Below, piece by piece: positions 1 through 64,000 of a stretch of DNA of 64,000 nt (within the stretch, counting starts at the first letter, position 1; the number at the start of each line of letters is the position of its first letter). The notes below the pieces were generated by a model that did no database searches, was not told the DNA's origin, and saw only the letters and a program-made list of their open reading frames with translations. This DNA comes from Pseudomonas sp. FP1742 (GTDB lineage Bacteria; Pseudomonadota; Gammaproteobacteria; Pseudomonadales; Pseudomonadaceae): NCBI RefSeq assembly GCF_030687145.1, contig NZ_CP117460.1, positions 5,332,001 through 5,396,000 on the forward strand. The letters run 5' to 3'. The position numbers and the translations under genes are program-made.

Positions 1-40
1 ATAAAGACAGCGAAACGCACTATGCAGCAGCCCCTTTTCA

Positions 41-75
41 GAGATGTGGCCTTGTCATCGACAAGGCCACATCTC
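41..75 (-). terminator. Hairpin downstream of argG
   Basis: A perfect 15-bp stem (GAGATGTGGCCTTGT and its complement) with a 5-nt loop lies 20 bases past the argG stop. There is no clear T-run on either side, so it may be an mRNA 3'-end stabiliser rather than a classical intrinsic terminator. Confidence 0.55.
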
Positions 76-94
76 CATTACCGGGTCAAAGGTC

Positions 95-1312
95 TCAGAA
101 CAGCTTGCGACCCTTGTTCGCCGCGATACGCATGCGCAAGGCGTTGAGCTTGATGAAGCCCGCCGCATCGGCCTGGTTGTAGGCGCCGCCATCTTCCTCG
201 AAGGTCGCGATGTTGGCGTCGAACAACGATTCGTCGGACTTGCGGCCGGTGACGATCACATTGCCCTTGTACAGCTTCAGGCGCACTACGCCGTTCACGT
301 GGGCCTGGGAAGCGTCGATCATCTGTTGCAGCATCAGACGCTCAGGGCTCCACCAGTAACCGGTGTAGATCAGGCTGGCGTACTTGGGCATCAGCTCGTC
401 TTTGAGGTGAGCCACTTCGCGGTCCAGGGTGATCGATTCGATCGCACGGTGAGCGCGCAGCATGATGGTGCCGCCAGGCGTCTCGTAGCAGCCACGGGAC
501 TTCATGCCGACGTAGCGGTTCTCGACGATATCCAGACGACCGATACCATGTTCACCGCCGATGCGGTTCAGGGTCGCCAGTACGGTGGCCGGGGTCATTT
601 CGACGCCGTCCAGCGCGACGATGTCGCCGTTGCGGTAGGTCAGTTCCAGGTACTGCGGTTTGTCAGGAGCCTTCTCCGGGGAGACGGTCCAGCGCCACAT
701 GTCTTCTTCGTGCTCGGTCCAGGTGTCTTCCAGCACGCCGCCTTCGTAGGAGATGTGCAGCAGGTTGGCATCCATCGAATACGGGGACTTTTTCTTGCCG
801 TGACGCTCGATCGGGATCGCGTGCTTTTCGGCGTAATCCATCAGCTTCTCACGGGACAGCAGGTCCCACTCGCGCCATGGAGCGATCACTTTTACCCCTG
901 GCTTCAAGGCGTAGGCGCCCAGTTCGAAACGAACCTGGTCGTTGCCCTTGCCGGTTGCGCCGTGGGAAATGGCATCAGCGCCGGTTTCGTTGGCGATTTC
1001 GATCAGGCGTTTGGCGATCAACGGACGAGCGATGGAAGTACCCAGCAGGTACTCGCCTTCATAAACGGTGTTGGCGCGGAACATCGGGAACACGAAATCA
1101 CGCACGAACTCTTCGCGCAGATCGTCGATGTAGATTTCTTTTACGCCCATGGCCTGTGCCTTGGCGCGGGCCGGTTCGACCTCTTCGCCCTGACCCAGGT
1201 CAGCGGTGAAGGTCACTACTTCACAGTTATAAGTATCCTGCAGCCACTTGAGGATCACCGAAGTGTCCAGGCCGCCGGAATACGCCAGAACGACCTTGTT
1301 TACGTCCGCCAT
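95..1312 (-). CDS. argG: Argininosuccinate synthase
   Basis: ArgG joins citrulline and aspartate using ATP to make argininosuccinate, the penultimate step of arginine synthesis in the cytoplasm. The 405-residue protein begins [18 protein letters not shown], with the N-type ATP pyrophosphatase P-loop SGGLDTS at about residues 10-16, and the length is normal for the family. A longer frame starts at 1348, but its 12 extra residues are not family-like and the ATG at 1312 is preferred. It is transcribed alone, next to motY as in other pseudomonads. Confidence 0.97.
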
Positions 1313-1441
1313 GCCATCACTCCACGGGGTTCTACGGAAAGCTGTCAAGTCTACCGCTCATGCAGGATAATTTACAGAGGCGCGACAGCTTATGACGACG
1401 AAGCGACAGATTATGTCGAGCGAGCGACGAATTCAGCAGGT

Positions 1442-2350
1442 TCAGGAGGTCGTCGCGCTGCTCGTGGCGGCAGTGGCTTGAGGCGCCGGTTTCTCGGTCG
1501 GCGCTACGCGCTCGAGGCGTACGGCAACACGGCGGTTTTTTGCCCGGTTGGCGGCGTTGTTATTCGGCGCCAGAGGATAGCGTTCACCGTGAAAACGCAG
1601 GGTGATCTGCGACTCCTGGATACCATTGGCCTTGAAGAAGTCCATCACGGCCAGCGCCCGACGTCGCGACAGTTCACGGTTGGTCAGGCGGTTGCCGCTG
1701 TTGTCGGAATGGCCGTCGAGCTCAATATGGTTGACCGTCGGATCGGCTTTCATGAATTCCAGCATGACCTGCAACTGGGCCTTGGCCCTGGCGTCGAGAT
1801 CAATACCTTCCCCCGGAAAGCCCACCTCGGACTGCTTCACCTGCTCGAAATTCTGCGGCAGCAGCTTGGCCACGCACCCCTGATAATCGCCATAGGCCTT
1901 GCTGAACTTGACCGGCAACAGACGGACTTCAGACACCCGACCGTCGCCCGATGAATGTCGAACGACCGGGCTGCGCCCCTCCATCAACCCGCTGATCAGG
2001 CGCCCGGCCTGCACTTGCGAACTGTTGAACAGCACGTCGCCGCTACCGATTCTCACCGACCCCAGGTTGATGTCGCCACGCCCCGGCTGCCATGGCGCAG
2101 CAGCCGCCAGCAAGGTCGCGGAACCACCACCGATCATTGAGTTGTAGGCCTTGAGGCGAAACGTCGCCTGCTCGCCGGCGCGACGCACGAACTCACCCGA
2201 GCCGAAATCAGTGATCGGTTGAGTCAGGCGGCATTCGAACTTGTCACCTTCGACCGTCCACTCAATGCTCTCCAGACGGGTCTGGAAAGTGAGCGCCATC
2301 GCGGGAAGGCTGGCAAACACACTGAGCAAGGCTAAATAACGCTGGCGCAC
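1442..2350 (-). CDS. motY: Flagellar stator-associated protein MotY (OmpA-like)
   Basis: About 302 residues: a signal peptide (RQRYLALLSVFASLPAMA), an N-terminal MotY-specific domain and a C-terminal OmpA/MotB-like peptidoglycan-binding domain (HIELDGHSDNSGNRLTNREL, then RRRALAVMDFF). MotY forms the periplasmic ring that anchors MotAB/MotCD stators to the flagellar motor in Pseudomonas and Vibrio. I chose the GTG at 2350 because GGAG lies 8 nt upstream and the signal peptide then starts cleanly. An ATG at 2395 would add 15 residues before it. The gene is divergent from pyrC and no other flagellar gene is nearby, as usual for this isolated locus. Confidence 0.9.
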   Translation of the reverse strand: MRQRYLALLSVFASLPAMALTFQTRLESIEWTVEGDKFECRLTQPITDFGSGEFVRRAGEQATFRLKAYNSMIGGGSATLLAAAAPWQPGRGDINLGSVRIGSGDVLFNSSQVQAGRLISGLMEGRSPVVRHSSGDGRVSEVRLLPVKFSKAYGDYQGCVAKLLPQNFEQVKQSEVGFPGEGIDLDARAKAQLQVMLEFMKADPTVNHIELDGHSDNSGNRLTNRELSRRRALAVMDFFKANGIQESQITLRFHGERYPLAPNNNAANRAKNRRVAVRLERVAPTEKPAPQATAATSSATTS

Positions 2351-2509
2351 GGGAGAGGCTCCACTGGCTTCTGCAACAAAAAGACCGACACACATATTTA
2401 CGGCATACCTGTTGGATATCGGAAGCTTGTCGCAAAACTTGATAGCGAGTGCCTGGAAGAGTCTTTTCCGGTAGCATTCCCCTGAGTTTGACCCGCCTGG
2501 AATCCCCTC

Positions 2510-3556
2510 ATGTCCGACCGCCTGACCCTGCTGCGTCCCGACGACTGGCACATTCATCTTCGCGATGGTGCCGTGTTGACCAATACCGTCGCGGATGTCG
2601 CGCGCACCTTTGGTCGCGCCATCATCATGCCCAACCTGGTACCTCCGGTGCGCAACGCTGCTGAAGCCAATGGCTATCGCCAGCGGATTCTCGCCGCACG
2701 TCCGGCCGGCAGCCGTTTCGAACCGCTGATGGTTCTGTACCTGACCGACCGCACCCAGCCCGAAGAAATTCGTGAGGCCAAGGCCAGCGGTTTCATTCAC
2801 GCCGCCAAGCTGTACCCGGCCGGCGCGACCACCAACTCGGACTCTGGCGTCACCAGCATCGACAAGATTTTCCCTGCACTGGAGGCCATGGCCGAAGTCG
2901 GGATGCCCCTGTTGGTTCACGGCGAAGTCACCCGCGGCGATGTCGACGTGTTCGATCGCGAAAAAATCTTCATCGATGAGCACATGCGTCGGGTGGTCGA
3001 GCGTTTCCCGACCCTCAAAGTGGTGTTCGAACACATCACCACCGCCGACGCCGTGCAGTTCGTCAACGCGGCTTCGGCCAACGTTGGCGCGACCATCACC
3101 GCGCATCACCTGCTGTACAACCGCAACCACATGCTGGTGGGCGGGATTCGGCCGCACTTCTATTGCCTGCCGATCCTCAAACGCAATACCCACCAGGAAG
3201 CCCTGCTCGACGCCGCCACCAGTGGCAGCGACAAGTTCTTCCTCGGCACCGACTCGGCACCCCATGCCCAGCACGCCAAAGAAGCGGCTTGCGGCTGTGC
3301 CGGTTGCTACACCGCTTATGCCGCGATCGAGATGTATGCCGAGGCCTTCGAACAGCGCAATGCGCTGGACAAGCTCGAAGCCTTTGCCAGCCTCAATGGC
3401 CCGCGTTTCTATGGCCTGCCGGCGAACACCGATCGCATCACCCTGGTCCGCGACGAGTGGACCGCCCCAACCAGCCTGCCATTTGGCGAGTTGACCGTAA
3501 TCCCGCTGCGCGCCGGTGAAAAACTGCGCTGGCGCCTGCTGGAGGAACACGCGTGA
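2510..3556 (+). CDS. pyrC: Dihydroorotase
   Basis: Catalyses reversible cyclisation of carbamoyl aspartate to dihydroorotate in pyrimidine synthesis. The 348 residues are those of the class II (E. coli-type) enzyme. The HxH zinc motif is at H14/H16 ([10 protein letters not shown]), the carbamylated lysine is K100 (HAAKLYPAG), and later histidines lie in HGEVT and in FEHITT. The 3' end overlaps rnt by 4 bases, so the two are probably translationally coupled. Confidence 0.97.
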
Positions 3557-4230
3557 GTGAAGACCATTTCGATGACGAACAGGACGGTCATGGCGGCGGA
3601 GGCGGTTCCCGTCATCCAATGGCAGCCAGGTTCCGGGGCTACCTGCCGGTTGTCGTCGATGTAGAAACCGGTGGCTTCAACTCGGCCACCGATGCTCTGC
3701 TGGAAATCGCCGCCACGGTGATCGGCATGGATGAAAAAGGCTTTGTGTACCCAGAGCACACCTACTTCTTCCGGGTCGAGCCTTTCGAAGGCGCGAACAT
3801 CGAAGCGGCCGCCCTGGAGTTCACCGGGATCAAGCTCGATCACCCGCTGCGCATGGCGGTGAGCGAAGAAGCGGCCCTGAACGATATCTTCCGCGGTGTG
3901 CGCAAGGCCCTGAAGGCCAACGGTTGCAAACGGGCAATTCTGGTCGGACACAACAGCAGCTTCGACCTGGGCTTCCTCAACGCGGCTGTCGCGCGCCTGG
4001 ACATGAAACGCAACCCGTTTCACCCGTTCTCCAGCTTCGACACCGCGACCCTCGCCGGCCTGGCCTACGGTCAAACCGTACTGGCCAAGGCCTGTCAGGC
4101 AGCGGACATCGACTTCGACGGTCGCGAGGCTCATTCGGCTCGTTACGACACCGAGAAAACCGCTGAGCTGTTCTGCGGCATCGTCAATCGCTGGAAACAA
4201 ATGGGCGGCTGGGAAGACTACAACGACTGA
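3553..4230 (+). CDS. rnt: Ribonuclease T
   Basis: A DEDDh 3'-5' exoribonuclease that trims tRNA CCA ends and matures small stable RNAs. The 225-residue protein shows Exo I ([10 protein letters not shown]), Exo II ([15 protein letters not shown]) and Exo III ([11 protein letters not shown], with the H and D of DEDDh). A glycine-rich N-terminus (GGGGG, about residues 13-17) precedes the catalytic core. The start is GTG at 3553, overlapping the pyrC stop. Confidence 0.95.
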
Positions 4231-4257
4231 TACCAGTCGCCGGTTTATCCCGCCCAT

Positions 4258-4289
4258 AAAAAAACCGGCCTCAGTGAGGCCGGTTTTTT
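4258..4289. terminator. Bidirectional terminator between rnt and the peroxiredoxin gene
   Basis: A stem of AAAAACCGGCCTC and its complement around AGT, with A-run and T-run on opposite sides, sits between two converging genes and can end transcription from both. Confidence 0.9.
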
Positions 4290-4306
4290 ATTGCCAAACG
4301 CCGGGC

Positions 4307-4909
4307 TTACAGTGCAGCAGCGTTCTCGGTCAGGTAAGCGGCAACGCCTTCTGGCGAAGCGTTCATGCCCTTGTCGCCTTTTTTCCAGTTGGCAGGGCAA
4401 ACTTCGCCGTGCTCTTCGTGGAATTGCAGAGCGTCGACCAGACGGATCAGCTCTTCCATGTTACGGCCCAGTGGCAGGTCGTTGACGATCTGCGAACGGA
4501 CAACGCCTTTGTCGTCGATCAGGAACGCGCCACGGAAAGCCACGCCACCTTCGGACTCAACGTCGTAGGCCTTGGCGATTTCGTGCTTCAGGTCGGCAGC
4601 CATGGTGTAACGAACCTGGCCGATACCGCCATTGTTCACCGGGGTGTTGCGCCATGCATTGTGGGTGAAGTGCGAGTCGATCGAAACGGCGACCACTTCA
4701 ACGTTGCGCGCCTTGAAGTCAGCCATGCGGTTGTCCAGAGCGATCAGCTCGGACGGGCAAACGAAGGTGAAGTCCAGTGGGTAGAAGAACACCAGGCCGT
4801 ATTTGCCTTTGATGGCCGAAGACAGGGTGTAGCTGTCTACGATTTCGCCATTGCCGAGTACGGCCGGTACGGTGAAGTCAGGGGCTTGTTTGCCTACGAG
4901 TACGCTCAT
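4307..4909 (-). CDS. Typical 2-Cys peroxiredoxin (AhpC/TSA family)
   Basis: A 200-residue cytosolic thiol peroxidase reducing H2O2 and organic peroxides. The peroxidatic cysteine is C51 in FTFVCPSE and the resolving cysteine is C171 in GEVCPANW. AGGAG lies just upstream of the chosen ATG at 4909. The longer frame from 4951 adds 14 unconserved residues. It is the counterpart of the peroxidase between rnt and bfd in P. aeruginosa and is divergent from the iron-storage genes. Its physiological reductant cannot be told from sequence. Confidence 0.93.
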   Translation of the reverse strand: MSVLVGKQAPDFTVPAVLGNGEIVDSYTLSSAIKGKYGLVFFYPLDFTFVCPSELIALDNRMADFKARNVEVVAVSIDSHFTHNAWRNTPVNNGGIGQVRYTMAADLKHEIAKAYDVESEGGVAFRGAFLIDDKGVVRSQIVNDLPLGRNMEELIRLVDALQFHEEHGEVCPANWKKGDKGMNASPEGVAAYLTENAAAL

Positions 4910-5223
4910 TGGATATCTCCTGGTGTAATAACGTTGAAGAACAGGGTTCATGCCAGCCTGCCACTCTCAGGCGACAGCCCTGTGACATGAACCTCCTTCG
5001 CAAAAGGCCGACCATCATACACCGCGTTTTTCGCCTGTCCTTAGTGGTTTTTTCTGGTGCAAAAACGCCACTACCCTGGATGGCCGATGAAAGGTATGGG
5101 AGAAGGCCGTTCGTCAGTCATACATCCTTATTGCGAAAAGCCTTCAGAAACCACTTTGACAATCATTCTCGTTAACATTAAGATCCATCGCAATTGAGTC
5201 ACAACCAGCGACGGTTCTCACTT
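4910..5223. other. Divergent regulatory region, peroxiredoxin / bfd
   Basis: About 310 bases with no gene. It holds the promoters of the leftward peroxiredoxin gene and the rightward bfd, including the Fur-like site at 5152-5170. The rest shows no further repeat or structure. Confidence 0.6.
5152..5170 (+). promoter_or_regulatory. Candidate Fur box upstream of bfd
   Basis: CACTTTGACAATCATTCTC matches the 19-bp Fur consensus at about 13 of 19 positions by eye, including the AATCATT core. It lies about 55 bases before bfd, a gene known to be iron-starvation induced in pseudomonads. Confidence 0.5.
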
Positions 5224-5442
5224 ATGTATGTCTGCCTCTGCACTGGCGTCACCGACGGTCAAATCCGCGATGCAATCTATGAAGGTTGCTGCAGCTATCG
5301 GGAAGTACGTCAGGCCACCGGCGTTGCCAGCCAATGCGGCAAATGCGCTTGCCTGGCCAAGGAAGTGGTCCGCGAAACCCTGGGCAAAGTGCAATCGGCT
5401 CAGGCGGCGATCCCCTACCCTGTAGAATTTACAGCTGCATAA
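5224..5442 (+). CDS. bfd: Bacterioferritin-associated ferredoxin
   Basis: A 72-residue [2Fe-2S] protein that passes electrons to bacterioferritin haem so that stored iron can be released. The four cluster ligands are C4, C6, C38 and C41 in the CxC...CxxC arrangement of the Fer2_BFD family. The ATG at 5224 is chosen because the protein then starts MYVCLCTGVT as in known Bfd proteins. An in-frame TTG at 5194 is less likely. It is followed by its own terminator and then bfr. Confidence 0.95.
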   Translation: MYVCLCTGVTDGQIRDAIYEGCCSYREVRQATGVASQCGKCACLAKEVVRETLGKVQSAQAAIPYPVEFTAA

Positions 5443-5458
5443 CTACCCTATTTAAAAG

Positions 5459-5485
5459 AACCGGACTCGATGTCCGGTTTTTTTA
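5459..5485 (+). terminator. Intrinsic terminator after bfd
   Basis: AACCGGAC-TCGAT-GTCCGGTT followed by a run of T separates bfd from bfr, so the two genes can be regulated independently. Confidence 0.9.
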
Positions 5486-5641
5486 TGTCTGAAAATCAAT
5501 CGCTTAAGGCGTAGACGCGGAACACAAACATTCTTATTCCGATTAATTTTCATTTAAGTTTCAATTACTTAGGTTTGACACTCGTAATTACGCAGCTCAA
5601 ACTCCGCCTCATAGACAGCTAATACAGGGCAGGACCCCATC

Positions 5642-6115
5642 ATGAAAGGCGACGTTACAGTCATCCAGCATCTCAACAAGATCCTTGCCAATGAACTGAT
5701 CGCGATCAATCAATACTTTTTGCATGCTCGCATGTATGAAGATTGGGGCCTGAACAAGCTCGGCAAGCACGAGTACCACGAATCCATCGACGAGATGAAG
5801 CACGCCGACAAGCTGATCAAGCGGATCCTGTTCCTTGAAGGCCTGCCGAACGTCCAGGACCTGGGCAAGCTGCACATCGGCGAGCACACCAAGGAAATGC
5901 TTGAGTGCGACTTGAAGATCGAGCGCGACGGCCATGCCGACCTGAAAGTGGCTATCGCCCATTGCGAAACCGTTGGCGACTTCGGTAGCCGTGAACTGCT
6001 CGAAGACATCCTTGAATCCGAAGAAGAACATATCGACTGGCTGGAAACCCAGCTGGGCCTGATCGATAAAGTCGGTCTTGAGAACTATCTGCAATCGCAG
6101 ATGGGCGAAGAATAA
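5642..6115 (+). CDS. bfr: Bacterioferritin (BfrB type)
   Basis: A 157-residue four-helix subunit of the 24-mer iron-storage shell. Haem-ligating M52 (IDEMKHAD) and ferroxidase residues E18, E51 and H54 are present, so this is the catalytic haem-binding type. It sits beside its redox partner bfd. The 199-base upstream gap is AT-rich and probably carries its own promoter, since a terminator separates it from bfd. Confidence 0.95.
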
Positions 6116-6127
6116 ACTCGAGACAAT

Positions 6128-6165
6128 AAAAAGCCCCGCGCTCTTTTACAGAGGCGGGGCTTTTT
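6128..6165 (+). terminator. Intrinsic terminator after bfr
   Basis: AAAAAGCCCCGC and GCGGGGCTTTTT form the stem ends around a 14-nt loop, with T residues following. Confidence 0.9.
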
Positions 6166-6199
6166 AATGACCGGACTTCAGACTCACCCTGGGAAAAAT

Positions 6200-6290
6200 G
6201 TGAGAGCGGGCTTGCTCGCGACAGCGATAGGTCAGTCAACTTGTCTGTTGAATGTTGTACCGCTTTCGCAGGCAAGCCCGCTCCCACACA
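6200..6290. repeat. REP doublet (REPIN-like)
   Basis: Two inverted copies of the GTGGGAGCGGGCTTGC REP unit flank about 40 unrelated bases. The left copy is diverged (GTGAGAGCGGG). It lies between bfr and grxD. Confidence 0.85.
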
Positions 6291-6297
6291 CAGCGAA

Positions 6298-6639
6298 TCA
6301 GGCTTCGGTCTTGGCAGCGGCGGCTTTGGCGGCGGCGTCTTTGATCAGTGCCTGCAACGAACCGTCGGCAGACATTTCAGTCATGATGTCGCTACCACCA
6401 ACCAGCTCACCGGCGACCCACAGTTGCGGGAAGGTTGGCCAGTTGGCGTACTTTGGCAGGTTGGCGCGGATTTCCGGGTTCTGCAGGATATCCACATAGG
6501 CAAACTTTTCACCACAGGCCATCACAGCCTGGGCGGCTTTCGCGGAGAACCCACACTGCGGGGCATTCGGCGAGCCTTTCATGTAAAGCAGAATGGTGTT
6601 GTTGGCAATCTGCTCTTTAATCGTTTCGATGATATCCAT
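6298..6639 (-). CDS. grxD: Monothiol glutaredoxin, CGFS type (Grx4)
   Basis: A 113-residue monothiol glutaredoxin with the CGFS site at C29 (PQCGFSAKA), plus the WPTFPQLWV and GGSDIMTEM glutathione-binding segments. This family carries and delivers [2Fe-2S] clusters in the cytoplasm. The alanine/lysine-rich tail (AAAKAAAAK) is low-complexity. It lies close to bfd/bfr, consistent with an iron-homeostasis neighbourhood. Confidence 0.95.
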   Translation of the reverse strand: MDIIETIKEQIANNTILLYMKGSPNAPQCGFSAKAAQAVMACGEKFAYVDILQNPEIRANLPKYANWPTFPQLWVAGELVGGSDIMTEMSADGSLQALIKDAAAKAAAAKTEA

Positions 6640-6736
6640 GGAGCACCTCGGCTGAACTTTCCGACTCAGTGGTCGGCACGGTGGCGCATTGTAACGGAAA
6701 CCCGAGCGCCATGCTCGGCCTCCCGCCCAGACATGT

Positions 6737-8845
6737 TCAAGCCGCCGCCACGGTCACCGGCACGCCGTTCAACGCCGCATTGCCCGACAACTCATCGAGC
6801 TGACATTCGTCAGTCAGGTCATTGGCGCTGGAGCCTGGCTGGCCACTGGCAATCGTCATCTGCACGCCCGGTCGCGCATGGCCCCAACCGTGAGGCAGGC
6901 TGACCACGCCTTTCATCATATCCAGGCTGGCCACCACTTCAACCTCGATCGCCCCCACCCGTGAACTGACACGCACCCGCTGCCCATCGCTGAGCCCGCG
7001 GCTGGCCAGGTCGTCCGGGTGCATCAGCAGTTGGTGGCGCGGCTTGCCCTTCACCAACCGGTGATAGTTATGCATCCATGAATTATTGCTACGCACATGG
7101 CGGCGACCGATCATCAGCAACTCATCGGCGGCCGGTGCCTGTAGCGCAGCAAAACGCGCCAGATCGGCGAGGATCTCGACAGGTGCTGCCTGGACTCGCT
7201 GGTTAGCGGTCTTAAGCCGTGGCGCCAGATTGGGTTTGAGCGCCCCAAGATCGATGCCATGAGGGTGATCGAACAAAGTCGCCAGCGACAGCTTGTACTC
7301 TGAAGCATCGCCATACAGGCCCATTCGCAGCCCCCGGTCGATCATCTGCGCCGGCGCGATGGTCGGTTTCAGCTCTTTGCCGGTCTTCGCCGCAAAGGCT
7401 TTGGCCAACCCCACGAAGATCTCCCAGTCATGCAACGCGCCCTGCGGCTTGGCAAGGATCGCCCGATTGAAACGGGTAACGTTGCGCACCGCGAACATGT
7501 TGAAGGTGGTGTCGTAATGATCGTTTTCCAGCGCTGAAGTCGACGGCAGGATCAGGTCGGCATAACGCGTGGTTTCATTGATGTACAGGTCGACGCTGAC
7601 CATGAACTCCAGTCCGTCCAGCGCCTGCTCCAATTGTCGGCCATTGGGCGTGGACAGCACCGGGTTGCCAGCCACCGTAATCAATGCGCGAACCTGCCCT
7701 TCGCCTTCGGTGAGCATCTCTTCGGCCAGCGCCGACACCGGCAACTCGCCGCCGTATTCAGGACGCCCGGACACACGGCTTTGCCACAGATTGAAATGGC
7801 CGCCCGAAGTAGACGCCACCAGGTCCACCGCCGGCTCGGTGCACAACGCACCGCCCACCCGATCGAGGTTGCCGGTCACCAGATTGATCAGTTGCACCAG
7901 CCAATGGCACAAGGTGCCGAAGGCTTGGGTCGAGACGCCCATGCGGCCGTAGCAGACCGCTGTCGGTGCTGCCGCGAAGTCCCGCGCCAGCTGGCGGATC
8001 TGCCCGGCCGGCACCGCGCACAGCGGGCTCATGGCCTCGGCGGTGAAACCTGCGATCGCTTCACGCACCTCATCCAGACCATCGACCGGCAAATGGCTGT
8101 CGCGGGTCAGGCCTTCAGCGAACAAGGTATTGAGCATCCCGAATAACAGCGCCGCATCGCCACCGGGGCGCACGAACAGATGCTGATCGGCAATCGCCGC
8201 CGTTTCGCTGCGACGCGGATCGACCACCACCACTTTGCCGCCCCGGGCCTGAATCGCCTTGAGGCGCTTCTCTACATCCGGCACGGTCATGATGCTGCCG
8301 TTGGAGGCCAGCGGGTTGCCGCCCAGGATCAGCATGAAATCGGTGTGATCGATGTCCGGGATCGGCAACAGCAAGCCGTGGCCGTACATCAAATGACTGG
8401 TCAGGTGATGGGGCAATTGATCGACCGACGTCGCGGAAAACCGGTTACGGGTTTTCAACAGACCAAGGAAGTAATTGCTGTGAGTCATCAGCCCGTAGTT
8501 ATGCACGCTGGGATTGCCCTGATAGACCGCCACCGCATTCTGCCCGTGACGCGCCTGAATCGCCGCCAGACGCTCGGCTATAAGGTTGAAGGCATCTTCC
8601 CACTCGATAGGCTGCCACTCGCTACCCACTCGCTGCATCGGCTGATGCAGGCGATCCGGATCGTTCTGAATGTCTTGCAGGGCAACCGCTTTGGGGCAGA
8701 TATGCCCACGACTGAAGGAGTCCTGAGGATCACCCTTGATCGAAGTGATCTGCACGCCGCTGCCTTCGACTTCAGTGGTTTCGATGGTCAGGCCGCAGAT
8801 GGCTTCGCACAGGTGGCACGCGCGGTGATGGAGAGTCTTGGTCAT
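6737..8845 (-). CDS. Molybdopterin oxidoreductase (formate dehydrogenase/nitrate reductase-like, cytosolic)
   Basis: A 702-residue member of the DMSO-reductase superfamily. An N-terminal [4Fe-4S] site is formed by C10, C13, C17 and C50, then come the molybdopterin guanine dinucleotide domains and a C-terminal MGD-binding barrel (about 590-700, with HPDD and SLPHGWGHARPG). No twin-arginine signal is present, so it should be cytoplasmic. No partner subunit is encoded next to it and the substrate cannot be named. It occupies the place of the PA3534-type oxidoreductase of P. aeruginosa. Confidence 0.85.
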   Translation of the reverse strand: MTKTLHHRACHLCEAICGLTIETTEVEGSGVQITSIKGDPQDSFSRGHICPKAVALQDIQNDPDRLHQPMQRVGSEWQPIEWEDAFNLIAERLAAIQARHGQNAVAVYQGNPSVHNYGLMTHSNYFLGLLKTRNRFSATSVDQLPHHLTSHLMYGHGLLLPIPDIDHTDFMLILGGNPLASNGSIMTVPDVEKRLKAIQARGGKVVVVDPRRSETAAIADQHLFVRPGGDAALLFGMLNTLFAEGLTRDSHLPVDGLDEVREAIAGFTAEAMSPLCAVPAGQIRQLARDFAAAPTAVCYGRMGVSTQAFGTLCHWLVQLINLVTGNLDRVGGALCTEPAVDLVASTSGGHFNLWQSRVSGRPEYGGELPVSALAEEMLTEGEGQVRALITVAGNPVLSTPNGRQLEQALDGLEFMVSVDLYINETTRYADLILPSTSALENDHYDTTFNMFAVRNVTRFNRAILAKPQGALHDWEIFVGLAKAFAAKTGKELKPTIAPAQMIDRGLRMGLYGDASEYKLSLATLFDHPHGIDLGALKPNLAPRLKTANQRVQAAPVEILADLARFAALQAPAADELLMIGRRHVRSNNSWMHNYHRLVKGKPRHQLLMHPDDLASRGLSDGQRVRVSSRVGAIEVEVVASLDMMKGVVSLPHGWGHARPGVQMTIASGQPGSSANDLTDECQLDELSGNAALNGVPVTVAAA

Positions 8846-8980
8846 GGCCAGTCTCTGTTTTGTTCTGGGCGGGCAATGTCGGCCGCGGGAACAAAACTAT
8901 GGCGCGTGACTCGCCACCGCGCCAGCGACGTTCGTCTTGTGAATCGACGACCATCAGGCCAGCCGATGACAGCAAGGGGG

Positions 8981-9271
8981 TCAGCTCGGCGGCAGGCTCG
9001 GCGGTGCCTGCAGCTGGATCTCCTGGATGGTTTCGATCTGTTCGTGGGCGACATGCACGCCGGTGAGCTCGCCGATCAGCCGCCAATGCTCGTCGAGCCC
9101 GGCGCTGATGGTGGCCATGCGGTCGATCATGCGTTTGCCAGCCGCCTTCGTGATTTCATCTTCACTGCGCAACAACTCGAAAGACATTGAGGTCATGGAA
9201 GCAGTGAGGTGGGTCAGAGAGCGTGCCGTAAGGCCGAGTAGCTCCATTAACAATTGTTCTTTCGATTCCAT
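8981..9271 (-). CDS. Conserved small Pseudomonas protein, function unknown
   Basis: A 96-residue, probably helical acidic protein (MESKEQLLMELLGLTARSL at the start) with a proline-rich end (APPSLPPS). No catalytic motif, signal peptide or membrane segment is visible. A gene of unknown function stands at the same place before argF in other pseudomonads. It is 135 bases upstream of the molybdopterin oxidoreductase on the same strand and may share its transcript. Confidence 0.65.
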   Translation of the reverse strand: MESKEQLLMELLGLTARSLTHLTASMTSMSFELLRSEDEITKAAGKRMIDRMATISAGLDEHWRLIGELTGVHVAHEQIETIQEIQLQAPPSLPPS

Positions 9272-9716
9272 TCCAGAGTCTTCCTGCGTCGGCGTGAGGG
9301 CCTGTCATCCAGTCTTTCCCAAGACCGCATCGGGGCTGGGTCTAGTTATAACCCAGCACTTTGCATTAGCAAATGTTTCGGACCAGACACATTGCCCGCC
9401 AAAGCCTCGCATGACAGGTCAAAAACCGACCGTCGCCAGGTCGCCCGCGCCCCGCCTGATTGCCAAGCCCGGCGGGGCCAGTGTACAAATGGTCAGCTGC
9501 AGTCAGGACACAGGCTTCAAAAGCGCTACCGCGATCACCCCGTAGCCCCTCTGAAATCCCCTAAACACCGTAGCCTATTGGAAAAACGCGACATTTAATG
9601 TCAATATCGCGCCTCCCCCTATTTCGTCGCCCCGTGCGGCTTACGCCGCAGGTCTCGCCCGTTTTTCAGTTAAACAAGGCTTTGAGTATCTGCGGTCTGT
9701 TGCAAAAAGGTAGTCA
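9272..9716. other. Intergenic region upstream of argF
   Basis: About 445 bases between divergent genes. The argF-proximal end holds an ArgR-like half-site (9578-9593) and a small palindrome GACATTTAATGTC nearby. Positions 9300-9570 show no convincing gene; the frames found there lack a ribosome site and family-like sequence. Confidence 0.5.
9578..9593 (-). promoter_or_regulatory. Candidate ArgR half-site at argF
   Basis: On the minus strand the sequence reads TGTCGC, 8 bases, then AA, matching the reported P. aeruginosa ArgR half-site pattern TGTCGCN8AA. It lies about 125-140 bases upstream of argF. Only one clear half-site was found. Confidence 0.4.
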
Positions 9717-10640
9717 ATGATGAGCGCAAGGCACTTTCTCTCCCTGATGGATTGCACGCCCGAAGAGCTGGTCAGCGTGATCCGTCGAGGCGTTGAGCTC
9801 AAGGACCTGCGTAACCGCGGCGTACTGTTCGAGCCTTTGAAGAATCGCGTCCTGGGAATGATTTTCGAGAAGTCCTCGACCCGTACCCGTATTTCGTTCG
9901 AGGCCGGCATGATCCAGCTTGGGGGCCAGGCGATCTTCCTGTCGCCACGCGATACTCAGCTGGGCCGTGGCGAACCGATCGGCGACGCCGCCATTGTCAT
10001 GTCGAGCATGCTCGATGCAGTGATGATCCGTACGTTTTCGCACAGTACCCTGACCGAATTCGCCGCCAATTCGCGAGTCCCGCTGATCAACGGCCTGTCC
10101 GATGATCTGCACCCGTGCCAGTTGCTGGCCGACATGCAAACCTTCCTCGAACATCGCGGTTCGATCCAAGGCAAGACCGTGGCCTGGATCGGCGACGGCA
10201 ACAACATGTGCAACAGCTATATAGAAGCGGCGATCCAGTTCGACTTCCAGCTGCGCATCGCCTGCCCGGAGGGTTACGAACCCAACCCTGAATTCGTGGC
10301 CAAGGCCGGCGATCGGGTAAGCATCGTCCGCGATCCGCAGGAAGCCGTGCGCGGCGCGCATCTGGTGAGCACCGATGTCTGGACCTCCATGGGCCAGGAA
10401 GAGGAAACCGCCAAGCGCCTGAAGCTGTTCGCACCGTTCCAGGTCAACCGGGCGCTGCTCGATCTGGCCGCGCCGGACGTATTGTTCATGCATTGCCTGC
10501 CGGCCCACCGTGGCGAGGAAATCAGCCTCGACCTGCTCGACGACCCGCGCTCGGTAGCCTGGGATCAAGCCGAAAACCGTCTGCATGCACAAAAGGCCTT
10601 GCTCGAATTTCTCGTCCCAGCTTCGTACCACCACGCATGA
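9717..10640 (+). CDS. argF: Ornithine carbamoyltransferase, anabolic
   Basis: Makes citrulline from ornithine and carbamoyl phosphate. The 307 residues include the carbamoyl-phosphate loop STRTR ([15 protein letters not shown]), [11 protein letters not shown] and the ornithine-site [11 protein letters not shown]. Two ATGs are adjacent (9717 and 9720). The second gives the family-typical MSARHFLSL start, and AAGG upstream suits either. The stop overlaps the next gene by 4 bases. Confidence 0.96.
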
Positions 10641-11746
10641 GCCCGCCATTACTGCTGAACCTGCGCAATCTGGCCTGTGGTTATCAAAACCAGCGGGTTG
10701 TGCAGAACCTCAACCTGCATTTGAATGCCGGCGATATCGGTTGCCTGCTGGGATCTTCGGGCTGCGGCAAAACCACCACCCTGCGGGCGATTGCCGGTTT
10801 CGAACCGGTGCACGAAGGTGAAATCCAGCTGGCGGGCGAGACCATCTCCAGCGCCGGTTTCACCCTCGCCCCGGAGAAACGCCGGATCGGCATGGTGTTC
10901 CAGGATTACGCACTGTTTCCGCATTTGAGCGTGGCCGAGAACATCGCGTTCGGGATCCGCAAGCACCCGCAAAAGGAACGCGTCACCGAAGAGTTGCTCG
11001 AACTGGTCAACCTGAAAAATCTTGGCAAGCGCTTTCCCCATGAGCTGTCCGGTGGTCAGCAGCAGCGTGTCGCACTGGCCCGCGCCCTGGCACCGGAACC
11101 GCAACTGCTATTGCTCGACGAGCCCTTCTCCAACCTCGACGGCGAATTGCGACGCAAGCTCAGTCATGAGGTACGTGACATTCTCAAGGCTCGCGGCACC
11201 AGTGCGATTCTGGTGACCCACGATCAGGAAGAAGCCTTCGCGGTCAGCGACCATGTAGGCGTTTTCAAGGAAGGTCGCCTGGAGCAGTGGGACACGCCCT
11301 ACAACCTCTACCACGAACCGCTGACGCCCTATGTGGCCAGTTTCATTGGCCAGGGCTACTTCATTCGCGGTCAGTTGAGCAGCCCGGAGTCGGTGCAGAC
11401 CGAGCTGGGTGAACTGCGCGGCAATCGCGCCTACACCTGGCCGACTGGAGGCGCCGTGGACGTATTGCTGCGTCCGGACGATATCGTCTATGCGCCAAAC
11501 AGCCCATTGAAGGCGCGGATTATCGGCAAGAGCTTCCAGGGTGCTTCAACCTTGTACCGCCTGCAGTTGCCCACGGGCGCACAGCTGGAGTCGATCTTTC
11601 CGAGCCATGCCGATCATCTGGTCGGTACTGAAGTCGGCATCCGGGTCGCCGCGGAACACCTGGTGCTGTTCCAGGCTCCCGGCAGCACGGCAGCGCAGAT
11701 TTCCACCGTCGAATCCGGCGTTCGCCGCTACAGCCCCGCTAGCTGA
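10637..11746 (+). CDS. ABC transporter ATP-binding protein (FbpC/PotA-like)
   Basis: A 369-residue ATPase: Walker A GSSGCGKT (about 39-46), signature LSGGQQQR, Walker B LLLLDEP, then a C-terminal regulatory TOBE-like region (about 240-369) typical of iron(III), spermidine/putrescine and maltose importers. It overlaps argF by ATGA and is surely co-transcribed. No permease or binding protein is adjacent, so the substrate is unknown. The longer frame from 10493 runs inside argF and is rejected as the start. Confidence 0.88.
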
Positions 11747-11777
11747 ACCCTGATTCCGCAGGAGCGAGGCTTGCCCC

Positions 11778-12248
11778 TCAGGCACGACTGATATCAGCGA
11801 ACTTCGCCTGGGTGTGCTCAGCCAATACCGCGGGCGCCAGTTCGACCTCCAGGCCACGTCGCCCCGCACTGACGAAGATGCTGGCAAAAGGCTGAGCCGA
11901 ATGGTCGATGAAAGTGCGCAAGCGCTTCTTCTGCCCGAGCGGGCTGATGCCGCCCAACAGATACCCCGTCGAACGCTGTGCGGCGGCAGGATCGGCCATT
12001 TCGACTTTTTTCACGCCAGCGGCCTGTGCCAGCGCCTTCAAGTCCAGACTTCCGACGACCGGCACCACCGCCACCAATAATTCCCCCTTCTCGCTCGCCG
12101 CCAGCAACGTCTTGAACACCTGCGCGGGGTCCAGACCCAGTTTTTCCGCGGCCTCCAGACCGTAGGACGCTGCCTTCGGGTCATGTTCGTAACTGTGCAC
12201 GCGATGTTCGGCACGAACTTTTTTCAACAAATCCAATGCGGGGGTCAT
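11778..12248 (-). CDS. ybaK: Cys-tRNA(Pro)/Cys-tRNA(Cys) deacylase YbaK
   Basis: A 156-residue member of the YbaK/ProX editing family that hydrolyses Cys-tRNA(Pro) made in error by prolyl-tRNA synthetase. The family segments [25 protein letters not shown] and [15 protein letters not shown] are clear. It converges with the argF-ABC operon, leaving only 31 bases between the stops. Confidence 0.92.
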
Positions 12249-12618
12249 GACAGCTCCAGGCTTGGCGACAGAAGAAAAAATACTGCGCAGGATTCTAGGT
12301 CATCGATCGACAAAAGGCTCTATTGCGGCGCTATTTCAAAGGCCTTACCCGGTTTTCCGCGATGCGCCCGGGCTCTTCCTGCCGGATGAATGACGCGATC
12401 ATTCACAGGACTAATAGTTTAAATATGACCGACAGTTCACTTTCGACCTTTGACAGCAGTGTTTCTTGTCTATATTTTTTCGAATGTGAATACTGTACGA
12501 ATGTCTCACCGCAGCACCCGGCAGTAAGCCGAGCACAGGATGGGGATCCTGCCTCGGTGAAAATCGCGCTTTGACCTTGATGAAAAAGCGCCAGACAACA
12601 ACAAAAACGAGGTTTTCA
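12249..12618. other. Intergenic region ybaK / glpF
   Basis: About 370 bases holding the divergent ybaK and glpF promoters. An AT-rich stretch at 12465-12505 has two TTCGAAT/ACGAAT-like half-sites that could belong to GlpR, but they match its operator poorly. No small gene is supported. Confidence 0.45.
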
Positions 12619-13470
12619 ATGACAACTGCTTTACAACAACCGTCGCTCTCGAGCCAATGCATGGCTGAGTTTCTGGGTACTGCACTGCTTATTTTTTTCG
12701 GCACGGGTTGCGTTGCCGCGCTCAAGGTTGCGGGTGCCAGCTTCGGGCTGTGGGAAATCAGCATCATCTGGGGGGTTGGCGTCAGTATGGCGATCTACCT
12801 CACCGCCGGCGTTTCCGGCGCTCACCTCAACCCGGCCGTGAGCATCGCACTGAGCATTTTCGCTGACTTCGAAAAGCGCAAACTGCCTTTCTATATCTTC
12901 TCCCAGGTGGCCGGCGCGTTCTGCGGAGCCTTGTTGGTTTACACGCTATACAGCAACCTGCTCTTCGATTTCGAACAAACTCACCAAATGGTTCGTGGCA
13001 CTGAAGCCAGCCTTGAATTGGCCTCGGTGTTCTCCACCTTCCCGAACCCTGCCCTGTCCACCGCCCAGGCCTTTTTGGTTGAGGTGATCATTACCGCCAT
13101 CCTGATGGGCGTGATCATGTCGCTGACCGACGACAACAATGGCCTGCCAAAAGGGCCATTGGCACCGTTGCTGATCGGCCTGCTGATTGCCGTGATCGGC
13201 AGCTCGATGGGCCCGCTGACCGGTTTCGCGATGAACCCGGCCCGGGACTTCGGTCCTAAACTAATGACTTTCTTCGCGGGCTGGGGTGAAATTTCCTTCA
13301 CTGGCGGGCGCGATATCCCGTACTTCCTGATTCCGGTTTTTGCACCGATTGTCGGTGCCTGTCTCGGTGCTGCAGCTTATCGCGGGTTGATTGCCCGTCA
13401 TCTGCCCGGCGCCATACCTGCTACAAAGGACGCAACACCGGCCATTGACGGCAAACCAAGAACTTCTTGA
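12619..13470 (+). CDS. glpF: Glycerol uptake facilitator (aquaglyceroporin)
   Basis: A 283-residue inner-membrane channel of the MIP family with six membrane helices. It has both NPA boxes (HLNPAVS near residue 74 and AMNPARD near residue 205), the second followed by the D typical of glycerol facilitators. The start at 12619 has GAGG at good distance; the frame from 12571 adds 16 residues before it. It begins a glpF-glpK-glpR-glpD gene set. Confidence 0.95.
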   Translation: MTTALQQPSLSSQCMAEFLGTALLIFFGTGCVAALKVAGASFGLWEISIIWGVGVSMAIYLTAGVSGAHLNPAVSIALSIFADFEKRKLPFYIFSQVAGAFCGALLVYTLYSNLLFDFEQTHQMVRGTEASLELASVFSTFPNPALSTAQAFLVEVIITAILMGVIMSLTDDNNGLPKGPLAPLLIGLLIAVIGSSMGPLTGFAMNPARDFGPKLMTFFAGWGEISFTGGRDIPYFLIPVFAPIVGACLGAAAYRGLIARHLPGAIPATKDATPAIDGKPRTS

Positions 13471-13512
13471 AACCGTTGGCGCGTGATCCTGCCCATTTGG
13501 TCTCGCGCCTGA

Positions 13513-15051
<1,539 letters not shown>

Positions 15052-15146
15052 GCCACGGGCCGGACTCGTATCCGGTTGTAACTGGTAGGGAGCGGATTCC
15101 TGCGGCATCATGGGCAAATTTTGCACGGCAGCCCAAAGGAAGCCCC

Positions 15147-15902
15147 ATGAATCTGCCTCCCCGTCAGCAGCAAATCCTCGAACTGGTCCGCGAACGCGGC
15201 TATGTCAGCATCGAGGAAATGGCCCAGCTGTTCGTCGTTACACCGCAAACCATCCGCCGCGATATCAATCAACTGGCGGAAGTGAATCTGTTGCGTCGCT
15301 ATCATGGCGGCGCCGCCTACGACTCCAGTGTCGAAAACACCGCCTACGCCATGCGCGCCGATCAGATGCGCGATGAAAAGCAGCGTATCGGCGAAGCCAT
15401 TGCGGCGCAGATTCCCGATCATGCCTCGCTGTTCATCAATATCGGCACCACCACCGAATCCATCGCTCGGGCGCTGCTCAACCACAGCCACCTGAAGATC
15501 ATCACCAATAACCTGCATGTGGCCTCGATGCTCAGCGCCAAGGACGACTTCGACGTGCTGCTGACCGGTGGCAACGTGCGGCGTGACGGTGGCGTGGTCG
15601 GTCAGGCCAGCGTCGACTTCATCAACCAGTTCAAGGTCGACTTCGCCCTGGTCGGCATCAGCGGCATCGACGAAGACGGCAGCCTGCTGGACTTCGATTA
15701 CCAGGAAGTGCGGGTGTCCCAGGCGATCATCGCCAACGCCCGACAAGTGATTCTCGCGGCCGACTCCAGCAAATTCGGGCGCAACGCGATGATTCGCCTG
15801 GGCCCGATCAGCCTGGTCGATTGCCTGGTCACCGACCAGCAGCCTTCCCCGGCCCTGGCGCAGTTGTTGAGCCAGCACAAGATTCGGCTGGAAGTCGTTT
15901 AA
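15147..15902 (+). CDS. glpR: Glycerol-3-phosphate regulon repressor (DeoR family)
   Basis: A 251-residue DeoR-type repressor: N-terminal winged helix ([18 protein letters not shown], then [13 protein letters not shown] as the recognition helix) and a C-terminal sugar-phosphate sensor domain ([22 protein letters not shown]). GlpR releases DNA on binding glycerol-3-phosphate. It sits between glpK and glpD; likely targets are the sites in front of glpD. Confidence 0.93.
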
Positions 15903-15937
15903 CCCTCCCCCAACATTTTCGTCGTCTGTACCGACGC

Positions 15938-16003
15938 CATCGCGGGCAAGCCCGCTCCCACAGGGTCTGCACATAACCTGTGGGAGCGGGCTTGCCCGCG
16001 ATG
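15938..16003. repeat. REP doublet
   Basis: Two perfectly inverted 26-base REP arms (CATCGCGGGCAAGCCCGCTC... and complement) around a 14-base spacer, between glpR and glpD. Confidence 0.9.
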
Positions 16004-16048
16004 ACGGTCGTCCTCGCCATACACCTTTTGCGGCCTACCGCGCATCTG

Positions 16049-16068
16049 AATGTTCGGAAATTTTCCTT
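16049..16068 (+). promoter_or_regulatory. Weak GlpR half-site
   Basis: AATGTTCG at the left end matches one half of the enterobacterial GlpR operator; the right half is poor (about 13 of 20 in all). It lies 65 bases upstream of the stronger pair. Confidence 0.25.
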
Positions 16069-16132
16069 TAACGCCCCTTCGATCAGTATTTTCAATCGAA
16101 GCTCACTGGCTGTGGGCGTCTTTATGGGCTAA

Positions 16133-16152
16133 TATTTTCGCAAATGAACATT
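16133..16152 (+). promoter_or_regulatory. GlpR-like operator 1 (glpD)
   Basis: TATTTTCGCAAATGAACATT agrees with the E. coli GlpR operator WATGTTCGWTAWCGAACATW at 16 of 20 positions by eye. It abuts operator 2. Confidence 0.6.
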
Positions 16153-16172
16153 AATGTTCGAATTCAAATATA
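16153..16172 (+). promoter_or_regulatory. GlpR-like operator 2 (glpD)
   Basis: AATGTTCGAATTCAAATATA agrees with the same operator at 16 of 20 positions and follows operator 1 without a gap, giving a 40-bp tandem ending 26 bases before the glpD ATG. Confidence 0.6.
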
Positions 16173-16198
16173 GAAATTCAAAAAACCGAGGCCAGCCG

Positions 16199-17737
16199 AT
16201 GCCCACTTCCACCTTGCCTACGCCCCCTCTCGCCGAGGTTTACGATATCGCCGTCATCGGTGGTGGAATCAATGGCGTGGGGATCGCAGCGGATGCCGCC
16301 GGTCGCGGCCTTTCGGTGTTCCTGTGCGAAAAGGACGACCTGGCCAGCCACACTTCGTCGGCCAGCAGTAAACTGATCCACGGCGGCCTGCGCTACCTGG
16401 AACATTACGAATTCCGCCTGGTGCGCGAAGCCCTGGCCGAGCGCGAAGTGTTGCTGGCCAAGGCGCCGCACATCGTCAAGCAGATGCGCTTCGTGCTGCC
16501 CCACCGCCCGCACCTGCGCCCGGCCTGGATGATCCGCGCCGGCCTGTTCCTTTATGACCACCTCGGCAAACGGGAAAAGCTCGAAGGTTCGAAAAGCCTG
16601 AAGTTCGGCCCGGACAACCCGCTCAAAAGCGAAATAACCAAAGGCTTCGAATACTCCGATTGCTGGGTCGATGACGCGCGTCTCGTCGTGCTGAACGCCA
16701 TGGCTGCCCGCGAGAAAGGCGCGCACGTCCATACGCAAACCCGCTGCGTCAACGCCCGTCGCACCAAGGGCCTGTGGCACCTGCACCTGGAACGCGCCGA
16801 CGGCAGCCTGTTTTCGATCCGCGCCAAGGCACTGGTGAACGCAGCCGGCCCATGGGTCGCCCAGTTCATCCGTGACGACCTGAAGATGGAATCGCCCTAT
16901 GGCATCCGCCTGATCCAGGGCAGCCACCTGATCGTGCCGAAACTGTATGAAGGCGAACACGCGCACATTCTGCAAAACGAAGATCAGCGCATCGTTTTCA
17001 CCATTCCGTACCTGAACCACTTCACCCTGATCGGTACCACCGACCGCGAATACACTGGCGACCCGGCGAAAGTTGCGATCACTGAAGGCGAAACCGATTA
17101 CCTGCTCAAAGTGGTCAACGCTCACTTCAAGAAGCAAATCAGCCGCGACGACATCCTGCACAGCTATTCCGGTGTTCGTCCGCTGTGCAACGACGAATCC
17201 GACAATCCGTCAGCCGTCACCCGCGACTACACCCTGGCGTTGTCGGGCGGTGCCGAAGAAGCGCCGTTGCTGTCGGTGTTCGGCGGCAAACTGACAACGT
17301 ACCGCAAGCTGGCCGAATCGGCGTTGGCGCAGCTGACCCCGTACTTCTCGTACATCAAGCCAAGCTGGACCGCCAGTGCCCCCCTGCCCGGCGGCGAAGA
17401 CATGACGACCCCGCAGGCGTTGAGTTCGCGGATCCGCGACAAGTACGACTGGGTGCCTGCCGAAATCGCCCGTCGCTGGTCCACCACCTACGGCAGCCGC
17501 ACCTGGCGCATGCTCGAAGGCGTGGAAAGCCTCGCTGACCTGGGCGAACACATCGGCGGCGGCCTCTACACCCGCGAAGTCGATTACCTGTGCAGCGAAG
17601 AATGGGCAACCACCGCCGACGACATCCTCTGGCGTCGCAGCAAGCTTGGGCTGTTCACCACTGCGGCGGAGCAGCAAAAGCTCAAGGATTACCTGAACAA
17701 GGTCGTACAGAACCGCAGCAAAATCGAAGCAGCCTGA
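16199..17737 (+). CDS. glpD: Aerobic glycerol-3-phosphate dehydrogenase
   Basis: A 512-residue membrane-associated FAD enzyme that oxidises glycerol-3-phosphate to dihydroxyacetone phosphate and feeds electrons to quinone. The FAD-binding Rossmann motif is IAVIGGGINGVGIAADAAGRG near residues 14-34, and SSKLIHGGLRYLEHYEF is the family signature. The ATG at 16199 has GAGG upstream; a frame from 16154 overlaps the operators and is rejected. Confidence 0.96.
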   Translation: MPTSTLPTPPLAEVYDIAVIGGGINGVGIAADAAGRGLSVFLCEKDDLASHTSSASSKLIHGGLRYLEHYEFRLVREALAEREVLLAKAPHIVKQMRFVLPHRPHLRPAWMIRAGLFLYDHLGKREKLEGSKSLKFGPDNPLKSEITKGFEYSDCWVDDARLVVLNAMAAREKGAHVHTQTRCVNARRTKGLWHLHLERADGSLFSIRAKALVNAAGPWVAQFIRDDLKMESPYGIRLIQGSHLIVPKLYEGEHAHILQNEDQRIVFTIPYLNHFTLIGTTDREYTGDPAKVAITEGETDYLLKVVNAHFKKQISRDDILHSYSGVRPLCNDESDNPSAVTRDYTLALSGGAEEAPLLSVFGGKLTTYRKLAESALAQLTPYFSYIKPSWTASAPLPGGEDMTTPQALSSRIRDKYDWVPAEIARRWSTTYGSRTWRMLEGVESLADLGEHIGGGLYTREVDYLCSEEWATTADDILWRRSKLGLFTTAAEQQKLKDYLNKVVQNRSKIEAA

Positions 17738-17757
17738 TCGGCAATCCGATTGAACCC

Positions 17758-17793
17758 AAAAGCCCCTGAATCTCACGATTCAGGGGCTTTTTT
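17758..17793 (+). terminator. Intrinsic terminator after glpD
   Basis: AAAGCCCCTGAAT-CTCACG-ATTCAGGGGCTTT followed by T residues closes the glp gene set. Confidence 0.92.
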
Positions 17794-17817
17794 GTATTCC
17801 GAACACCCTTTGATCCC

Positions 17818-17907
17818 TGTGGGAGCCGGGCTTGCCCGTGAAGAGCCAGCACAGCCAATATTAATGTCGCTGACATACCGCCATCGCGGGCAAGCCCGGC
17901 TCCCACA
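17818..17907. repeat. REP doublet (GCCGGGC variant)
   Basis: Inverted arms of TGTGGGAGCCGGGCTTGCCC type flank about 40 bases. The extra C in the arm (GAGCCGGGC) sets this pair apart from the others in the window. Confidence 0.85.
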
Positions 17908-17929
17908 AGGTTATGCATGAGCCCATGCA

Positions 17930-17943
17930 TTCGGTTTTCCGAA
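17930..17943. promoter_or_regulatory. AauR-type activator site 1
   Basis: TTCGGTTTTCCGAA is an exact match to TTCGGNNNNCCGAA, the inverted repeat reported for AauR in P. putida. It lies about 120 bases upstream of the sigma-54 promoter of aatJ. Confidence 0.75.
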
Positions 17944-17960
17944 CGCGACTTGCCGGTCGA

Positions 17961-17974
17961 TTCGGTAAACCGGA
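17961..17974. promoter_or_regulatory. AauR-type activator site 2
   Basis: TTCGGTAAACCGGA matches the AauR repeat with one mismatch. Its centre is 31 bases from that of site 1, about three helical turns, so both sites face the same side of the DNA. Confidence 0.65.
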
Positions 17975-18051
17975 TCGAGCAGCCGCAAATTCAACGCCAT
18001 AAATAGTTGCCATCCCTTAAAAATCAATAACTTGCTCCATACCACCAAGCC

Positions 18052-18067
18052 TGGCACGAGTCATGCT
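18052..18067 (+). promoter_or_regulatory. Sigma-54 promoter of aatJ
   Basis: TGGCACGAGTCATGCT fits the -24/-12 element TGGCACG-N4-TTGCW with one mismatch (ATGCT). It precedes aatJ by about 115 bases and fits activation by the sigma-54-dependent regulator AauR encoded downstream. Confidence 0.8.
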
Positions 18068-18183
18068 CTACACTCCCGGACGAATGTTTGTTGCGCTCCC
18101 CCTTCAAGAGCCGTCAGGCATTCGAAGCACAGCAAAGGCCGATGAACTGGCTCCATAAAAAAAACAATGTCGAGGAAAATTTG

Positions 18184-19098
18184 ATGCGCATCGTTCCCCA
18201 TATCCTGGGCGCAGCCATTGCTGCCGCTCTGATTAGCACTCCAGTTTTCGCCGCCGAACTCACCGGCACACTGAAGAAGATCAAAGAGTCCGGCACCATC
18301 ACCCTCGGGCATCGTGACGCTTCCATTCCGTTTTCCTACATCGCGGACGCTTCCGGCAAACCGGTTGGCTACTCCCACGATATCCAGCTGAAAATCGTTG
18401 AAGCCATCAAGAAAGACCTGGACATGCCCAACCTCCAGGTCAAATACAACCTGGTGACCTCGCAAACCCGTATCCCGCTGGTGCAGAACGGCACCGTGGA
18501 CGTCGAGTGCGGCTCCACCACCAACAACGTCGAGCGTCAGCAACAAGTTGATTTCTCCACCGGCATCTTCGAAATCGGCACCAAGCTGCTGGCCAAGAAG
18601 GACTCGCCCTACAAAGACTTCGCCGACCTGAAAGGCAAGAACGTCGTGACCACCGCCGGCACCACGTCCGAGCGCATCCTCAAGTCGATGAACGCCGACA
18701 AGCAGATGGGCATGAACGTGATCTCCGCCAAAGACCATGGCGAATCATTCCAGATGCTGGAAACCGGCCGTGCCGTGGCCTTCATGATGGACGACGCCTT
18801 GCTGGCCGGTGAAATGGCCAAGGCCAAGAAGCCGGATGACTGGGCCGTGACCGGCACACCACAATCGTTCGAAATCTACGGCTGCATGGTCCGCAAGGGC
18901 GACGCGCCGTTCAAGAAAGCCGTCGACGACGCAATCATCGCGACCTACAAGTCGGGCGAGATCAACAAGATCTACGAAAAATGGTTCATGCAGCCAATCC
19001 CGCCAAAAGGCCTGAACCTGAACTTCCCGATGAGCGACGAGCTCAAGACCCTGATCGCCAATCCGACCGACAAAGCGGCTGACGAAAAGAAATCCTGA
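18184..19098 (+). CDS. aatJ: Glutamate/aspartate ABC transporter, periplasmic binding protein
   Basis: A 304-residue solute-binding protein: signal peptide MRIVPHILGAAIAAALIS...VFA, then a type II periplasmic fold (TITLGHRDASIPFSYI, GTVDVECGSTTNNVER, TAGTTSERILKSMN) as in GltI/AatJ. It binds acidic amino acids for the AatQMP permease. The ATG at 18184 is preceded by GAGGA; a frame from 18088 is rejected because the signal peptide starts here. Confidence 0.93.
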   Translation: MRIVPHILGAAIAAALISTPVFAAELTGTLKKIKESGTITLGHRDASIPFSYIADASGKPVGYSHDIQLKIVEAIKKDLDMPNLQVKYNLVTSQTRIPLVQNGTVDVECGSTTNNVERQQQVDFSTGIFEIGTKLLAKKDSPYKDFADLKGKNVVTTAGTTSERILKSMNADKQMGMNVISAKDHGESFQMLETGRAVAFMMDDALLAGEMAKAKKPDDWAVTGTPQSFEIYGCMVRKGDAPFKKAVDDAIIATYKSGEINKIYEKWFMQPIPPKGLNLNFPMSDELKTLIANPTDKAADEKKS

Positions 19099-19115
19099 TT
19101 TCTGACTAACGTTAC

Positions 19116-19145
19116 CCCCTGAGAAGGCCTTTGCCCTTTCAGGGG
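19116..19145 (+). terminator. Intercistronic hairpin between aatJ and aatQ
   Basis: CCCCTGA and TCAGGGG form a short stem 17 bases after the aatJ stop. Such hairpins commonly stabilise or attenuate transcripts after an abundant binding-protein gene; no strong T-run follows. Confidence 0.5.
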
Positions 19146-19262
19146 TTGTCACTCCCTGCTGGCATTTCTGGAAACACTCGAACCGGTGGTTGTCGAGCCG
19201 TTCGCGTGTGCCTGACCGTCATCGGGCACTTGTACATCGATCGAATCCGAGGGGAGACCCTA

Positions 19263-20009
19263 ATGAATTACAACTGGGACTGGGGCGTGTTCTTCAAGTC
19301 CACCGGCGTGGGCAGCGAAATTTATTTCGACTGGTACCTCTCCGGCTTGGGCTGGACCATCGCCATCGCCGTCGCCGCCTGGATCATCGCGCTGCTGCTG
19401 GGCTCGATCCTGGGCGTCATGCGCACGGTGCCGAATCGCATCGTATCGGGCATCGCGACCTGCTACGTCGAACTCTTCCGTAACGTGCCACTGCTGGTGC
19501 AGCTGTTCATCTGGTACTTCCTGGTGCCCGACCTGCTGCCGCAAAACCTGCAGGACTGGTACAAGCAGGACCTGAACCCAACCACCTCGGCCTTCCTCAG
19601 TGTCGTCGTGTGCCTGGGCCTGTTCACCACGGCCCGGGTTTGCGAACAAGTGCGCACCGGTATCCAGGCGCTGCCCCGCGGCCAGGAATCCGCTGCCCGC
19701 GCCATGGGTTTCAAGCTGCCGCAGATCTACTGGAACGTGCTGCTGCCCCAGGCTTATCGCATCATCATTCCGCCGCTTACCTCGGAATTCCTGAACGTGT
19801 TCAAGAACTCCTCCGTCGCGTCGCTGATCGGCCTGATGGAGCTGCTCGCGCAGACCAAACAGACCGCCGAGTTCTCCGCCAACCTGTTCGAAGCCTTCAC
19901 CCTGGCAACGCTGATCTACTTCACCCTGAACATGAGCCTGATGCTGCTGATGCGCGCGGTCGAGAAGAAAGTCGCCGTACCGGGCCTGATTTCCGTAGGG
20001 GGTAAATGA
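19263..20009 (+). CDS. aatQ: Glutamate/aspartate ABC transporter permease
   Basis: A 248-residue polar amino-acid permease (GltJ/HisMQ type) with several membrane helices and the ATPase-contacting EAA-like loop (ALPRGQESAARAMGFKLPQI). The start at 19263 follows GAGGGGAG; upstream in-frame starts are rejected. The stop overlaps the next gene (ATGA). Confidence 0.93.
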   Translation: MNYNWDWGVFFKSTGVGSEIYFDWYLSGLGWTIAIAVAAWIIALLLGSILGVMRTVPNRIVSGIATCYVELFRNVPLLVQLFIWYFLVPDLLPQNLQDWYKQDLNPTTSAFLSVVVCLGLFTTARVCEQVRTGIQALPRGQESAARAMGFKLPQIYWNVLLPQAYRIIIPPLTSEFLNVFKNSSVASLIGLMELLAQTKQTAEFSANLFEAFTLATLIYFTLNMSLMLLMRAVEKKVAVPGLISVGGK

Positions 20010-20680
20010 TGGAATTCGACTTCTCGGGCATCATTCCGTCCCTGCCGGGTATGTGGAACGGCATGGTCATGACCCTCCAGCTGATGGCCCTGGGCGTGAG
20101 CGGCGGGATCATCCTCGGCACGGTCCTGGCGTTGATGCGCCTGTCCCACAACAAAGTGCTGTCGAACATTGCCGGCGCCTACGTCAACTACTTCCGCTCG
20201 ATCCCGCTGCTGCTGGTCATCACCTGGTTCTACCTGGCGGTGCCGTTCGTACTGCGCTGGATCACCGGCGAAGACACCCCGATCGGCGCGTTCGCCTCGT
20301 GCATCGTGGCGTTCATGATGTTCGAAGCGGCGTACTTCTGCGAAATCGTCCGGGCCGGCGTGCAGTCGATTCCCAAGGGGCAGATGGGCGCAGCCCAGGC
20401 CCTGGGCATGACGTATGGCCAGATGATGCGGTTGATCATCCTGCCCCAAGCGTTCCGCAAGATGACTCCGCTGCTGTTGCAACAGAGCATCATCCTGTTT
20501 CAGGACACCTCGCTGGTCTACGCGGTCGGTCTGGTGGACTTCCTCAATGCCTCGCGTGCCAGTGGCGACATCATCGGCCGCTCCAATGAGTTCCTGATCT
20601 TCGCAGGTCTCACGTACTTCATCATCAGCTTTGCCGCCTCGCAGCTGGTCAAGCGTCTGCAAAAAAGGTTCGCCGTATGA
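20006..20680 (+). CDS. aatM: Glutamate/aspartate ABC transporter permease
   Basis: A 223-224-residue second permease (GltK type), with the EAA loop [20 protein letters not shown]. Two consecutive ATGs (20006 and 20009) are possible; the second gives [11 protein letters not shown] as in homologues. It overlaps aatQ and aatP by 4 bases each, so the transport genes are translationally coupled. Confidence 0.93.
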
Positions 20681-21411
20681 TCTCTATCAAGAACGTCAAC
20701 AAGTGGTATGGGGACTTCCAGGTACTGACTGATTGCAGCACCGAGGTCAAAAAAGGCGAAGTGATCGTGGTGTGCGGGCCGTCCGGTTCCGGCAAATCCA
20801 CCCTGATCAAGTGCGTCAATGCACTGGAACCGTTCCAGAAAGGCGACATCGTGGTCGATGGCACGTCCATCGCCGATCCGAAGACCAACCTGCCGAAACT
20901 GCGCTCGCGCGTGGGCATGGTGTTCCAGCATTTCGAACTGTTCCCGCACCTGACCATCACCGAAAACCTGACCATCGCGCAGATCAAGGTGCTGGGTCGC
21001 AGCAAGGAAGAAGCCACCAAGAAAGGCCTGCAGCTGCTTGAGCGCGTAGGGTTGTCTGCCCATGCGCATAAGCATCCAGGCCAGCTTTCCGGTGGCCAGC
21101 AACAACGTGTGGCGATCGCCCGTGCACTGGCGATGGACCCGATCGTCATGCTGTTCGACGAACCGACCTCGGCGCTGGACCCGGAAATGGTCAACGAAGT
21201 GCTGGACGTGATGGTGCAACTGGCCCACGAAGGCATGACCATGATGTGCGTGACCCACGAAATGGGCTTCGCCCGCAAGGTCGCGGACCGGGTGATCTTC
21301 ATGGACGCCGGCAAGATCATCGAAGACTGCAAGAAGGAAGAGTTCTTCGGCGACATCAACGCCCGCTCCGAACGTGCGCAGCATTTCCTCGAGAAGATTC
21401 TGCAGCACTAA
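20677..21411 (+). CDS. aatP: Glutamate/aspartate ABC transporter ATPase
   Basis: A 244-residue polar amino-acid ATPase of GltL/HisP type: Walker [10 protein letters not shown] (about 34-42), Q-loop [12 protein letters not shown], signature LSGGQQQR, Walker [14 protein letters not shown]-loop CVTHEMGFA. It completes the aatJQMP importer. Confidence 0.95.
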
Positions 21412-21423
21412 GAAGGAAGACAC

Positions 21424-21452
21424 CGCTCCCCCAATTGTGGGAGCGGGCTTTT
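21424..21452 (+). terminator. Probable terminator after aatP
   Basis: CGCTCCC and GGGAGCG form a stem with an 8-base loop, then GGCTTTT. It may also be a degenerate REP unit. Confidence 0.5.
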
Positions 21453-21620
21453 GTGGCGAGGGGGCCGCTGTGGCGAGGGGACTTGCCCCCGTTGGACTGC
21501 GTAGCAGTCCCAATACCTGAATACTCGGATTGTCAGATACAACCCGAATCCCGATATTGGGGCCGCTTCGCGACCCAACGGGGGCAAGCCCCCTCGCCAC
21601 AAAAGCCCCCTCGCCACACA
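21452..21620. repeat. Composite repeat of the GTGGCGAGGGGGCTTGCCCCC family
   Basis: Inverted copies of TGGCGAGGGGRCTTGCCCCC and of GTTGGACTGCGTAGCAGTCCC-like sequence fill the gap between aatP and aauS. This is a second repeat family, distinct from the GAGCGGGCTTGC REPs, and it recurs at 53967-54146. Confidence 0.8.
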
Positions 21621-21683
21621 GCAACTCCCACGGGACCCGTGGGGATATGGATATTGTGTTGTGGTTGACCCAAGGCTTCTGTG

Positions 21684-23585
21684 ATGAAATGCGACTCCAC
21701 TCTCTATCGCGCCGCGCCGCCATCACTCGCCGTGAAACCCCGTCTGATTCGCCATCTGTTCCTGCCGCCGCTGATCATCGCCCTGATGATCGGATTGGGT
21801 TACATCGGCTTCTGGGTCAGTGAGCACTACGGCATTCGCAGCCTCAGCGAGAACGGCCAGCGTCAGCTGGAACTACACGCCCGCGCCGTCGAGAGCGAGA
21901 TCAGCAAATACACCTACCTGCCCAGCCTGCTGGAGCTCGAATCCAGTGTTTCCCAGCTGCTGGCCGAGCCGTCCCCGGAACTGCGGCAGACGGTCAACGA
22001 ATACCTCGAAGGCCTGAACCGGCGCAGCCGCAGCCGGGCCATTTATGTGATGGACACCACTGGCCGCGTACTGGCCACCAGCAACTGGCGCGATGTCGAC
22101 AGTTATCTGGGTGAAGACCTGTCGTTCCGTGCCTATTTCCAGAACGCCGTGCGCGGTCAGCCGGGGCGTTTCTATGGCATCGGCAGCACCAGCGGCGAAC
22201 CCGGCTATTACCTGGCGCATGGCCTGGAAGAGCACGGCAAGATCATCGGCGTCGCGGTGGTCAAGGTTCGCCTCGAAGCCATGGAAGAACGCTGGCAGCG
22301 TGCGCGCCTGGAAGCGTTCGTCAGCGACGAGAACGGCATCATCATCCTCTCCAGCGATCCGGCGCGGCGGCTCAAGTCCGTGGTGCCGTTGAGCGACGAC
22401 ACCAAGGAACGCCTGGCCCGCAGCCTCCAGTACTACTGGTATCCGCTCAATGAACTGCAACCGCTGGCGCGGGAGAAACTGGCCGAAGGCGAGGAAAAAC
22501 TGACCTTCCCCGCCAACAGTGAGCTGATGTCCGACGAAGAGAACATCAGCTACCTCTCGCAAACCCGGCCGCTGAGCGATACGCCATGGAACTTCACCCT
22601 GCTCACGCCCTTGCAAGACCTGCGGCGTGAAGCGATCAATCAGGGGATTCTGGTGGCGGTGGCGTTTGCCCTGGTGGCGTTCCTGCTGATCGCCTGGAAC
22701 GAGCGGCGCAAGGTGATCGCCACCCGCCTCGCGGCGCGGGAAGCCTTGCAGGAAGCCAACAATCAACTGGAGCGTCGGATTACCGAACGCACCACCGACC
22801 TGCGCGCCAGCAACGAACGGCTCAAGGGTCAGATCCGCGAACGCCGCCAGGCGGAAGAAACCTTGCGCCGCGCCCAGGATGAACTGGTCCAGGCCGGCAA
22901 ACTGGCGGCCATCGGCCAGATGTCCACCAGCATTGCCCACGAACTGAACCAGCCGCTGGCAGCCTTGCGGACCTTGTCCGGCAACACGGTGCGCTTTCTG
23001 GAACGGGGTCAGCTGGATGTGGCCAGCACCAACCTCAAGACCATCAACGAACTGATCGACCGCATGGGCCGGATCACCGCCAGCCTGCGTTCCTTCGCCC
23101 GCCGTGGCGATGACAAGGGCCAAGCCAGTTTGGGCAAAGCCGTGGACGCCGCCCTGCAACTGCTGGGCAGTCGAATGGAAAACGCGCACCTGCAATTGCA
23201 TCGCGACCTCAAAGACGTGCAGGTGCAGATCGACCAGACCCGCCTGGAGCAGATCCTGGTCAACCTGATCGGCAACGCGCTCGACGCCATGCAATCGCAG
23301 CCTCAACCAGCGCTCTGGCTCGAAGGCGAGGAATTCGACGGCAAGTATCGCCTGCGGGTACGCGACAACGGCCACGGCATCGATGCCGAAGCGCGCAAGC
23401 ATCTGTTCGAACCGTTCTTCACCACCAAACCCGGCGAACAAGGCCTGGGCCTCGGCCTGACCCTGTCGGCGAGCCTGGCCGCCGCCACTGGCGGGCATCT
23501 GGGTGTCGAACACCCGGCCAGCGGTGGCACCACCTTCGTCCTCAGTTTACCGTTGGTAAGCCCTACTCCCGCCGAGCCGATATGA
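21684..23585 (+). CDS. aauS: Acidic amino-acid sensor histidine kinase
   Basis: A 633-residue DctB-like membrane kinase: first membrane helix at about residues 24-46, a periplasmic double-PAS sensor (about 47-315), second helix near 320, coiled linker, HisKA with H419 (STSIAHELNQPLAALRTL), and HATPase (NLIGNALDAM, DNGHGID, GLGLGLTLS). It should sense extracellular glutamate/aspartate and phosphorylate AauR. A GTG at 21681 directly precedes the preferred ATG. The stop overlaps aauR by 4 bases. Confidence 0.9.
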   Translation: MKCDSTLYRAAPPSLAVKPRLIRHLFLPPLIIALMIGLGYIGFWVSEHYGIRSLSENGQRQLELHARAVESEISKYTYLPSLLELESSVSQLLAEPSPELRQTVNEYLEGLNRRSRSRAIYVMDTTGRVLATSNWRDVDSYLGEDLSFRAYFQNAVRGQPGRFYGIGSTSGEPGYYLAHGLEEHGKIIGVAVVKVRLEAMEERWQRARLEAFVSDENGIIILSSDPARRLKSVVPLSDDTKERLARSLQYYWYPLNELQPLAREKLAEGEEKLTFPANSELMSDEENISYLSQTRPLSDTPWNFTLLTPLQDLRREAINQGILVAVAFALVAFLLIAWNERRKVIATRLAAREALQEANNQLERRITERTTDLRASNERLKGQIRERRQAEETLRRAQDELVQAGKLAAIGQMSTSIAHELNQPLAALRTLSGNTVRFLERGQLDVASTNLKTINELIDRMGRITASLRSFARRGDDKGQASLGKAVDAALQLLGSRMENAHLQLHRDLKDVQVQIDQTRLEQILVNLIGNALDAMQSQPQPALWLEGEEFDGKYRLRVRDNGHGIDAEARKHLFEPFFTTKPGEQGLGLGLTLSASLAAATGGHLGVEHPASGGTTFVLSLPLVSPTPAEPI

Positions 23586-24910
23586 ACAACGACCTTAGTG
23601 TGCTGATCGTCGAAGACGACCCCCATGTCCTGCTCGGTTGCCAACAGGCGCTGACCCTGGAAGACATTCCCTGCATCGGCGTCGGCAGCGCCGAAGAAGC
23701 ACTGGAACGGGTGGGCGATAACTTCGCCGGCATCGTCATCAGCGACATCCGCCTGCCGGGCATCGATGGCCTGGAACTGCTGACCCGGCTCAAGGCCCGT
23801 GATCGCAGCCTGCCGGTAGTGTTGATTACCGGCCATGGCGATATCTCGATGGCCGTCGGCGCAATGCAGAAAGGCGCCTACGACTTCATGGAGAAACCCT
23901 TCTCCCCCGAACGTCTGGTGGACGTCGCCCGCCGCGCGCTGGAGCAACGCAGCCTGGCGCGGGAAGTCACCTCGTTACGTCGACAACTGTTCGAGCGTGA
24001 TTCCCTCGAAGGCCGGATCATCGGTCGCTCGCCGGCCATGCAGAACCTGCGGGAACTGATCGCCAACGTCGCCGATACATCGGCCAACGTGTTGATCGAA
24101 GGCGAGACCGGCACCGGCAAGGAACTGGTTGCGCGCTGCCTGCACGACTTCAGCCGCCGGCACAGCAAACAGTTCGTCGCGCTGAACTGCGGCGGCCTGC
24201 CGGAGAACCTGTTCGAAAGCGAAATCTTCGGCCACGAGGCCAACGCCTTCACCGGTGCCGGCAAACGACGGATCGGCAAGATCGAACACGCCGATGGCGG
24301 CACGCTGTTCCTCGACGAAGTGGAAAGCATGCCGCTGCCGTTGCAGATCAAACTGCTGCGGGTGTTGCAGGAGCGCACCCTCGAACGCCTGGGATCGAAC
24401 CAGAGCGTGGCGGTGGATTGTCGGGTGATCGCCGCCACCAAGTCCGATCTGGACGAGTCGAGCAAGGCCGGCGAGTTTCGCAGCGACCTGTATTACCGCC
24501 TGAACGTAGTGACCCTGGAACTGCCACCGCTGCGCGAACGCCGCGAAGACATCCTGCAATTGTTCGAGCACTTTTTGCAGCAGTCATCCCTGCGCTTCGA
24601 CCGCGCCGTGCCGGAACTGGACAACCAGACTCTGTCGACCCTGATGAGCCACGACTGGCCAGGCAACGTGCGCGAACTGCGCAACGTCGCCGAACGCTTC
24701 GCCCTCGGCCTGCCGGCCTTCAAGAAAACCGGCGCCAGCGGCAGCAACCAGGGCCTGGCCTTCGCCGAAGCGGTGGAGGCCTTCGAACGCAACCTGCTCA
24801 GCGACGCCTTGCAGCGCAGCGGCGGCAACCTGACCCAGGCCAGCCAGGAACTGGGAATGGCCAAGACCACCCTGTTCGACAAAGTGAAGAAATACGGGCT
24901 GAGCCACTGA
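23582..24910 (+). CDS. aauR: Sigma-54-dependent response regulator of acidic amino-acid use
   Basis: A 442-residue NtrC/DctD-family activator: receiver ([12 protein letters not shown], phosphoacceptor D in [12 protein letters not shown] near residue 59), AAA+ domain (Walker A GETGTGKE, sigma-54 loop NAFTGA, Walker [13 protein letters not shown]), and C-terminal Fis-type HTH ([25 protein letters not shown]). It probably drives aatJ from 18052-18067 through 17930-17974. The usual first glycine of GAFTGA is Asn here. Confidence 0.9.
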
Positions 24911-25248
24911 TGGACCTGATTTTCAAGGCAACCCTGGGCGCGGCGGTGGTGGTGATCCTCGCCATGCTGGCCAAGACCAAAAACTATTACATCGCAGGCC
25001 TGGTGCCGCTGTTTCCGACCTTTGCGCTGATCGCCCATTACATCGTCGGCAAAGGGCGTTCGCTGGATGATCTGAAGACCACCATCGTGTTTGGCATGTG
25101 GTCGATCATTCCGTACTTCGTCTACCTGGCGACCTTGTATGTGCTGGTCGACCGGATGCGCCTGGAGGCTTCGCTGGCGGTGGCGGCGGTGGCGTGGTTG
25201 ATGGCGGCGACGGTGCTGGTCAGTGTGTGGGTGCGCCTGCACGGCTAA
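24910..25248 (+). CDS. glpM: GlpM-like small inner-membrane protein
   Basis: A 112-residue protein with four hydrophobic segments and the sequence NYYIAGLVPLFPTFALIAHY followed by TTIVFGMWSIIPYF, which I recognise as the GlpM family. GlpM affects alginate production in P. aeruginosa by an unknown mechanism. Its ATG shares one base with the aauR stop, so it is probably co-transcribed with aauSR. In P. aeruginosa glpM follows glpD directly. Confidence 0.7.
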   Translation: MDLIFKATLGAAVVVILAMLAKTKNYYIAGLVPLFPTFALIAHYIVGKGRSLDDLKTTIVFGMWSIIPYFVYLATLYVLVDRMRLEASLAVAAVAWLMAATVLVSVWVRLHG

Positions 25249-25284
25249 ATTCAAAAAAATCGCGGCCTGCTGCATTTGCATACA

Positions 25285-25316
25285 CCTGCAGGAGCTGCGA
25301 AGGCGGCTCCTGCAGG
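25285..25316 (+). terminator. Hairpin after glpM-like gene
   Basis: CCTGCAGGAGC and GCTCCTGCAGG pair perfectly around 10 bases. It lies between converging genes, with no strong T-run. Confidence 0.5.
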
Positions 25317-25325
25317 GGTAAGTGG

Positions 25326-26234
25326 TTACTGCCCGTAAACCTTCTGCAACTGCGTTGGTGTCAACGCATCCTCAAACGGCACCGGCACCGATTTCACCGC
25401 CCCATAGAGGTTGCGATAACGCCAATAGTTTCCGTTGTTGGCCAGTTGATAACCACGCTCGACCACTCGCTGGCCATCAAGGTTATAACGCAAGGTTTCC
25501 TGGGCAGTCGCTGGCGGTGTCGGCTGCATCAGGTCAGTGGCCAGAACTCGCATCGATTCATCGATACACTCGTCGAGCACCGCCGTGACCTTCGCCAAAT
25601 CGAGGTCGCCGTCGTCGATGCACTGCTTGCCACAGCGCCGAATCGGCTGGCTGACGACTTCGATCCGCATGCGATACAGCGCCGAACCGGCAATATCCTG
25701 GACCTGCACCTGATTGATCAGCACGAAACTGCCGCGATCGGGGGTAAGCATCAGTTTGGGCTCAATCACCAGGTGTGCGGTGACCTGCCCTTCTCCTTGC
25801 TTGAACCCGGCCGCTTGCGAAGCCTGTTGATAGCGCTGTTGCAGGCGCTCCTGCAATGGAACGCCTGCAAGCAAGTCGGCCATCGGTCGCGCCTCGTTGA
25901 GCGCGGTTTTTTCCGCATCGCGCTGCAAGCTGCCGCTGCCCATCTGGGTGTTGATCAGGCTGGCCACCAGCAAACCGGCAAGCCCGGCACCGTTGCCTGA
26001 ACTGGCCACCAGATTATGACTCGACGACGCAGCCTTCAAAGCCACCTGCGAGTCAATCACGGTGCTGGCACCCACAAAGGATGGCGGCAACTGCACGTCG
26101 ACCTTAAGCCCGTGGGCCTGGACGTAAGGCAAGGCACTCTGGTCCTTGAAACCGGCCTCAGGAGCCGGTTTTTGCGCACACCCCGTCAGCATCAGCAGGG
26201 CCAGCGCACCCGCCACTATGGGCAGGCGCGTCAT
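25326..26234 (-). CDS. Predicted lipoprotein, function unknown
   Basis: A 302-residue protein with a lipobox (MTRLPIVAGALALLMLTGCAQ, Cys at 19), hence probably membrane-anchored in the envelope. A small-residue hydrophobic stretch follows (NGAGLAGLLVASLINTQMG, about 81-99). No enzyme motif is seen. It overlaps the upstream lipoprotein gene by 4 bases and the two surely form an operon. Confidence 0.75.
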   Translation of the reverse strand: MTRLPIVAGALALLMLTGCAQKPAPEAGFKDQSALPYVQAHGLKVDVQLPPSFVGASTVIDSQVALKAASSSHNLVASSGNGAGLAGLLVASLINTQMGSGSLQRDAEKTALNEARPMADLLAGVPLQERLQQRYQQASQAAGFKQGEGQVTAHLVIEPKLMLTPDRGSFVLINQVQVQDIAGSALYRMRIEVVSQPIRRCGKQCIDDGDLDLAKVTAVLDECIDESMRVLATDLMQPTPPATAQETLRYNLDGQRVVERGYQLANNGNYWRYRNLYGAVKSVPVPFEDALTPTQLQKVYGQ

Positions 26235-26926
26235 TGCGCGAACGGGGTGATCATTTGCTGACGGCTATTGTCCATAGCCTGATAGAACGCGTTGGACAAG
26301 TTGGTATAGGTCGGCTCGTCCCATTCGCCCTGGGCGGCTTGCGTAGCGACAAAGGGTTTGAACCACAGCAGTTTGTTGTCTGCCAGATCGATCACCATGC
26401 CCTGTCCGCCCACCTGCGCCATCGGTACGCTGGTTGGCACAACGCTGTAGTAGCTGCGGGTGGCACCGGTGGCGTAGACATTCACCAGCAGCAGACGATC
26501 GACGCCGTAGGCGGCCTTGACCGGCGTCATGTCACGGGTCATGTAGCCTTCGCGGAAACTGGTTTCCTTATAAGCATTCAGGTCGACCGGCTCGTTGATC
26601 CGCTTGGCTTTGTAACCCTTGGCCTGCAGCTTGGCGACAAGGACATCCGGCAAGGTGTGAAGGTCGCCCACTTGCCATTTTGCGACGTTGTCACTGAGCT
26701 TGTTGTTAACGCCCTTGTTGATGGCGTAATCGAGAATCCCCTGATTGCCGGTCAACGCCAGCACCGGCTCCGGCACCACAGTGATCGCCACGCCGATAGT
26801 CGGCTCTTTGGCATCCCAGAATTGGTGATCCAGCGGTACTGGAGGTTGCACGTGGGCACAGCCAGTGAGGGTCAGGCAGGCGAGCAACGTCAGTGCTGCC
26901 CAAGTGCGTAGAGCGTGAAGATTCAT
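26231..26926 (-). CDS. Predicted lipoprotein, function unknown
   Basis: A 231-residue protein with signal peptide and lipobox (LTLLACLTLTGCAHV, Cys near 23). The mature part is a single alpha/beta-like domain with no recognisable catalytic motif; YGVDRLLLVNVYATGATRSYYS is its most distinctive stretch. It is the first gene of a two-gene lipoprotein operon. Confidence 0.75.
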   Translation of the reverse strand: MNLHALRTWAALTLLACLTLTGCAHVQPPVPLDHQFWDAKEPTIGVAITVVPEPVLALTGNQGILDYAINKGVNNKLSDNVAKWQVGDLHTLPDVLVAKLQAKGYKAKRINEPVDLNAYKETSFREGYMTRDMTPVKAAYGVDRLLLVNVYATGATRSYYSVVPTSVPMAQVGGQGMVIDLADNKLLWFKPFVATQAAQGEWDEPTYTNLSNAFYQAMDNSRQQMITPFAQ

Positions 26927-27044
26927 GGATCAAGTCCCTATGATTATTAACGATGCTGCTTATGTCGGCAGCATCGTCAAAAACCGTAGTGGCATATTGA
27001 TATATTTTTCAACCACCCGAGGGGCCACAGCGCGCAGAGATCCC

Positions 27045-27136
27045 TTGTGGGAGCGGGCTTGCTCGCGAAGGCAGTGTGTCAGTCGACATCTGCTTTGACT
27101 GATACACCGCCTTCGCGAGCAAGCCCGCTCCCACAA
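27045..27136. repeat. REP doublet
   Basis: Inverted GTGGGAGCGGGCTTGCTCGCGAAGG arms around about 40 bases, between the lipoprotein pair and the hydrolase gene. Confidence 0.9.
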
Positions 27137-27149
27137 TTGGATTTGGGTG

Positions 27150-28184
27150 TTATAGAAGATTGCGTTCGGCCACGGGATCAATCTGCGCCCAGTGCGAAGT
27201 ATCTTCGCGATGGGCCTGCAAATACGGCAACACCGCCGCCAGCAATGGCGCCTTGAACGCTTCCTGAAAACGATGGGCCAGCCCCGGGATCAACTTCAAC
27301 TGACTGCCACGAATGTGTGCCGCCAGATGCACGCCATGCATTACCGGCAACAACGGATCAGCGGTGCCGTGAACCACCAGCGTCGGCACCCGCAATTGGT
27401 TGAGCAGATCCACACGACTGCGCTCGGCAAGGATCGCCATGATCTGGCGCTTCACGCCTTCCGGGTTAAACGCCCGGTCATAAGACAGCGCCGCTTGATG
27501 CAGCAACGCCTGCCGATCATCAGTGACCGAAGGACTGCCCAGCGCCGCCAGCAAATCAGCCTGCTGCTCCAGCGCCACTTCGCGGTTCGGCGCGCCGCGT
27601 CGCGCGAGCAGCTGCACCAGGGCCGCACTCGGCGCCGGCAAACCTTCGGCGCCCGAGCTGGTCATCAGCAACGTCAGGCTCTCGACCCGCTGCGGCGCCA
27701 TGGCCGCCAGATGCTGGGCGATCATCCCCCCCATGCTGGCACCCAGCACGTGAAACTGCTGGATGTGCAAGGCATCCATCAGCCCAAGGGCATCGTCCGC
27801 CATGTCGGTCAGGGTGTAGGGCGCCGATACCGGCAGGCCGAGTTTGTAGCGCAACACTTCGAACGTCAGATTGGCCTCAGCGGGTGTCTGCCGCCAGGTC
27901 GACAGGCCGACATCGCGATTGTCATAGCGAATCACCCGAAAACCCTGCTGACACAGCGCGACCACCACCTCGTCCGGCCAGTGAATCAACTGCCCACCCA
28001 GGCCCATCACCAGCAACAACGCAGGGTCGGACGCACGGCCGATGCTCTGGTAAGCCAGACTCACCTGATCCAGATCGACATGTTCGGTTGGAACGTTAAC
28101 GTCGCAACGAGACGCCGCAAGAGACGGAAAATTGAACAACACAGCGATCAGAAAGACCGCTGTGGATAAAAATCGTGCACGCAT
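27150..28184 (-). CDS. Exported alpha/beta hydrolase
   Basis: A 344-residue alpha/beta-hydrolase with an N-terminal signal peptide ([19 protein letters not shown]...LAAS). The nucleophile elbow is GASMGG (Ser in [14 protein letters not shown]), the oxyanion segment [10 protein letters not shown], the acid D in HGTADPLLP and the catalytic H in GLAHRF. The sequence resembles bacterial esterases and TesA-like hydrolases; the substrate is unknown. The ATG at 28184 is chosen because the longer frame to 28382 runs through a REP element. Confidence 0.82.
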
Positions 28185-28314
28185 GAAAAACACCGAAACG
28201 CAGAACTCCAGTAGAGCGCGAGTCTGATGAAGTTTGTACAAGCGCGCTGCCACAGTTACGTGACAGTTTGATGAAGAGTGCCGAGCGGTCATCCTCAAGA
28301 CCGCGTTATCGTTC

Positions 28315-28406
28315 TTCGCGAGCAAGCCCGCTCCCACATTGGATTTGTGTCGATTACAGAATTTGTGTACGACACCGATCAATGTGGGAGCGGGCTTGCT
28401 CGCGAA
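28315..28406. repeat. REP doublet
   Basis: Perfectly inverted 26-base arms (TTCGCGAGCAAGCCCGCTCC... and complement) separated by 40 bases, between the metE end and the hydrolase start. Confidence 0.9.
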
Positions 28407-28431
28407 GGCGCCAGAACAGGCGCCGCAGGAT

Positions 28432-30744
28432 TTAGGCCAACTGACTGCGCAACTGCCGCGCCGCCGCCACCATGTTCACCAGCGCCGCCTCAGTCTCCGG
28501 CCAGGCCCGGGTCTTCAACCCGCAATCGGGGTTTACCCACAACCGCTCGGCCGGAATGCGCTTTACCGCTTTGCTCATCAACTTGACCATCTCGGCCGTG
28601 TCCGGCACCCGGGGCGAGTGGATGTCGTAGACGCCCGGGCCGATGTCGTTCGGGTAGTCGAAGGCTTCGAAGGCCTCCAGCAATTCCATGTCCGAGCGCG
28701 AGGTTTCGATGGTGATTACGTCGGCGTCCATCGCCGCGATGGACTCGATCACGTCATTGAATTCGCTGTAGCACATGTGGGTGTGAATCTGGGTTTCGTC
28801 ACGCACACCCGATGCGCTCAGGCGGAACGCTTCCACCGCCCAATCCAGGTATTCCTGCCATTGCGCCCGACGCAGCGGCAGGCCTTCGCGGAACGCAGCT
28901 TCGTCGATCTGCACGATCTTGATGCCGGCGGCTTCCAGGTCCACCACTTCGTCACGCAGGGCCAATGCCAGCTGCTGCGCCTGGATTTTGCGCGAGACGT
29001 CTTCGCGCGGGAACGACCACATCAGCATGGTCACGGGACCGGTGAGCATGCCTTTCATGACCTTGTCGGTGAGGCTTTGCGCGTAGGTGATCCAGTCGAC
29101 GGTCATGGCGTTCGGGCGGCTCAGGTCGCCGTAGATGATGGCCGGTTTCACACAGCGCGAACCATAGCTCTGGACCCAGCCGAAACGGGTGAACAGGTAG
29201 CCGTCCAGTTGCTCGGCGAAGTATTCGACCATGTCGTTGCGTTCGGCCTCACCGTGCACCAGCACGTCCAGGCCCAGGCGTTCCTGGACTTGCACGGCAT
29301 GGCGGATTTCGCTGTGCATGGCGTCGGTGTAATCGTTGGCCGACAGCTTGCCTTGCTTGAAGGCCTGGCGCGCCAGACGGATCGAACCGGTCTGCGGGAA
29401 CGAGCCGATGGTGGTGGTCGGGAATGCCGGCAGTTGCAAGCGCGCACGCTGCTGTTCGATGCGTTTGGCAAACGGCGAATGACGTTGGCTGTCCGCTGCA
29501 CCGATAGCGTTGATGCGCGCCTGCACGTCGGCTTTATGGATACGCGATGACTCGGCGCGGCTGGCCTGAATCGTCCGGCTTTGGGCGAGTGCCGCTTGCA
29601 CCTTGGGCGATTGCGGGTCGTTCAGGGCATCGCGCAGCACGGCAATTTCACCGCACTTCTGCACGGCGAAGGCCAGCCAGCTTTTCAGTTCGGGGTCGAG
29701 TTTGTCTTCACGCTCCAGGTCTACCGGGCTGTGCAGCAGCGAGCAGGAACTGCTGACCCACAGGTTATCGCCAAAGCGTTCCTGGGCCGGTTGCAGTTGC
29801 GCGAGGGCTTGCTCCAGTTCGCAGCGCCAGACGTTGCGACCGTTCACCAGGCCTACCGAGAGAATCTTGTAGGTCGGCAGACGATCCAGCACCTGGCCGA
29901 GTTGATCCGGCGCCCGCACCGCGTCGATGTGCAGGCCTTGCACCGGCAGGCCGACAGCCAGGCCGAGGTTGTCTTCCAGGCCACTGAAGTAGGTCGCCAC
30001 AAGCTTTTTCAGCGGCGAGTACTGGAGGATGTGATAAGCGCGTTCGAAGGCGTTTTTCCAGGCTTGTGGCAGATCCAGGGTGAGGATCGGTTCGTCGATC
30101 TGCACCCATTCCACGCCTTGGGCAGCCAGGCGACCGAGGATTTCACCGTAGATCGGCAGCAGGCGTTCCAGCAGATCGAGCTTGTCGAAGTCGTTGCCCT
30201 TGGCTTTGCCCAGCCACAGGTAAGTCAATGGACCGATGATGACGGGTTTGACGTTGTGGCCGAGGGCTTTCGCCTCGTCGACTTCGTCGAACAGCTGTTC
30301 CCAGCTCAGCTTGAACTGTTGGTCGGCGGTGAATTCCGGGACCAGGTAGTGGTAGTTGGTGTCGAACCACTTGGTCAGTTCCTGGGCGTATTGCGCGGTG
30401 CCGTGTTCGCTGCCGCAGCAGGCTGCCGTGGCGCCACGGGCCATGGCGAACAGAGTGTCGAGGGTCGGCAGGCCTTTGGCCCCCCTGGCGCTGTCGAAGC
30501 GCTCGGGAATTACACCGAAGGTCAGGGAATGGGTCAGCACCTGGTCGTACCAGGCGAAGTCGCCCACGGGCAGCAAGTCGATGCCGGCGTCTTTCTGCAA
30601 TTGCCAGTGGGTGGCGCGCAATTGGCGGCCGACGCTGTTCAGCACGTCCTGATCCAGATCGCCCTTCCAGTAGGATTCGAGGGCTTTTTTCAGTTCGCGG
30701 TCCGCGCCGATGCGTGGAAAACCAAGTGTGTGGGCCAGAGCCAT
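28432..30744 (-). CDS. metE: Cobalamin-independent methionine synthase
   Basis: Transfers methyl from methyltetrahydropteroyltriglutamate to homocysteine. The 770-residue, two-barrel enzyme starts [18 protein letters not shown] and has the C-terminal zinc and substrate segments ([35 protein letters not shown]). GGAG precedes the ATG at 30744. It is divergent from its regulator gene metR, with the control region at 30745-30864. Confidence 0.96.
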
Positions 30745-30808
30745 GGTGAATTTCTCTCCATAAAGAATGCTGTAAAACATGGCGCTATTGTCGACAGCCA
30801 ACCCAACA

Positions 30809-30821
30809 TGAGACAAACTCA
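30809..30821. promoter_or_regulatory. Candidate MetR box between metE and metR
   Basis: TGAGACAAACTCA is a perfect dyad close to the MetR consensus TGAAN5TTCA and lies between the two divergent starts. Confidence 0.4.
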
Positions 30822-30864
30822 ACCTTTTCGTGTTGATCACAAGTTTTCCTCATGGAGCCATCCG

Positions 30865-31782
30865 GTGCTTGAAATCCGTCACCTGAAGACCCTGCACGCC
30901 TTGCGCGAAGCCGACAGCCTGGTGGATGCGGCCGACCGCCTGCACCTGACCCAGTCGGCGCTGTCCCACCAGTTCAAGGAACTGGAAGAGCGCATGGGCA
31001 TGCCGCTGTTCGTGCGCAAGACCAAACCGGTGCGCTTCACCAGTGCCGGCTTGCGCCTGCTGCAACTGGCCGACGCCACCCTGCCGTTGCTGCGCAGTGC
31101 CGAGCGTGACATTGCGCGGCTGGCCGGCGGCACCGCGGGGCGTTTGCACATGGCCATCGAGTGCCACAGCTGCTTTCAGTGGCTGATGCCGACCATCGAC
31201 CAGTTCCGCGATGCCTGGCCGGAAGTCGAGCTGGACCTGGCCTCGGGCTTCTCCTTCGCCCCGCTGCCGGCGCTGGCCCGAGGCGACCTGGACCTGGTGG
31301 TGACCTCCGATCCGCTGGAACTGGTGGGGATCACTTACGTGCCGTTGTTCACCTACGAAGCCATGCTCGCGGTGGCGAACCAGCACCGCTTGGCGAACAA
31401 GCCGTACATCGTGCCTGAAGACCTGCTCACGGAAACCTTGATCACCTATCCGGTGGAACGCGATCGGCTGGACATCTTCACCCGCTTCCTGGAGCCGGCC
31501 GACATCGAACCGGCGCAGGTACGCACCTCGGAGCTGACGGTGATGATGATGCAACTGGTGGCCAGCGGTCGCGGCGTGTGCGGCATGCCCCATTGGGCGC
31601 TGCATGAATACAGCTCACGGGGTTATGTGAAGGCCAAGCGACTGGGCGAGAAAGGTTTGTTTGCGACGTTGTATGCCGGGATCCGCGCCGACATGCTCGA
31701 TGCGCCCTACATGCGCGACTTTTTGCTGACGGCCAAGGACACGTCGTTTTCGACGCTGGATGGGGTTAGTGCGGTGCGATAG
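30865..31782 (+). CDS. metR: LysR-family regulator of methionine synthesis
   Basis: A 305-residue LysR-type regulator with a winged HTH at the N-terminus (LHALREADSLVDAADRLHLT, then QSALSHQFKELEERMG) and a substrate-binding effector domain. In enterobacteria MetR activates metE with homocysteine as co-activator. The start is GTG at 30865 with GGAG upstream; no in-frame ATG gives the family N-terminus. Divergent from metE. Confidence 0.93.
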   Translation: MLEIRHLKTLHALREADSLVDAADRLHLTQSALSHQFKELEERMGMPLFVRKTKPVRFTSAGLRLLQLADATLPLLRSAERDIARLAGGTAGRLHMAIECHSCFQWLMPTIDQFRDAWPEVELDLASGFSFAPLPALARGDLDLVVTSDPLELVGITYVPLFTYEAMLAVANQHRLANKPYIVPEDLLTETLITYPVERDRLDIFTRFLEPADIEPAQVRTSELTVMMMQLVASGRGVCGMPHWALHEYSSRGYVKAKRLGEKGLFATLYAGIRADMLDAPYMRDFLLTAKDTSFSTLDGVSAVR

Positions 31783-31791
31783 AGCAACCGA

Positions 31792-32301
31792 TCAAGGCTC
31801 AGGGGTAATCTCGCGCCACATGTGGATCTTGTCGAAGTAGTCTTCGCCCACTCGCACCGCCAACGGTTCCAGGCCAAACTGCACGAAGCCGCAGCGCTGA
31901 TACAGTTTGAATGCCGCTTCATTGCCGGCGGTGACGGTCAGCTGGATCAGCCGCAGGCCCTGATGACTCTGCGCTTCAGCCAACGCCGCCTGAACCAGTT
32001 GATAACCGAGCCCGCGCTGCCGCACCTTGCCGGTCACGTACATGCCAAACAGCGTGGCCTTGTGCCGGGCCTTTTCCCTGACCTCGAAGGCCAGGCCGAC
32101 GATGCCCGCCAACCTGCCCTCCTCGAACGCCCCCAGCACCACATCCAGCTTGCTGGTCAGGCGTGATTCCCACCACCCCAGCGGCATCGCGGCGCGCTCG
32201 CGCACGCTGGAAGTGAACGCCTGGGGATGCAAGTCGTAGGCTTCGAGCATCAGGGCCCGATAATCCAGGGCATGGCTGGCATCAAGCCGCTGAATCCACA
32301 T
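31792..32301 (-). CDS. GNAT-family N-acetyltransferase
   Basis: A 169-residue GNAT protein with the acetyl-CoA loop VRQRGLGYQLVQAAL (about 91-105; Q/RxxGxG/A pattern) and the C-terminal NEAAFKLYQRCGF strand-turn. The substrate is unknown. It converges with metR (9 bases between stops) and lies 2 bases downstream of the LysE-type gene. Confidence 0.88.
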   Translation of the reverse strand: MWIQRLDASHALDYRALMLEAYDLHPQAFTSSVRERAAMPLGWWESRLTSKLDVVLGAFEEGRLAGIVGLAFEVREKARHKATLFGMYVTGKVRQRGLGYQLVQAALAEAQSHQGLRLIQLTVTAGNEAAFKLYQRCGFVQFGLEPLAVRVGEDYFDKIHMWREITPEP

Positions 32302-32303
32302 GT

Positions 32304-32948
32304 TCAGGCTGCTCGCCGCTGCTCAAGCATCAACCGCACCGCCAGCCCGGACAGCACGAAACCCATGAAGTAACGCTGCATCGCCAACCAGTTCGGGTTG
32401 TTGACGAACCAGGACGCGATGCCTGCGGCGAACATCGCGATCAGCAGGTTGACGCTGAAACTCACGCTGATCTGGGTCAGGCCGAGGATGATGCTCTGGC
32501 TGAACACTGAACCGTGCTCAGGGGTAATGAACTGCGGAAACACCGACAGGTAAAACACCGCGATCTTCGGGTTCAGGGCACTGGTCAGAAAGCCCATGGT
32601 GATCAGCTTGCGGGACGAGTCCGCCGGCAGTTGCTGCGCCTCGAACGGTGAACGCGCACCGGGCTTGACCGCCTGCCAGGCCAGCCACATCAGGTACAAC
32701 GCGCCGGCCCACTTCAATACTTCGTAGGCCACCGGCACGGCCATGAACACCGCGGTCAACCCCGCGGCGGCAGCGAACAGGTGCACGAGAAATCCCGCGA
32801 CCACGCCCAGCAACGATGTCACACCGGCCTTGCGCCCCTGGCAAATGGAACGGGAGATCAGGTAGATCATGTTCGGCCCGGGGGTGAGCACCATCAGCAA
32901 TGCAGCGGCGGCAAAAATCAGTAAGTCTTGAAGTGGGATCATGGGCAT
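32304..32948 (-). CDS. LysE/RhtB-family amino-acid exporter
   Basis: A 214-residue inner-membrane protein with about six helices and the family N-terminus ALLMVLTPGPNMIYLISRS. RhtB-type proteins export amino acids such as threonine, homoserine and leucine; its substrate is not determinable. Starts at 32948 and at the next ATG (32942) are both possible. Confidence 0.9.
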   Translation of the reverse strand: MPMIPLQDLLIFAAAALLMVLTPGPNMIYLISRSICQGRKAGVTSLLGVVAGFLVHLFAAAAGLTAVFMAVPVAYEVLKWAGALYLMWLAWQAVKPGARSPFEAQQLPADSSRKLITMGFLTSALNPKIAVFYLSVFPQFITPEHGSVFSQSIILGLTQISVSFSVNLLIAMFAAGIASWFVNNPNWLAMQRYFMGFVLSGLAVRLMLEQRRAA

Positions 32949-32965
32949 CCTCCGTCCATGGACGA

Positions 32966-33400
32966 TCAGTCGGTTTCGATCAGCGAAGCTCGATAAAACG
33001 GCAAGATCAGGTCCCGTGTCAATGGCGCCAGGGTGAGATCACCGTCGGTGGCCGGATCGATCCAGCACACCTCTTCGATCTCCGCCGCCGGGCAGACATG
33101 GGAATCAATGGTCAGCTGAAAGAGTTCGGCCTGTACGACAAAACCCGGCTCGTTGGCGGCCGGGGCCGAGAATGGCCCCAGATAAATGGCGTGCGCCGGG
33201 TCGATGACCAGCCCCAGTTCCTCTTCCAGCTCACGGGCGAGGGCGTGGACCGGTTGCTCATGAGCCTCGATCTTGCCGCCCGGCTGCATGAACGCCTGGG
33301 TGCCGCGCTTGCGCACCAGCAAGGTGCGACCGTCGGGGCCGATCAGCAGGGCAGCGGCAATGCGGATGATACGGGGCGAAGCAGCGGATGAAAGCGTCAT
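32966..33400 (-). CDS. Nudix hydrolase
   Basis: A 144-residue protein with a complete Nudix box (GGKIEAHEQPVHALARELEE, about 41-60, followed by ELGL), so it should hydrolyse a nucleoside diphosphate derivative. The substrate is unknown. It is the first gene of a Nudix-LysE-GNAT run on the minus strand. Confidence 0.9.
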   Translation of the reverse strand: MTLSSAASPRIIRIAAALLIGPDGRTLLVRKRGTQAFMQPGGKIEAHEQPVHALARELEEELGLVIDPAHAIYLGPFSAPAANEPGFVVQAELFQLTIDSHVCPAAEIEEVCWIDPATDGDLTLAPLTRDLILPFYRASLIETD

Positions 33401-33483
33401 GGATCAGGATCGGCCTTGGGTAAAGGGCCACAAGGATCACATGAGCTTCGGTTCTTCGTCACGCCGTAAAAAAACATTCATCG

Positions 33484-33572
33484 AGAACCCTGTGGGAGCG
33501 GGCTTGCCCGCGAAGAACGATGACGCGCAATACCTGAAAAAACGCGGCGCATTCTTCGCGGGCAAGCCCGCT
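33484..33572. repeat. REP doublet, right arm interrupted by the IS110 element
   Basis: The left arm is 33484-33517. The right arm holds only the first 21 bases (33552-33572, ending in CCCGCT); its last 13 bases stand at 34741-34753 beyond the insertion. Joined, the two pieces complement the left arm at all 34 positions. Confidence 0.95.
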
Positions 33573-33587
33573 TGTATGTTTAGACTT

Positions 33588-33764
33588 GAAGGGGTGGGTG
33601 GGACTAAAAGCCCGATTCTGACTCTAGCCAGTACAGACCGTGGGAGACTTCGTCCCACCCCTTCTACCTAAAAGCGCCAATAAGGAATTCATCGGCTAGG
33701 CCGACGATAGAGACAAGCCAGCGCAACGGTAGACCCCAACAAGCTCTTAAACCCTAGCTCCGAG
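33588..33764 (+). ncRNA. Candidate bridge RNA of the IS110 element
   Basis: A basal stem (33588-33604 with 33652-33664, one 4-base bulge) encloses an internal loop. Its left side contains AAGCCCG (33608-33614), identical to target bases 33564-33570. Its right side contains GTGGGAG (33640-33646), complementary to CTCCCAC (34739-34745). A small apical stem (TCTG 33617-33620 with CAGA 33634-33637) caps the loop. This is the target-binding-loop design of the IS621 bridge RNA. A second structured part follows (hairpin 33689-33709), and ATAGA/ACAAG segments may bind the donor ends. The 3' end is a guess. Confidence 0.72.
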
Positions 33765-33772
33765 GATTCGTC

Positions 33773-34735
33773 ATGACAATCCTTACTTCGCAAGCGGTCG
33801 TGGGTGTTGATGTGGCCAAGGCTGAGGTGCTCGTCTATCGCGCCGATCTGCAAACCACACAAGCCATCTCCAATAATCGAGCAGCACTCAAACGTTGGCT
33901 CAAGACGCTGCCCGCCAAAAGTGGCATTGCCGTTGAGGCCACCAACATTTACCACTTGGACACGGTTGAGTTGGCCTATGAGTTGGGTCATCAGGTCTAC
34001 GTCGTGGACGGTTATCGCTTGAGTCATTACCGCCGCAGTGTCGGCCAACGAGCTAAAAATGATCCGTGTGATGCTCGTCTTCTGGCTCGGTATCTGGCGC
34101 ATGAACAGGGTGGGTTACGCGCTTGGAGCCCGCCGCCCAAGGCTTACAAGGCCCTGCAAAGCCTGCTTCATCGACGGGCAGCACTGATCAAGGCGCGTGT
34201 CAGCCTGGCTCAGAGCTGGGCCAATGAGCCGCGCCTGGAAGAAGAGCTGAAATGTCTGATGGAGACGTTTAAGCGCTCGGATTTGGCCATTCAAAAACAG
34301 CTGCGTGACCTGAGCAAAGAGGCCGGAGCCGCCGAAAATATTGAGCGTTGCAAGGCCATTGAAGGCGTTGGTGTACTGACGGCAACTGGATTTGCGACGG
34401 CTTTTTTGCGTGGCGAGTTTAAGGACAGCAATGCCTTCATCGCTTTTTTGGGCATGGACTTGAGGGTCGATGACTCGGGAAAAAAGACGGGGAGTCGCAG
34501 TCTGACCAAGAAAGGGGATCCGGAAATACGACGTCTGGCCCACAACTCGGCCATGGCCGCCTGTCGTTCAGCGACCTGGAAACCATTTTATGAAGGGTAC
34601 CTGGCCAGAGGTTTCAAGAGGACTCAGGCCCTGGTAATCCTTGCCCGAAAACTCGCCCGGGTGGCGTTCGCTCTGATGAAAAACCAGAGCGAATACCAAC
34701 CGAATCGACCGTTGCAGGGTTGTCCTGCAACATAG
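33773..34735 (+). CDS. IS110-family transposase (DEDD bridge recombinase)
   Basis: A 320-residue recombinase with an N-terminal RuvC-like DEDD domain: D13 (VGVDVAK), E55 (AVEATN), D97 and D100 (KNDPCDARLLARY). The C-terminal Transposase_20 domain has the IEGVGVLTATGFATAF helix-hairpin-helix and SLTKKGDPEIRRLAHNSA; S243 and S259 are candidates for the catalytic serine. All motifs are intact and there is no frameshift, so it may be active. The stop codon is only 5 bases from the right end of the element. Confidence 0.92.
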   Translation: MTILTSQAVVGVDVAKAEVLVYRADLQTTQAISNNRAALKRWLKTLPAKSGIAVEATNIYHLDTVELAYELGHQVYVVDGYRLSHYRRSVGQRAKNDPCDARLLARYLAHEQGGLRAWSPPPKAYKALQSLLHRRAALIKARVSLAQSWANEPRLEEELKCLMETFKRSDLAIQKQLRDLSKEAGAAENIERCKAIEGVGVLTATGFATAFLRGEFKDSNAFIAFLGMDLRVDDSGKKTGSRSLTKKGDPEIRRLAHNSAMAACRSATWKPFYEGYLARGFKRTQALVILARKLARVAFALMKNQSEYQPNRPLQGCPAT

Positions 34736-34814
34736 AATCTCCCACAGGGTTCTGCGTCTTGACTGACCGGCATCACACAGCCTCCTGCCGTTGATCGGTA
34801 CTGAGTCTGAACAC

Positions 34815-36173
34815 TCAACTCGTCTCCAGAATCGCAGCCTCCACTTCCTCCGGCACCTTCACAAAAATGCTGTACTTGGCCCCTTCCATCGCCTCGAAGG
34901 CGATCAGTTTTTCCACCAACGGCCCGTTCAATACCTTGCCGGCATTGAGCAGCAGCATGCCGTTGTCGGCATTCAGGTTGCGCGCCAGGATCATGCCCGC
35001 CACCAGATCCCGGGTGCTCAGCACCTTGACCGTCGGGTCAGCCAGCGTCACATCGCTCAGGTAAGCCGCGCAAACCTGAATGAAATCCTCCACCAGTTCC
35101 GGGTCATAGAGCCGACCGGCGTACTGGCGGATATACACCAGCGCTTCATCGCTGTTCATCTGCCGCTCGAGGATCAGCCCGCGCTGCAACTCGATGAAAT
35201 CCACCGCCAGCTTCAGCAACCGTGAACCGAACGGAATCGACTCGCCCTTGAGCCGGTCGGGAAAACCGCTGCCGTCCCAGCGCTCCTGGTGGTGCAGGAT
35301 CAGCCGCGCGGCATCCTTCATCGGGTCGAGCGTCATCAACAGTGACTCGCTCTGCTTCGGATAACCCCGATAGCGCTCGCGGTCATTGTGATGCAGCAGG
35401 TCCGAAGGCGTACTCATCATGCTGTCGGTCCAGCTCAACTTACCCATGTTGTAGAGCGCCGCCGCCATGGTCAGGTCGCGACTGGTGCCTTCGTCCAGAC
35501 TATGGAGTTTGCAGTACACCCGCACCACTTCGATGATTTGCCGGTTGGTTTGCTTGGCGGGCGGCAGGCGCAGGTTGGCCAGCAACGAAAACACTTCCGT
35601 GCCGGTGACATAGCTGCGTTTGAGCTCTTCGTAGGCCAGGTCCAGCATGTCGGCGGTCTGTTGCAGCTCGCTGGTGCGGGCCGCGACGTGTTTTTCCAGG
35701 GTGGCGTTGAGCAGTTTCAATTTCTCGTTCTGATCCCACGTCTCCTGCACCAGACGCAACCGCTCACGTTCGGAATACTGATAGGCGAGAGATTGTCGCA
35801 ACGTCAGCAGCATTTCCTCATCGTGCCAGGGCTTGCTGATGTATCGATGGATCTGCCCTTCATTGATGGCTTTGATAATGGCCGACGGATCGGCATAACC
35901 GGTCAACATGATCCGGGTGGTGTTGGGGTAGTGCTGATGGATGTAGGCCAGCAGCGTGGCGCCGTCCATATTGGGCATGCGCGCATCACTCATCACCAGA
36001 TCGACCGGCCGCTGCGCCATGATTTCCAGGGCCTGGGCACCGCTGGTGGCCAGCAGCACCTCGTAGGGCTGGCTGCGTAACAGTCGGCGCAGGCTGTTGA
36101 GAATCGACTCCTCATCGTCCACCAGCAGTAACGTGGGTTTATCAGTCACAGTCGTGGGGAGTTGCTCTTCCAT
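34815..36173 (-). CDS. Response regulator with degenerate HD-GYP (YN-GYP) domain
   Basis: 452 residues: receiver domain (LLVDDEESILN, phosphoacceptor D63 in MSDARMPNMDG), coiled linker (about 140-185), HD-GYP-like domain (about 190-370) and a C-terminal extension. The metal-binding HD pair is Y241-N242 (AALYNMGKLS) and GYP reads GFP (HHQERWDGSGFP, 294-305). It resembles the P. aeruginosa PA2572-type YN-GYP regulator, so c-di-GMP hydrolysis is doubtful and a binding or scaffold role is more likely. It is divergent from the GGDEF/EAL operon by 259 bases. Confidence 0.88.
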   Translation of the reverse strand: MEEQLPTTVTDKPTLLLVDDEESILNSLRRLLRSQPYEVLLATSGAQALEIMAQRPVDLVMSDARMPNMDGATLLAYIHQHYPNTTRIMLTGYADPSAIIKAINEGQIHRYISKPWHDEEMLLTLRQSLAYQYSERERLRLVQETWDQNEKLKLLNATLEKHVAARTSELQQTADMLDLAYEELKRSYVTGTEVFSLLANLRLPPAKQTNRQIIEVVRVYCKLHSLDEGTSRDLTMAAALYNMGKLSWTDSMMSTPSDLLHHNDRERYRGYPKQSESLLMTLDPMKDAARLILHHQERWDGSGFPDRLKGESIPFGSRLLKLAVDFIELQRGLILERQMNSDEALVYIRQYAGRLYDPELVEDFIQVCAAYLSDVTLADPTVKVLSTRDLVAGMILARNLNADNGMLLLNAGKVLNGPLVEKLIAFEAMEGAKYSIFVKVPEEVEAAILETS

Positions 36174-36432
36174 GGCGATACCTCAAGTGAAACCGGCCTC
36201 TTTATGTCAGGCCCGGACATACGTCCTCCGACTTTCCCGAGCCTGACCTACAGGCTAGATGATTTTCAGGCCGACCCGGGAAATGATTCGTTTCAGTCAA
36301 TCAAGCGAATATCTGGCCGGACGACTATGCTCAGATCACTCGGATCCAAGAACGATACCCACTCCGTCCAGCGATCAGGGAAGGGATACCCTCTATGAGC
36401 TCATCGCACCAAACTGCTGTCGGTACAGGCGC

Positions 36433-38735
<2,303 letters not shown>

Positions 38736-38739
<4 letters not shown>

Positions 38740-40610
38740 AAACTCCGTTTATCCAGGCCAACCGACGCATCCTGATCATCGATGACACGCCCTCGATCCA
38801 TGAGGACTTTCGCAAGATTCTCGGCGCAGATACCGACGATGAACAAACCATCGCCGGCACCGAGGCCGCGCTGTTCGGCACCCAGCAGTCGACCCGGCTG
38901 GTCTTCCAGCTCGACTCCGCCTATCAAGGCCAGGAAGCGCTCAAACTGGTCAAGCGTGCCCAGGCAGAAGGTCGTCCTTACGCCATGGCGTTCACCGACA
39001 TGCGCATGCCCCCGGGTTGGGACGGGCTGGAAACCATCGAACGGCTCTGGAAAGTGGATCCGCACCTGCAAATCGCGCTGTGCACGGCTTTCTCGGATTA
39101 CACCTGGGAAGCCATGGCCGAACGGCTGGAGTTCGGCGATCAGTTGCTGGTATTGAAAAAACCCTTCGACAGTCTGGAAATCCGCCAGATGGCCAGCGCC
39201 CTGACCTGGAAGTGGCAGATGGCGCAGGACGCGGCGATGAAAGTGCTGAGCCTGGAGCAAACCATCGAAGCCCGGGTCCACGAACTGCTCAAGGTGTCTC
39301 ATCTGTTGCAGTACGACGTATTGACCGAGCTGCCCAACAGCACCTTGTTGGGTGACCGGCTGAACCAGTCCCTTGCCCTGTCCAGACGCCATGACAAACA
39401 ACTGGCCGTGATGTTTCTGGGACTCGATCGCTTCAAGCGCATCAACAATGCGTTGGGTCACCCCACCGGTGACGAGATGCTCAAACGTGTCGGGCAAAGC
39501 GTGGTGGCCTGCGTGCGCAAGTCCGACTCGGTGTTTCGCTACGGTTCCGATGAGTTCGTGGTGATCCTGGCTGACATCCACCACCCCCAGCAGACCAAGG
39601 GTATTGCCGAAAAACTCCTGAACGCCATACGGACGCCTCAACACATAGCGGGCCACGACCTGAGCGTGACGGCCAGCCTGGGCATCAGCATCTATCCCGA
39701 TGACGGTTTCGATGCCATCGCACTGATCAAGAAAGCCGAAACCGCGATGCGCAACGTCAAGGAAAGCGGCCCCAACGATTTCAGCTTTTTCATCGATGAG
39801 ATGAACCAGCGCGCCCGGGAACAGCAAACCATCGAGTCGGGTATTCGCCTGGCGCTGGAACGGGACGAGTTTGTCCTGCACTATCAGCCCAAACTCGACC
39901 TGGGCAGCGGCAAGGTGGTCGGTGCCGAGGCATTGATCCGCTGGCAAAAACCGGGGCACGGCTGGATCTACCCGACAGACTTCATCGCAGTGGCCGAAGA
40001 CAGCGGCTTGATCGTGCCGTTGAGCAAATGGGTGCTGGCCCAGGCCTGTCGGCAAGCCTGCGACTGGCAGGCCAATGGCCTGCCGAAGCTCTGTATGTCG
40101 GTGAACGTCTCGGCCATCGATTTCCGCCAGCGGGATTTTGTCGACGGCATCGAACAGATACTCCAGAACACAGGCATGGACCCGGCCTTGCTCGAGCTGG
40201 AAATCACCGAAGGCGTATTGATGCAGAACGTCGATGCCACGATGGTCGCGCTGAGTCGGCTCAAGGCATTGGGGGTACAGCTGGCCATCGATGACTTCGG
40301 CACCGGCTATTCCAGCCTGAGTTACTTGCAACGGTTTCCCATCGATGTACTGAAAATCGACCAGTCGTTCATTCGGGGCCTGGGCTGTGACAGCAATGAC
40401 GCGGCCCTGGTCGGCGCCATCATCAGTCTGGGCAAGAGCCTCAATCTGAGGGTCATTGCCGAAGGGGTGGAAACCCTCGAACAACTGAACTTTCTCAAGG
40501 CCCTGCATTGCGAGGAAGGCCAGGGTTACTACTTCAGCAAAGCCGTGGAGCCGGATGCCTTCGTGCAATATCTGAGATCGGTACAACCGGCCTCCTCCAC
40601 AGCCAAATGA
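38736..40610 (+). CDS. Receiver-GGDEF-EAL protein, EAL intact, GSDEF variant
   Basis: 624 residues: a receiver paralogous to that of the preceding gene (RRILIIDDTPSIHEDF, D88 in FTDMRMPPGWDG), then GGDEF with the site changed to GSDEF (270-274), then an EAL domain with every signature: E398-A-L-x-R (GAEALIRW), NVSAIDF, LELEITEG, IDDFGTGYSSL, LKIDQSFI, AEGVET. Prediction: a c-di-GMP phosphodiesterase whose GGDEF is weak or regulatory. There is no PAS domain, unlike the preceding protein. Confidence 0.88.
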
Positions 40611-40655
40611 ACGACGTGCAACGACACCCAGGGCTCTGCGCCAAGGAATCATAAG

Positions 40656-41615
40656 ATGTCGCGCTCCTTCTACTACCTGCTTCTTGCTCCCCTGTTCAGT
40701 TGTTGTCTGATAGCCAGCGGCGCACCGCTGGACGAACCGCTCAGCCCCTTGCCCAAGGTGCCTGAGCAAAACCCCTTGCAAGTCGAACTCGGCCGCCGGC
40801 TGTTCAACGAACCACGGCTGTCGGTCAACAACAGCCTGTCTTGCGCCAGTTGTCATCGTCTGGAAATCGGCGGCGCCGACGACAAGGCGTTGTCCACCGG
40901 TTTCAAAGGCGAGCCCTTGACGATCAATACCCCGAGCGTGTTCAACGCGAGTCTGAATTTCCGGCAATTCTGGAATGGCCGCGCCGACTCTCTGGAAACG
41001 CAAGCCCACGAAGTGGTGCAGAGCCCCAGTGAAATGGGCAGTCATTGGGAACATGTAGTCCAGATGCTGTCCGCCGATCCGGATTACAAAAGCGCTTTCG
41101 CCAAGGCCTACCCGGACGGCGTCACCATGAACAATGTGCAAAACGCCCTGGCCACCTACGAGCGCACGCTGATCAGTGCCAATTCGCGTTTCGACCAATA
41201 CCTGTCGGGCAATACCGAGATTCTCACGCTCGACGAAAAATACGGTTACCAACGCTTCAAGGACTACGGCTGCATCGCCTGCCATCAGGGGGTGAACATC
41301 GGCGGCAACATGTTCCAGAAATTCGGGGTCATGGGCGATTACTTTCAGGCCCGAGGCAACCCCACCGAAGCCGATCTGGGCCGCTACCTGGTCACCAAGG
41401 CCGAAGAGGACCGCAACGTGTTCAAGGTGCCGAGCCTGCGCAATGTCGCCGTGACCGCGCCGTACTTTCACGACGGCTCGGCTAAAACCCTCGAAGAAGC
41501 GGTCGATGTGATGTTCAAGTTCCAGCTCGGTCGCGTGCCCTCCGACAAGGACAAGGACCTGATCATCAAATTCCTCAAGACCCTGACCGGTGAGTGGGGA
41601 GGAAAACCATTATGA
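40656..41615 (+). CDS. Dihaem cytochrome c peroxidase
   Basis: A 319-residue exported protein with a signal sequence (MSRSFYYLLLAPLFSCCLIASG) and two c-type haem sites, C63-A-S-C66-H67 and C206-I-A-C209-H210, plus the family segments GRADSLETQAHEVV and NVAVTAPYFHDGS. CcpA/MauG-family enzymes reduce H2O2 in the periplasm with cytochrome c. It lies between a c-di-GMP protein and a histidine kinase and overlaps the latter by 4 bases, so a role in sensing as well as detoxification is possible (inference). Confidence 0.9.
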   Translation: MSRSFYYLLLAPLFSCCLIASGAPLDEPLSPLPKVPEQNPLQVELGRRLFNEPRLSVNNSLSCASCHRLEIGGADDKALSTGFKGEPLTINTPSVFNASLNFRQFWNGRADSLETQAHEVVQSPSEMGSHWEHVVQMLSADPDYKSAFAKAYPDGVTMNNVQNALATYERTLISANSRFDQYLSGNTEILTLDEKYGYQRFKDYGCIACHQGVNIGGNMFQKFGVMGDYFQARGNPTEADLGRYLVTKAEEDRNVFKVPSLRNVAVTAPYFHDGSAKTLEEAVDVMFKFQLGRVPSDKDKDLIIKFLKTLTGEWGGKPL

Positions 41616-43420
41616 AAACGTACCACCGCCGCAACCTGGCGCTGCTCGGTGCCGTGGCCGTGCTGCTGGCCTCGACGCTGTTGTTTCTGTACCTCAAATC
41701 CAACTCGAACGAGACGTCGACCTACACCGAATCCCGGGACTTGATCAGCCAGATCAAACAACTGAACGCGCAATGGGAAACCGAGATTCTCAAGTCCAGG
41801 ATCGCCATCAGTCACAACTACGATCCGCTGGTCGCACCGCTGAGCGAGATGACACGCCTGTGGGAGCTGTTCGAGACCATGGAGTCCAATCACGGCCGCA
41901 ACGACCCCATCTGGCATGCCAGCCATGATGCATACCACGCCGCCATCCAGGAAAAAACCCGGCTGGTGGAACAGTTCAAATCCCACAATGCGGTGCTGCG
42001 CAACTCACTGGCGTTCCTGCCCACGGCCGAAGACGACATCCAGCAACCGCTCGCCCAATTGCCAGATGAAAACAAGCTGCAACTGCAGAACATCGCCACC
42101 GACACTTACGACTTGCTGCTCAGCAGCCTGGAATTCGCCCAGGTCACCTCCGACGATAAAGCGGCGGATATTCTGCTGGGGATGAACAAACTGGGGGTTA
42201 ACAAGCAACGATTGCCGGAGCAGTTTCACAGCCCGATCGATATTTTGAGTAACCACGTCAGCCTGATCCTGCGTGAGCAACCGGTGGTCAATCGGTTATT
42301 GGAAAACATCGAAGCCATTCCGGTGGCCGAACGACTGGACGACATTACCGGCCTGCTGAACAAGGACCAGCAGCAAACCGATGCCATCGACCGGCGCTAC
42401 CACTTCTACATGCTGGTGTTTTCGACGCTGCTGGTACTGGTGCTGGTGTACCTGGCGATTCGCCTGATGCGCAGCTTCGGGGAGATCCAGCGGGTCAACA
42501 AGGCACTGCAAACCGCCAACGAAGTCCTCGAACAACGGGTGGAAGAGCGCACTCGCCAACTCAAGGATACCCAGAGCGAATTGCTCGACACCGCACGCCA
42601 GGCCGGCATGGCCGAAATCGCCACCAACGTGCTGCACAACGTCGGCAACGTGCTCAACAGCGTGAACATCTCGGCCGACCTGGTCACCCGTCGGCTGCGC
42701 AGCAGCAAAGCCCAGGGGCTGGGCAAGGCGATGCAGCTGATCAACGAACATCAAAGCGACCTGGGCACCTTTCTGACCCAGAACGAAAAAGGCAAGCTGC
42801 TGCCCGGTTATCTGAATCAGCTGGTAGAAGCCATTGCCCTTGAACAGCAAGGCATGAGCGACGAACTCGCACAACTGAGCAAAAGCGTCGACCACATCAA
42901 AGACATCGTCGCCACCCAGCAGTCCTACGCGGGGGCCAACAACCTGGTGGAGCCGCTGTACATCAACGAATTGCTCGAGGACGCCCTGCGCATGAACGCC
43001 GGTGCCTTGACCCGGCATCACGTCACGGTGGTCAAGGAGTACGGCGACGTACCGCAAGTGATGGGCGACAAGCACCGCTTGTTGCTGATCCTGATCAATC
43101 TGATCAGCAACGCCAAATACGCCATGTCCGACCTCAGTAACCGAGCCCGACAGATCACCCTCGGGGTAAAAGTCGTCGAGGACACGATCCTGCAAATCAG
43201 CGTCAAGGATGACGGCGAAGGCATTGCGCCGGAAAACATGACACGGATCTTTGCCCACGGCTTCACCACCCGCAAGGAAGGCCACGGCTTCGGCCTGCAC
43301 AGCTGCGCGCTGGCCGCGATCGAAATGAACGGCCATCTCACCGCCCACAGTGACGGGCCGGGCAAGGGCGCCCTGTTCACCCTGCAGATCCCGTTGAACC
43401 CCGTCATGGAGAAAGCATGA
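41612..43420 (+). CDS. Membrane histidine kinase with HNxGN-type H-box
   Basis: 602 residues: membrane helix at about 12-29, a large helical periplasmic sensor (about 30-255), second helix about 267-287, coiled coil (about 295-330), then a phosphoacceptor region with H342 in NVLHNVGNVLNSV in place of the common HExxNP, and HATPase (NLISNAKYAM, DDGEGI, THGFGLHS-like FGLHSCALAAIEMNGH). ATG 41612 has GGGGAGG upstream. The stop overlaps the next gene by 4 bases, so kinase and receiver-kinase are coupled. Confidence 0.88.
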   Translation: MKTYHRRNLALLGAVAVLLASTLLFLYLKSNSNETSTYTESRDLISQIKQLNAQWETEILKSRIAISHNYDPLVAPLSEMTRLWELFETMESNHGRNDPIWHASHDAYHAAIQEKTRLVEQFKSHNAVLRNSLAFLPTAEDDIQQPLAQLPDENKLQLQNIATDTYDLLLSSLEFAQVTSDDKAADILLGMNKLGVNKQRLPEQFHSPIDILSNHVSLILREQPVVNRLLENIEAIPVAERLDDITGLLNKDQQQTDAIDRRYHFYMLVFSTLLVLVLVYLAIRLMRSFGEIQRVNKALQTANEVLEQRVEERTRQLKDTQSELLDTARQAGMAEIATNVLHNVGNVLNSVNISADLVTRRLRSSKAQGLGKAMQLINEHQSDLGTFLTQNEKGKLLPGYLNQLVEAIALEQQGMSDELAQLSKSVDHIKDIVATQQSYAGANNLVEPLYINELLEDALRMNAGALTRHHVTVVKEYGDVPQVMGDKHRLLLILINLISNAKYAMSDLSNRARQITLGVKVVEDTILQISVKDDGEGIAPENMTRIFAHGFTTRKEGHGFGLHSCALAAIEMNGHLTAHSDGPGKGALFTLQIPLNPVMEKA

Positions 43421-44823
43421 GCGATCTATCGAACCGCCGCATTCTGCTGATCGACGACACGCCGTCCATCCACGATGACTTTCGCAAGATCCTTACCCCG
43501 ACATCGGCCAAACATGCCGAACTGGACGAAATGGAGGCCGCGCTGTTCGGCAGCGAAGTGAAATCGACCCAACTGCTGTTCGAACTGGATTCGGCCTATG
43601 GCGGTCAGGAGGGCCTGGGCAAACTCGTCCAGGCCTTACAGGAAAACCGCCCCTACGCCCTGGCCTTCGTCGACATGCGCATGCCCGAGGGCTGGGACGG
43701 TGCGCAGACCATCGAACACCTGTGGCAGGAAGACCCGAACCTGCAAGTGGTGGTGTGTACCGCCTATTCCGACTATTCGTGGGATGAACTGCTGGAGCGC
43801 CTGCACGCCCACGACCGCCTGCTGATTCTGAAAAAGCCGTTCGACAATATCGAAGTCCAGCAGATGGCCAACACCCTGCTCACCAAATGGGAAATGACCG
43901 AACGGGCGTCTATTCAGATGAGCCATCTGGAGCATCTGGTGGACCAGCGCACGACCCAGTTCAAGCAGGCCAGCGAAGCATTGCAGCGGGAAATCGACGA
44001 GCGCAAACAACTGGAAAGCCAACTGGTGCAGTCGGAAAAACTCGCCTCGCTGGGGCAACTGGCGGCGGGCGTCGCCCATGAAATCAATAACCCCATCGGT
44101 TTCATTTCCTCCAACCTCGGCACCCTCGATGGCTATTTCAAGCAACTGCAGGCCATGCTCGATGCCTATCGGGAGGCAGAGGACGTCATTACCTCAAACG
44201 AAGTCCTCGAACGACTCGGCCAGCTACGTGAAAAGGTCGAGCTGGAATTTCTGCGCGAAGACATTCCGCTGTTGATCAAGGAATCCAAGGAAGGCATCGG
44301 CCGGGTCGGTCAGATCGTCAAGGACCTGAAGGACTTCTCCCGCGTCGATTCCAATCAGGAATGGCAGTGGGCCAACCTGCAACAGGGCATCGAATCGACC
44401 CTGAACATCGTCGCCAATGAACTCAAGTACAAGGCCGATGTGGTGAAGGAGTTTCAAGACCTGCCCGATATCGAATGCCTGCCATCACAGATCAATCAGG
44501 TGATCATGAACCTGATTGTCAACGCATCGCAGGCCATGGGACCGGAACGAGGCACCATCACCCTGCGCACCGGAATTGAAGGTGAAACGGTGTCGATCGA
44601 AGTCGCGGACACCGGATCGGGCATCGAACCGGAATGTCTGCAGAAAATATTCGACCCGTTCTACACCACCAAACCGGTGGGCCAGGGGACGGGGCTCGGG
44701 TTGTCCCTGTCCTATGGCATCGTGAAAAAACACCAGGGCGATATTTCGGTGCGTAGCGAAGTCGGAGTGGGCAGCACCTTTCGGGTCGAGTTGCCGGTGC
44801 GCCAGACTAAAACAGCGGCTTGA
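43417..44823 (+). CDS. Receiver-histidine kinase (response regulator with kinase output)
   Basis: 468 residues, soluble: an N-terminal receiver of the same subfamily as the two GGDEF/EAL proteins (RRILLIDDTPSIHDDF, D86 in FVDMRMPEGWDG), a coiled linker, HisKA with H221 (AAGVAHEINNPIGFISSN) and HATPase (NLIVNASQAMG, DTGSGI, GTGLGLSLSYGIV). It probably takes phosphate from the preceding membrane kinase and passes it on. It is the last gene of the operon, with a hairpin following. Confidence 0.9.
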   Translation: MSDLSNRRILLIDDTPSIHDDFRKILTPTSAKHAELDEMEAALFGSEVKSTQLLFELDSAYGGQEGLGKLVQALQENRPYALAFVDMRMPEGWDGAQTIEHLWQEDPNLQVVVCTAYSDYSWDELLERLHAHDRLLILKKPFDNIEVQQMANTLLTKWEMTERASIQMSHLEHLVDQRTTQFKQASEALQREIDERKQLESQLVQSEKLASLGQLAAGVAHEINNPIGFISSNLGTLDGYFKQLQAMLDAYREAEDVITSNEVLERLGQLREKVELEFLREDIPLLIKESKEGIGRVGQIVKDLKDFSRVDSNQEWQWANLQQGIESTLNIVANELKYKADVVKEFQDLPDIECLPSQINQVIMNLIVNASQAMGPERGTITLRTGIEGETVSIEVADTGSGIEPECLQKIFDPFYTTKPVGQGTGLGLSLSYGIVKKHQGDISVRSEVGVGSTFRVELPVRQTKTAA

Positions 44824-44835
44824 ACACCTGTGTTT

Positions 44836-44864
44836 GATCGTTCCCACTCTGCGTGGGAATGATC
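44836..44864. repeat. GATCGTTCCCAC inverted repeat
   Basis: GATCGTTCCCAC-TCTGC-GTGGGAATGATC, a short dyad of a type often seen between Pseudomonas genes, just past the signalling operon. It may act as a transcript end. Confidence 0.6.
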
Positions 44865-44958
44865 GGTCAAAGGCGCACAATTGACCAAAAATCCCAGTCC
44901 GAGCTGTTTTCGTCATTTCTCCAGGCGCAGAATGCCTGACCGCCAGTGGAGCATTTTT

Positions 44959-45048
44959 TGTGGGAGCGGGCTTGCTCGCGAATGCGGTGTGCCAGCCAGC
45001 ATCAATGTTGAATGTAAAACCGTCTTCGCGAGCAAGCCCGCTCCCACA
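44959..45048. repeat. REP doublet
   Basis: Inverted TGTGGGAGCGGGCTTGCTCG arms around about 40 bases, in the gap between the signalling operon and the flavoprotein gene. Confidence 0.9.
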
Positions 45049-45114
45049 GGAGATATCTGTATCCCGGCATTCCACTGTGCTGAAAACAACCGAGTCCGAA
45101 CCCAAGGAAACCGT

Positions 45115-46734
45115 ATGAGCCTGTCACTCCTGAGCCGCTACGCCTTCTTTGCCGTGTGTGTGATATTCACCCTCGCCAGCCTGCCCTTTCTGGAATACGA
45201 CTGGCTCTGGCCGATCACGGCCGTCACCGGTGTCCTCAGTATGGTGGGCCTGTTCGACCTGCTGCAAAGCCCTCATGCGGTGCGCCGCAACTACCCGATC
45301 CTGGGCAATATCCGTTATCTGGTGGAGGGCATTCGCCCGGAAATCCGCCAGTACCTGCTCGAATCCGACAGCGACGCCCTGCCCTTCTCCCGGGCCCAGC
45401 GTTCGCTGGTGTATTCGCGGGCCAAGAACGAGAGCGCCGACAAACCCTTCGGCACGTTGATCGATGTATATCAGTCGGGTTTCGAATTCATCGGCCACTC
45501 CATGCGCCCGGCGCCGTTGAGCGACCCGAGCGGTTTCCGGGTAACGGTCGGCGGCCCGCAGTGCACCCAGCCGTACTCGGCGTCGGTGTTCAACATCTCG
45601 GCCATGAGCTTCGGCTCCCTCAGCGCCAACGCCATTCGCGCGTTGAATCAGGGCGCCAAGCTCGGCAACTTCGCCCATGACACCGGCGAAGGCAGCATCA
45701 GCCCCTATCACCGGGAAAACGGCGGCGACCTGACCTGGGAACTGGGCAGCGGCTACTTCGGCTGCCGCACCGCCGATGGCCGCTTCGACCCGGAACGCTT
45801 CGCCGCCCAGGCACAGAACCCGCAAGTGCGGATGATCGAAATCAAAATGAGCCAAGGCGCCAAACCCGGCCACGGGGGGATTCTGCCCAAGCACAAAGTC
45901 ACCCAGGAAATCGCCGAAACCCGTGGCATCCCGATGGGCGAAGACTGCATTTCGCCGTCGCGCCACAGCGCGTTTTCCACGCCGATCGAACTGATGCACT
46001 TCATCGCGCAACTGCGTGAACTGTCCGGCGGCAAACCGGTGGGCTTCAAGTTTTGCCTGGGCCACCCGTGGGAATTCATGGGCATCGCCAAGGCCATGCT
46101 GGAAACCGGCATCCTCCCGGACTTCATCGTGGTCGACGGCAAGGAAGGCGGCACCGGCGCCGCGCCCGTGGAATTCACCGACCACATCGGCGTACCGATG
46201 CGTGAAGGCCTGTTGTTCGTGCACAACACCCTGGTGGGCCTGAACCTGCGGGACAAGATCAAACTCGGCGCCAGCGGCAAAATCGTCAGCGCCTTCGACA
46301 TCGCCAGTGTCCTGGCCATCGGCGCCGACTGGGCCAACTCGGCGCGCGGCTTCATGTTCGCCATCGGCTGCATCCAGTCACAAAGCTGCCACACCAACAA
46401 ATGCCCCACCGGCGTCGCCACCCAGGACACCCTGCGCCAGCGCGCATTGGTCGTTCCGGACAAGGCCCAGCGCGTGTACAACTTCCATCGCAATACGCTC
46501 AAAGCCTTGGCCGAAATGCTTGCCGCCGCAGGCCTGGAACATCCTTCACAGTTGTCGGCCAAACATCTGGTGCGGCGCATGTCGGCGACCGAGATCAAGC
46601 TGTTCTCGCAGTTGCATGTGTTCCTCAAGCCAGGCGAGTTGCTGACCGGTGAGGTGAATGGCGAGTTTTACTCGCGGATGTGGCAGATGGCGCGGGCGGA
46701 CAGTTTTGAGCCTAACGAAACGGCTGCCGCATAG
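45115..46734 (+). CDS. FMN-binding glutamate synthase family protein
   Basis: A 539-residue protein with two N-terminal membrane helices (about 8-45) and a large-subunit glutamate-synthase-like FMN barrel: SAMSFGSLSANAIRALNQG, EIKMSQGAKPGHGGILP, VVDGKEGGTGAAP, then a [3Fe-4S]-like cysteine cluster (GCIQSQSCHTNKCPTG). No glutaminase domain is present. Its reaction is not established. ATG 45115 follows AAGGA; the longer frame reads through the REP and is rejected. The 3' end overlaps the opposing gene by 23 bases. Confidence 0.87.
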   Translation: MSLSLLSRYAFFAVCVIFTLASLPFLEYDWLWPITAVTGVLSMVGLFDLLQSPHAVRRNYPILGNIRYLVEGIRPEIRQYLLESDSDALPFSRAQRSLVYSRAKNESADKPFGTLIDVYQSGFEFIGHSMRPAPLSDPSGFRVTVGGPQCTQPYSASVFNISAMSFGSLSANAIRALNQGAKLGNFAHDTGEGSISPYHRENGGDLTWELGSGYFGCRTADGRFDPERFAAQAQNPQVRMIEIKMSQGAKPGHGGILPKHKVTQEIAETRGIPMGEDCISPSRHSAFSTPIELMHFIAQLRELSGGKPVGFKFCLGHPWEFMGIAKAMLETGILPDFIVVDGKEGGTGAAPVEFTDHIGVPMREGLLFVHNTLVGLNLRDKIKLGASGKIVSAFDIASVLAIGADWANSARGFMFAIGCIQSQSCHTNKCPTGVATQDTLRQRALVVPDKAQRVYNFHRNTLKALAEMLAAAGLEHPSQLSAKHLVRRMSATEIKLFSQLHVFLKPGELLTGEVNGEFYSRMWQMARADSFEPNETAAA

Positions 46735-48301
46735 GGTGTTTTTGCGCGCCGACCTCAACGGTTGGCGCTCCCTCCAGAATGAACAAACGAGCCTCACTGT
46801 CTCCCTCTTTCAGCGTCAGCACCTGTTTCCAGTGTTCGGGAAACAAGGCGTCATGTTCAGGGCGCACATAACCCGTTACCCACCAGACCCTCTTGGCGTT
46901 CAGTTTCAGGGTCGAAAAGTCATTGAAGAGAATCCAGAGCAGATGATGGGGAATGAGTGCCCAACCACCGTATTCGGCGGTTCCCCACAGGGTGCCGATC
47001 GGTGACTTGACGACGTATAGCCTTGGTTGAATGCCGGTGGCGTTGTAGTAGGTGAACGGCAAGTACCAATACAGGTTATCCACAATGATCTCGTCACCCG
47101 GACGCACCTCCCGACCAAGACCTGCGACCACGGCGTCCAGTTTCGCGTCTCTGCGAATGCTGGTGCCGTTCATCTCATCCGTTTGTGCATAAACCTCCGC
47201 CAGCCCATGGGCTTCTACCCACACAACAAAAACCATGGCGATAGCCCCAAGGGCGGCATGGCGTTGGCTCAATGCCTCCAGCGCGAGCGCAACGATAAGG
47301 GGCAACGCTGCCGCAGCGAACACCAGGTACCGGGCATTGAAAACCGGAACGATCAGCGACACCAGAAACACGGTCAGCACCGGGACAAAGAAATAACCCA
47401 CCAGCAAGACGCTGAAAGGGCGTGCCTTGAATAGCACCGCCGTAGCGCAAACAACGATCAGCACCGTGGGCAATACGCGCCATAAGGATGAATAACTGGT
47501 CGAATCCCCCATCACCACCAGTTGCCAAACGAAGGTCAGCACCGTCGGCCAGGTCAGCGGCGGTATCCATTCGAGCCCGTCCATTCGCAACAATTGACTG
47601 ATGAGAGGCGGTGCCCACGGCAGGTACAACACGACGATTGTACTGTTGGCCAGTATCCACGCACGTGCGGATACCGTGCCCTGAACCTTGCGCACCCGCC
47701 ACCAAAAAAGCCAATGCACCAACACGCACAATGCGGCGAAGTAGTGCGTGTAGAAAGCCGCCGTCATCAGCAGCACGTAAAGGATCGGAAAACGCTTTTG
47801 ATCCATTGCCCTGAGCCAGCAAACCAGCGCCACGGTCGCGCCCATGAGCCAGAAGCCGAGCAAGGTGTACATTCGCACCTCCTGGCTGTAGCGCACCGAT
47901 ATCGGCAGCCATGCCAACAACAATGCCGCTGTCCACGTCGCCCTTCGCGTCGTCACCAGGCTCATCAATTTAATGCACAGCACCAGGGTGCCGACATCGG
48001 CCAGTGCACTGAGGGATCGCGCAGACAACACGCCATGACCGAACAGCAACATCCAGTAATGCAGCAACACATAGTAAAGCGGCGGATGAACATCCCGAGC
48101 CGTTGTGGCCCAGATGTACGCAGGCGAGCCCTCGGCCAGCAGTATGCTGTAAGCCTCGTCGTACCAGATGACCGGCACGGTGATGGCGTGAAACCTTGCG
48201 AACAATGCGATCACCAGCACCACCAGCAGAACCGCTCCGTCGGCAAGACCGGATGGAAAACGTTTGAAACGGATCCCAGGGGCGCTCATCGGCTTCACCA
48301 C
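46712..48301 (-). CDS. Glycosyltransferase family 39-like membrane protein
   Basis: A 529-residue, roughly 10-12-helix GT-C protein resembling ArnT/PMT-type enzymes. The first extracytoplasmic loop carries the acidic pair in VIWYDEAYSILLAEGS and RDVHPPLYY, where lipid-linked sugar donors are used. It is the last gene of a gtr-like operon and could transfer a sugar from bactoprenol phosphate to a surface glycan (inference). It overlaps the upstream gene by 7 bases and the converging flavoprotein gene by 23. Confidence 0.8.
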   Translation of the reverse strand: MVKPMSAPGIRFKRFPSGLADGAVLLVVLVIALFARFHAITVPVIWYDEAYSILLAEGSPAYIWATTARDVHPPLYYVLLHYWMLLFGHGVLSARSLSALADVGTLVLCIKLMSLVTTRRATWTAALLLAWLPISVRYSQEVRMYTLLGFWLMGATVALVCWLRAMDQKRFPILYVLLMTAAFYTHYFAALCVLVHWLFWWRVRKVQGTVSARAWILANSTIVVLYLPWAPPLISQLLRMDGLEWIPPLTWPTVLTFVWQLVVMGDSTSYSSLWRVLPTVLIVVCATAVLFKARPFSVLLVGYFFVPVLTVFLVSLIVPVFNARYLVFAAAALPLIVALALEALSQRHAALGAIAMVFVVWVEAHGLAEVYAQTDEMNGTSIRRDAKLDAVVAGLGREVRPGDEIIVDNLYWYLPFTYYNATGIQPRLYVVKSPIGTLWGTAEYGGWALIPHHLLWILFNDFSTLKLNAKRVWWVTGYVRPEHDALFPEHWKQVLTLKEGDSEARLFILEGAPTVEVGAQKHPMRQPFR

Positions 48302-49803
48302 TGCAGCGTGGCAATCGGCGCCGGCTCTTTCATCACGATGAAACCGTAATCCCCCAACAGATAGAGGCTGTAGAACTGGTTCTCCACCAGTGGTGGATAA
48401 CCCTGATAACCCACCATCGTCGCGTTGCGTCGCTCCCTCTCCGCGACCACATTGGTGATGCCCGCCTTCGGCAGGTTTTCCGCCAGCATGTAGAAGTTGA
48501 TGTTCAGCAGATAATGCAAAACCGGCATCCGCTTGAACGAGCCTGCGGCCGCCACCAGCCAGTGATCGGAATAACTCACCGACATGTAAATGCGCTTGGC
48601 CTCACGCAGTTGTCGATGGGCCGCAATGTCATGCCCCAGGGAAAACAGCGCGCTGGACGCAAAGGTGTTCTGCACCGTCAGTACGCGGCCGTAAGCGTAG
48701 GACAACGAAAGCATCGCCAACAGCGGAACCACCAACAGCAGCGCCAGCCGTTCATGGATGGGCGCCAGCGCCAGATGGCTCAAATAGAACAACAGCACCA
48801 ACAACACCGCAAACCCCATCAAGGTTCTGGCGCCCTCATTGAAGTCGCGAAAAAACAGCGCAGCCCCCGACACCAGCAAGATCACGACCGGCACGGTCAG
48901 CACGCACACCAGGCCCATCACGACTTTCCTCAGCCCTGTGTCCTGGCGTTCCATCACGTTCCGGGCCAGCCGCACGCTGCCAGCGATGGCACACAACAAC
49001 AGCACGGCGAACACCCAGGTGAATCCACCGTGAAACAGCAGCACGACTTTTTCCAGCACGCGGCCAATGTTGATCTCAAGTTGCAGCCAAGGCGCCGCCG
49101 CCCAGTTCAGGAACAAAACGCGGGTCTGATCCATGTATGGATAAGCGGTGACACTGTAGATCAACCCGCCGAGCGCCACCTGGGCGAGTTTCCAACCAAT
49201 CAACTCGCACCACTGCCGCCAGGCCCACTTGTCGTTCGCGGCCCTGAGCAGTTCCAGGCAACACAGGCCCAGAAACACATTAAGGCTCACCTGATAGAGC
49301 CCCAGCCCCAAGGCAATCAGGAAGGCCGGCACCAGCCATTGCAGGATGCGCGAAGGATGACGAAACGTGATCGCGTAGATCACCGCCACCAGGCTCAAGG
49401 CGTTGGCCGGCCCGTCGTATTGATACGACAGGTTCTGCAGAAAGAACGGGTTGTACCAGAGTGGCAACACCACCAGGCAGCAGGATAGCGTCGGCCGGGG
49501 ATAGTAATGGAACGTCAGGCTGGTCAACGCAAACGCCATGGCCAGGGTGGCGATCAACAGCGGCAACGGAAAGATGTTCGGCGCGGCATCACTGAAGGTC
49601 AGAACGTTATAGAACAGTTCGGTGAACAACCGCCCCTGGCTCGCCCAGGCCGTGCCGGCGGACAGCGAACGCCAGTTGTCATCGATGTAGGGATAGTCCG
49701 CCAGGATCAGCGGAATGACATAAATCAGGGTCGCGAACTGAAAAAACAGCCAGACCCGACGACGGCCGATTTCGCTGCTGAAAAAATCGCTCAGTCTGCC
49801 CAT
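48295..49803 (-). CDS. GtrII-like membrane glucosyltransferase
   Basis: A 502-residue polytopic protein with an early acidic motif (DYPYIDDNWRSL, about residues 36-47) and many helices, similar in layout to serotype-converting GtrII (Glucos_trans_II). Such proteins add a sugar to O-antigen in the periplasm from undecaprenyl-phosphate-sugar. It lies between gtrB and a GT39-like gene, which supports this role. The exact sugar and acceptor are unknown. Confidence 0.72.
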   Translation of the reverse strand: MGRLSDFFSSEIGRRRVWLFFQFATLIYVIPLILADYPYIDDNWRSLSAGTAWASQGRLFTELFYNVLTFSDAAPNIFPLPLLIATLAMAFALTSLTFHYYPRPTLSCCLVVLPLWYNPFFLQNLSYQYDGPANALSLVAVIYAITFRHPSRILQWLVPAFLIALGLGLYQVSLNVFLGLCCLELLRAANDKWAWRQWCELIGWKLAQVALGGLIYSVTAYPYMDQTRVLFLNWAAAPWLQLEINIGRVLEKVVLLFHGGFTWVFAVLLLCAIAGSVRLARNVMERQDTGLRKVVMGLVCVLTVPVVILLVSGAALFFRDFNEGARTLMGFAVLLVLLFYLSHLALAPIHERLALLLVVPLLAMLSLSYAYGRVLTVQNTFASSALFSLGHDIAAHRQLREAKRIYMSVSYSDHWLVAAAGSFKRMPVLHYLLNINFYMLAENLPKAGITNVVAERERRNATMVGYQGYPPLVENQFYSLYLLGDYGFIVMKEPAPIATLQW

Positions 49804-49804
49804 G

Positions 49805-50746
49805 CTAAAGCCCGACCCGGTCTTTGCCGCCGATGATGTCTTTGATCACATACCGGGGCCGGTGCTTGGCTTCGATGTAAATGCGCCCGATATACTCACC
49901 CAGGATGCCGATGCCGATCAGTTGCACACCGCCCAGAAACAATATGGCTGTCATCAAAGAAGGGTAACCGGGGACACTGTTGCCGAAGAAAATCTTGTCC
50001 AGCACCATGTACACCGCGTACAGCACCGCGAAGATCGAGATAGCGCCGCCGATGTAAGTCCATAACCGCAATGGCACGGTGCTGAATGAGGTAATGCCTT
50101 CCAGCGCCAGGTTCCACAGTTTCCAGCCATTGAACTTGCTGCGGCCCGCCACTCGCCGGGCCCGCTCGTACTCCACCACCACGGTGGTGAAACCGGCCCA
50201 CGACAGAACGCCTTTCATGAACAACTGATGCTCGGGGAGTGCGCGAATCACATTGACCACCTTGCGGTCCATGAGCCGGAAATCCCCGACGTTTTCTTCG
50301 ATGCGGGTGTAGGAAATCCTGTTCAGCAGGTGGTAGAACATCGCCGCGCTGTGGCGTTTCAGATAACTGTCGCTGGCACGATCCCGGCGTTTGGCGAGCA
50401 CCACGTCGGCGCCCTTCTGCCACTCGGCAATCAACCTCGGGATGACGCTGATCGGGTCCTGCAGGTCCACGTCCATGGGGATCACCGCATCGCCGGTGGC
50501 GTATTCCAGCCCGGCAAACAACGCCGGTTCCTTGCCGAAGTTGCGCGAGAAATTGATCAGCAATACCTGTTCATCGGCCCGGGCCAATGCCTTTGCCTGC
50601 TCAGCCGTCTGGTCGGTACTGCCATCATTGATGAACACGATCTCCACGTCACACAGGTCGAGTCTCAATTCACGGCGCACCGCCTGATAGAACAGACTGA
50701 TCGCCTGCTCTTCGTTGAATACCGGGACAATCAGCGAAACCTTCAC
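49805..50746 (-). CDS. gtrB: Bactoprenol glycosyltransferase GtrB
   Basis: A 313-residue GT2 enzyme: nucleotide-sugar fold with [22 protein letters not shown], the DxD-like DVDLQDP, a [16 protein letters not shown] segment, and two C-terminal membrane helices (about 230-290). It makes undecaprenyl-phosphate-glucose or a related donor in the cytoplasmic leaflet. The partner flippase gtrA, usually adjacent, is not in this cluster. The next gene starts 1 base past its stop. Confidence 0.88.
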
Positions 50747-50998
50747 GTTTCACACTCCTGAGAACCGAAGTGTAGATGCTCGCCAGATGCCATCAGGCGG
50801 CGTTCCGGTGTGCGAACCGTCCGGCAGACCGACGGCCACGCCGTTCGATCCGTTCGCGATAAGCAGCTGAGACATTCGGTAATATCCAGCCTTTTGCAAT
50901 TGCCTGTGAATCACGGCACCCTGCGCGCCGCCGGTATGCGGCGCGCCATCTTTTACTGCGCCCACACCTTATTTCCCCCCGTTCAAGAGCCCGCCGTC

Positions 50999-52123
50999 AT
51001 GACGTTTGAACGCGATCACCGAATCGATTTTTTTCGCGGCCTGGCCCTGATCTTCATTTTCTGGGACCACGTACCGCAGAATCCACTCGCGCAGTTCACG
51101 GTGCGCAACTTCGGCTTCAGCGACGCGGCGGAGATTTTCGTGTTCCTGGCCGGTTATGCGGCCGTGCTGGCTTACGGCAAGATCGCCCGGCGCGACGGGC
51201 TCATGGTGGCCACGGTGAAAATCCTGCGACGCGCCTGGGTGCTGTATGTGGTGCATATCTTTTTGCTGGCGCTGCTGATGGGCATTGTGTTTTTCGCCAA
51301 CAGCCACGTGGAAACCCGCGATCTGGTGCAGGAAATGGGCTTACAGTATTTCCTCAGCAATCCGCAGCAAGCGTTGATGGACGAGTTGCTGCTGCGCTTC
51401 AAGCCGAACCTGATGGACCCGTTGCCGCTGTACATTCTGTTGCTGCTCGGCCTGCCGCTGGTACTGCCGATGCTGCTGCGCAAGGCTGAATACGTGGTAG
51501 GGCTGTCGGTGGTGTCGTACCTGCTGGCGCCATGGCTGCAGTGGAACCTGGCGGGCATCGACGGCGGCGTGTGGTTTTTCAATCCGATGGCCTGGCAGCT
51601 GCTGTTTATTCTCGGGGGCGCGGCGGCGATTCACCGGCAAAGGCCTCGGGCGCCGCAACCTCGACCGCTGACTCGGCAGCCGGTTTTCATCGCGGCTCTG
51701 AGCTATCTGGCAATGACCGGGATGATCGCGCTGTCGTGGAAATGGCCGACCGTGCATGACGCGGTCATGCCCCAATGGCTCGGCGAATGGCTCTATCCGA
51801 TCAGCAAGACCCACCTCTCGCCGGCGCGTCTGCTGCACTTCCTCGCCCTCGCCTACGTCACCGCCAAGTTGTTGCCGGACACCGGCTGGACGCAACACTG
51901 GCTGGCGCGACAAAGCTGTCGCATGGGCCGATATTCTCTGGAGGTGTTTTGTTTTGGTGTGTTGCTGGCGCCGTTGGCGGACATGCTCAATGCCTTGGGT
52001 GGGAACGTATTGGCGATGCAGCTATTCAGCGCAATGTTGGGGGTCGGGTTGATGGCGTTGCTGGGGGCCTGGCTGGATTTCAATAAGCGGTTGAACAGGC
52101 CGATACCCATGACAGCCGTTTAA
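50999..52123 (+). CDS. opgC: OpgC-family membrane protein
   Basis: A 374-residue protein with about ten membrane helices and the OpgC N-terminus (RDHRIDFFRGLALIFIFWDH, then FVFLAGYAAVLAYG). OpgC succinylates osmoregulated periplasmic glucans in other proteobacteria. No opgG/opgH is nearby. The ATG at 50999 begins the conserved sequence; the frame from 50810 adds 63 unconserved residues. Confidence 0.87.
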   Translation: MTFERDHRIDFFRGLALIFIFWDHVPQNPLAQFTVRNFGFSDAAEIFVFLAGYAAVLAYGKIARRDGLMVATVKILRRAWVLYVVHIFLLALLMGIVFFANSHVETRDLVQEMGLQYFLSNPQQALMDELLLRFKPNLMDPLPLYILLLLGLPLVLPMLLRKAEYVVGLSVVSYLLAPWLQWNLAGIDGGVWFFNPMAWQLLFILGGAAAIHRQRPRAPQPRPLTRQPVFIAALSYLAMTGMIALSWKWPTVHDAVMPQWLGEWLYPISKTHLSPARLLHFLALAYVTAKLLPDTGWTQHWLARQSCRMGRYSLEVFCFGVLLAPLADMLNALGGNVLAMQLFSAMLGVGLMALLGAWLDFNKRLNRPIPMTAV

Positions 52124-52126
52124 ATG

Positions 52127-52159
52127 CAACAGCCCCGATCATTCAGACCGGGGCTGTTG
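52127..52159. terminator. Bidirectional hairpin opgC / permease
   Basis: CAACAGCCCCG and CGGGGCTGTTG pair perfectly around 11 bases between two converging genes; the T-run is short. Confidence 0.7.
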
Positions 52160-52178
52160 TATGGCTGGCGTTACAGAT

Positions 52179-53600
52179 TCAAGACGCCGAACGCACCGCG
52201 CCTTGCGACACATTGGTCGGTTGCAGCTTGAACACGTAGAACAACACCGTCAGCAGCACCAGGAACGCCGGGCCCACATACAGCGCTACGCGGGTGTCCG
52301 GGAAGTACGCCATCAGGCCGACCACCAGCACCAGGAAGGCCAGCGCCAGGTAGGAACTGACCGGGTACAGCCACATACGGTATTTCAGGCCGGCACGTTC
52401 GCTGGCGCTCAGGCCTTTGCGGAACTTGAGCTGGGCCAGCAGGATCATCACCCAGGTCCAGATCGCGCCGAAGGTGGCAATCGCGGTAACCCAGACGAAG
52501 ACTTTCTCCGGCACCAGGTAGTTGAGCAGTACGCCCAGCAGCAACGCACCAATCGACAGCAGCAACGCGCGACGGGGCACGCCGTTGTTCGATGTCTTGG
52601 CGAAACCGGCCGGGGCCTGGCCATTCTGCGCCAGGCTGTAGAGCATGCGCCCGGTACTGAAGATCCCGCCGTTGCAGGACGACAGCGCGGCGGTGATCAC
52701 CACGAAGTTGATGATGCCGGCGGCGGTCTTGATGCCCAGACGCTCGAAGGTCATCACGAACGGGCTGCCCTGGGTGCCGATTTCGTTCCATGGATAAATC
52801 GACAGGATCACGAACAAGGCGCCGACGTAGAACAGCAGAATCCGCCAGAACACCGAGCCGATCGCGTTGGGAATGGTTTTCTGCGGGTTCTTCGCTTCAC
52901 CGGCGGTCAGGCCGATCATTTCGACGCCGAGGTAGGCGAACATCACCATTTGCAGGGACATCAACACGCCTTGCACGCCGTTGGGCATGAAGCCGCCGTG
53001 GGCCCACAGGTTGGAAATCCCCAGGGCCACGCCATCGTTGCCGAAGCCGAAAGCAATGATGCCAACACCGCCGAGCACCATCGCGATGATGGTGACGATC
53101 TTGATCAGGGCGAACCAGAACTCGAACTCACCGAAGGCTTTTACCGCGATCAGGTTGATCGAGCCCATGCTGACCAACGCGGCGAGTGCCCAGATCCAGC
53201 GCGGCACGTCAGGGAACCAGACGCCCATGTACACCGCCACCGCGGTGATTTCCGCGACGCAGGTCACCAGCCACAGGAACCAGTAGTTCCAGCCGGTCAG
53301 AAAGCCCGCCAGAGGGCCGAGGTAATCCTGGGCATAACGGCTGAACGAGCCGGCGACCGGGTTGTGCACGGCCATTTCGCCGAGGGCGCGCATGATCACC
53401 AGGATCGCCAGACCGCCGATGATGTAGGACAGCATGATGGCCGGGCCGGCCATTTCGATGGCCTTGGCCGAACCCAGGAACAGGCCGACGCCGATACAGG
53501 CACCGAGCGCCATCAAGCGAATGTGCCGTTCGCCGAGCTCGCGTTTGAGCGGGCCGCCCTGAGCGGTCTCGCCGTGGGGCAGGTGATTGCCGACTGGCAT
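52179..53600 (-). CDS. Amino-acid permease (APC family, ProY/AroP-like)
   Basis: A 473-residue, 12-helix amino-acid/proton symporter with the AAT-family start KRELGERHIRLMALGACIGV followed by GLFLGSA, and AGSFSRYAQDYLGPLAGFLTGW. The closest recognisable types are proline- or aromatic-specific permeases (ProY, AroP); the substrate cannot be fixed from sequence. It is transcribed alone, with its promoter in the following 650-base gap. Confidence 0.88.
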   Translation of the reverse strand: MPVGNHLPHGETAQGGPLKRELGERHIRLMALGACIGVGLFLGSAKAIEMAGPAIMLSYIIGGLAILVIMRALGEMAVHNPVAGSFSRYAQDYLGPLAGFLTGWNYWFLWLVTCVAEITAVAVYMGVWFPDVPRWIWALAALVSMGSINLIAVKAFGEFEFWFALIKIVTIIAMVLGGVGIIAFGFGNDGVALGISNLWAHGGFMPNGVQGVLMSLQMVMFAYLGVEMIGLTAGEAKNPQKTIPNAIGSVFWRILLFYVGALFVILSIYPWNEIGTQGSPFVMTFERLGIKTAAGIINFVVITAALSSCNGGIFSTGRMLYSLAQNGQAPAGFAKTSNNGVPRRALLLSIGALLLGVLLNYLVPEKVFVWVTAIATFGAIWTWVMILLAQLKFRKGLSASERAGLKYRMWLYPVSSYLALAFLVLVVGLMAYFPDTRVALYVGPAFLVLLTVLFYVFKLQPTNVSQGAVRSAS

Positions 53601-54256
53601 AGGTACAACCTCGTCTTGTTATTGGATATGACCACCGAGTGTCGAAGCACCGACCGATAAGCCAGTACCTGGTGAAACCGGGCCTGCCTTGTGGACAGGC
53701 ACGTCTTGTAGGACAAAACCTGCAAGATCAGCGGGGCGTGCAGTATAAAAAGCTAACGACAGGTGTTTTCACTATATAAAACACAATATTCAGCGAGAAC
53801 TCACGGGTAATTCCCGCTATACGGAGTGGCATTACCTGGCTTATGCAGGAATATCCGCCATCGAAACGTTGCCGAGTATTGCACAACAATGGTGCATCGT
53901 CATGTCCCTACCTAGGCAGCATTTACCTCTTCGATGCGTCTAACTCAAACCTTTCAGACGCCCCCCTTGTGGTGAGGGAACTGTTGTGGGCAGGGGGCTT
54001 ACTGTGGCGAGGGGGCTTGCCCCCGTTCGGCTGCGCAGCAGTCGTGAATCCTGTACATGCGGTGTGTCTGAAAAATGGTTTTTGGGACTGCTGCGCAGTC
54101 CAACGGGAGCAAGCCCCCTCGCCACAGGCAAGCTCCCTCGCCACAACAGCCCTTCTCCATAGGTAATCGTGCGCATCTGATATTTGGTTGTTCACAATTT
54201 TTTCACCAACGCCAACCACCGTCTAAGCTTCAAACAAGTCCGATCAATCTGCGTGA
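53601..54256. other. Intergenic region, permease / PBP-like gene
   Basis: About 656 bases between divergent genes. The first part (53720-53830) is AT-rich, as expected of the permease promoter; 53967-54146 is the composite repeat. Frames such as that at 53843-54166 run through the repeat and look spurious. No gene is supported. Confidence 0.6.
53967..54146. repeat. Composite repeat of the GTGGCGAGGGGGCTTGCCCCC family
   Basis: Inverted copies of GTGGCGAGGGGGCTTGCCCC and of CTGCGCAGCAGTC/GACTGCTGCGCAG, the second occurrence of the family seen at 21452-21620. Confidence 0.8.
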
Positions 54257-57200
54257 ATGGATCAGTCGACTATGGGCGCTTTGTGGCAAACCGATTCGAG
54301 TGAAACTGTGGTTCCGACTGAACGTGTGGATGAAGCGCCTTTACCTGAAAAACCCCGTCGCTCCCGGCACGGCTGGGGGGCGTTCTGGTTGCTGCTGCTG
54401 ATTATCCTGATTGTCCTGGGCCTGGCCGCGGCCAAGGAAATGCGCACCTCCAAGTTTCAAGCCCGGGAGATCAGCAAATATGCGGCTTCGCTGAAGTACG
54501 AGCTGCAACCCGGCCCCAGCGACGCGATTCGCTACCCCGGCGAAGGCCCGTTCGATCAGCGTCTGGGTTACAGCGCCCTGGATGAATTTCTGCCGCGCCT
54601 GCTCAAGCGCGATTACATCGTAGCGGCACAAACCCGCTTTTCCCCGGCGCTGTTGAAGTACAGCGACAAGGGCTTTTTCATTCCCTATGCCGAGAAAATC
54701 CAGGCCGGGCTGTCGATCACCGATTGCCGCGCGGCCCCGCTGTACCAGTTCAAGTACCCGCAACAGCTTTATTCAAGCTTCGACGCAATCCCTCCGGTAG
54801 TCGTCAACAGCTTGCTGTTCATCGAAAACCGCTTTCTGCTCGATCCGCACCAGCCCCTGGCCAACCCCGCCGTGGACTGGCCACGGTTCGGCATGGCGGC
54901 GTGGTCCCAGGTGGCCAAGCTGTTGCGCCTGCCCGGCCAGTCGGCGGGCGGCAGTACTCTGGCGACGCAGCTTGAGAAGTATCGACACTCGCCCGACGGC
55001 TTGACCGTGTCGGGCGCGGAAAAAATCCGCCAAATGATTTCCGCCAGCGTGCGGGCCTATCAGACGGGACCGGAAACCCTTCAGGCACGGCAAAATGTGA
55101 TTCGCGATTACCTCAACAGTGTTCCGCTGTCCGCGGTACCGGGCCACGGTGAAGTGCATGGCATGGCCGAAGGTTTGCGTGTGTGGTACGGCACCGACTT
55201 CAACAAGGCCAACGAACGGTTGGCCAGCACCGATACCGATCAGAAAAGCCTGGCGGAAAAAGGCCTGGCCCTGCGTGAAGTATTGTCACTGATGATTGCC
55301 CAGCGCCGCCCTTCCCATTACTTGACCAAGGGCCGTGATGAATTGGCCAGTCTGACCGACAGCCATATTCGCCTGCTGTCACAGAATGGGGTGATCGATG
55401 CGCCCCTCGCGGCGGCGGCACTGGCCAGTAAAGTGACCTACCGCGACTGGCAGACACAGCCCACCATTCAGCCGATCGAAACCAATAAAGGCATCAGCGT
55501 GGCGCGCAGTCGTCTGGGCGGGTTGCTCAATCGTCCGCTGTATGACCTCGACCGCCTCGATCTGTCCGCCACCAGCACTCTGCAAGGCGAGCTGCAAACC
55601 CAGGCCACCGCATACCTCAAACATCTGGCCGACCCGGCTTATGCGGCGGAAATCGGCCTGATCGGCGAACGCCTGCTCACCCCCACCAGCACCACCCAGG
55701 TGCGCTACAGCTTCACCCTGTTCGAACTGACCCCCGACGGCTCGCGGGTACGGGTGCAGACCGACAGCACCGACCAGCCGTTCGACATCAATGAAGGCAG
55801 CAAGCTGGAACTGGGCTCCACCGCCAAAATGCGGGTGCTCACCACTTACCTGCAGATCATCTCCGAGTTGCACGATCGCTACGCAGCCATGACCGTTGCC
55901 GAACTGAAGAAAACCGAAGTCGCCGAACAGGATCGCCTGAGCAGCTGGGCCGTCGATTACATGATTCAGAACACCGACCGCAGCTTGCCAAAAATGCTCG
56001 GCGCCGCACTGGATCGCAAATATTCCGCCAGCCCCGGCGAGGCGTTTTTCACCGGTGGCGGGCTGCACACATTCGTTAACTTCCGCAAGGAAGACAACGG
56101 CCGCATGCCGACCCTGCGCGATGCCATTCGTGAGTCGATCAACCTGCCATTCATCCGGCTGATGCGCGACCTGGTGCGCTACAGCACCTACGCGGGCCCC
56201 AACAGCAGCGCCGAATTGCTCAAGGACGACCGCGACCCGCGGCGTCAGGAATACCTGGCCCAGTTCGCCGACCGCGAAGGCACCGCATTCCTGTTGCGGT
56301 TCTGGAAGAAGTACCAGAACAAAGACACCCAGACACGCCTCGAAACCTTCCTCGACAGCATGCACCCGACACCGATCCGCATGGCTGCCGTGCATCGATA
56401 TCTATTCCCGCAGGGCGACCAGGAGAGCTTCAACACCTTCGTGCGCTCGCACCTCAAAGGCGCCAAGCTCACGGAAAAACTCACCGACGAACGCCTCGAA
56501 CGCCTGTACCTGAGTTACGGCCCGGGCAGCTATGACCTGCCGGATCAAGGCTTCATCGCCAAGGTTCACCCGCTGGATCTGTGGTTGATCGGCTACTTGC
56601 TGAACAACCCCGACGCCAAGTTCAGCCAGATCGTCAAAGCCAGCGAATTCGAACGCCAGGAAGTTTACAGCTGGCTGTTCAAAAGCAAACACAAGGGCGC
56701 ACGTGACAGCCGCATCCGCACGATGCTGGAGATCGAGGCGTTCCTCGACATTCATCAACGCTGGCAGAAAGTAGGCTATCCGTTCGACCACCTGGTGCCC
56801 TCGCTGGCCACCGCCATCGGTAGCTCAGGCGACCGCCCCGCCGCGCTGGCGGAGCTGATCGGCACCATCCTCAACGACGGTGTACGCCTGCCGACGCTGC
56901 GTATCGACAGCCTGCACTTCGCGGCCGGTACGCCCTATGAAACCCAGCTGATCAACAATCCGGTCGTCGGCAAACGCGTGATGCCTTCCGAGGTGGCAAC
57001 CGCCATGCGCGAGGCCTTGTCGCAAGTGGTGGATGCCGGCACGGCCAAACGCGTGGCAGGCAGTTTCAAACTGGCCAACGGCACCCCGTTGGCCATGGGC
57101 GGCAAAACCGGGACCGGCGACAACCGCATCGAAGCCATCGGTCCGGGTGGGCGGATTCTGAGCTCGAAATCGATCAACCGCACCGCAACGTTCGTGTTCT

Positions 57201-57382
57201 ACATCGGCGATAGCCATTTCGGCACCTTGACCGCCTACGTGCCGGGGCGCACGGCCGAAGCCTTCAAATTTACCTCGGCGTTGCCCGTGCAAGTGCTCAA
57301 GGGCATGGCGCCCATCCTGATGCCGTATCTGCAACCGGGGAGTCGCACCGGATGTTTACCCGTGGAGCTCTCCCGCCGCTGA
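54257..57382 (+). CDS. Divergent class A penicillin-binding protein-like (GT51 + transpeptidase)
   Basis: 1041 residues: proline/arginine-rich cytoplasmic start, one membrane helix (about 42-60), a GT51-like domain (E190 in FIENRFLLD; GGSTLATQLEKY), and a transpeptidase with S521-T-A-K, S627-I-N and K950-T-G. The glycosyltransferase motifs are altered: EDxxF is ENRF and the second catalytic Glu position (ILExYLN) reads IRDYLN. The 323-residue distance between SIN and KTG is much longer than usual, so there is an inserted region. The ATG at 54257 has no strong Shine-Dalgarno; M6 (54272) is an alternative. Confidence 0.8.
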   Translation: MDQSTMGALWQTDSSETVVPTERVDEAPLPEKPRRSRHGWGAFWLLLLIILIVLGLAAAKEMRTSKFQAREISKYAASLKYELQPGPSDAIRYPGEGPFDQRLGYSALDEFLPRLLKRDYIVAAQTRFSPALLKYSDKGFFIPYAEKIQAGLSITDCRAAPLYQFKYPQQLYSSFDAIPPVVVNSLLFIENRFLLDPHQPLANPAVDWPRFGMAAWSQVAKLLRLPGQSAGGSTLATQLEKYRHSPDGLTVSGAEKIRQMISASVRAYQTGPETLQARQNVIRDYLNSVPLSAVPGHGEVHGMAEGLRVWYGTDFNKANERLASTDTDQKSLAEKGLALREVLSLMIAQRRPSHYLTKGRDELASLTDSHIRLLSQNGVIDAPLAAAALASKVTYRDWQTQPTIQPIETNKGISVARSRLGGLLNRPLYDLDRLDLSATSTLQGELQTQATAYLKHLADPAYAAEIGLIGERLLTPTSTTQVRYSFTLFELTPDGSRVRVQTDSTDQPFDINEGSKLELGSTAKMRVLTTYLQIISELHDRYAAMTVAELKKTEVAEQDRLSSWAVDYMIQNTDRSLPKMLGAALDRKYSASPGEAFFTGGGLHTFVNFRKEDNGRMPTLRDAIRESINLPFIRLMRDLVRYSTYAGPNSSAELLKDDRDPRRQEYLAQFADREGTAFLLRFWKKYQNKDTQTRLETFLDSMHPTPIRMAAVHRYLFPQGDQESFNTFVRSHLKGAKLTEKLTDERLERLYLSYGPGSYDLPDQGFIAKVHPLDLWLIGYLLNNPDAKFSQIVKASEFERQEVYSWLFKSKHKGARDSRIRTMLEIEAFLDIHQRWQKVGYPFDHLVPSLATAIGSSGDRPAALAELIGTILNDGVRLPTLRIDSLHFAAGTPYETQLINNPVVGKRVMPSEVATAMREALSQVVDAGTAKRVAGSFKLANGTPLAMGGKTGTGDNRIEAIGPGGRILSSKSINRTATFVFYIGDSHFGTLTAYVPGRTAEAFKFTSALPVQVLKGMAPILMPYLQPGSRTGCLPVELSRR

Positions 57383-57530
57383 CCGGGTGGTAAATAGTTA
57401 TTTTCGGCATGCAAAATTCCAATGCTTTCGGCACTCTCCGCAGGTGTTCCGCGCAGTAATTCAGACTTTTACTTTGAGCGATGAACGATAGGCTGTTGCC
57501 TTCCATAACTGCTCAAGGCTGATAAAAACA

Positions 57531-60500
57531 ATGTCAGATTTACAAGGACGTAAAACTGCCCGCCCAGGAGGGGCAGACGACGATAAGGGCCGTCACTACG
57601 CTTTCATCCAGAGTCGAATTCACCCGACATTCAAGGACGCTTCATTGCGCAGGGCGCGGGAACTGAGCCTCACACAACCTCGTTCCGGACAATGGATCAA
57701 GACCGCCACTCAATCTGCTCACACACAGTTACAAGATGCCAACCTTGAACTCTGGTCTGCCCAGAACAAGGTGGATCGGTTTCTCGAAGAGTTACAAAAC
57801 GTTGATGACTTCGCTGAACCCTTGCTCACCGATGCATTGATGAAACAGTACGGGGTCGATGTCGATGTCAGAACCACTTACTTGCATCTTTACTTACCCA
57901 AAGAGCGCCCCTGGTATGCCATCGACCTCACGGGCGGCGTCGTCACCCGAACCGTCTCCCTGCTGAACGCAGCCCTGCACAACTTCGCACGCAGCGAAAC
58001 CTGCGAGCCGGATTCCGACTTCATCAGCCAGCCCGATGAGCGCGGTCTGTTCGACGTCCTGCCGGTCAAACGCAAAATGTCCATCGCCCAGTTCCAGACC
58101 CTGTGTCGCGAGCTGGACATTGGCGCGCGCTATGCCCGATACCTTGAAGACCGCTTGCTACCCGGCGATGCCGTCGCCAGGCGTTTTCTGCAACTCAAAA
58201 TCATCGACAGCGAGAAAGCTGCCTTCAAGGCAGCCGTTCAACAAGCGCTGATGACCGGCGACATTGATGCCGACGCGAGCGACCTGATCCTGAAGATGCT
58301 CGATGGCCAGCGCAACCTCACCCGCAAGGGCCGGGTGATGCATTTCGCTGAACTGTCCGTTCTGGGCAGCCGGCTGGCCGGGATCGTGCTGATCACACCG
58401 GACCTGTACCGTGAGCACAGGCGCGAGGTCGAGCCGATATTCGCGTATGTCCCCCAGGACCCTGAACATCCGTTGAAAGAGTACCCCTCAACGGTCGCCT
58501 TCATGAATGAACTGACTCGCCAGCTGCGGGACAACCCGCTCATCTCGTCCACTGGAATGACTTATCGCCAGTTCTTCAGCCGGTTCGTCGATCAGCCGGA
58601 GCGAGGGCATTTTTTCGGCGGGCTGCAACAGCGGCTGTTCGAGGTGAAATGGCATCAGAAAGATCCGCTGGATCCAGGGCCCAGCTGGCGGGAAGTACCG
58701 GTCGAGCAGCCCAATCTTCGTTTCAGCGCCGCACCGATCCGCGGCGAATTCTGGAAATACCGCTTTGAGCAGAAGCTGAACAAGATCCTCAATGACGCCC
58801 GACACATCGCCGTGTCCACCGCCGACACCGATCGCAATGCCCGATGGGCCTGGTGGGAGAATTTCAAGAAAATAGTCTCGGACATCTTCAACGTCGCCCT
58901 GATGGTCGTCACACCGTTCGTGCCGGGGTTGGGGGAATTGATGATGGCCTACACCGCCTATCAGATCGCCAACGATGTCATCGAAGGCTTCGTCGACATG
59001 ACATTGGGGCTGTGGAACGAAGCGGTCGAGCACATCGTGGGTGTGGTGGAGGATGCCATTCAATTGACGGCGTTCGCTGCCGGGGCAAAAATCGGCGAGG
59101 TCGTGCGTCTGAAACTCTCGCCACTGATCGAAGGCATGAAACCGGTCACGCTGCCCAATGGCGAGCCACGCCTGTGGCATCCCGATCTGCGGCCTTACGA
59201 GCTGCCGGATGTGAAGCTGTCGGCCGACTCCGGTCCTGACGAGCTGGGACTGCATACCCACCAGGGCCAGGACATCCTGCCGCTGGATGACACCCACTTC
59301 GCCGTGCGGAAAGACCCGCAAACCGGCAACTATCGCATCAAGCATCCACACCGCGCCGATGCGTATTCACCCGAGTTACGACACAACGGCCTCGGCGCCT
59401 GGACTCACGAAGGCGAAAACCCGCGAGCATGGAGTACGCCGAAACTGCTGCGCCGTCTCGGCCACACCGTCGACGGCTTGACCGACGCGGATCTCGAACG
59501 CGCGCGCATTGCCAGCGGCACCGACGACAGTGCACTGCGCCGGATGTACATCGACAACACGGCTGCGCCACCGCTACTGGACGACAGTCTCGAACGCCTG
59601 CACCTCCAGCGCCAGGCCCGGCACAGTATTGAACGGATTCGCACAGGGCTGGCGCTGGATCCGTCCTCCTACTGGTTTGAACCGCTGGCGACCTACCTGG
59701 ACGGCTGGCCTGCGGATAAATCGCTGAAGGTTTATCACAACGACGACCTGACCGGTCCCTTTCGCCAGTACGGCAATCCCGAGGCAACGGCGGGGCAGAC
59801 GCTGGCCACCAGCCTGTCGCACCTGTTGAGCAACCAGTTTGCGCCAAGCCTCGTCAACTTCCTCGATGAAGCGGAACTGCAAGCAGTACTCGGCCGGCCA
59901 ATGGCGAAAAGCGAACAGGTGCAAGCGCTGCGCGATCGGCTGGCGGACGAAGCCAATCGCCTGCTTCCAGACATCGTCAATCAGCTGTACCAAGGTGCAC
60001 AAGCATCGGACGATCCCCGGGTCAGGCTCGTGCGCCATGAGTTTGCACAGCTGCCGTCCCGTGCAGTGAAGACCCTGCTGAGCCGTGCCGACAGCCCTGA
60101 CCTCAAGCGAATGGAACAAGAGCAGCGCCTGCCTTTGAACATCAAGATCCGCGCCCGTGAAGCGGACTTCGAAGTCCGGGCAAACCATGCCTATGAAGGG
60201 TTCTACGACGATGCGCAGTGGGTGCCGGAAACCGAAAGCCTGGTGCTCAATGCGCTCAGGATTCATTCCGACACATTCAATGAGTTACGCATCGAAGTAC
60301 GCGAAGGCAGCGATGCCGGCCCCCTGCGTTGCAGCGTGGGCACGCAGGATGCGTCAACCGTCCGGGTACTGGTCAGGGATGAGGTGAACCGCTTCGAAGT
60401 CTGGGACGCGCAAAACCACAAACTGCGGGAAGCCGCCGATTTTTTCGAAGCGGTGCTCAACGCCTTGCCGAAAAACAAACAGACGCAATTGGGTTATCGA

Positions 60501-62597
60501 CCTGGCCAGGGTCGCTTTTTCAAACAATGGGTCATGGTCAAGACCCAGACGCCTGCCGAACGCCGCACCGTGCTCCTCGCACCACCGATCCGTCCGCGGG
60601 CGGACCACGAAGACATGATGCTGTTGCGCGGCCCTGGTTTGTCCACCCGCAAACCCACCCTCACGGAAAGAGTGCGGGACCTCTACCCCCACTTCAACGA
60701 ACGAGAAGCCGATACCTTTGTGCGATCCCTTGGCTCGCCGGAACAAGGGCATCAGACCCTGACACGACTGGACCGCGAACTGCATGATCTTGAGGTGTTG
60801 CTCAATAAATGGCGATACCGCCAACCTGATAGCTGGGGCCCGGATCGCCAAGGGTTCGTCCGCGGTGGCGGGCTGCACATCAGCGAACGACTCATCGATT
60901 GTTTCAGGAGAAAGCCCACCGTATTCGGTGAACGCAGCACCACTTCCGACGGCGGCTATGCACTGGACCTTTCCACGGAAATCGACCCTGTCGACCTCGA
61001 GCGCTGGTGGAAGGAACTGCCGGACATCAAGCACTACCTCGATCAGATCACCACGTTGAACCTGGACCGCACGACGTTCTCCCAGAAAGCCTCCGGCCTG
61101 TTGAAAGACTTCCCCCACCTGCGGCAACTGAGCGCCCGCGGTTGCGGCTTGACGCAGTTGCCCGACAGCATCGGCAAAATGCATTACCTGCGCACGCTAC
61201 GCCTGATGAACAACGACATCAGGCTGACGCCGGCGTCGGTCGAGCAGCTGCGAAACCTGACCCGTATCGAAACACTCAGGCTCGATGACAACCCAAGGCT
61301 GGGGATGCTGCCGAACGTTGAACGCATGCCCAAGCTCAGCATCCTGAGTCTGAGCAACACGGGGGCCACCACGTGGCCGGACGGGCTCTTTGCGCCCAAC
61401 AAGCGTCGGCCTCGAGGATTTTTTCTGGATCTGCAGGAAAACCCGATCAGGATCATTCCCACCGTCGTGCCCGGCTCTGACGATGCGTTTATCGTGGCGC
61501 GGACCCGCCTGTTCGAAATGAACCTGTCGCAGGCCAATGTCGTCAAGTTCCAGGCGTATCGACGCTCAGTCGGCATCTCGCCCACACAGGTCTATACCGA
61601 CGCCGCCACCGACGCGATGGCCCAATGGCCGATGAAGGATGACTCGGAGTGGTGGAGTGCCGAAGTCTCCGGGTTGGGAACCTTCCGCCAGGAAGCCTGG
61701 CACGACCTGATGTCCGAGCCTGGCTCTGAAGGTTTTTTCGCCTTGATCCAGAAACAGACCACCTCGGCCGATTACCGGGCCGGCGGTGAATTGCGTAATC
61801 AACTGAGCAGCCGGGTATGGCGAATGGTCGAAGCCGTCGACCTGGACAGCGAGTTGCGCGCCGATCTGTTCGAAATGGCAACGTCGCCCACGACCTGCGC
61901 CGATGCGGGAGCCCAGATGTTCAACCACATGGGCATCAAGGTGCTTGCCTCCGAAGCCTATGCCTTGTCGACATCGGGCGCCATGCTGGAAAGCAGGTTG
62001 GTCAGGCTGGCAAAAGGGGCGGCCCGTCTTGCGCGGGTAGAAGATATTGCACGGGCCGATTTCGCCAAACGTCCGGGCGGCGACGAAATTGAAGTGTACC
62101 TCGCCTATGAGAGCGGCCTGGCGCAACGTCTCGATTTGCCGTGGCAATCGACATTGTTGCGGTATCCCGAATTGGCCAGGGTAAACGCTGAAATGCTCGA
62201 CACGGCGTTCGATACGGTAATGTCGATGGAAGCCGGCGACGGGTTGGTCAATGGAATGATCGAACAGCCGTACTGGGAGAAATACCTGCGTGACACCTAT
62301 CCCGCGGAGTTCCGGCGCAATGCCCGGATGTTTGAACACAGGACCGACCTGCTGGATGAACTGCGCGAGGCCCAACGCGCCTGGGCCGGTTCCAAAGAGC
62401 AGTTGATTGTGCAACGACGCGCACTCAAGCAGCGGTTACTCGACCTTGCCAGTCAACTCAACGTCCCGGAAAGCCTTGTGCTCACCGGCGAGGAAATGAC
62501 GGACGAGGTCTATGGCGGATTGCTCAACGACATCGGCTACGAGGAAAAACAGCTGAGCCGTCGGTTGACCCGAGCGGCGCTGCAGAACGCCGGATAA
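57531..62597 (+). CDS. Large NEL-type E3 ubiquitin ligase / dermonecrotic-toxin-like effector candidate
   Basis: 1688 residues, no signal peptide. The N-terminal ~1100 residues resemble the dermonecrotic-toxin-like (DUF6543) region of Pseudomonas proteins and include a hydrophobic stretch (about 445-530, FNVALMVVTPFVPGLGELMM). A short leucine-rich repeat block follows (about 1174-1290: LRQLSARGCGLTQLPDSIGK, then LRTLRLMNNDI and others). The C-terminal NEL-like domain has the candidate catalytic C1456 in PTTCADAGAQMF, with EVYLAYESGLAQRLDLP after it. NEL ligases (IpaH/SspH/SlrP family) ubiquitinate host proteins. No secretion genes lie nearby, so its export route is unknown. Confidence 0.82.
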   Translation: MSDLQGRKTARPGGADDDKGRHYAFIQSRIHPTFKDASLRRARELSLTQPRSGQWIKTATQSAHTQLQDANLELWSAQNKVDRFLEELQNVDDFAEPLLTDALMKQYGVDVDVRTTYLHLYLPKERPWYAIDLTGGVVTRTVSLLNAALHNFARSETCEPDSDFISQPDERGLFDVLPVKRKMSIAQFQTLCRELDIGARYARYLEDRLLPGDAVARRFLQLKIIDSEKAAFKAAVQQALMTGDIDADASDLILKMLDGQRNLTRKGRVMHFAELSVLGSRLAGIVLITPDLYREHRREVEPIFAYVPQDPEHPLKEYPSTVAFMNELTRQLRDNPLISSTGMTYRQFFSRFVDQPERGHFFGGLQQRLFEVKWHQKDPLDPGPSWREVPVEQPNLRFSAAPIRGEFWKYRFEQKLNKILNDARHIAVSTADTDRNARWAWWENFKKIVSDIFNVALMVVTPFVPGLGELMMAYTAYQIANDVIEGFVDMTLGLWNEAVEHIVGVVEDAIQLTAFAAGAKIGEVVRLKLSPLIEGMKPVTLPNGEPRLWHPDLRPYELPDVKLSADSGPDELGLHTHQGQDILPLDDTHFAVRKDPQTGNYRIKHPHRADAYSPELRHNGLGAWTHEGENPRAWSTPKLLRRLGHTVDGLTDADLERARIASGTDDSALRRMYIDNTAAPPLLDDSLERLHLQRQARHSIERIRTGLALDPSSYWFEPLATYLDGWPADKSLKVYHNDDLTGPFRQYGNPEATAGQTLATSLSHLLSNQFAPSLVNFLDEAELQAVLGRPMAKSEQVQALRDRLADEANRLLPDIVNQLYQGAQASDDPRVRLVRHEFAQLPSRAVKTLLSRADSPDLKRMEQEQRLPLNIKIRAREADFEVRANHAYEGFYDDAQWVPETESLVLNALRIHSDTFNELRIEVREGSDAGPLRCSVGTQDASTVRVLVRDEVNRFEVWDAQNHKLREAADFFEAVLNALPKNKQTQLGYRPGQGRFFKQWVMVKTQTPAERRTVLLAPPIRPRADHEDMMLLRGPGLSTRKPTLTERVRDLYPHFNEREADTFVRSLGSPEQGHQTLTRLDRELHDLEVLLNKWRYRQPDSWGPDRQGFVRGGGLHISERLIDCFRRKPTVFGERSTTSDGGYALDLSTEIDPVDLERWWKELPDIKHYLDQITTLNLDRTTFSQKASGLLKDFPHLRQLSARGCGLTQLPDSIGKMHYLRTLRLMNNDIRLTPASVEQLRNLTRIETLRLDDNPRLGMLPNVERMPKLSILSLSNTGATTWPDGLFAPNKRRPRGFFLDLQENPIRIIPTVVPGSDDAFIVARTRLFEMNLSQANVVKFQAYRRSVGISPTQVYTDAATDAMAQWPMKDDSEWWSAEVSGLGTFRQEAWHDLMSEPGSEGFFALIQKQTTSADYRAGGELRNQLSSRVWRMVEAVDLDSELRADLFEMATSPTTCADAGAQMFNHMGIKVLASEAYALSTSGAMLESRLVRLAKGAARLARVEDIARADFAKRPGGDEIEVYLAYESGLAQRLDLPWQSTLLRYPELARVNAEMLDTAFDTVMSMEAGDGLVNGMIEQPYWEKYLRDTYPAEFRRNARMFEHRTDLLDELREAQRAWAGSKEQLIVQRRALKQRLLDLASQLNVPESLVLTGEEMTDEVYGGLLNDIGYEEKQLSRRLTRAALQNAG

Positions 62598-62605
62598 TCA
62601 GCCCC

Positions 62606-62635
62606 CGCCCTGAAGGCGATCAAGCCTTCAGGGCG
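62606..62635 (+). terminator. Terminator between the NEL gene and the fimbrial genes
   Basis: CGCCCTGAAGGC-GATCAA-GCCTTCAGGGCG, a perfect 12-bp stem followed by TCTTCTAC, 8 bases after the NEL stop and just before the converging gene. Confidence 0.65.
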
Positions 62636-62645
62636 TCTTCTACTG

Positions 62646-63863
62646 TTATCCCACTTCGGAGTCCCATATCACGGTGATGTTTCCGGAATAACTGGACGAC
62701 ACCCCGGGCTGGATCATGTAATCCACATAATTCGGTGCAATCTCGAAATGCAGGGTGCCTGGCGCGCGATCAACGTAGAAACCAGGCCTGAACTCCTGCG
62801 CATTCACCTGGCCTATGCGCAGCGGTCGACGGTTGACCGGTTGGCCGCTGACGTCCGTCAAACCATTGGGCAGGCTGACACTCAGTTGTACCTGGGCAAC
62901 GCGACTGGAAACAGGGTCGCGGATCAAGCAATGCGTCGACCCGCCCTCTCCACACTCCAGGTGCATTTTGAAGCGGCTCGACGACGAGATGTTGAACGTC
63001 TGATCGCGAAACAGCCGGGTCGGTTTACGCCCCTGGGTCAGCCAGGCTTGCCAGCCACCCTGCGGCACCAGTTCAACGCTGCTTCCTCCGGGCGGGATCT
63101 CGACTTTCAACGTGTGCTCAACGCTTAAAGTGAAATTGAGGGTGATCAGATCGTCGTCAGGCAACATGACATCGCCCATGTCGAAATCCTGGTGCGGTCC
63201 GACGGTGTAGTTCAGCACGCCGCGATAGGTACCTGCCGACATCTTGAGCGGGTTGGGCGTGGCCAGCTCGTAGCTGAACCCGGTGTTTTCATAAGCGAAC
63301 TGGTAGTCCTGGGTAATGTCCTTTTGTGCCTGCTTGGCGCACACCCCCGCATTGGCCGGCACTCGCCAAAAGAACGCATAGTACAAGGCAGTGCCATAAC
63401 CCACCCCGCCATATCCACAGGGGGGAGGCGCATTGACCCAGGTACTTTGCCAGACCCCTGTGGGCAGAGGCGTCTTGATTGTGTAAGCGGCACCGATACC
63501 GTTGACGCGCATCCTGAGCGTCTCGGACTCTCCGGTATCGTCGTGCACCACCGTGACGTCTCTCCAGGAGGAAGGAACCCGGAACATCGCGCCCCGACGC
63601 TGCTCGTGCATCGCTGGTATGTCTGCCGCCATCCGGAAGCGAACGGGCAACAAAATGCTGAAAACGCCCGCCTCGCAGTACTCGGGGTGATCTCCGCAAT
63701 ACCCGCCCTGAGGGGTCGTATTGATAAAGGTGTTTTGCATCGGTTTCGCCGGATCGGGACGAAATACCGCGGTCATTTCAACGGTGCTGGCGACCGTGGT
63801 CTGCATGAACGCACCCGCCAAACCCAAGCCGCTCAGCTGGATGATTTTCCTGAGCATTTCCAT
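62646..63863 (-). CDS. CblD/CfaE-like fimbrial tip adhesin or pilus initiator
   Basis: A 405-residue exported protein (signal peptide MEMLRKIIQLSGLGLAGAFM...VAS) rich in beta strands, with cysteine pairs CGDHPEYC, CGYGG...C and CGEGGSTHC, and an end YSGNITVIWDSEVG. The middle segment GFSYELATPNPLKMSAGTYR and the NTFINTTPQGGYC start resemble CblD/CfaE tip subunits of CS1-type (alternate chaperone-usher) pili. AGGAG precedes the ATG at 63863; the frame from 63920 adds 19 residues. It would be the last gene of an operon reaching past the window. Confidence 0.6.
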   Translation of the reverse strand: MEMLRKIIQLSGLGLAGAFMQTTVASTVEMTAVFRPDPAKPMQNTFINTTPQGGYCGDHPEYCEAGVFSILLPVRFRMAADIPAMHEQRRGAMFRVPSSWRDVTVVHDDTGESETLRMRVNGIGAAYTIKTPLPTGVWQSTWVNAPPPCGYGGVGYGTALYYAFFWRVPANAGVCAKQAQKDITQDYQFAYENTGFSYELATPNPLKMSAGTYRGVLNYTVGPHQDFDMGDVMLPDDDLITLNFTLSVEHTLKVEIPPGGSSVELVPQGGWQAWLTQGRKPTRLFRDQTFNISSSSRFKMHLECGEGGSTHCLIRDPVSSRVAQVQLSVSLPNGLTDVSGQPVNRRPLRIGQVNAQEFRPGFYVDRAPGTLHFEIAPNYVDYMIQPGVSSSYSGNITVIWDSEVG

Positions 63864-63901
63864 GATTGCTGCACTCCTTTTCACTGCATTGGCGCAAGAC
63901 A

Positions 63902-64000
63902 CTAAACTTCTGAATCCCACACCACTGTCACGCGTCCCGAATACTGTCGTTGTTGTCCGGGGCGAAGCATTTCTGCCACTTCACTGGCGGGTATTTCGAA
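63902..64000 (-). CDS. Partial fimbrial adhesin-like gene (3' end only)
   Basis: The last 32 codons before a TAG stop read FEIPASEVAEMLRPGQQRQY followed by SGRVTVVWDSEV, clearly paralogous to the end of the next gene (FEIAPNYV...YSGNITVIWDSEVG). The gene continues beyond the window end. Its stop is 38 bases before the start of the neighbouring paralogue, so they are in one operon. Confidence 0.7.
   Translation of the reverse strand, partial: FEIPASEVAEMLRPGQQRQYSGRVTVVWDSEV

Follow-up and report, generated by a model that had tools for sequence, protein, structure and literature searches.

A predicted REP-programmed bridge RNA in the 5′ non-coding end of an ISPpu10-like IS110 element of Pseudomonas

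An IS110-group element within a REP sequence

The window, the whole 64,000-nucleotide stretch of DNA analysed here, lies on a 6.67 Mb chromosome of Pseudomonas sp. FP1742 and contains an ISPpu10-like insertion sequence of the IS110 group at 33573..34740 on the forward strand (1,168 bp). The element interrupts a REP sequence at a CT core that is found on either side of it (33571-33572 and 34739-34740), giving the layout TTCGCGGGCAAGCCCG-CT-[IS]-CT-CCCACAGGG. The left portion of the broken REP (33555..33572, +) includes the left target AAGCCCG (33564-33570) and the first core CT, and the right portion (34739..34749, +) begins with the second core CT and continues with the right target CCCAC. A second REP, in inverted orientation, closely precedes the interrupted one at 33490-33515, which places the insertion in a REP pair.

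We compared the element with published systems using five papers (PMC11208160, PMC11208158, PMC11187229, PMC1525189 and PMC8450116), cited below by accession. Its left end is 200 bases long, the stop codon of the recombinase gene (tnp) lies five bases before the right end, CT is present on both sides, and there is a short ATA/TAT sub-terminal repeat (CATAGAAT and TGTATG). These are the end features given for the IS110 group in PMC11208160, namely a long left and a short right non-coding end, the core at both ends and a sub-terminal repeat. The features of the IS1111 group, a guide RNA in a long right end and long sub-terminal inverted repeats, were absent, with only five bases following the stop.

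The recombinase (320 amino acids; 33773..34735, +) matched PF01548 (1.8e-19) and PF02371 (3.3e-13) and has DEDD RuvC-like and Tnp20 domains. It aligned with IS621 over 301 residues (E 3.5e-22), and, assuming that the PDB chain is shifted by two residues, D13, E55, D97, D100 and S235 align with the IS621 catalytic residues D11, E60, D102, D105 and S241 as listed in PMC11208158. The protein family is covered by solved structures, those of IS621 and ISCro4. The name ISPpu10 was attached to two of the 120 relatives listed for the window protein, at 74% and 64% identity.

The same genome carries ten full copies of the element (nine of 1,168 bp and one of 1,167 bp) and one truncated copy, all near-identical. 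All ten full copies and both edges of the truncated one mark the identical point of a REP; AAGCCCGCT stands to their left and CCCAC to their right. Among five REP forms counted in this genome, AAGCCCGCTCCCAC is by far the commonest, with 1,238 sites versus 7, 17, 7 and 2 for the other forms. Because the copies are near-identical and one REP form dominates, they offer no discrimination and are by themselves no test of guides; we therefore rejected them as guide evidence and relied on relatives, which do provide such a test.

Guides and predicted RNA structure

Two short stretches of the left end correspond to the two halves of the target. The left target guide (LTG), AAGCCCG at 33608..33614 (+), has the same sense as the left target and is identical to it. 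The right target guide (RTG), GTGGGAG at 33640..33646 (+), is the reverse complement of CTCCCAC at 34739-34745 and would pair with the core CT plus CCCAC. Both correspondences had been proposed in a sequence-only reading of this DNA, and their coordinates proved correct to the base. When the 7-mers of 30 + 30 target bases were compared with both strands of the 200-base left end, these two matches were found and no others. That reading had also held that two independent 7-nt matches would be hard to explain by chance. When the left end was shuffled 20,000 times with dinucleotide shuffling, AAGCCCG occurred in 578 and GTGGGAG in 240, and the two occurred together in this order, 10–50 nt apart, in one.

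The guides sit on opposite sides of one internal loop, which lies between a nine-pair outer stem, GGGTGGGAC (33596-33604) with GTCCCACCC (33652-33660), and a seven-pair inner stem, TCTGACT (33617-33623) with AGTACAGA (33630-33637). We refer to this unit as the target-binding loop (33596..33660, +). Guide order, strand sense and placement in the loop are equal to those of IS621, with both matches fitting its order and sense, as the sequence-only reading had stated. The body of the predicted bridge RNA (33585..33743, +) would be closed by CTTGAAGGGG (33585-33594) with CCCCAACAAG (33734-33743).

Relatives were collected by a scan of named genomes (72 loci), a genus search of 398 genomes (matches in 176 at E 0.001) and a class search of 369 genomes (matches in nine at E 1e-30), the window's own genome being included in both search counts; 80 more stretches were then added. 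From the 208 loci we parsed 161 raw full elements, representing 146 distinct insertions; 142 of these have CT on either side, and 140 of the 142 are of normal length. Fifty-three loci had no full element, many of them being contig-edge or partial copies, and plasmid records contained no relatives of the recombinase protein at E 1e-40. An alignment of the 62 distinct left ends revealed conserved blocks that surround a variable stretch holding the left guide position.

Both helices of the target-binding loop, outer and inner, were recovered at set thresholds in 52 of the 62 left ends, compared with 7 of 310 shuffles. A free alifold consensus of 28 left ends was rejected; it misplaced the G-rich 5′ arm, and only 2 of its 30 pairs had changes on both sides. 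We therefore modelled the target loop from 10 close left ends, with the structure given by hand. This covariance model matched the element's strand at E <0.01 in 48 of 57 sources, and in the other nine (L037, L038, L039, L040, L042, L168, L201, L202 and L204) it fell short of E 0.01. The realigned set of 48 matches (43 distinct rows from 47 sources) leans towards the hand structure, which was read from the same sequences; in it, pairing is intact in 97.0% of the pair cells, both-side changes occur in 9 of 16 pairs, and 103 cells are changed on both sides versus 38.7 in shuffles. Sliding the structure by one to three columns left at most 53.3% paired. Further pair types were no more frequent than in shuffles, either in the realigned set (16 versus 16.8) or in the earlier alignment (3 versus 4.6). 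In the earlier alignment the number of pairs with both-side changes was also no higher than in shuffles; in the realigned set, further pair types were the one measure of five that failed to exceed them. These data indicate that the stems flanking the guides are kept among relatives, a check that the sequence-only reading had proposed. The seven pairs predicted for the closing stem of the RNA body are invariant in 28 rows and thus carry no covariation signal. Folding of the single sequence gave a z of -2.0, which is weak alone, and an Rfam search of 33400-34900 returned two matches to unrelated families, both far below gathering scores. In one copy in this genome (L006), an A replaces a G in the 5′ arm of the stem of the target loop (GGATGGGAC).

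The window RNA has no 5′ stem-loop ahead of its two guide loops: there is no room for one of the IS621 type, because just 18 nt lie ahead of the target loop's first G-run. We read this as a variant architecture. Four left ends from outside the genus (L025, L195, L196 and L197) have extra bases before the target loop, with arms that look hairpin-like by eye. These bases may form a 5′ stem-loop that is mostly absent from Pseudomonas left ends. Some extra bases at this position were also observed in L168, a locus within the genus.

Downstream of the target loop lies a putative donor-binding loop (33673..33724, +) with an outer stem of AGCGCC (33673-33678) and CAGCGC (33719-33724), almost invariant in 28 rows, and an inner stem of ATCGG (33691-33695) and CCGACGAT (33701-33708). 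The end of its putative left donor guide, GAAT at 33685..33688 (+), repeats the four bases that immediately precede the right core (GAAT, 34735-34738), and its putative right donor guide, CAAG at 33714..33717 (+), is complementary to the core CT together with the left-end TG; the IS621 right donor guide, C162-G165, pairs over the core according to PMC11208158. Across 64 distinct 230-base left ends, the last donor base and the element end were T and T in 54 and C and C in three, the T/C covariation resting on these three, and seven were uncaught by the search pattern. Those seven have T ends, and the six that were shown all read GAAT. In the excised circle, a candidate -35 hexamer, TTGTCC (34720..34725, +), would stand 17 nt from TATGTT (33575-33580), each box being weak at 4 of 6. 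Hexamers resembling a -35 box peak at this 17-nt spacing across circle junctions, with a mean of 3.37 of 6 and with 23 of the 67 junctions scoring 4 or more, a weak sign of a junction promoter.

Guides and targets change together among relatives

If the two loop positions act as guides, those of relatives should follow the relatives' own insertion sites, a comparison that the sequence-only reading had put forward as a check. We found that the LTG matched its own left target at a mean of 5.78 of 7 positions in register over 139 insertions (one insertion lacks a left flank), compared with at most 2.90 when slid by 1–4. The match was 7/7 in 55 insertions, 6/7 in 49, 5/7 in 14 and lower in 21. The RTG matched the right target at 7/7 in 133 of 138 insertions, two being omitted from this test, and at 6/7 in the other five. 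In most left ends the RTG is GTGGGAG and the right target CTCCCAC. A differing RTG mostly goes with a differing right target (CTCCTAC, CTCAGAC, CTTTGCC or CTCATCG), with exceptions in which GTGGGAG accompanies CTCCTAC (two insertions) or CTCTCAC (one insertion). Counted per unique guide, the match was 5.28 for the LTG (n = 29) versus 3.09 (sd 0.22) with targets permuted (0 of 10,000 permutations), and 6.71 for the RTG (n = 7) versus 4.53 (3 of 10,000).

Permutation ignores descent, and we therefore compared pairs on disjoint paths of a quick protein tree covering 60 elements; two of the 62 left ends were omitted, one without a left flank and one with a short reading frame. For the LTG, guides fitted their own target better than the partner's in 14 independent pairs and worse in 2, with 3 ties (sign p 0.004). 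For the RTG the corresponding counts were 6, 0 and 1, with one of the six favourable pairs (E13/E14) resting on a four-base right flank at a contig end. The tree requires at least 33 changes of the LTG and at least 9 of the RTG. Thus the positions in the loop covary with the insertion site, both over the 139 insertions and on independent branches.

These observations bear on the reading in which the recombinase protein alone recognizes the REP sequence or its hairpin and the likeness in the loop is captured REP sequence or chance. Every copy in this genome does lie in a REP, a sequence with hairpin potential, and CTCCCAC is common to many host REPs, so that a constant RTG is compatible with recognition by protein. 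We nevertheless consider this reading very unlikely: the likeness is made up of two short matches that differ in sense and lie apart, one on either side of a loop, rather than one captured block; a change of guide goes with a change of target in the independent pairs of the tree (14:2 and 6:0); and at several sites of this genome the left REP arm is an imperfect complement of the matched arm (GCGAGCAAGCCCGCT) and the matched letters are unchanged.

The sequence-only reading had named, as evidence against a bridge RNA, relatives with the same guide positions at unrelated insertion sites. Most insertions fit their guide (104 of 139 with an LTG match of 6/7 or 7/7), but there are a few exceptions. 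One is L166, which has the guide AAGCCCG and a left flank of TTGGTAG (2/7) and whose right flank fits; perhaps its left edge was later rearranged. The worst LTG rows, at 3/7 or fewer, comprise 14 insertions, eight of which (E22, E24 and E53) reach 5–7 of 7 if the reading of the guide starts one base earlier. The LTGs of E60 and E61 fit at 7/7 when read one base later, that of E12 fits at 4/7 even when shifted, and two copies of E23 remain at 3/7. L124 stands at 2/7 with its left flank shifted by one base, L091 at 4/7 in register, and the fit is also poor in L198 (0/7) and L199 (3/7). The LTG dinucleotide that faces the core varies among the 62 left ends: AT in 33, CA in 14, CT in 11, GC in three (register-shifted rows) and AA in one. 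It is AT in the window, in contrast to CT in IS621, and 37 of the 62 left ends have a base other than C opposite the first base of the core, unlike the IS621 description. Pairing of the left guide to the core therefore seems relaxed.

Host REP forms and relation to known systems

Counts of four REP forms were made for 45 host genomes; another form, AAGCCCC, was counted in 11 of the 45 and set to zero elsewhere. Guide match was then compared with a choice of REP form weighted by abundance in the host, with wobble scored as 0.5 and copies within one genome treated as independent. The test scored 101 of the 140 insertions, 26 being left out for lack of host counts and 13 for lying in other REP forms; three of the 45 genomes (G018, G094 and G356) were omitted. 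The total match was 622.0, compared with an expected 600.3 (sd 4.25; 0 of 5,000 draws), and in genomes in which no form exceeds 90% (n = 73) it was 450.0 versus 428.5 (0 of 5,000). In G254, for example, the guide is AGACTCG and both insertions are in AGGCTCG, the best-fitting form, which makes up 45 of 1,402 counted sites.

The three genomes outside this test have unusual REPs and guides that fit them. G018 has 275 sites of RNTTCGCTCCYAC and none of the four common forms, and its guide, CAATTCG, fits. G094 has 169 sites of the RNTTCGCTCCYAC pattern, with AGTTCGCTCCTAC in 37 of the 42 listed, as well as 79 of AAGCTCGCTCCCAC; its guides are TAGTTCG and GTAGGAG, and both of its insertions are in AGTTCGCTCCTAC. 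G356 has 111 sites of TCGCGGCTCCTAC, none of the four common forms, and the guides TACGCGG (5/7) and GTAGGAG (7/7). The window's genome has five sites of the RNTTCGCTCCYAC pattern and none of the TCGCGGCTCCTAC pattern. In G139 and G004 a near-identical element keeps the guide AAGCCCG, and AAGCCCC is the main counted form (231 and 439 sites versus 22 and 17); of the five insertions there (four in G139 and one in G004), four are in AAGCCCC, with the mismatch adjoining the core, and one is in AAGCTCG.

Judged from these sequences, the LTG has changed many times across Pseudomonas, and insertions favour the host REP form that fits the guide. It seems moderately likely that the bridge RNAs of ISPpu10-like elements make up a natural series, reprogrammed time and again, in which the LTG often shifts to a REP form that is common in, or peculiar to, the host. 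Guide evolution would then track the repeat landscape of each Pseudomonas, limiting the hosts and REPs that can be colonized, and within a genome guide fit, not abundance alone, would pick the REP form.

Two further readings should be weighed at this point. The folded 5′ end could be a leader controlling translation of the recombinase, with the guide matches secondary, as suggested by ISPpu9, for which PMC8450116 describes a structured 244-nt 5′-UTR and reports that tnp expression is influenced by two small RNAs. We regard this as extremely unlikely as a full account, for it leaves unexplained both the covariation of guide and target and the preference for the best-fitting REP, although leader and guide functions are not exclusive. 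Scarcely credible is a chance match repeated by shared ancestry, which could draw on the near-identity of the copies in one genome and on permutation tests that ignore relatedness, but is contradicted by the independent-pair test, by the register control and by the fitting guides at the unusual REPs of G018, G094 and G356.

We conclude that the 5′ non-coding end of this ISPpu10-like element very probably encodes a REP-programmed bridge RNA, as the sequence-only reading had proposed; what can be seen at the sequence level is the pair of guides in their register, the stems, a covariation with the target among relatives and the family to which the protein belongs. The first loop of the RNA would carry guides for the REP, the second would read the joined ends of the element itself, and the excised circle would recombine at CT in a REP through the DEDD/serine recombinase encoded alongside. 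By analogy with IS621, the RNA would be transcribed from the circle junction, bind the recombinase and pair with the DNA strands, and strand exchange would follow.

According to PMC11208160, IS621 enters E. coli REPs by means of a bridge RNA, the principle of guide–target covariation is shown on thousands of elements, and bridge RNA guides are predicted for ISPpu10 of Pseudomonas putida (Durrant 2024, Extended Data Fig. 10c). Because the IS621 bridge RNA enters E. coli REPs and ISPpu10 guides had been predicted, a REP-programmed bridge RNA is as such already known, and the novelty that the sequence-only reading implied does not stand; the window adds a Pseudomonas example. IS621 and the window element share a DEDD and serine recombinase, a left-end RNA, two guide loops, a CT core and a REP target, but the REPs differ. 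The window RTG matches seven target bases including the core, whereas the IS621 RTG is G77-G80 in the structure (PMC11208158); longer RTGs are reported for some orthologues in PMC11208160. ISPpu10 resembles the window element in its insertion in REPs, described with a 2-bp direct repeat in PMC1525189, and in its predicted guides, the likeness here being drawn from database names of relatives. REP insertion of ISPpu9 and ISPpu10 has been in print since 2006. The seekRNAs of IS1111/IS110 elements include that of ISPa11, which enters a P. aeruginosa REP; ISPa11 belongs to the IS1111 group and its RNA lies downstream of tnp, whereas the window RNA lies upstream. ISPpu9 of P. putida KT2440 shares REP insertion and a structured 5′-UTR with the window element, but its small RNAs Asr9 and Ssr9 are described as regulators of tnp, not as guides, in the available portion of PMC8450116. 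In the open-licence literature, most of it covered at the level of listings, we found no account that relates guides to the REP forms of their hosts across Pseudomonas.

Our results extend a recently found RNA-guided recombination system to a well-sampled Pseudomonas branch with naturally varied guides, and support a simple reason for the long-known insertion into REPs, namely that the REP is written in the RNA. The table of guides, targets and hosts is a ready set for studying mismatch tolerance of bridge recombinases, offering mismatches next to the core (G139 and G004) and in the core-facing bases of the LTG, together with seven matched bases on the right.

The truncated eleventh copy in this genome (L011:1501-1777; G000 376706-376982) keeps the entire bridge RNA region and the start of tnp and then runs straight into the right portion of the REP at ...GATCT-CCCACA; its breakpoint falls at an ATCT that also occurs in the right end. 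It is an orphan guide RNA locus without a recombinase, comparable to the orphan ssr9 copies that are reported for ISPpu9.
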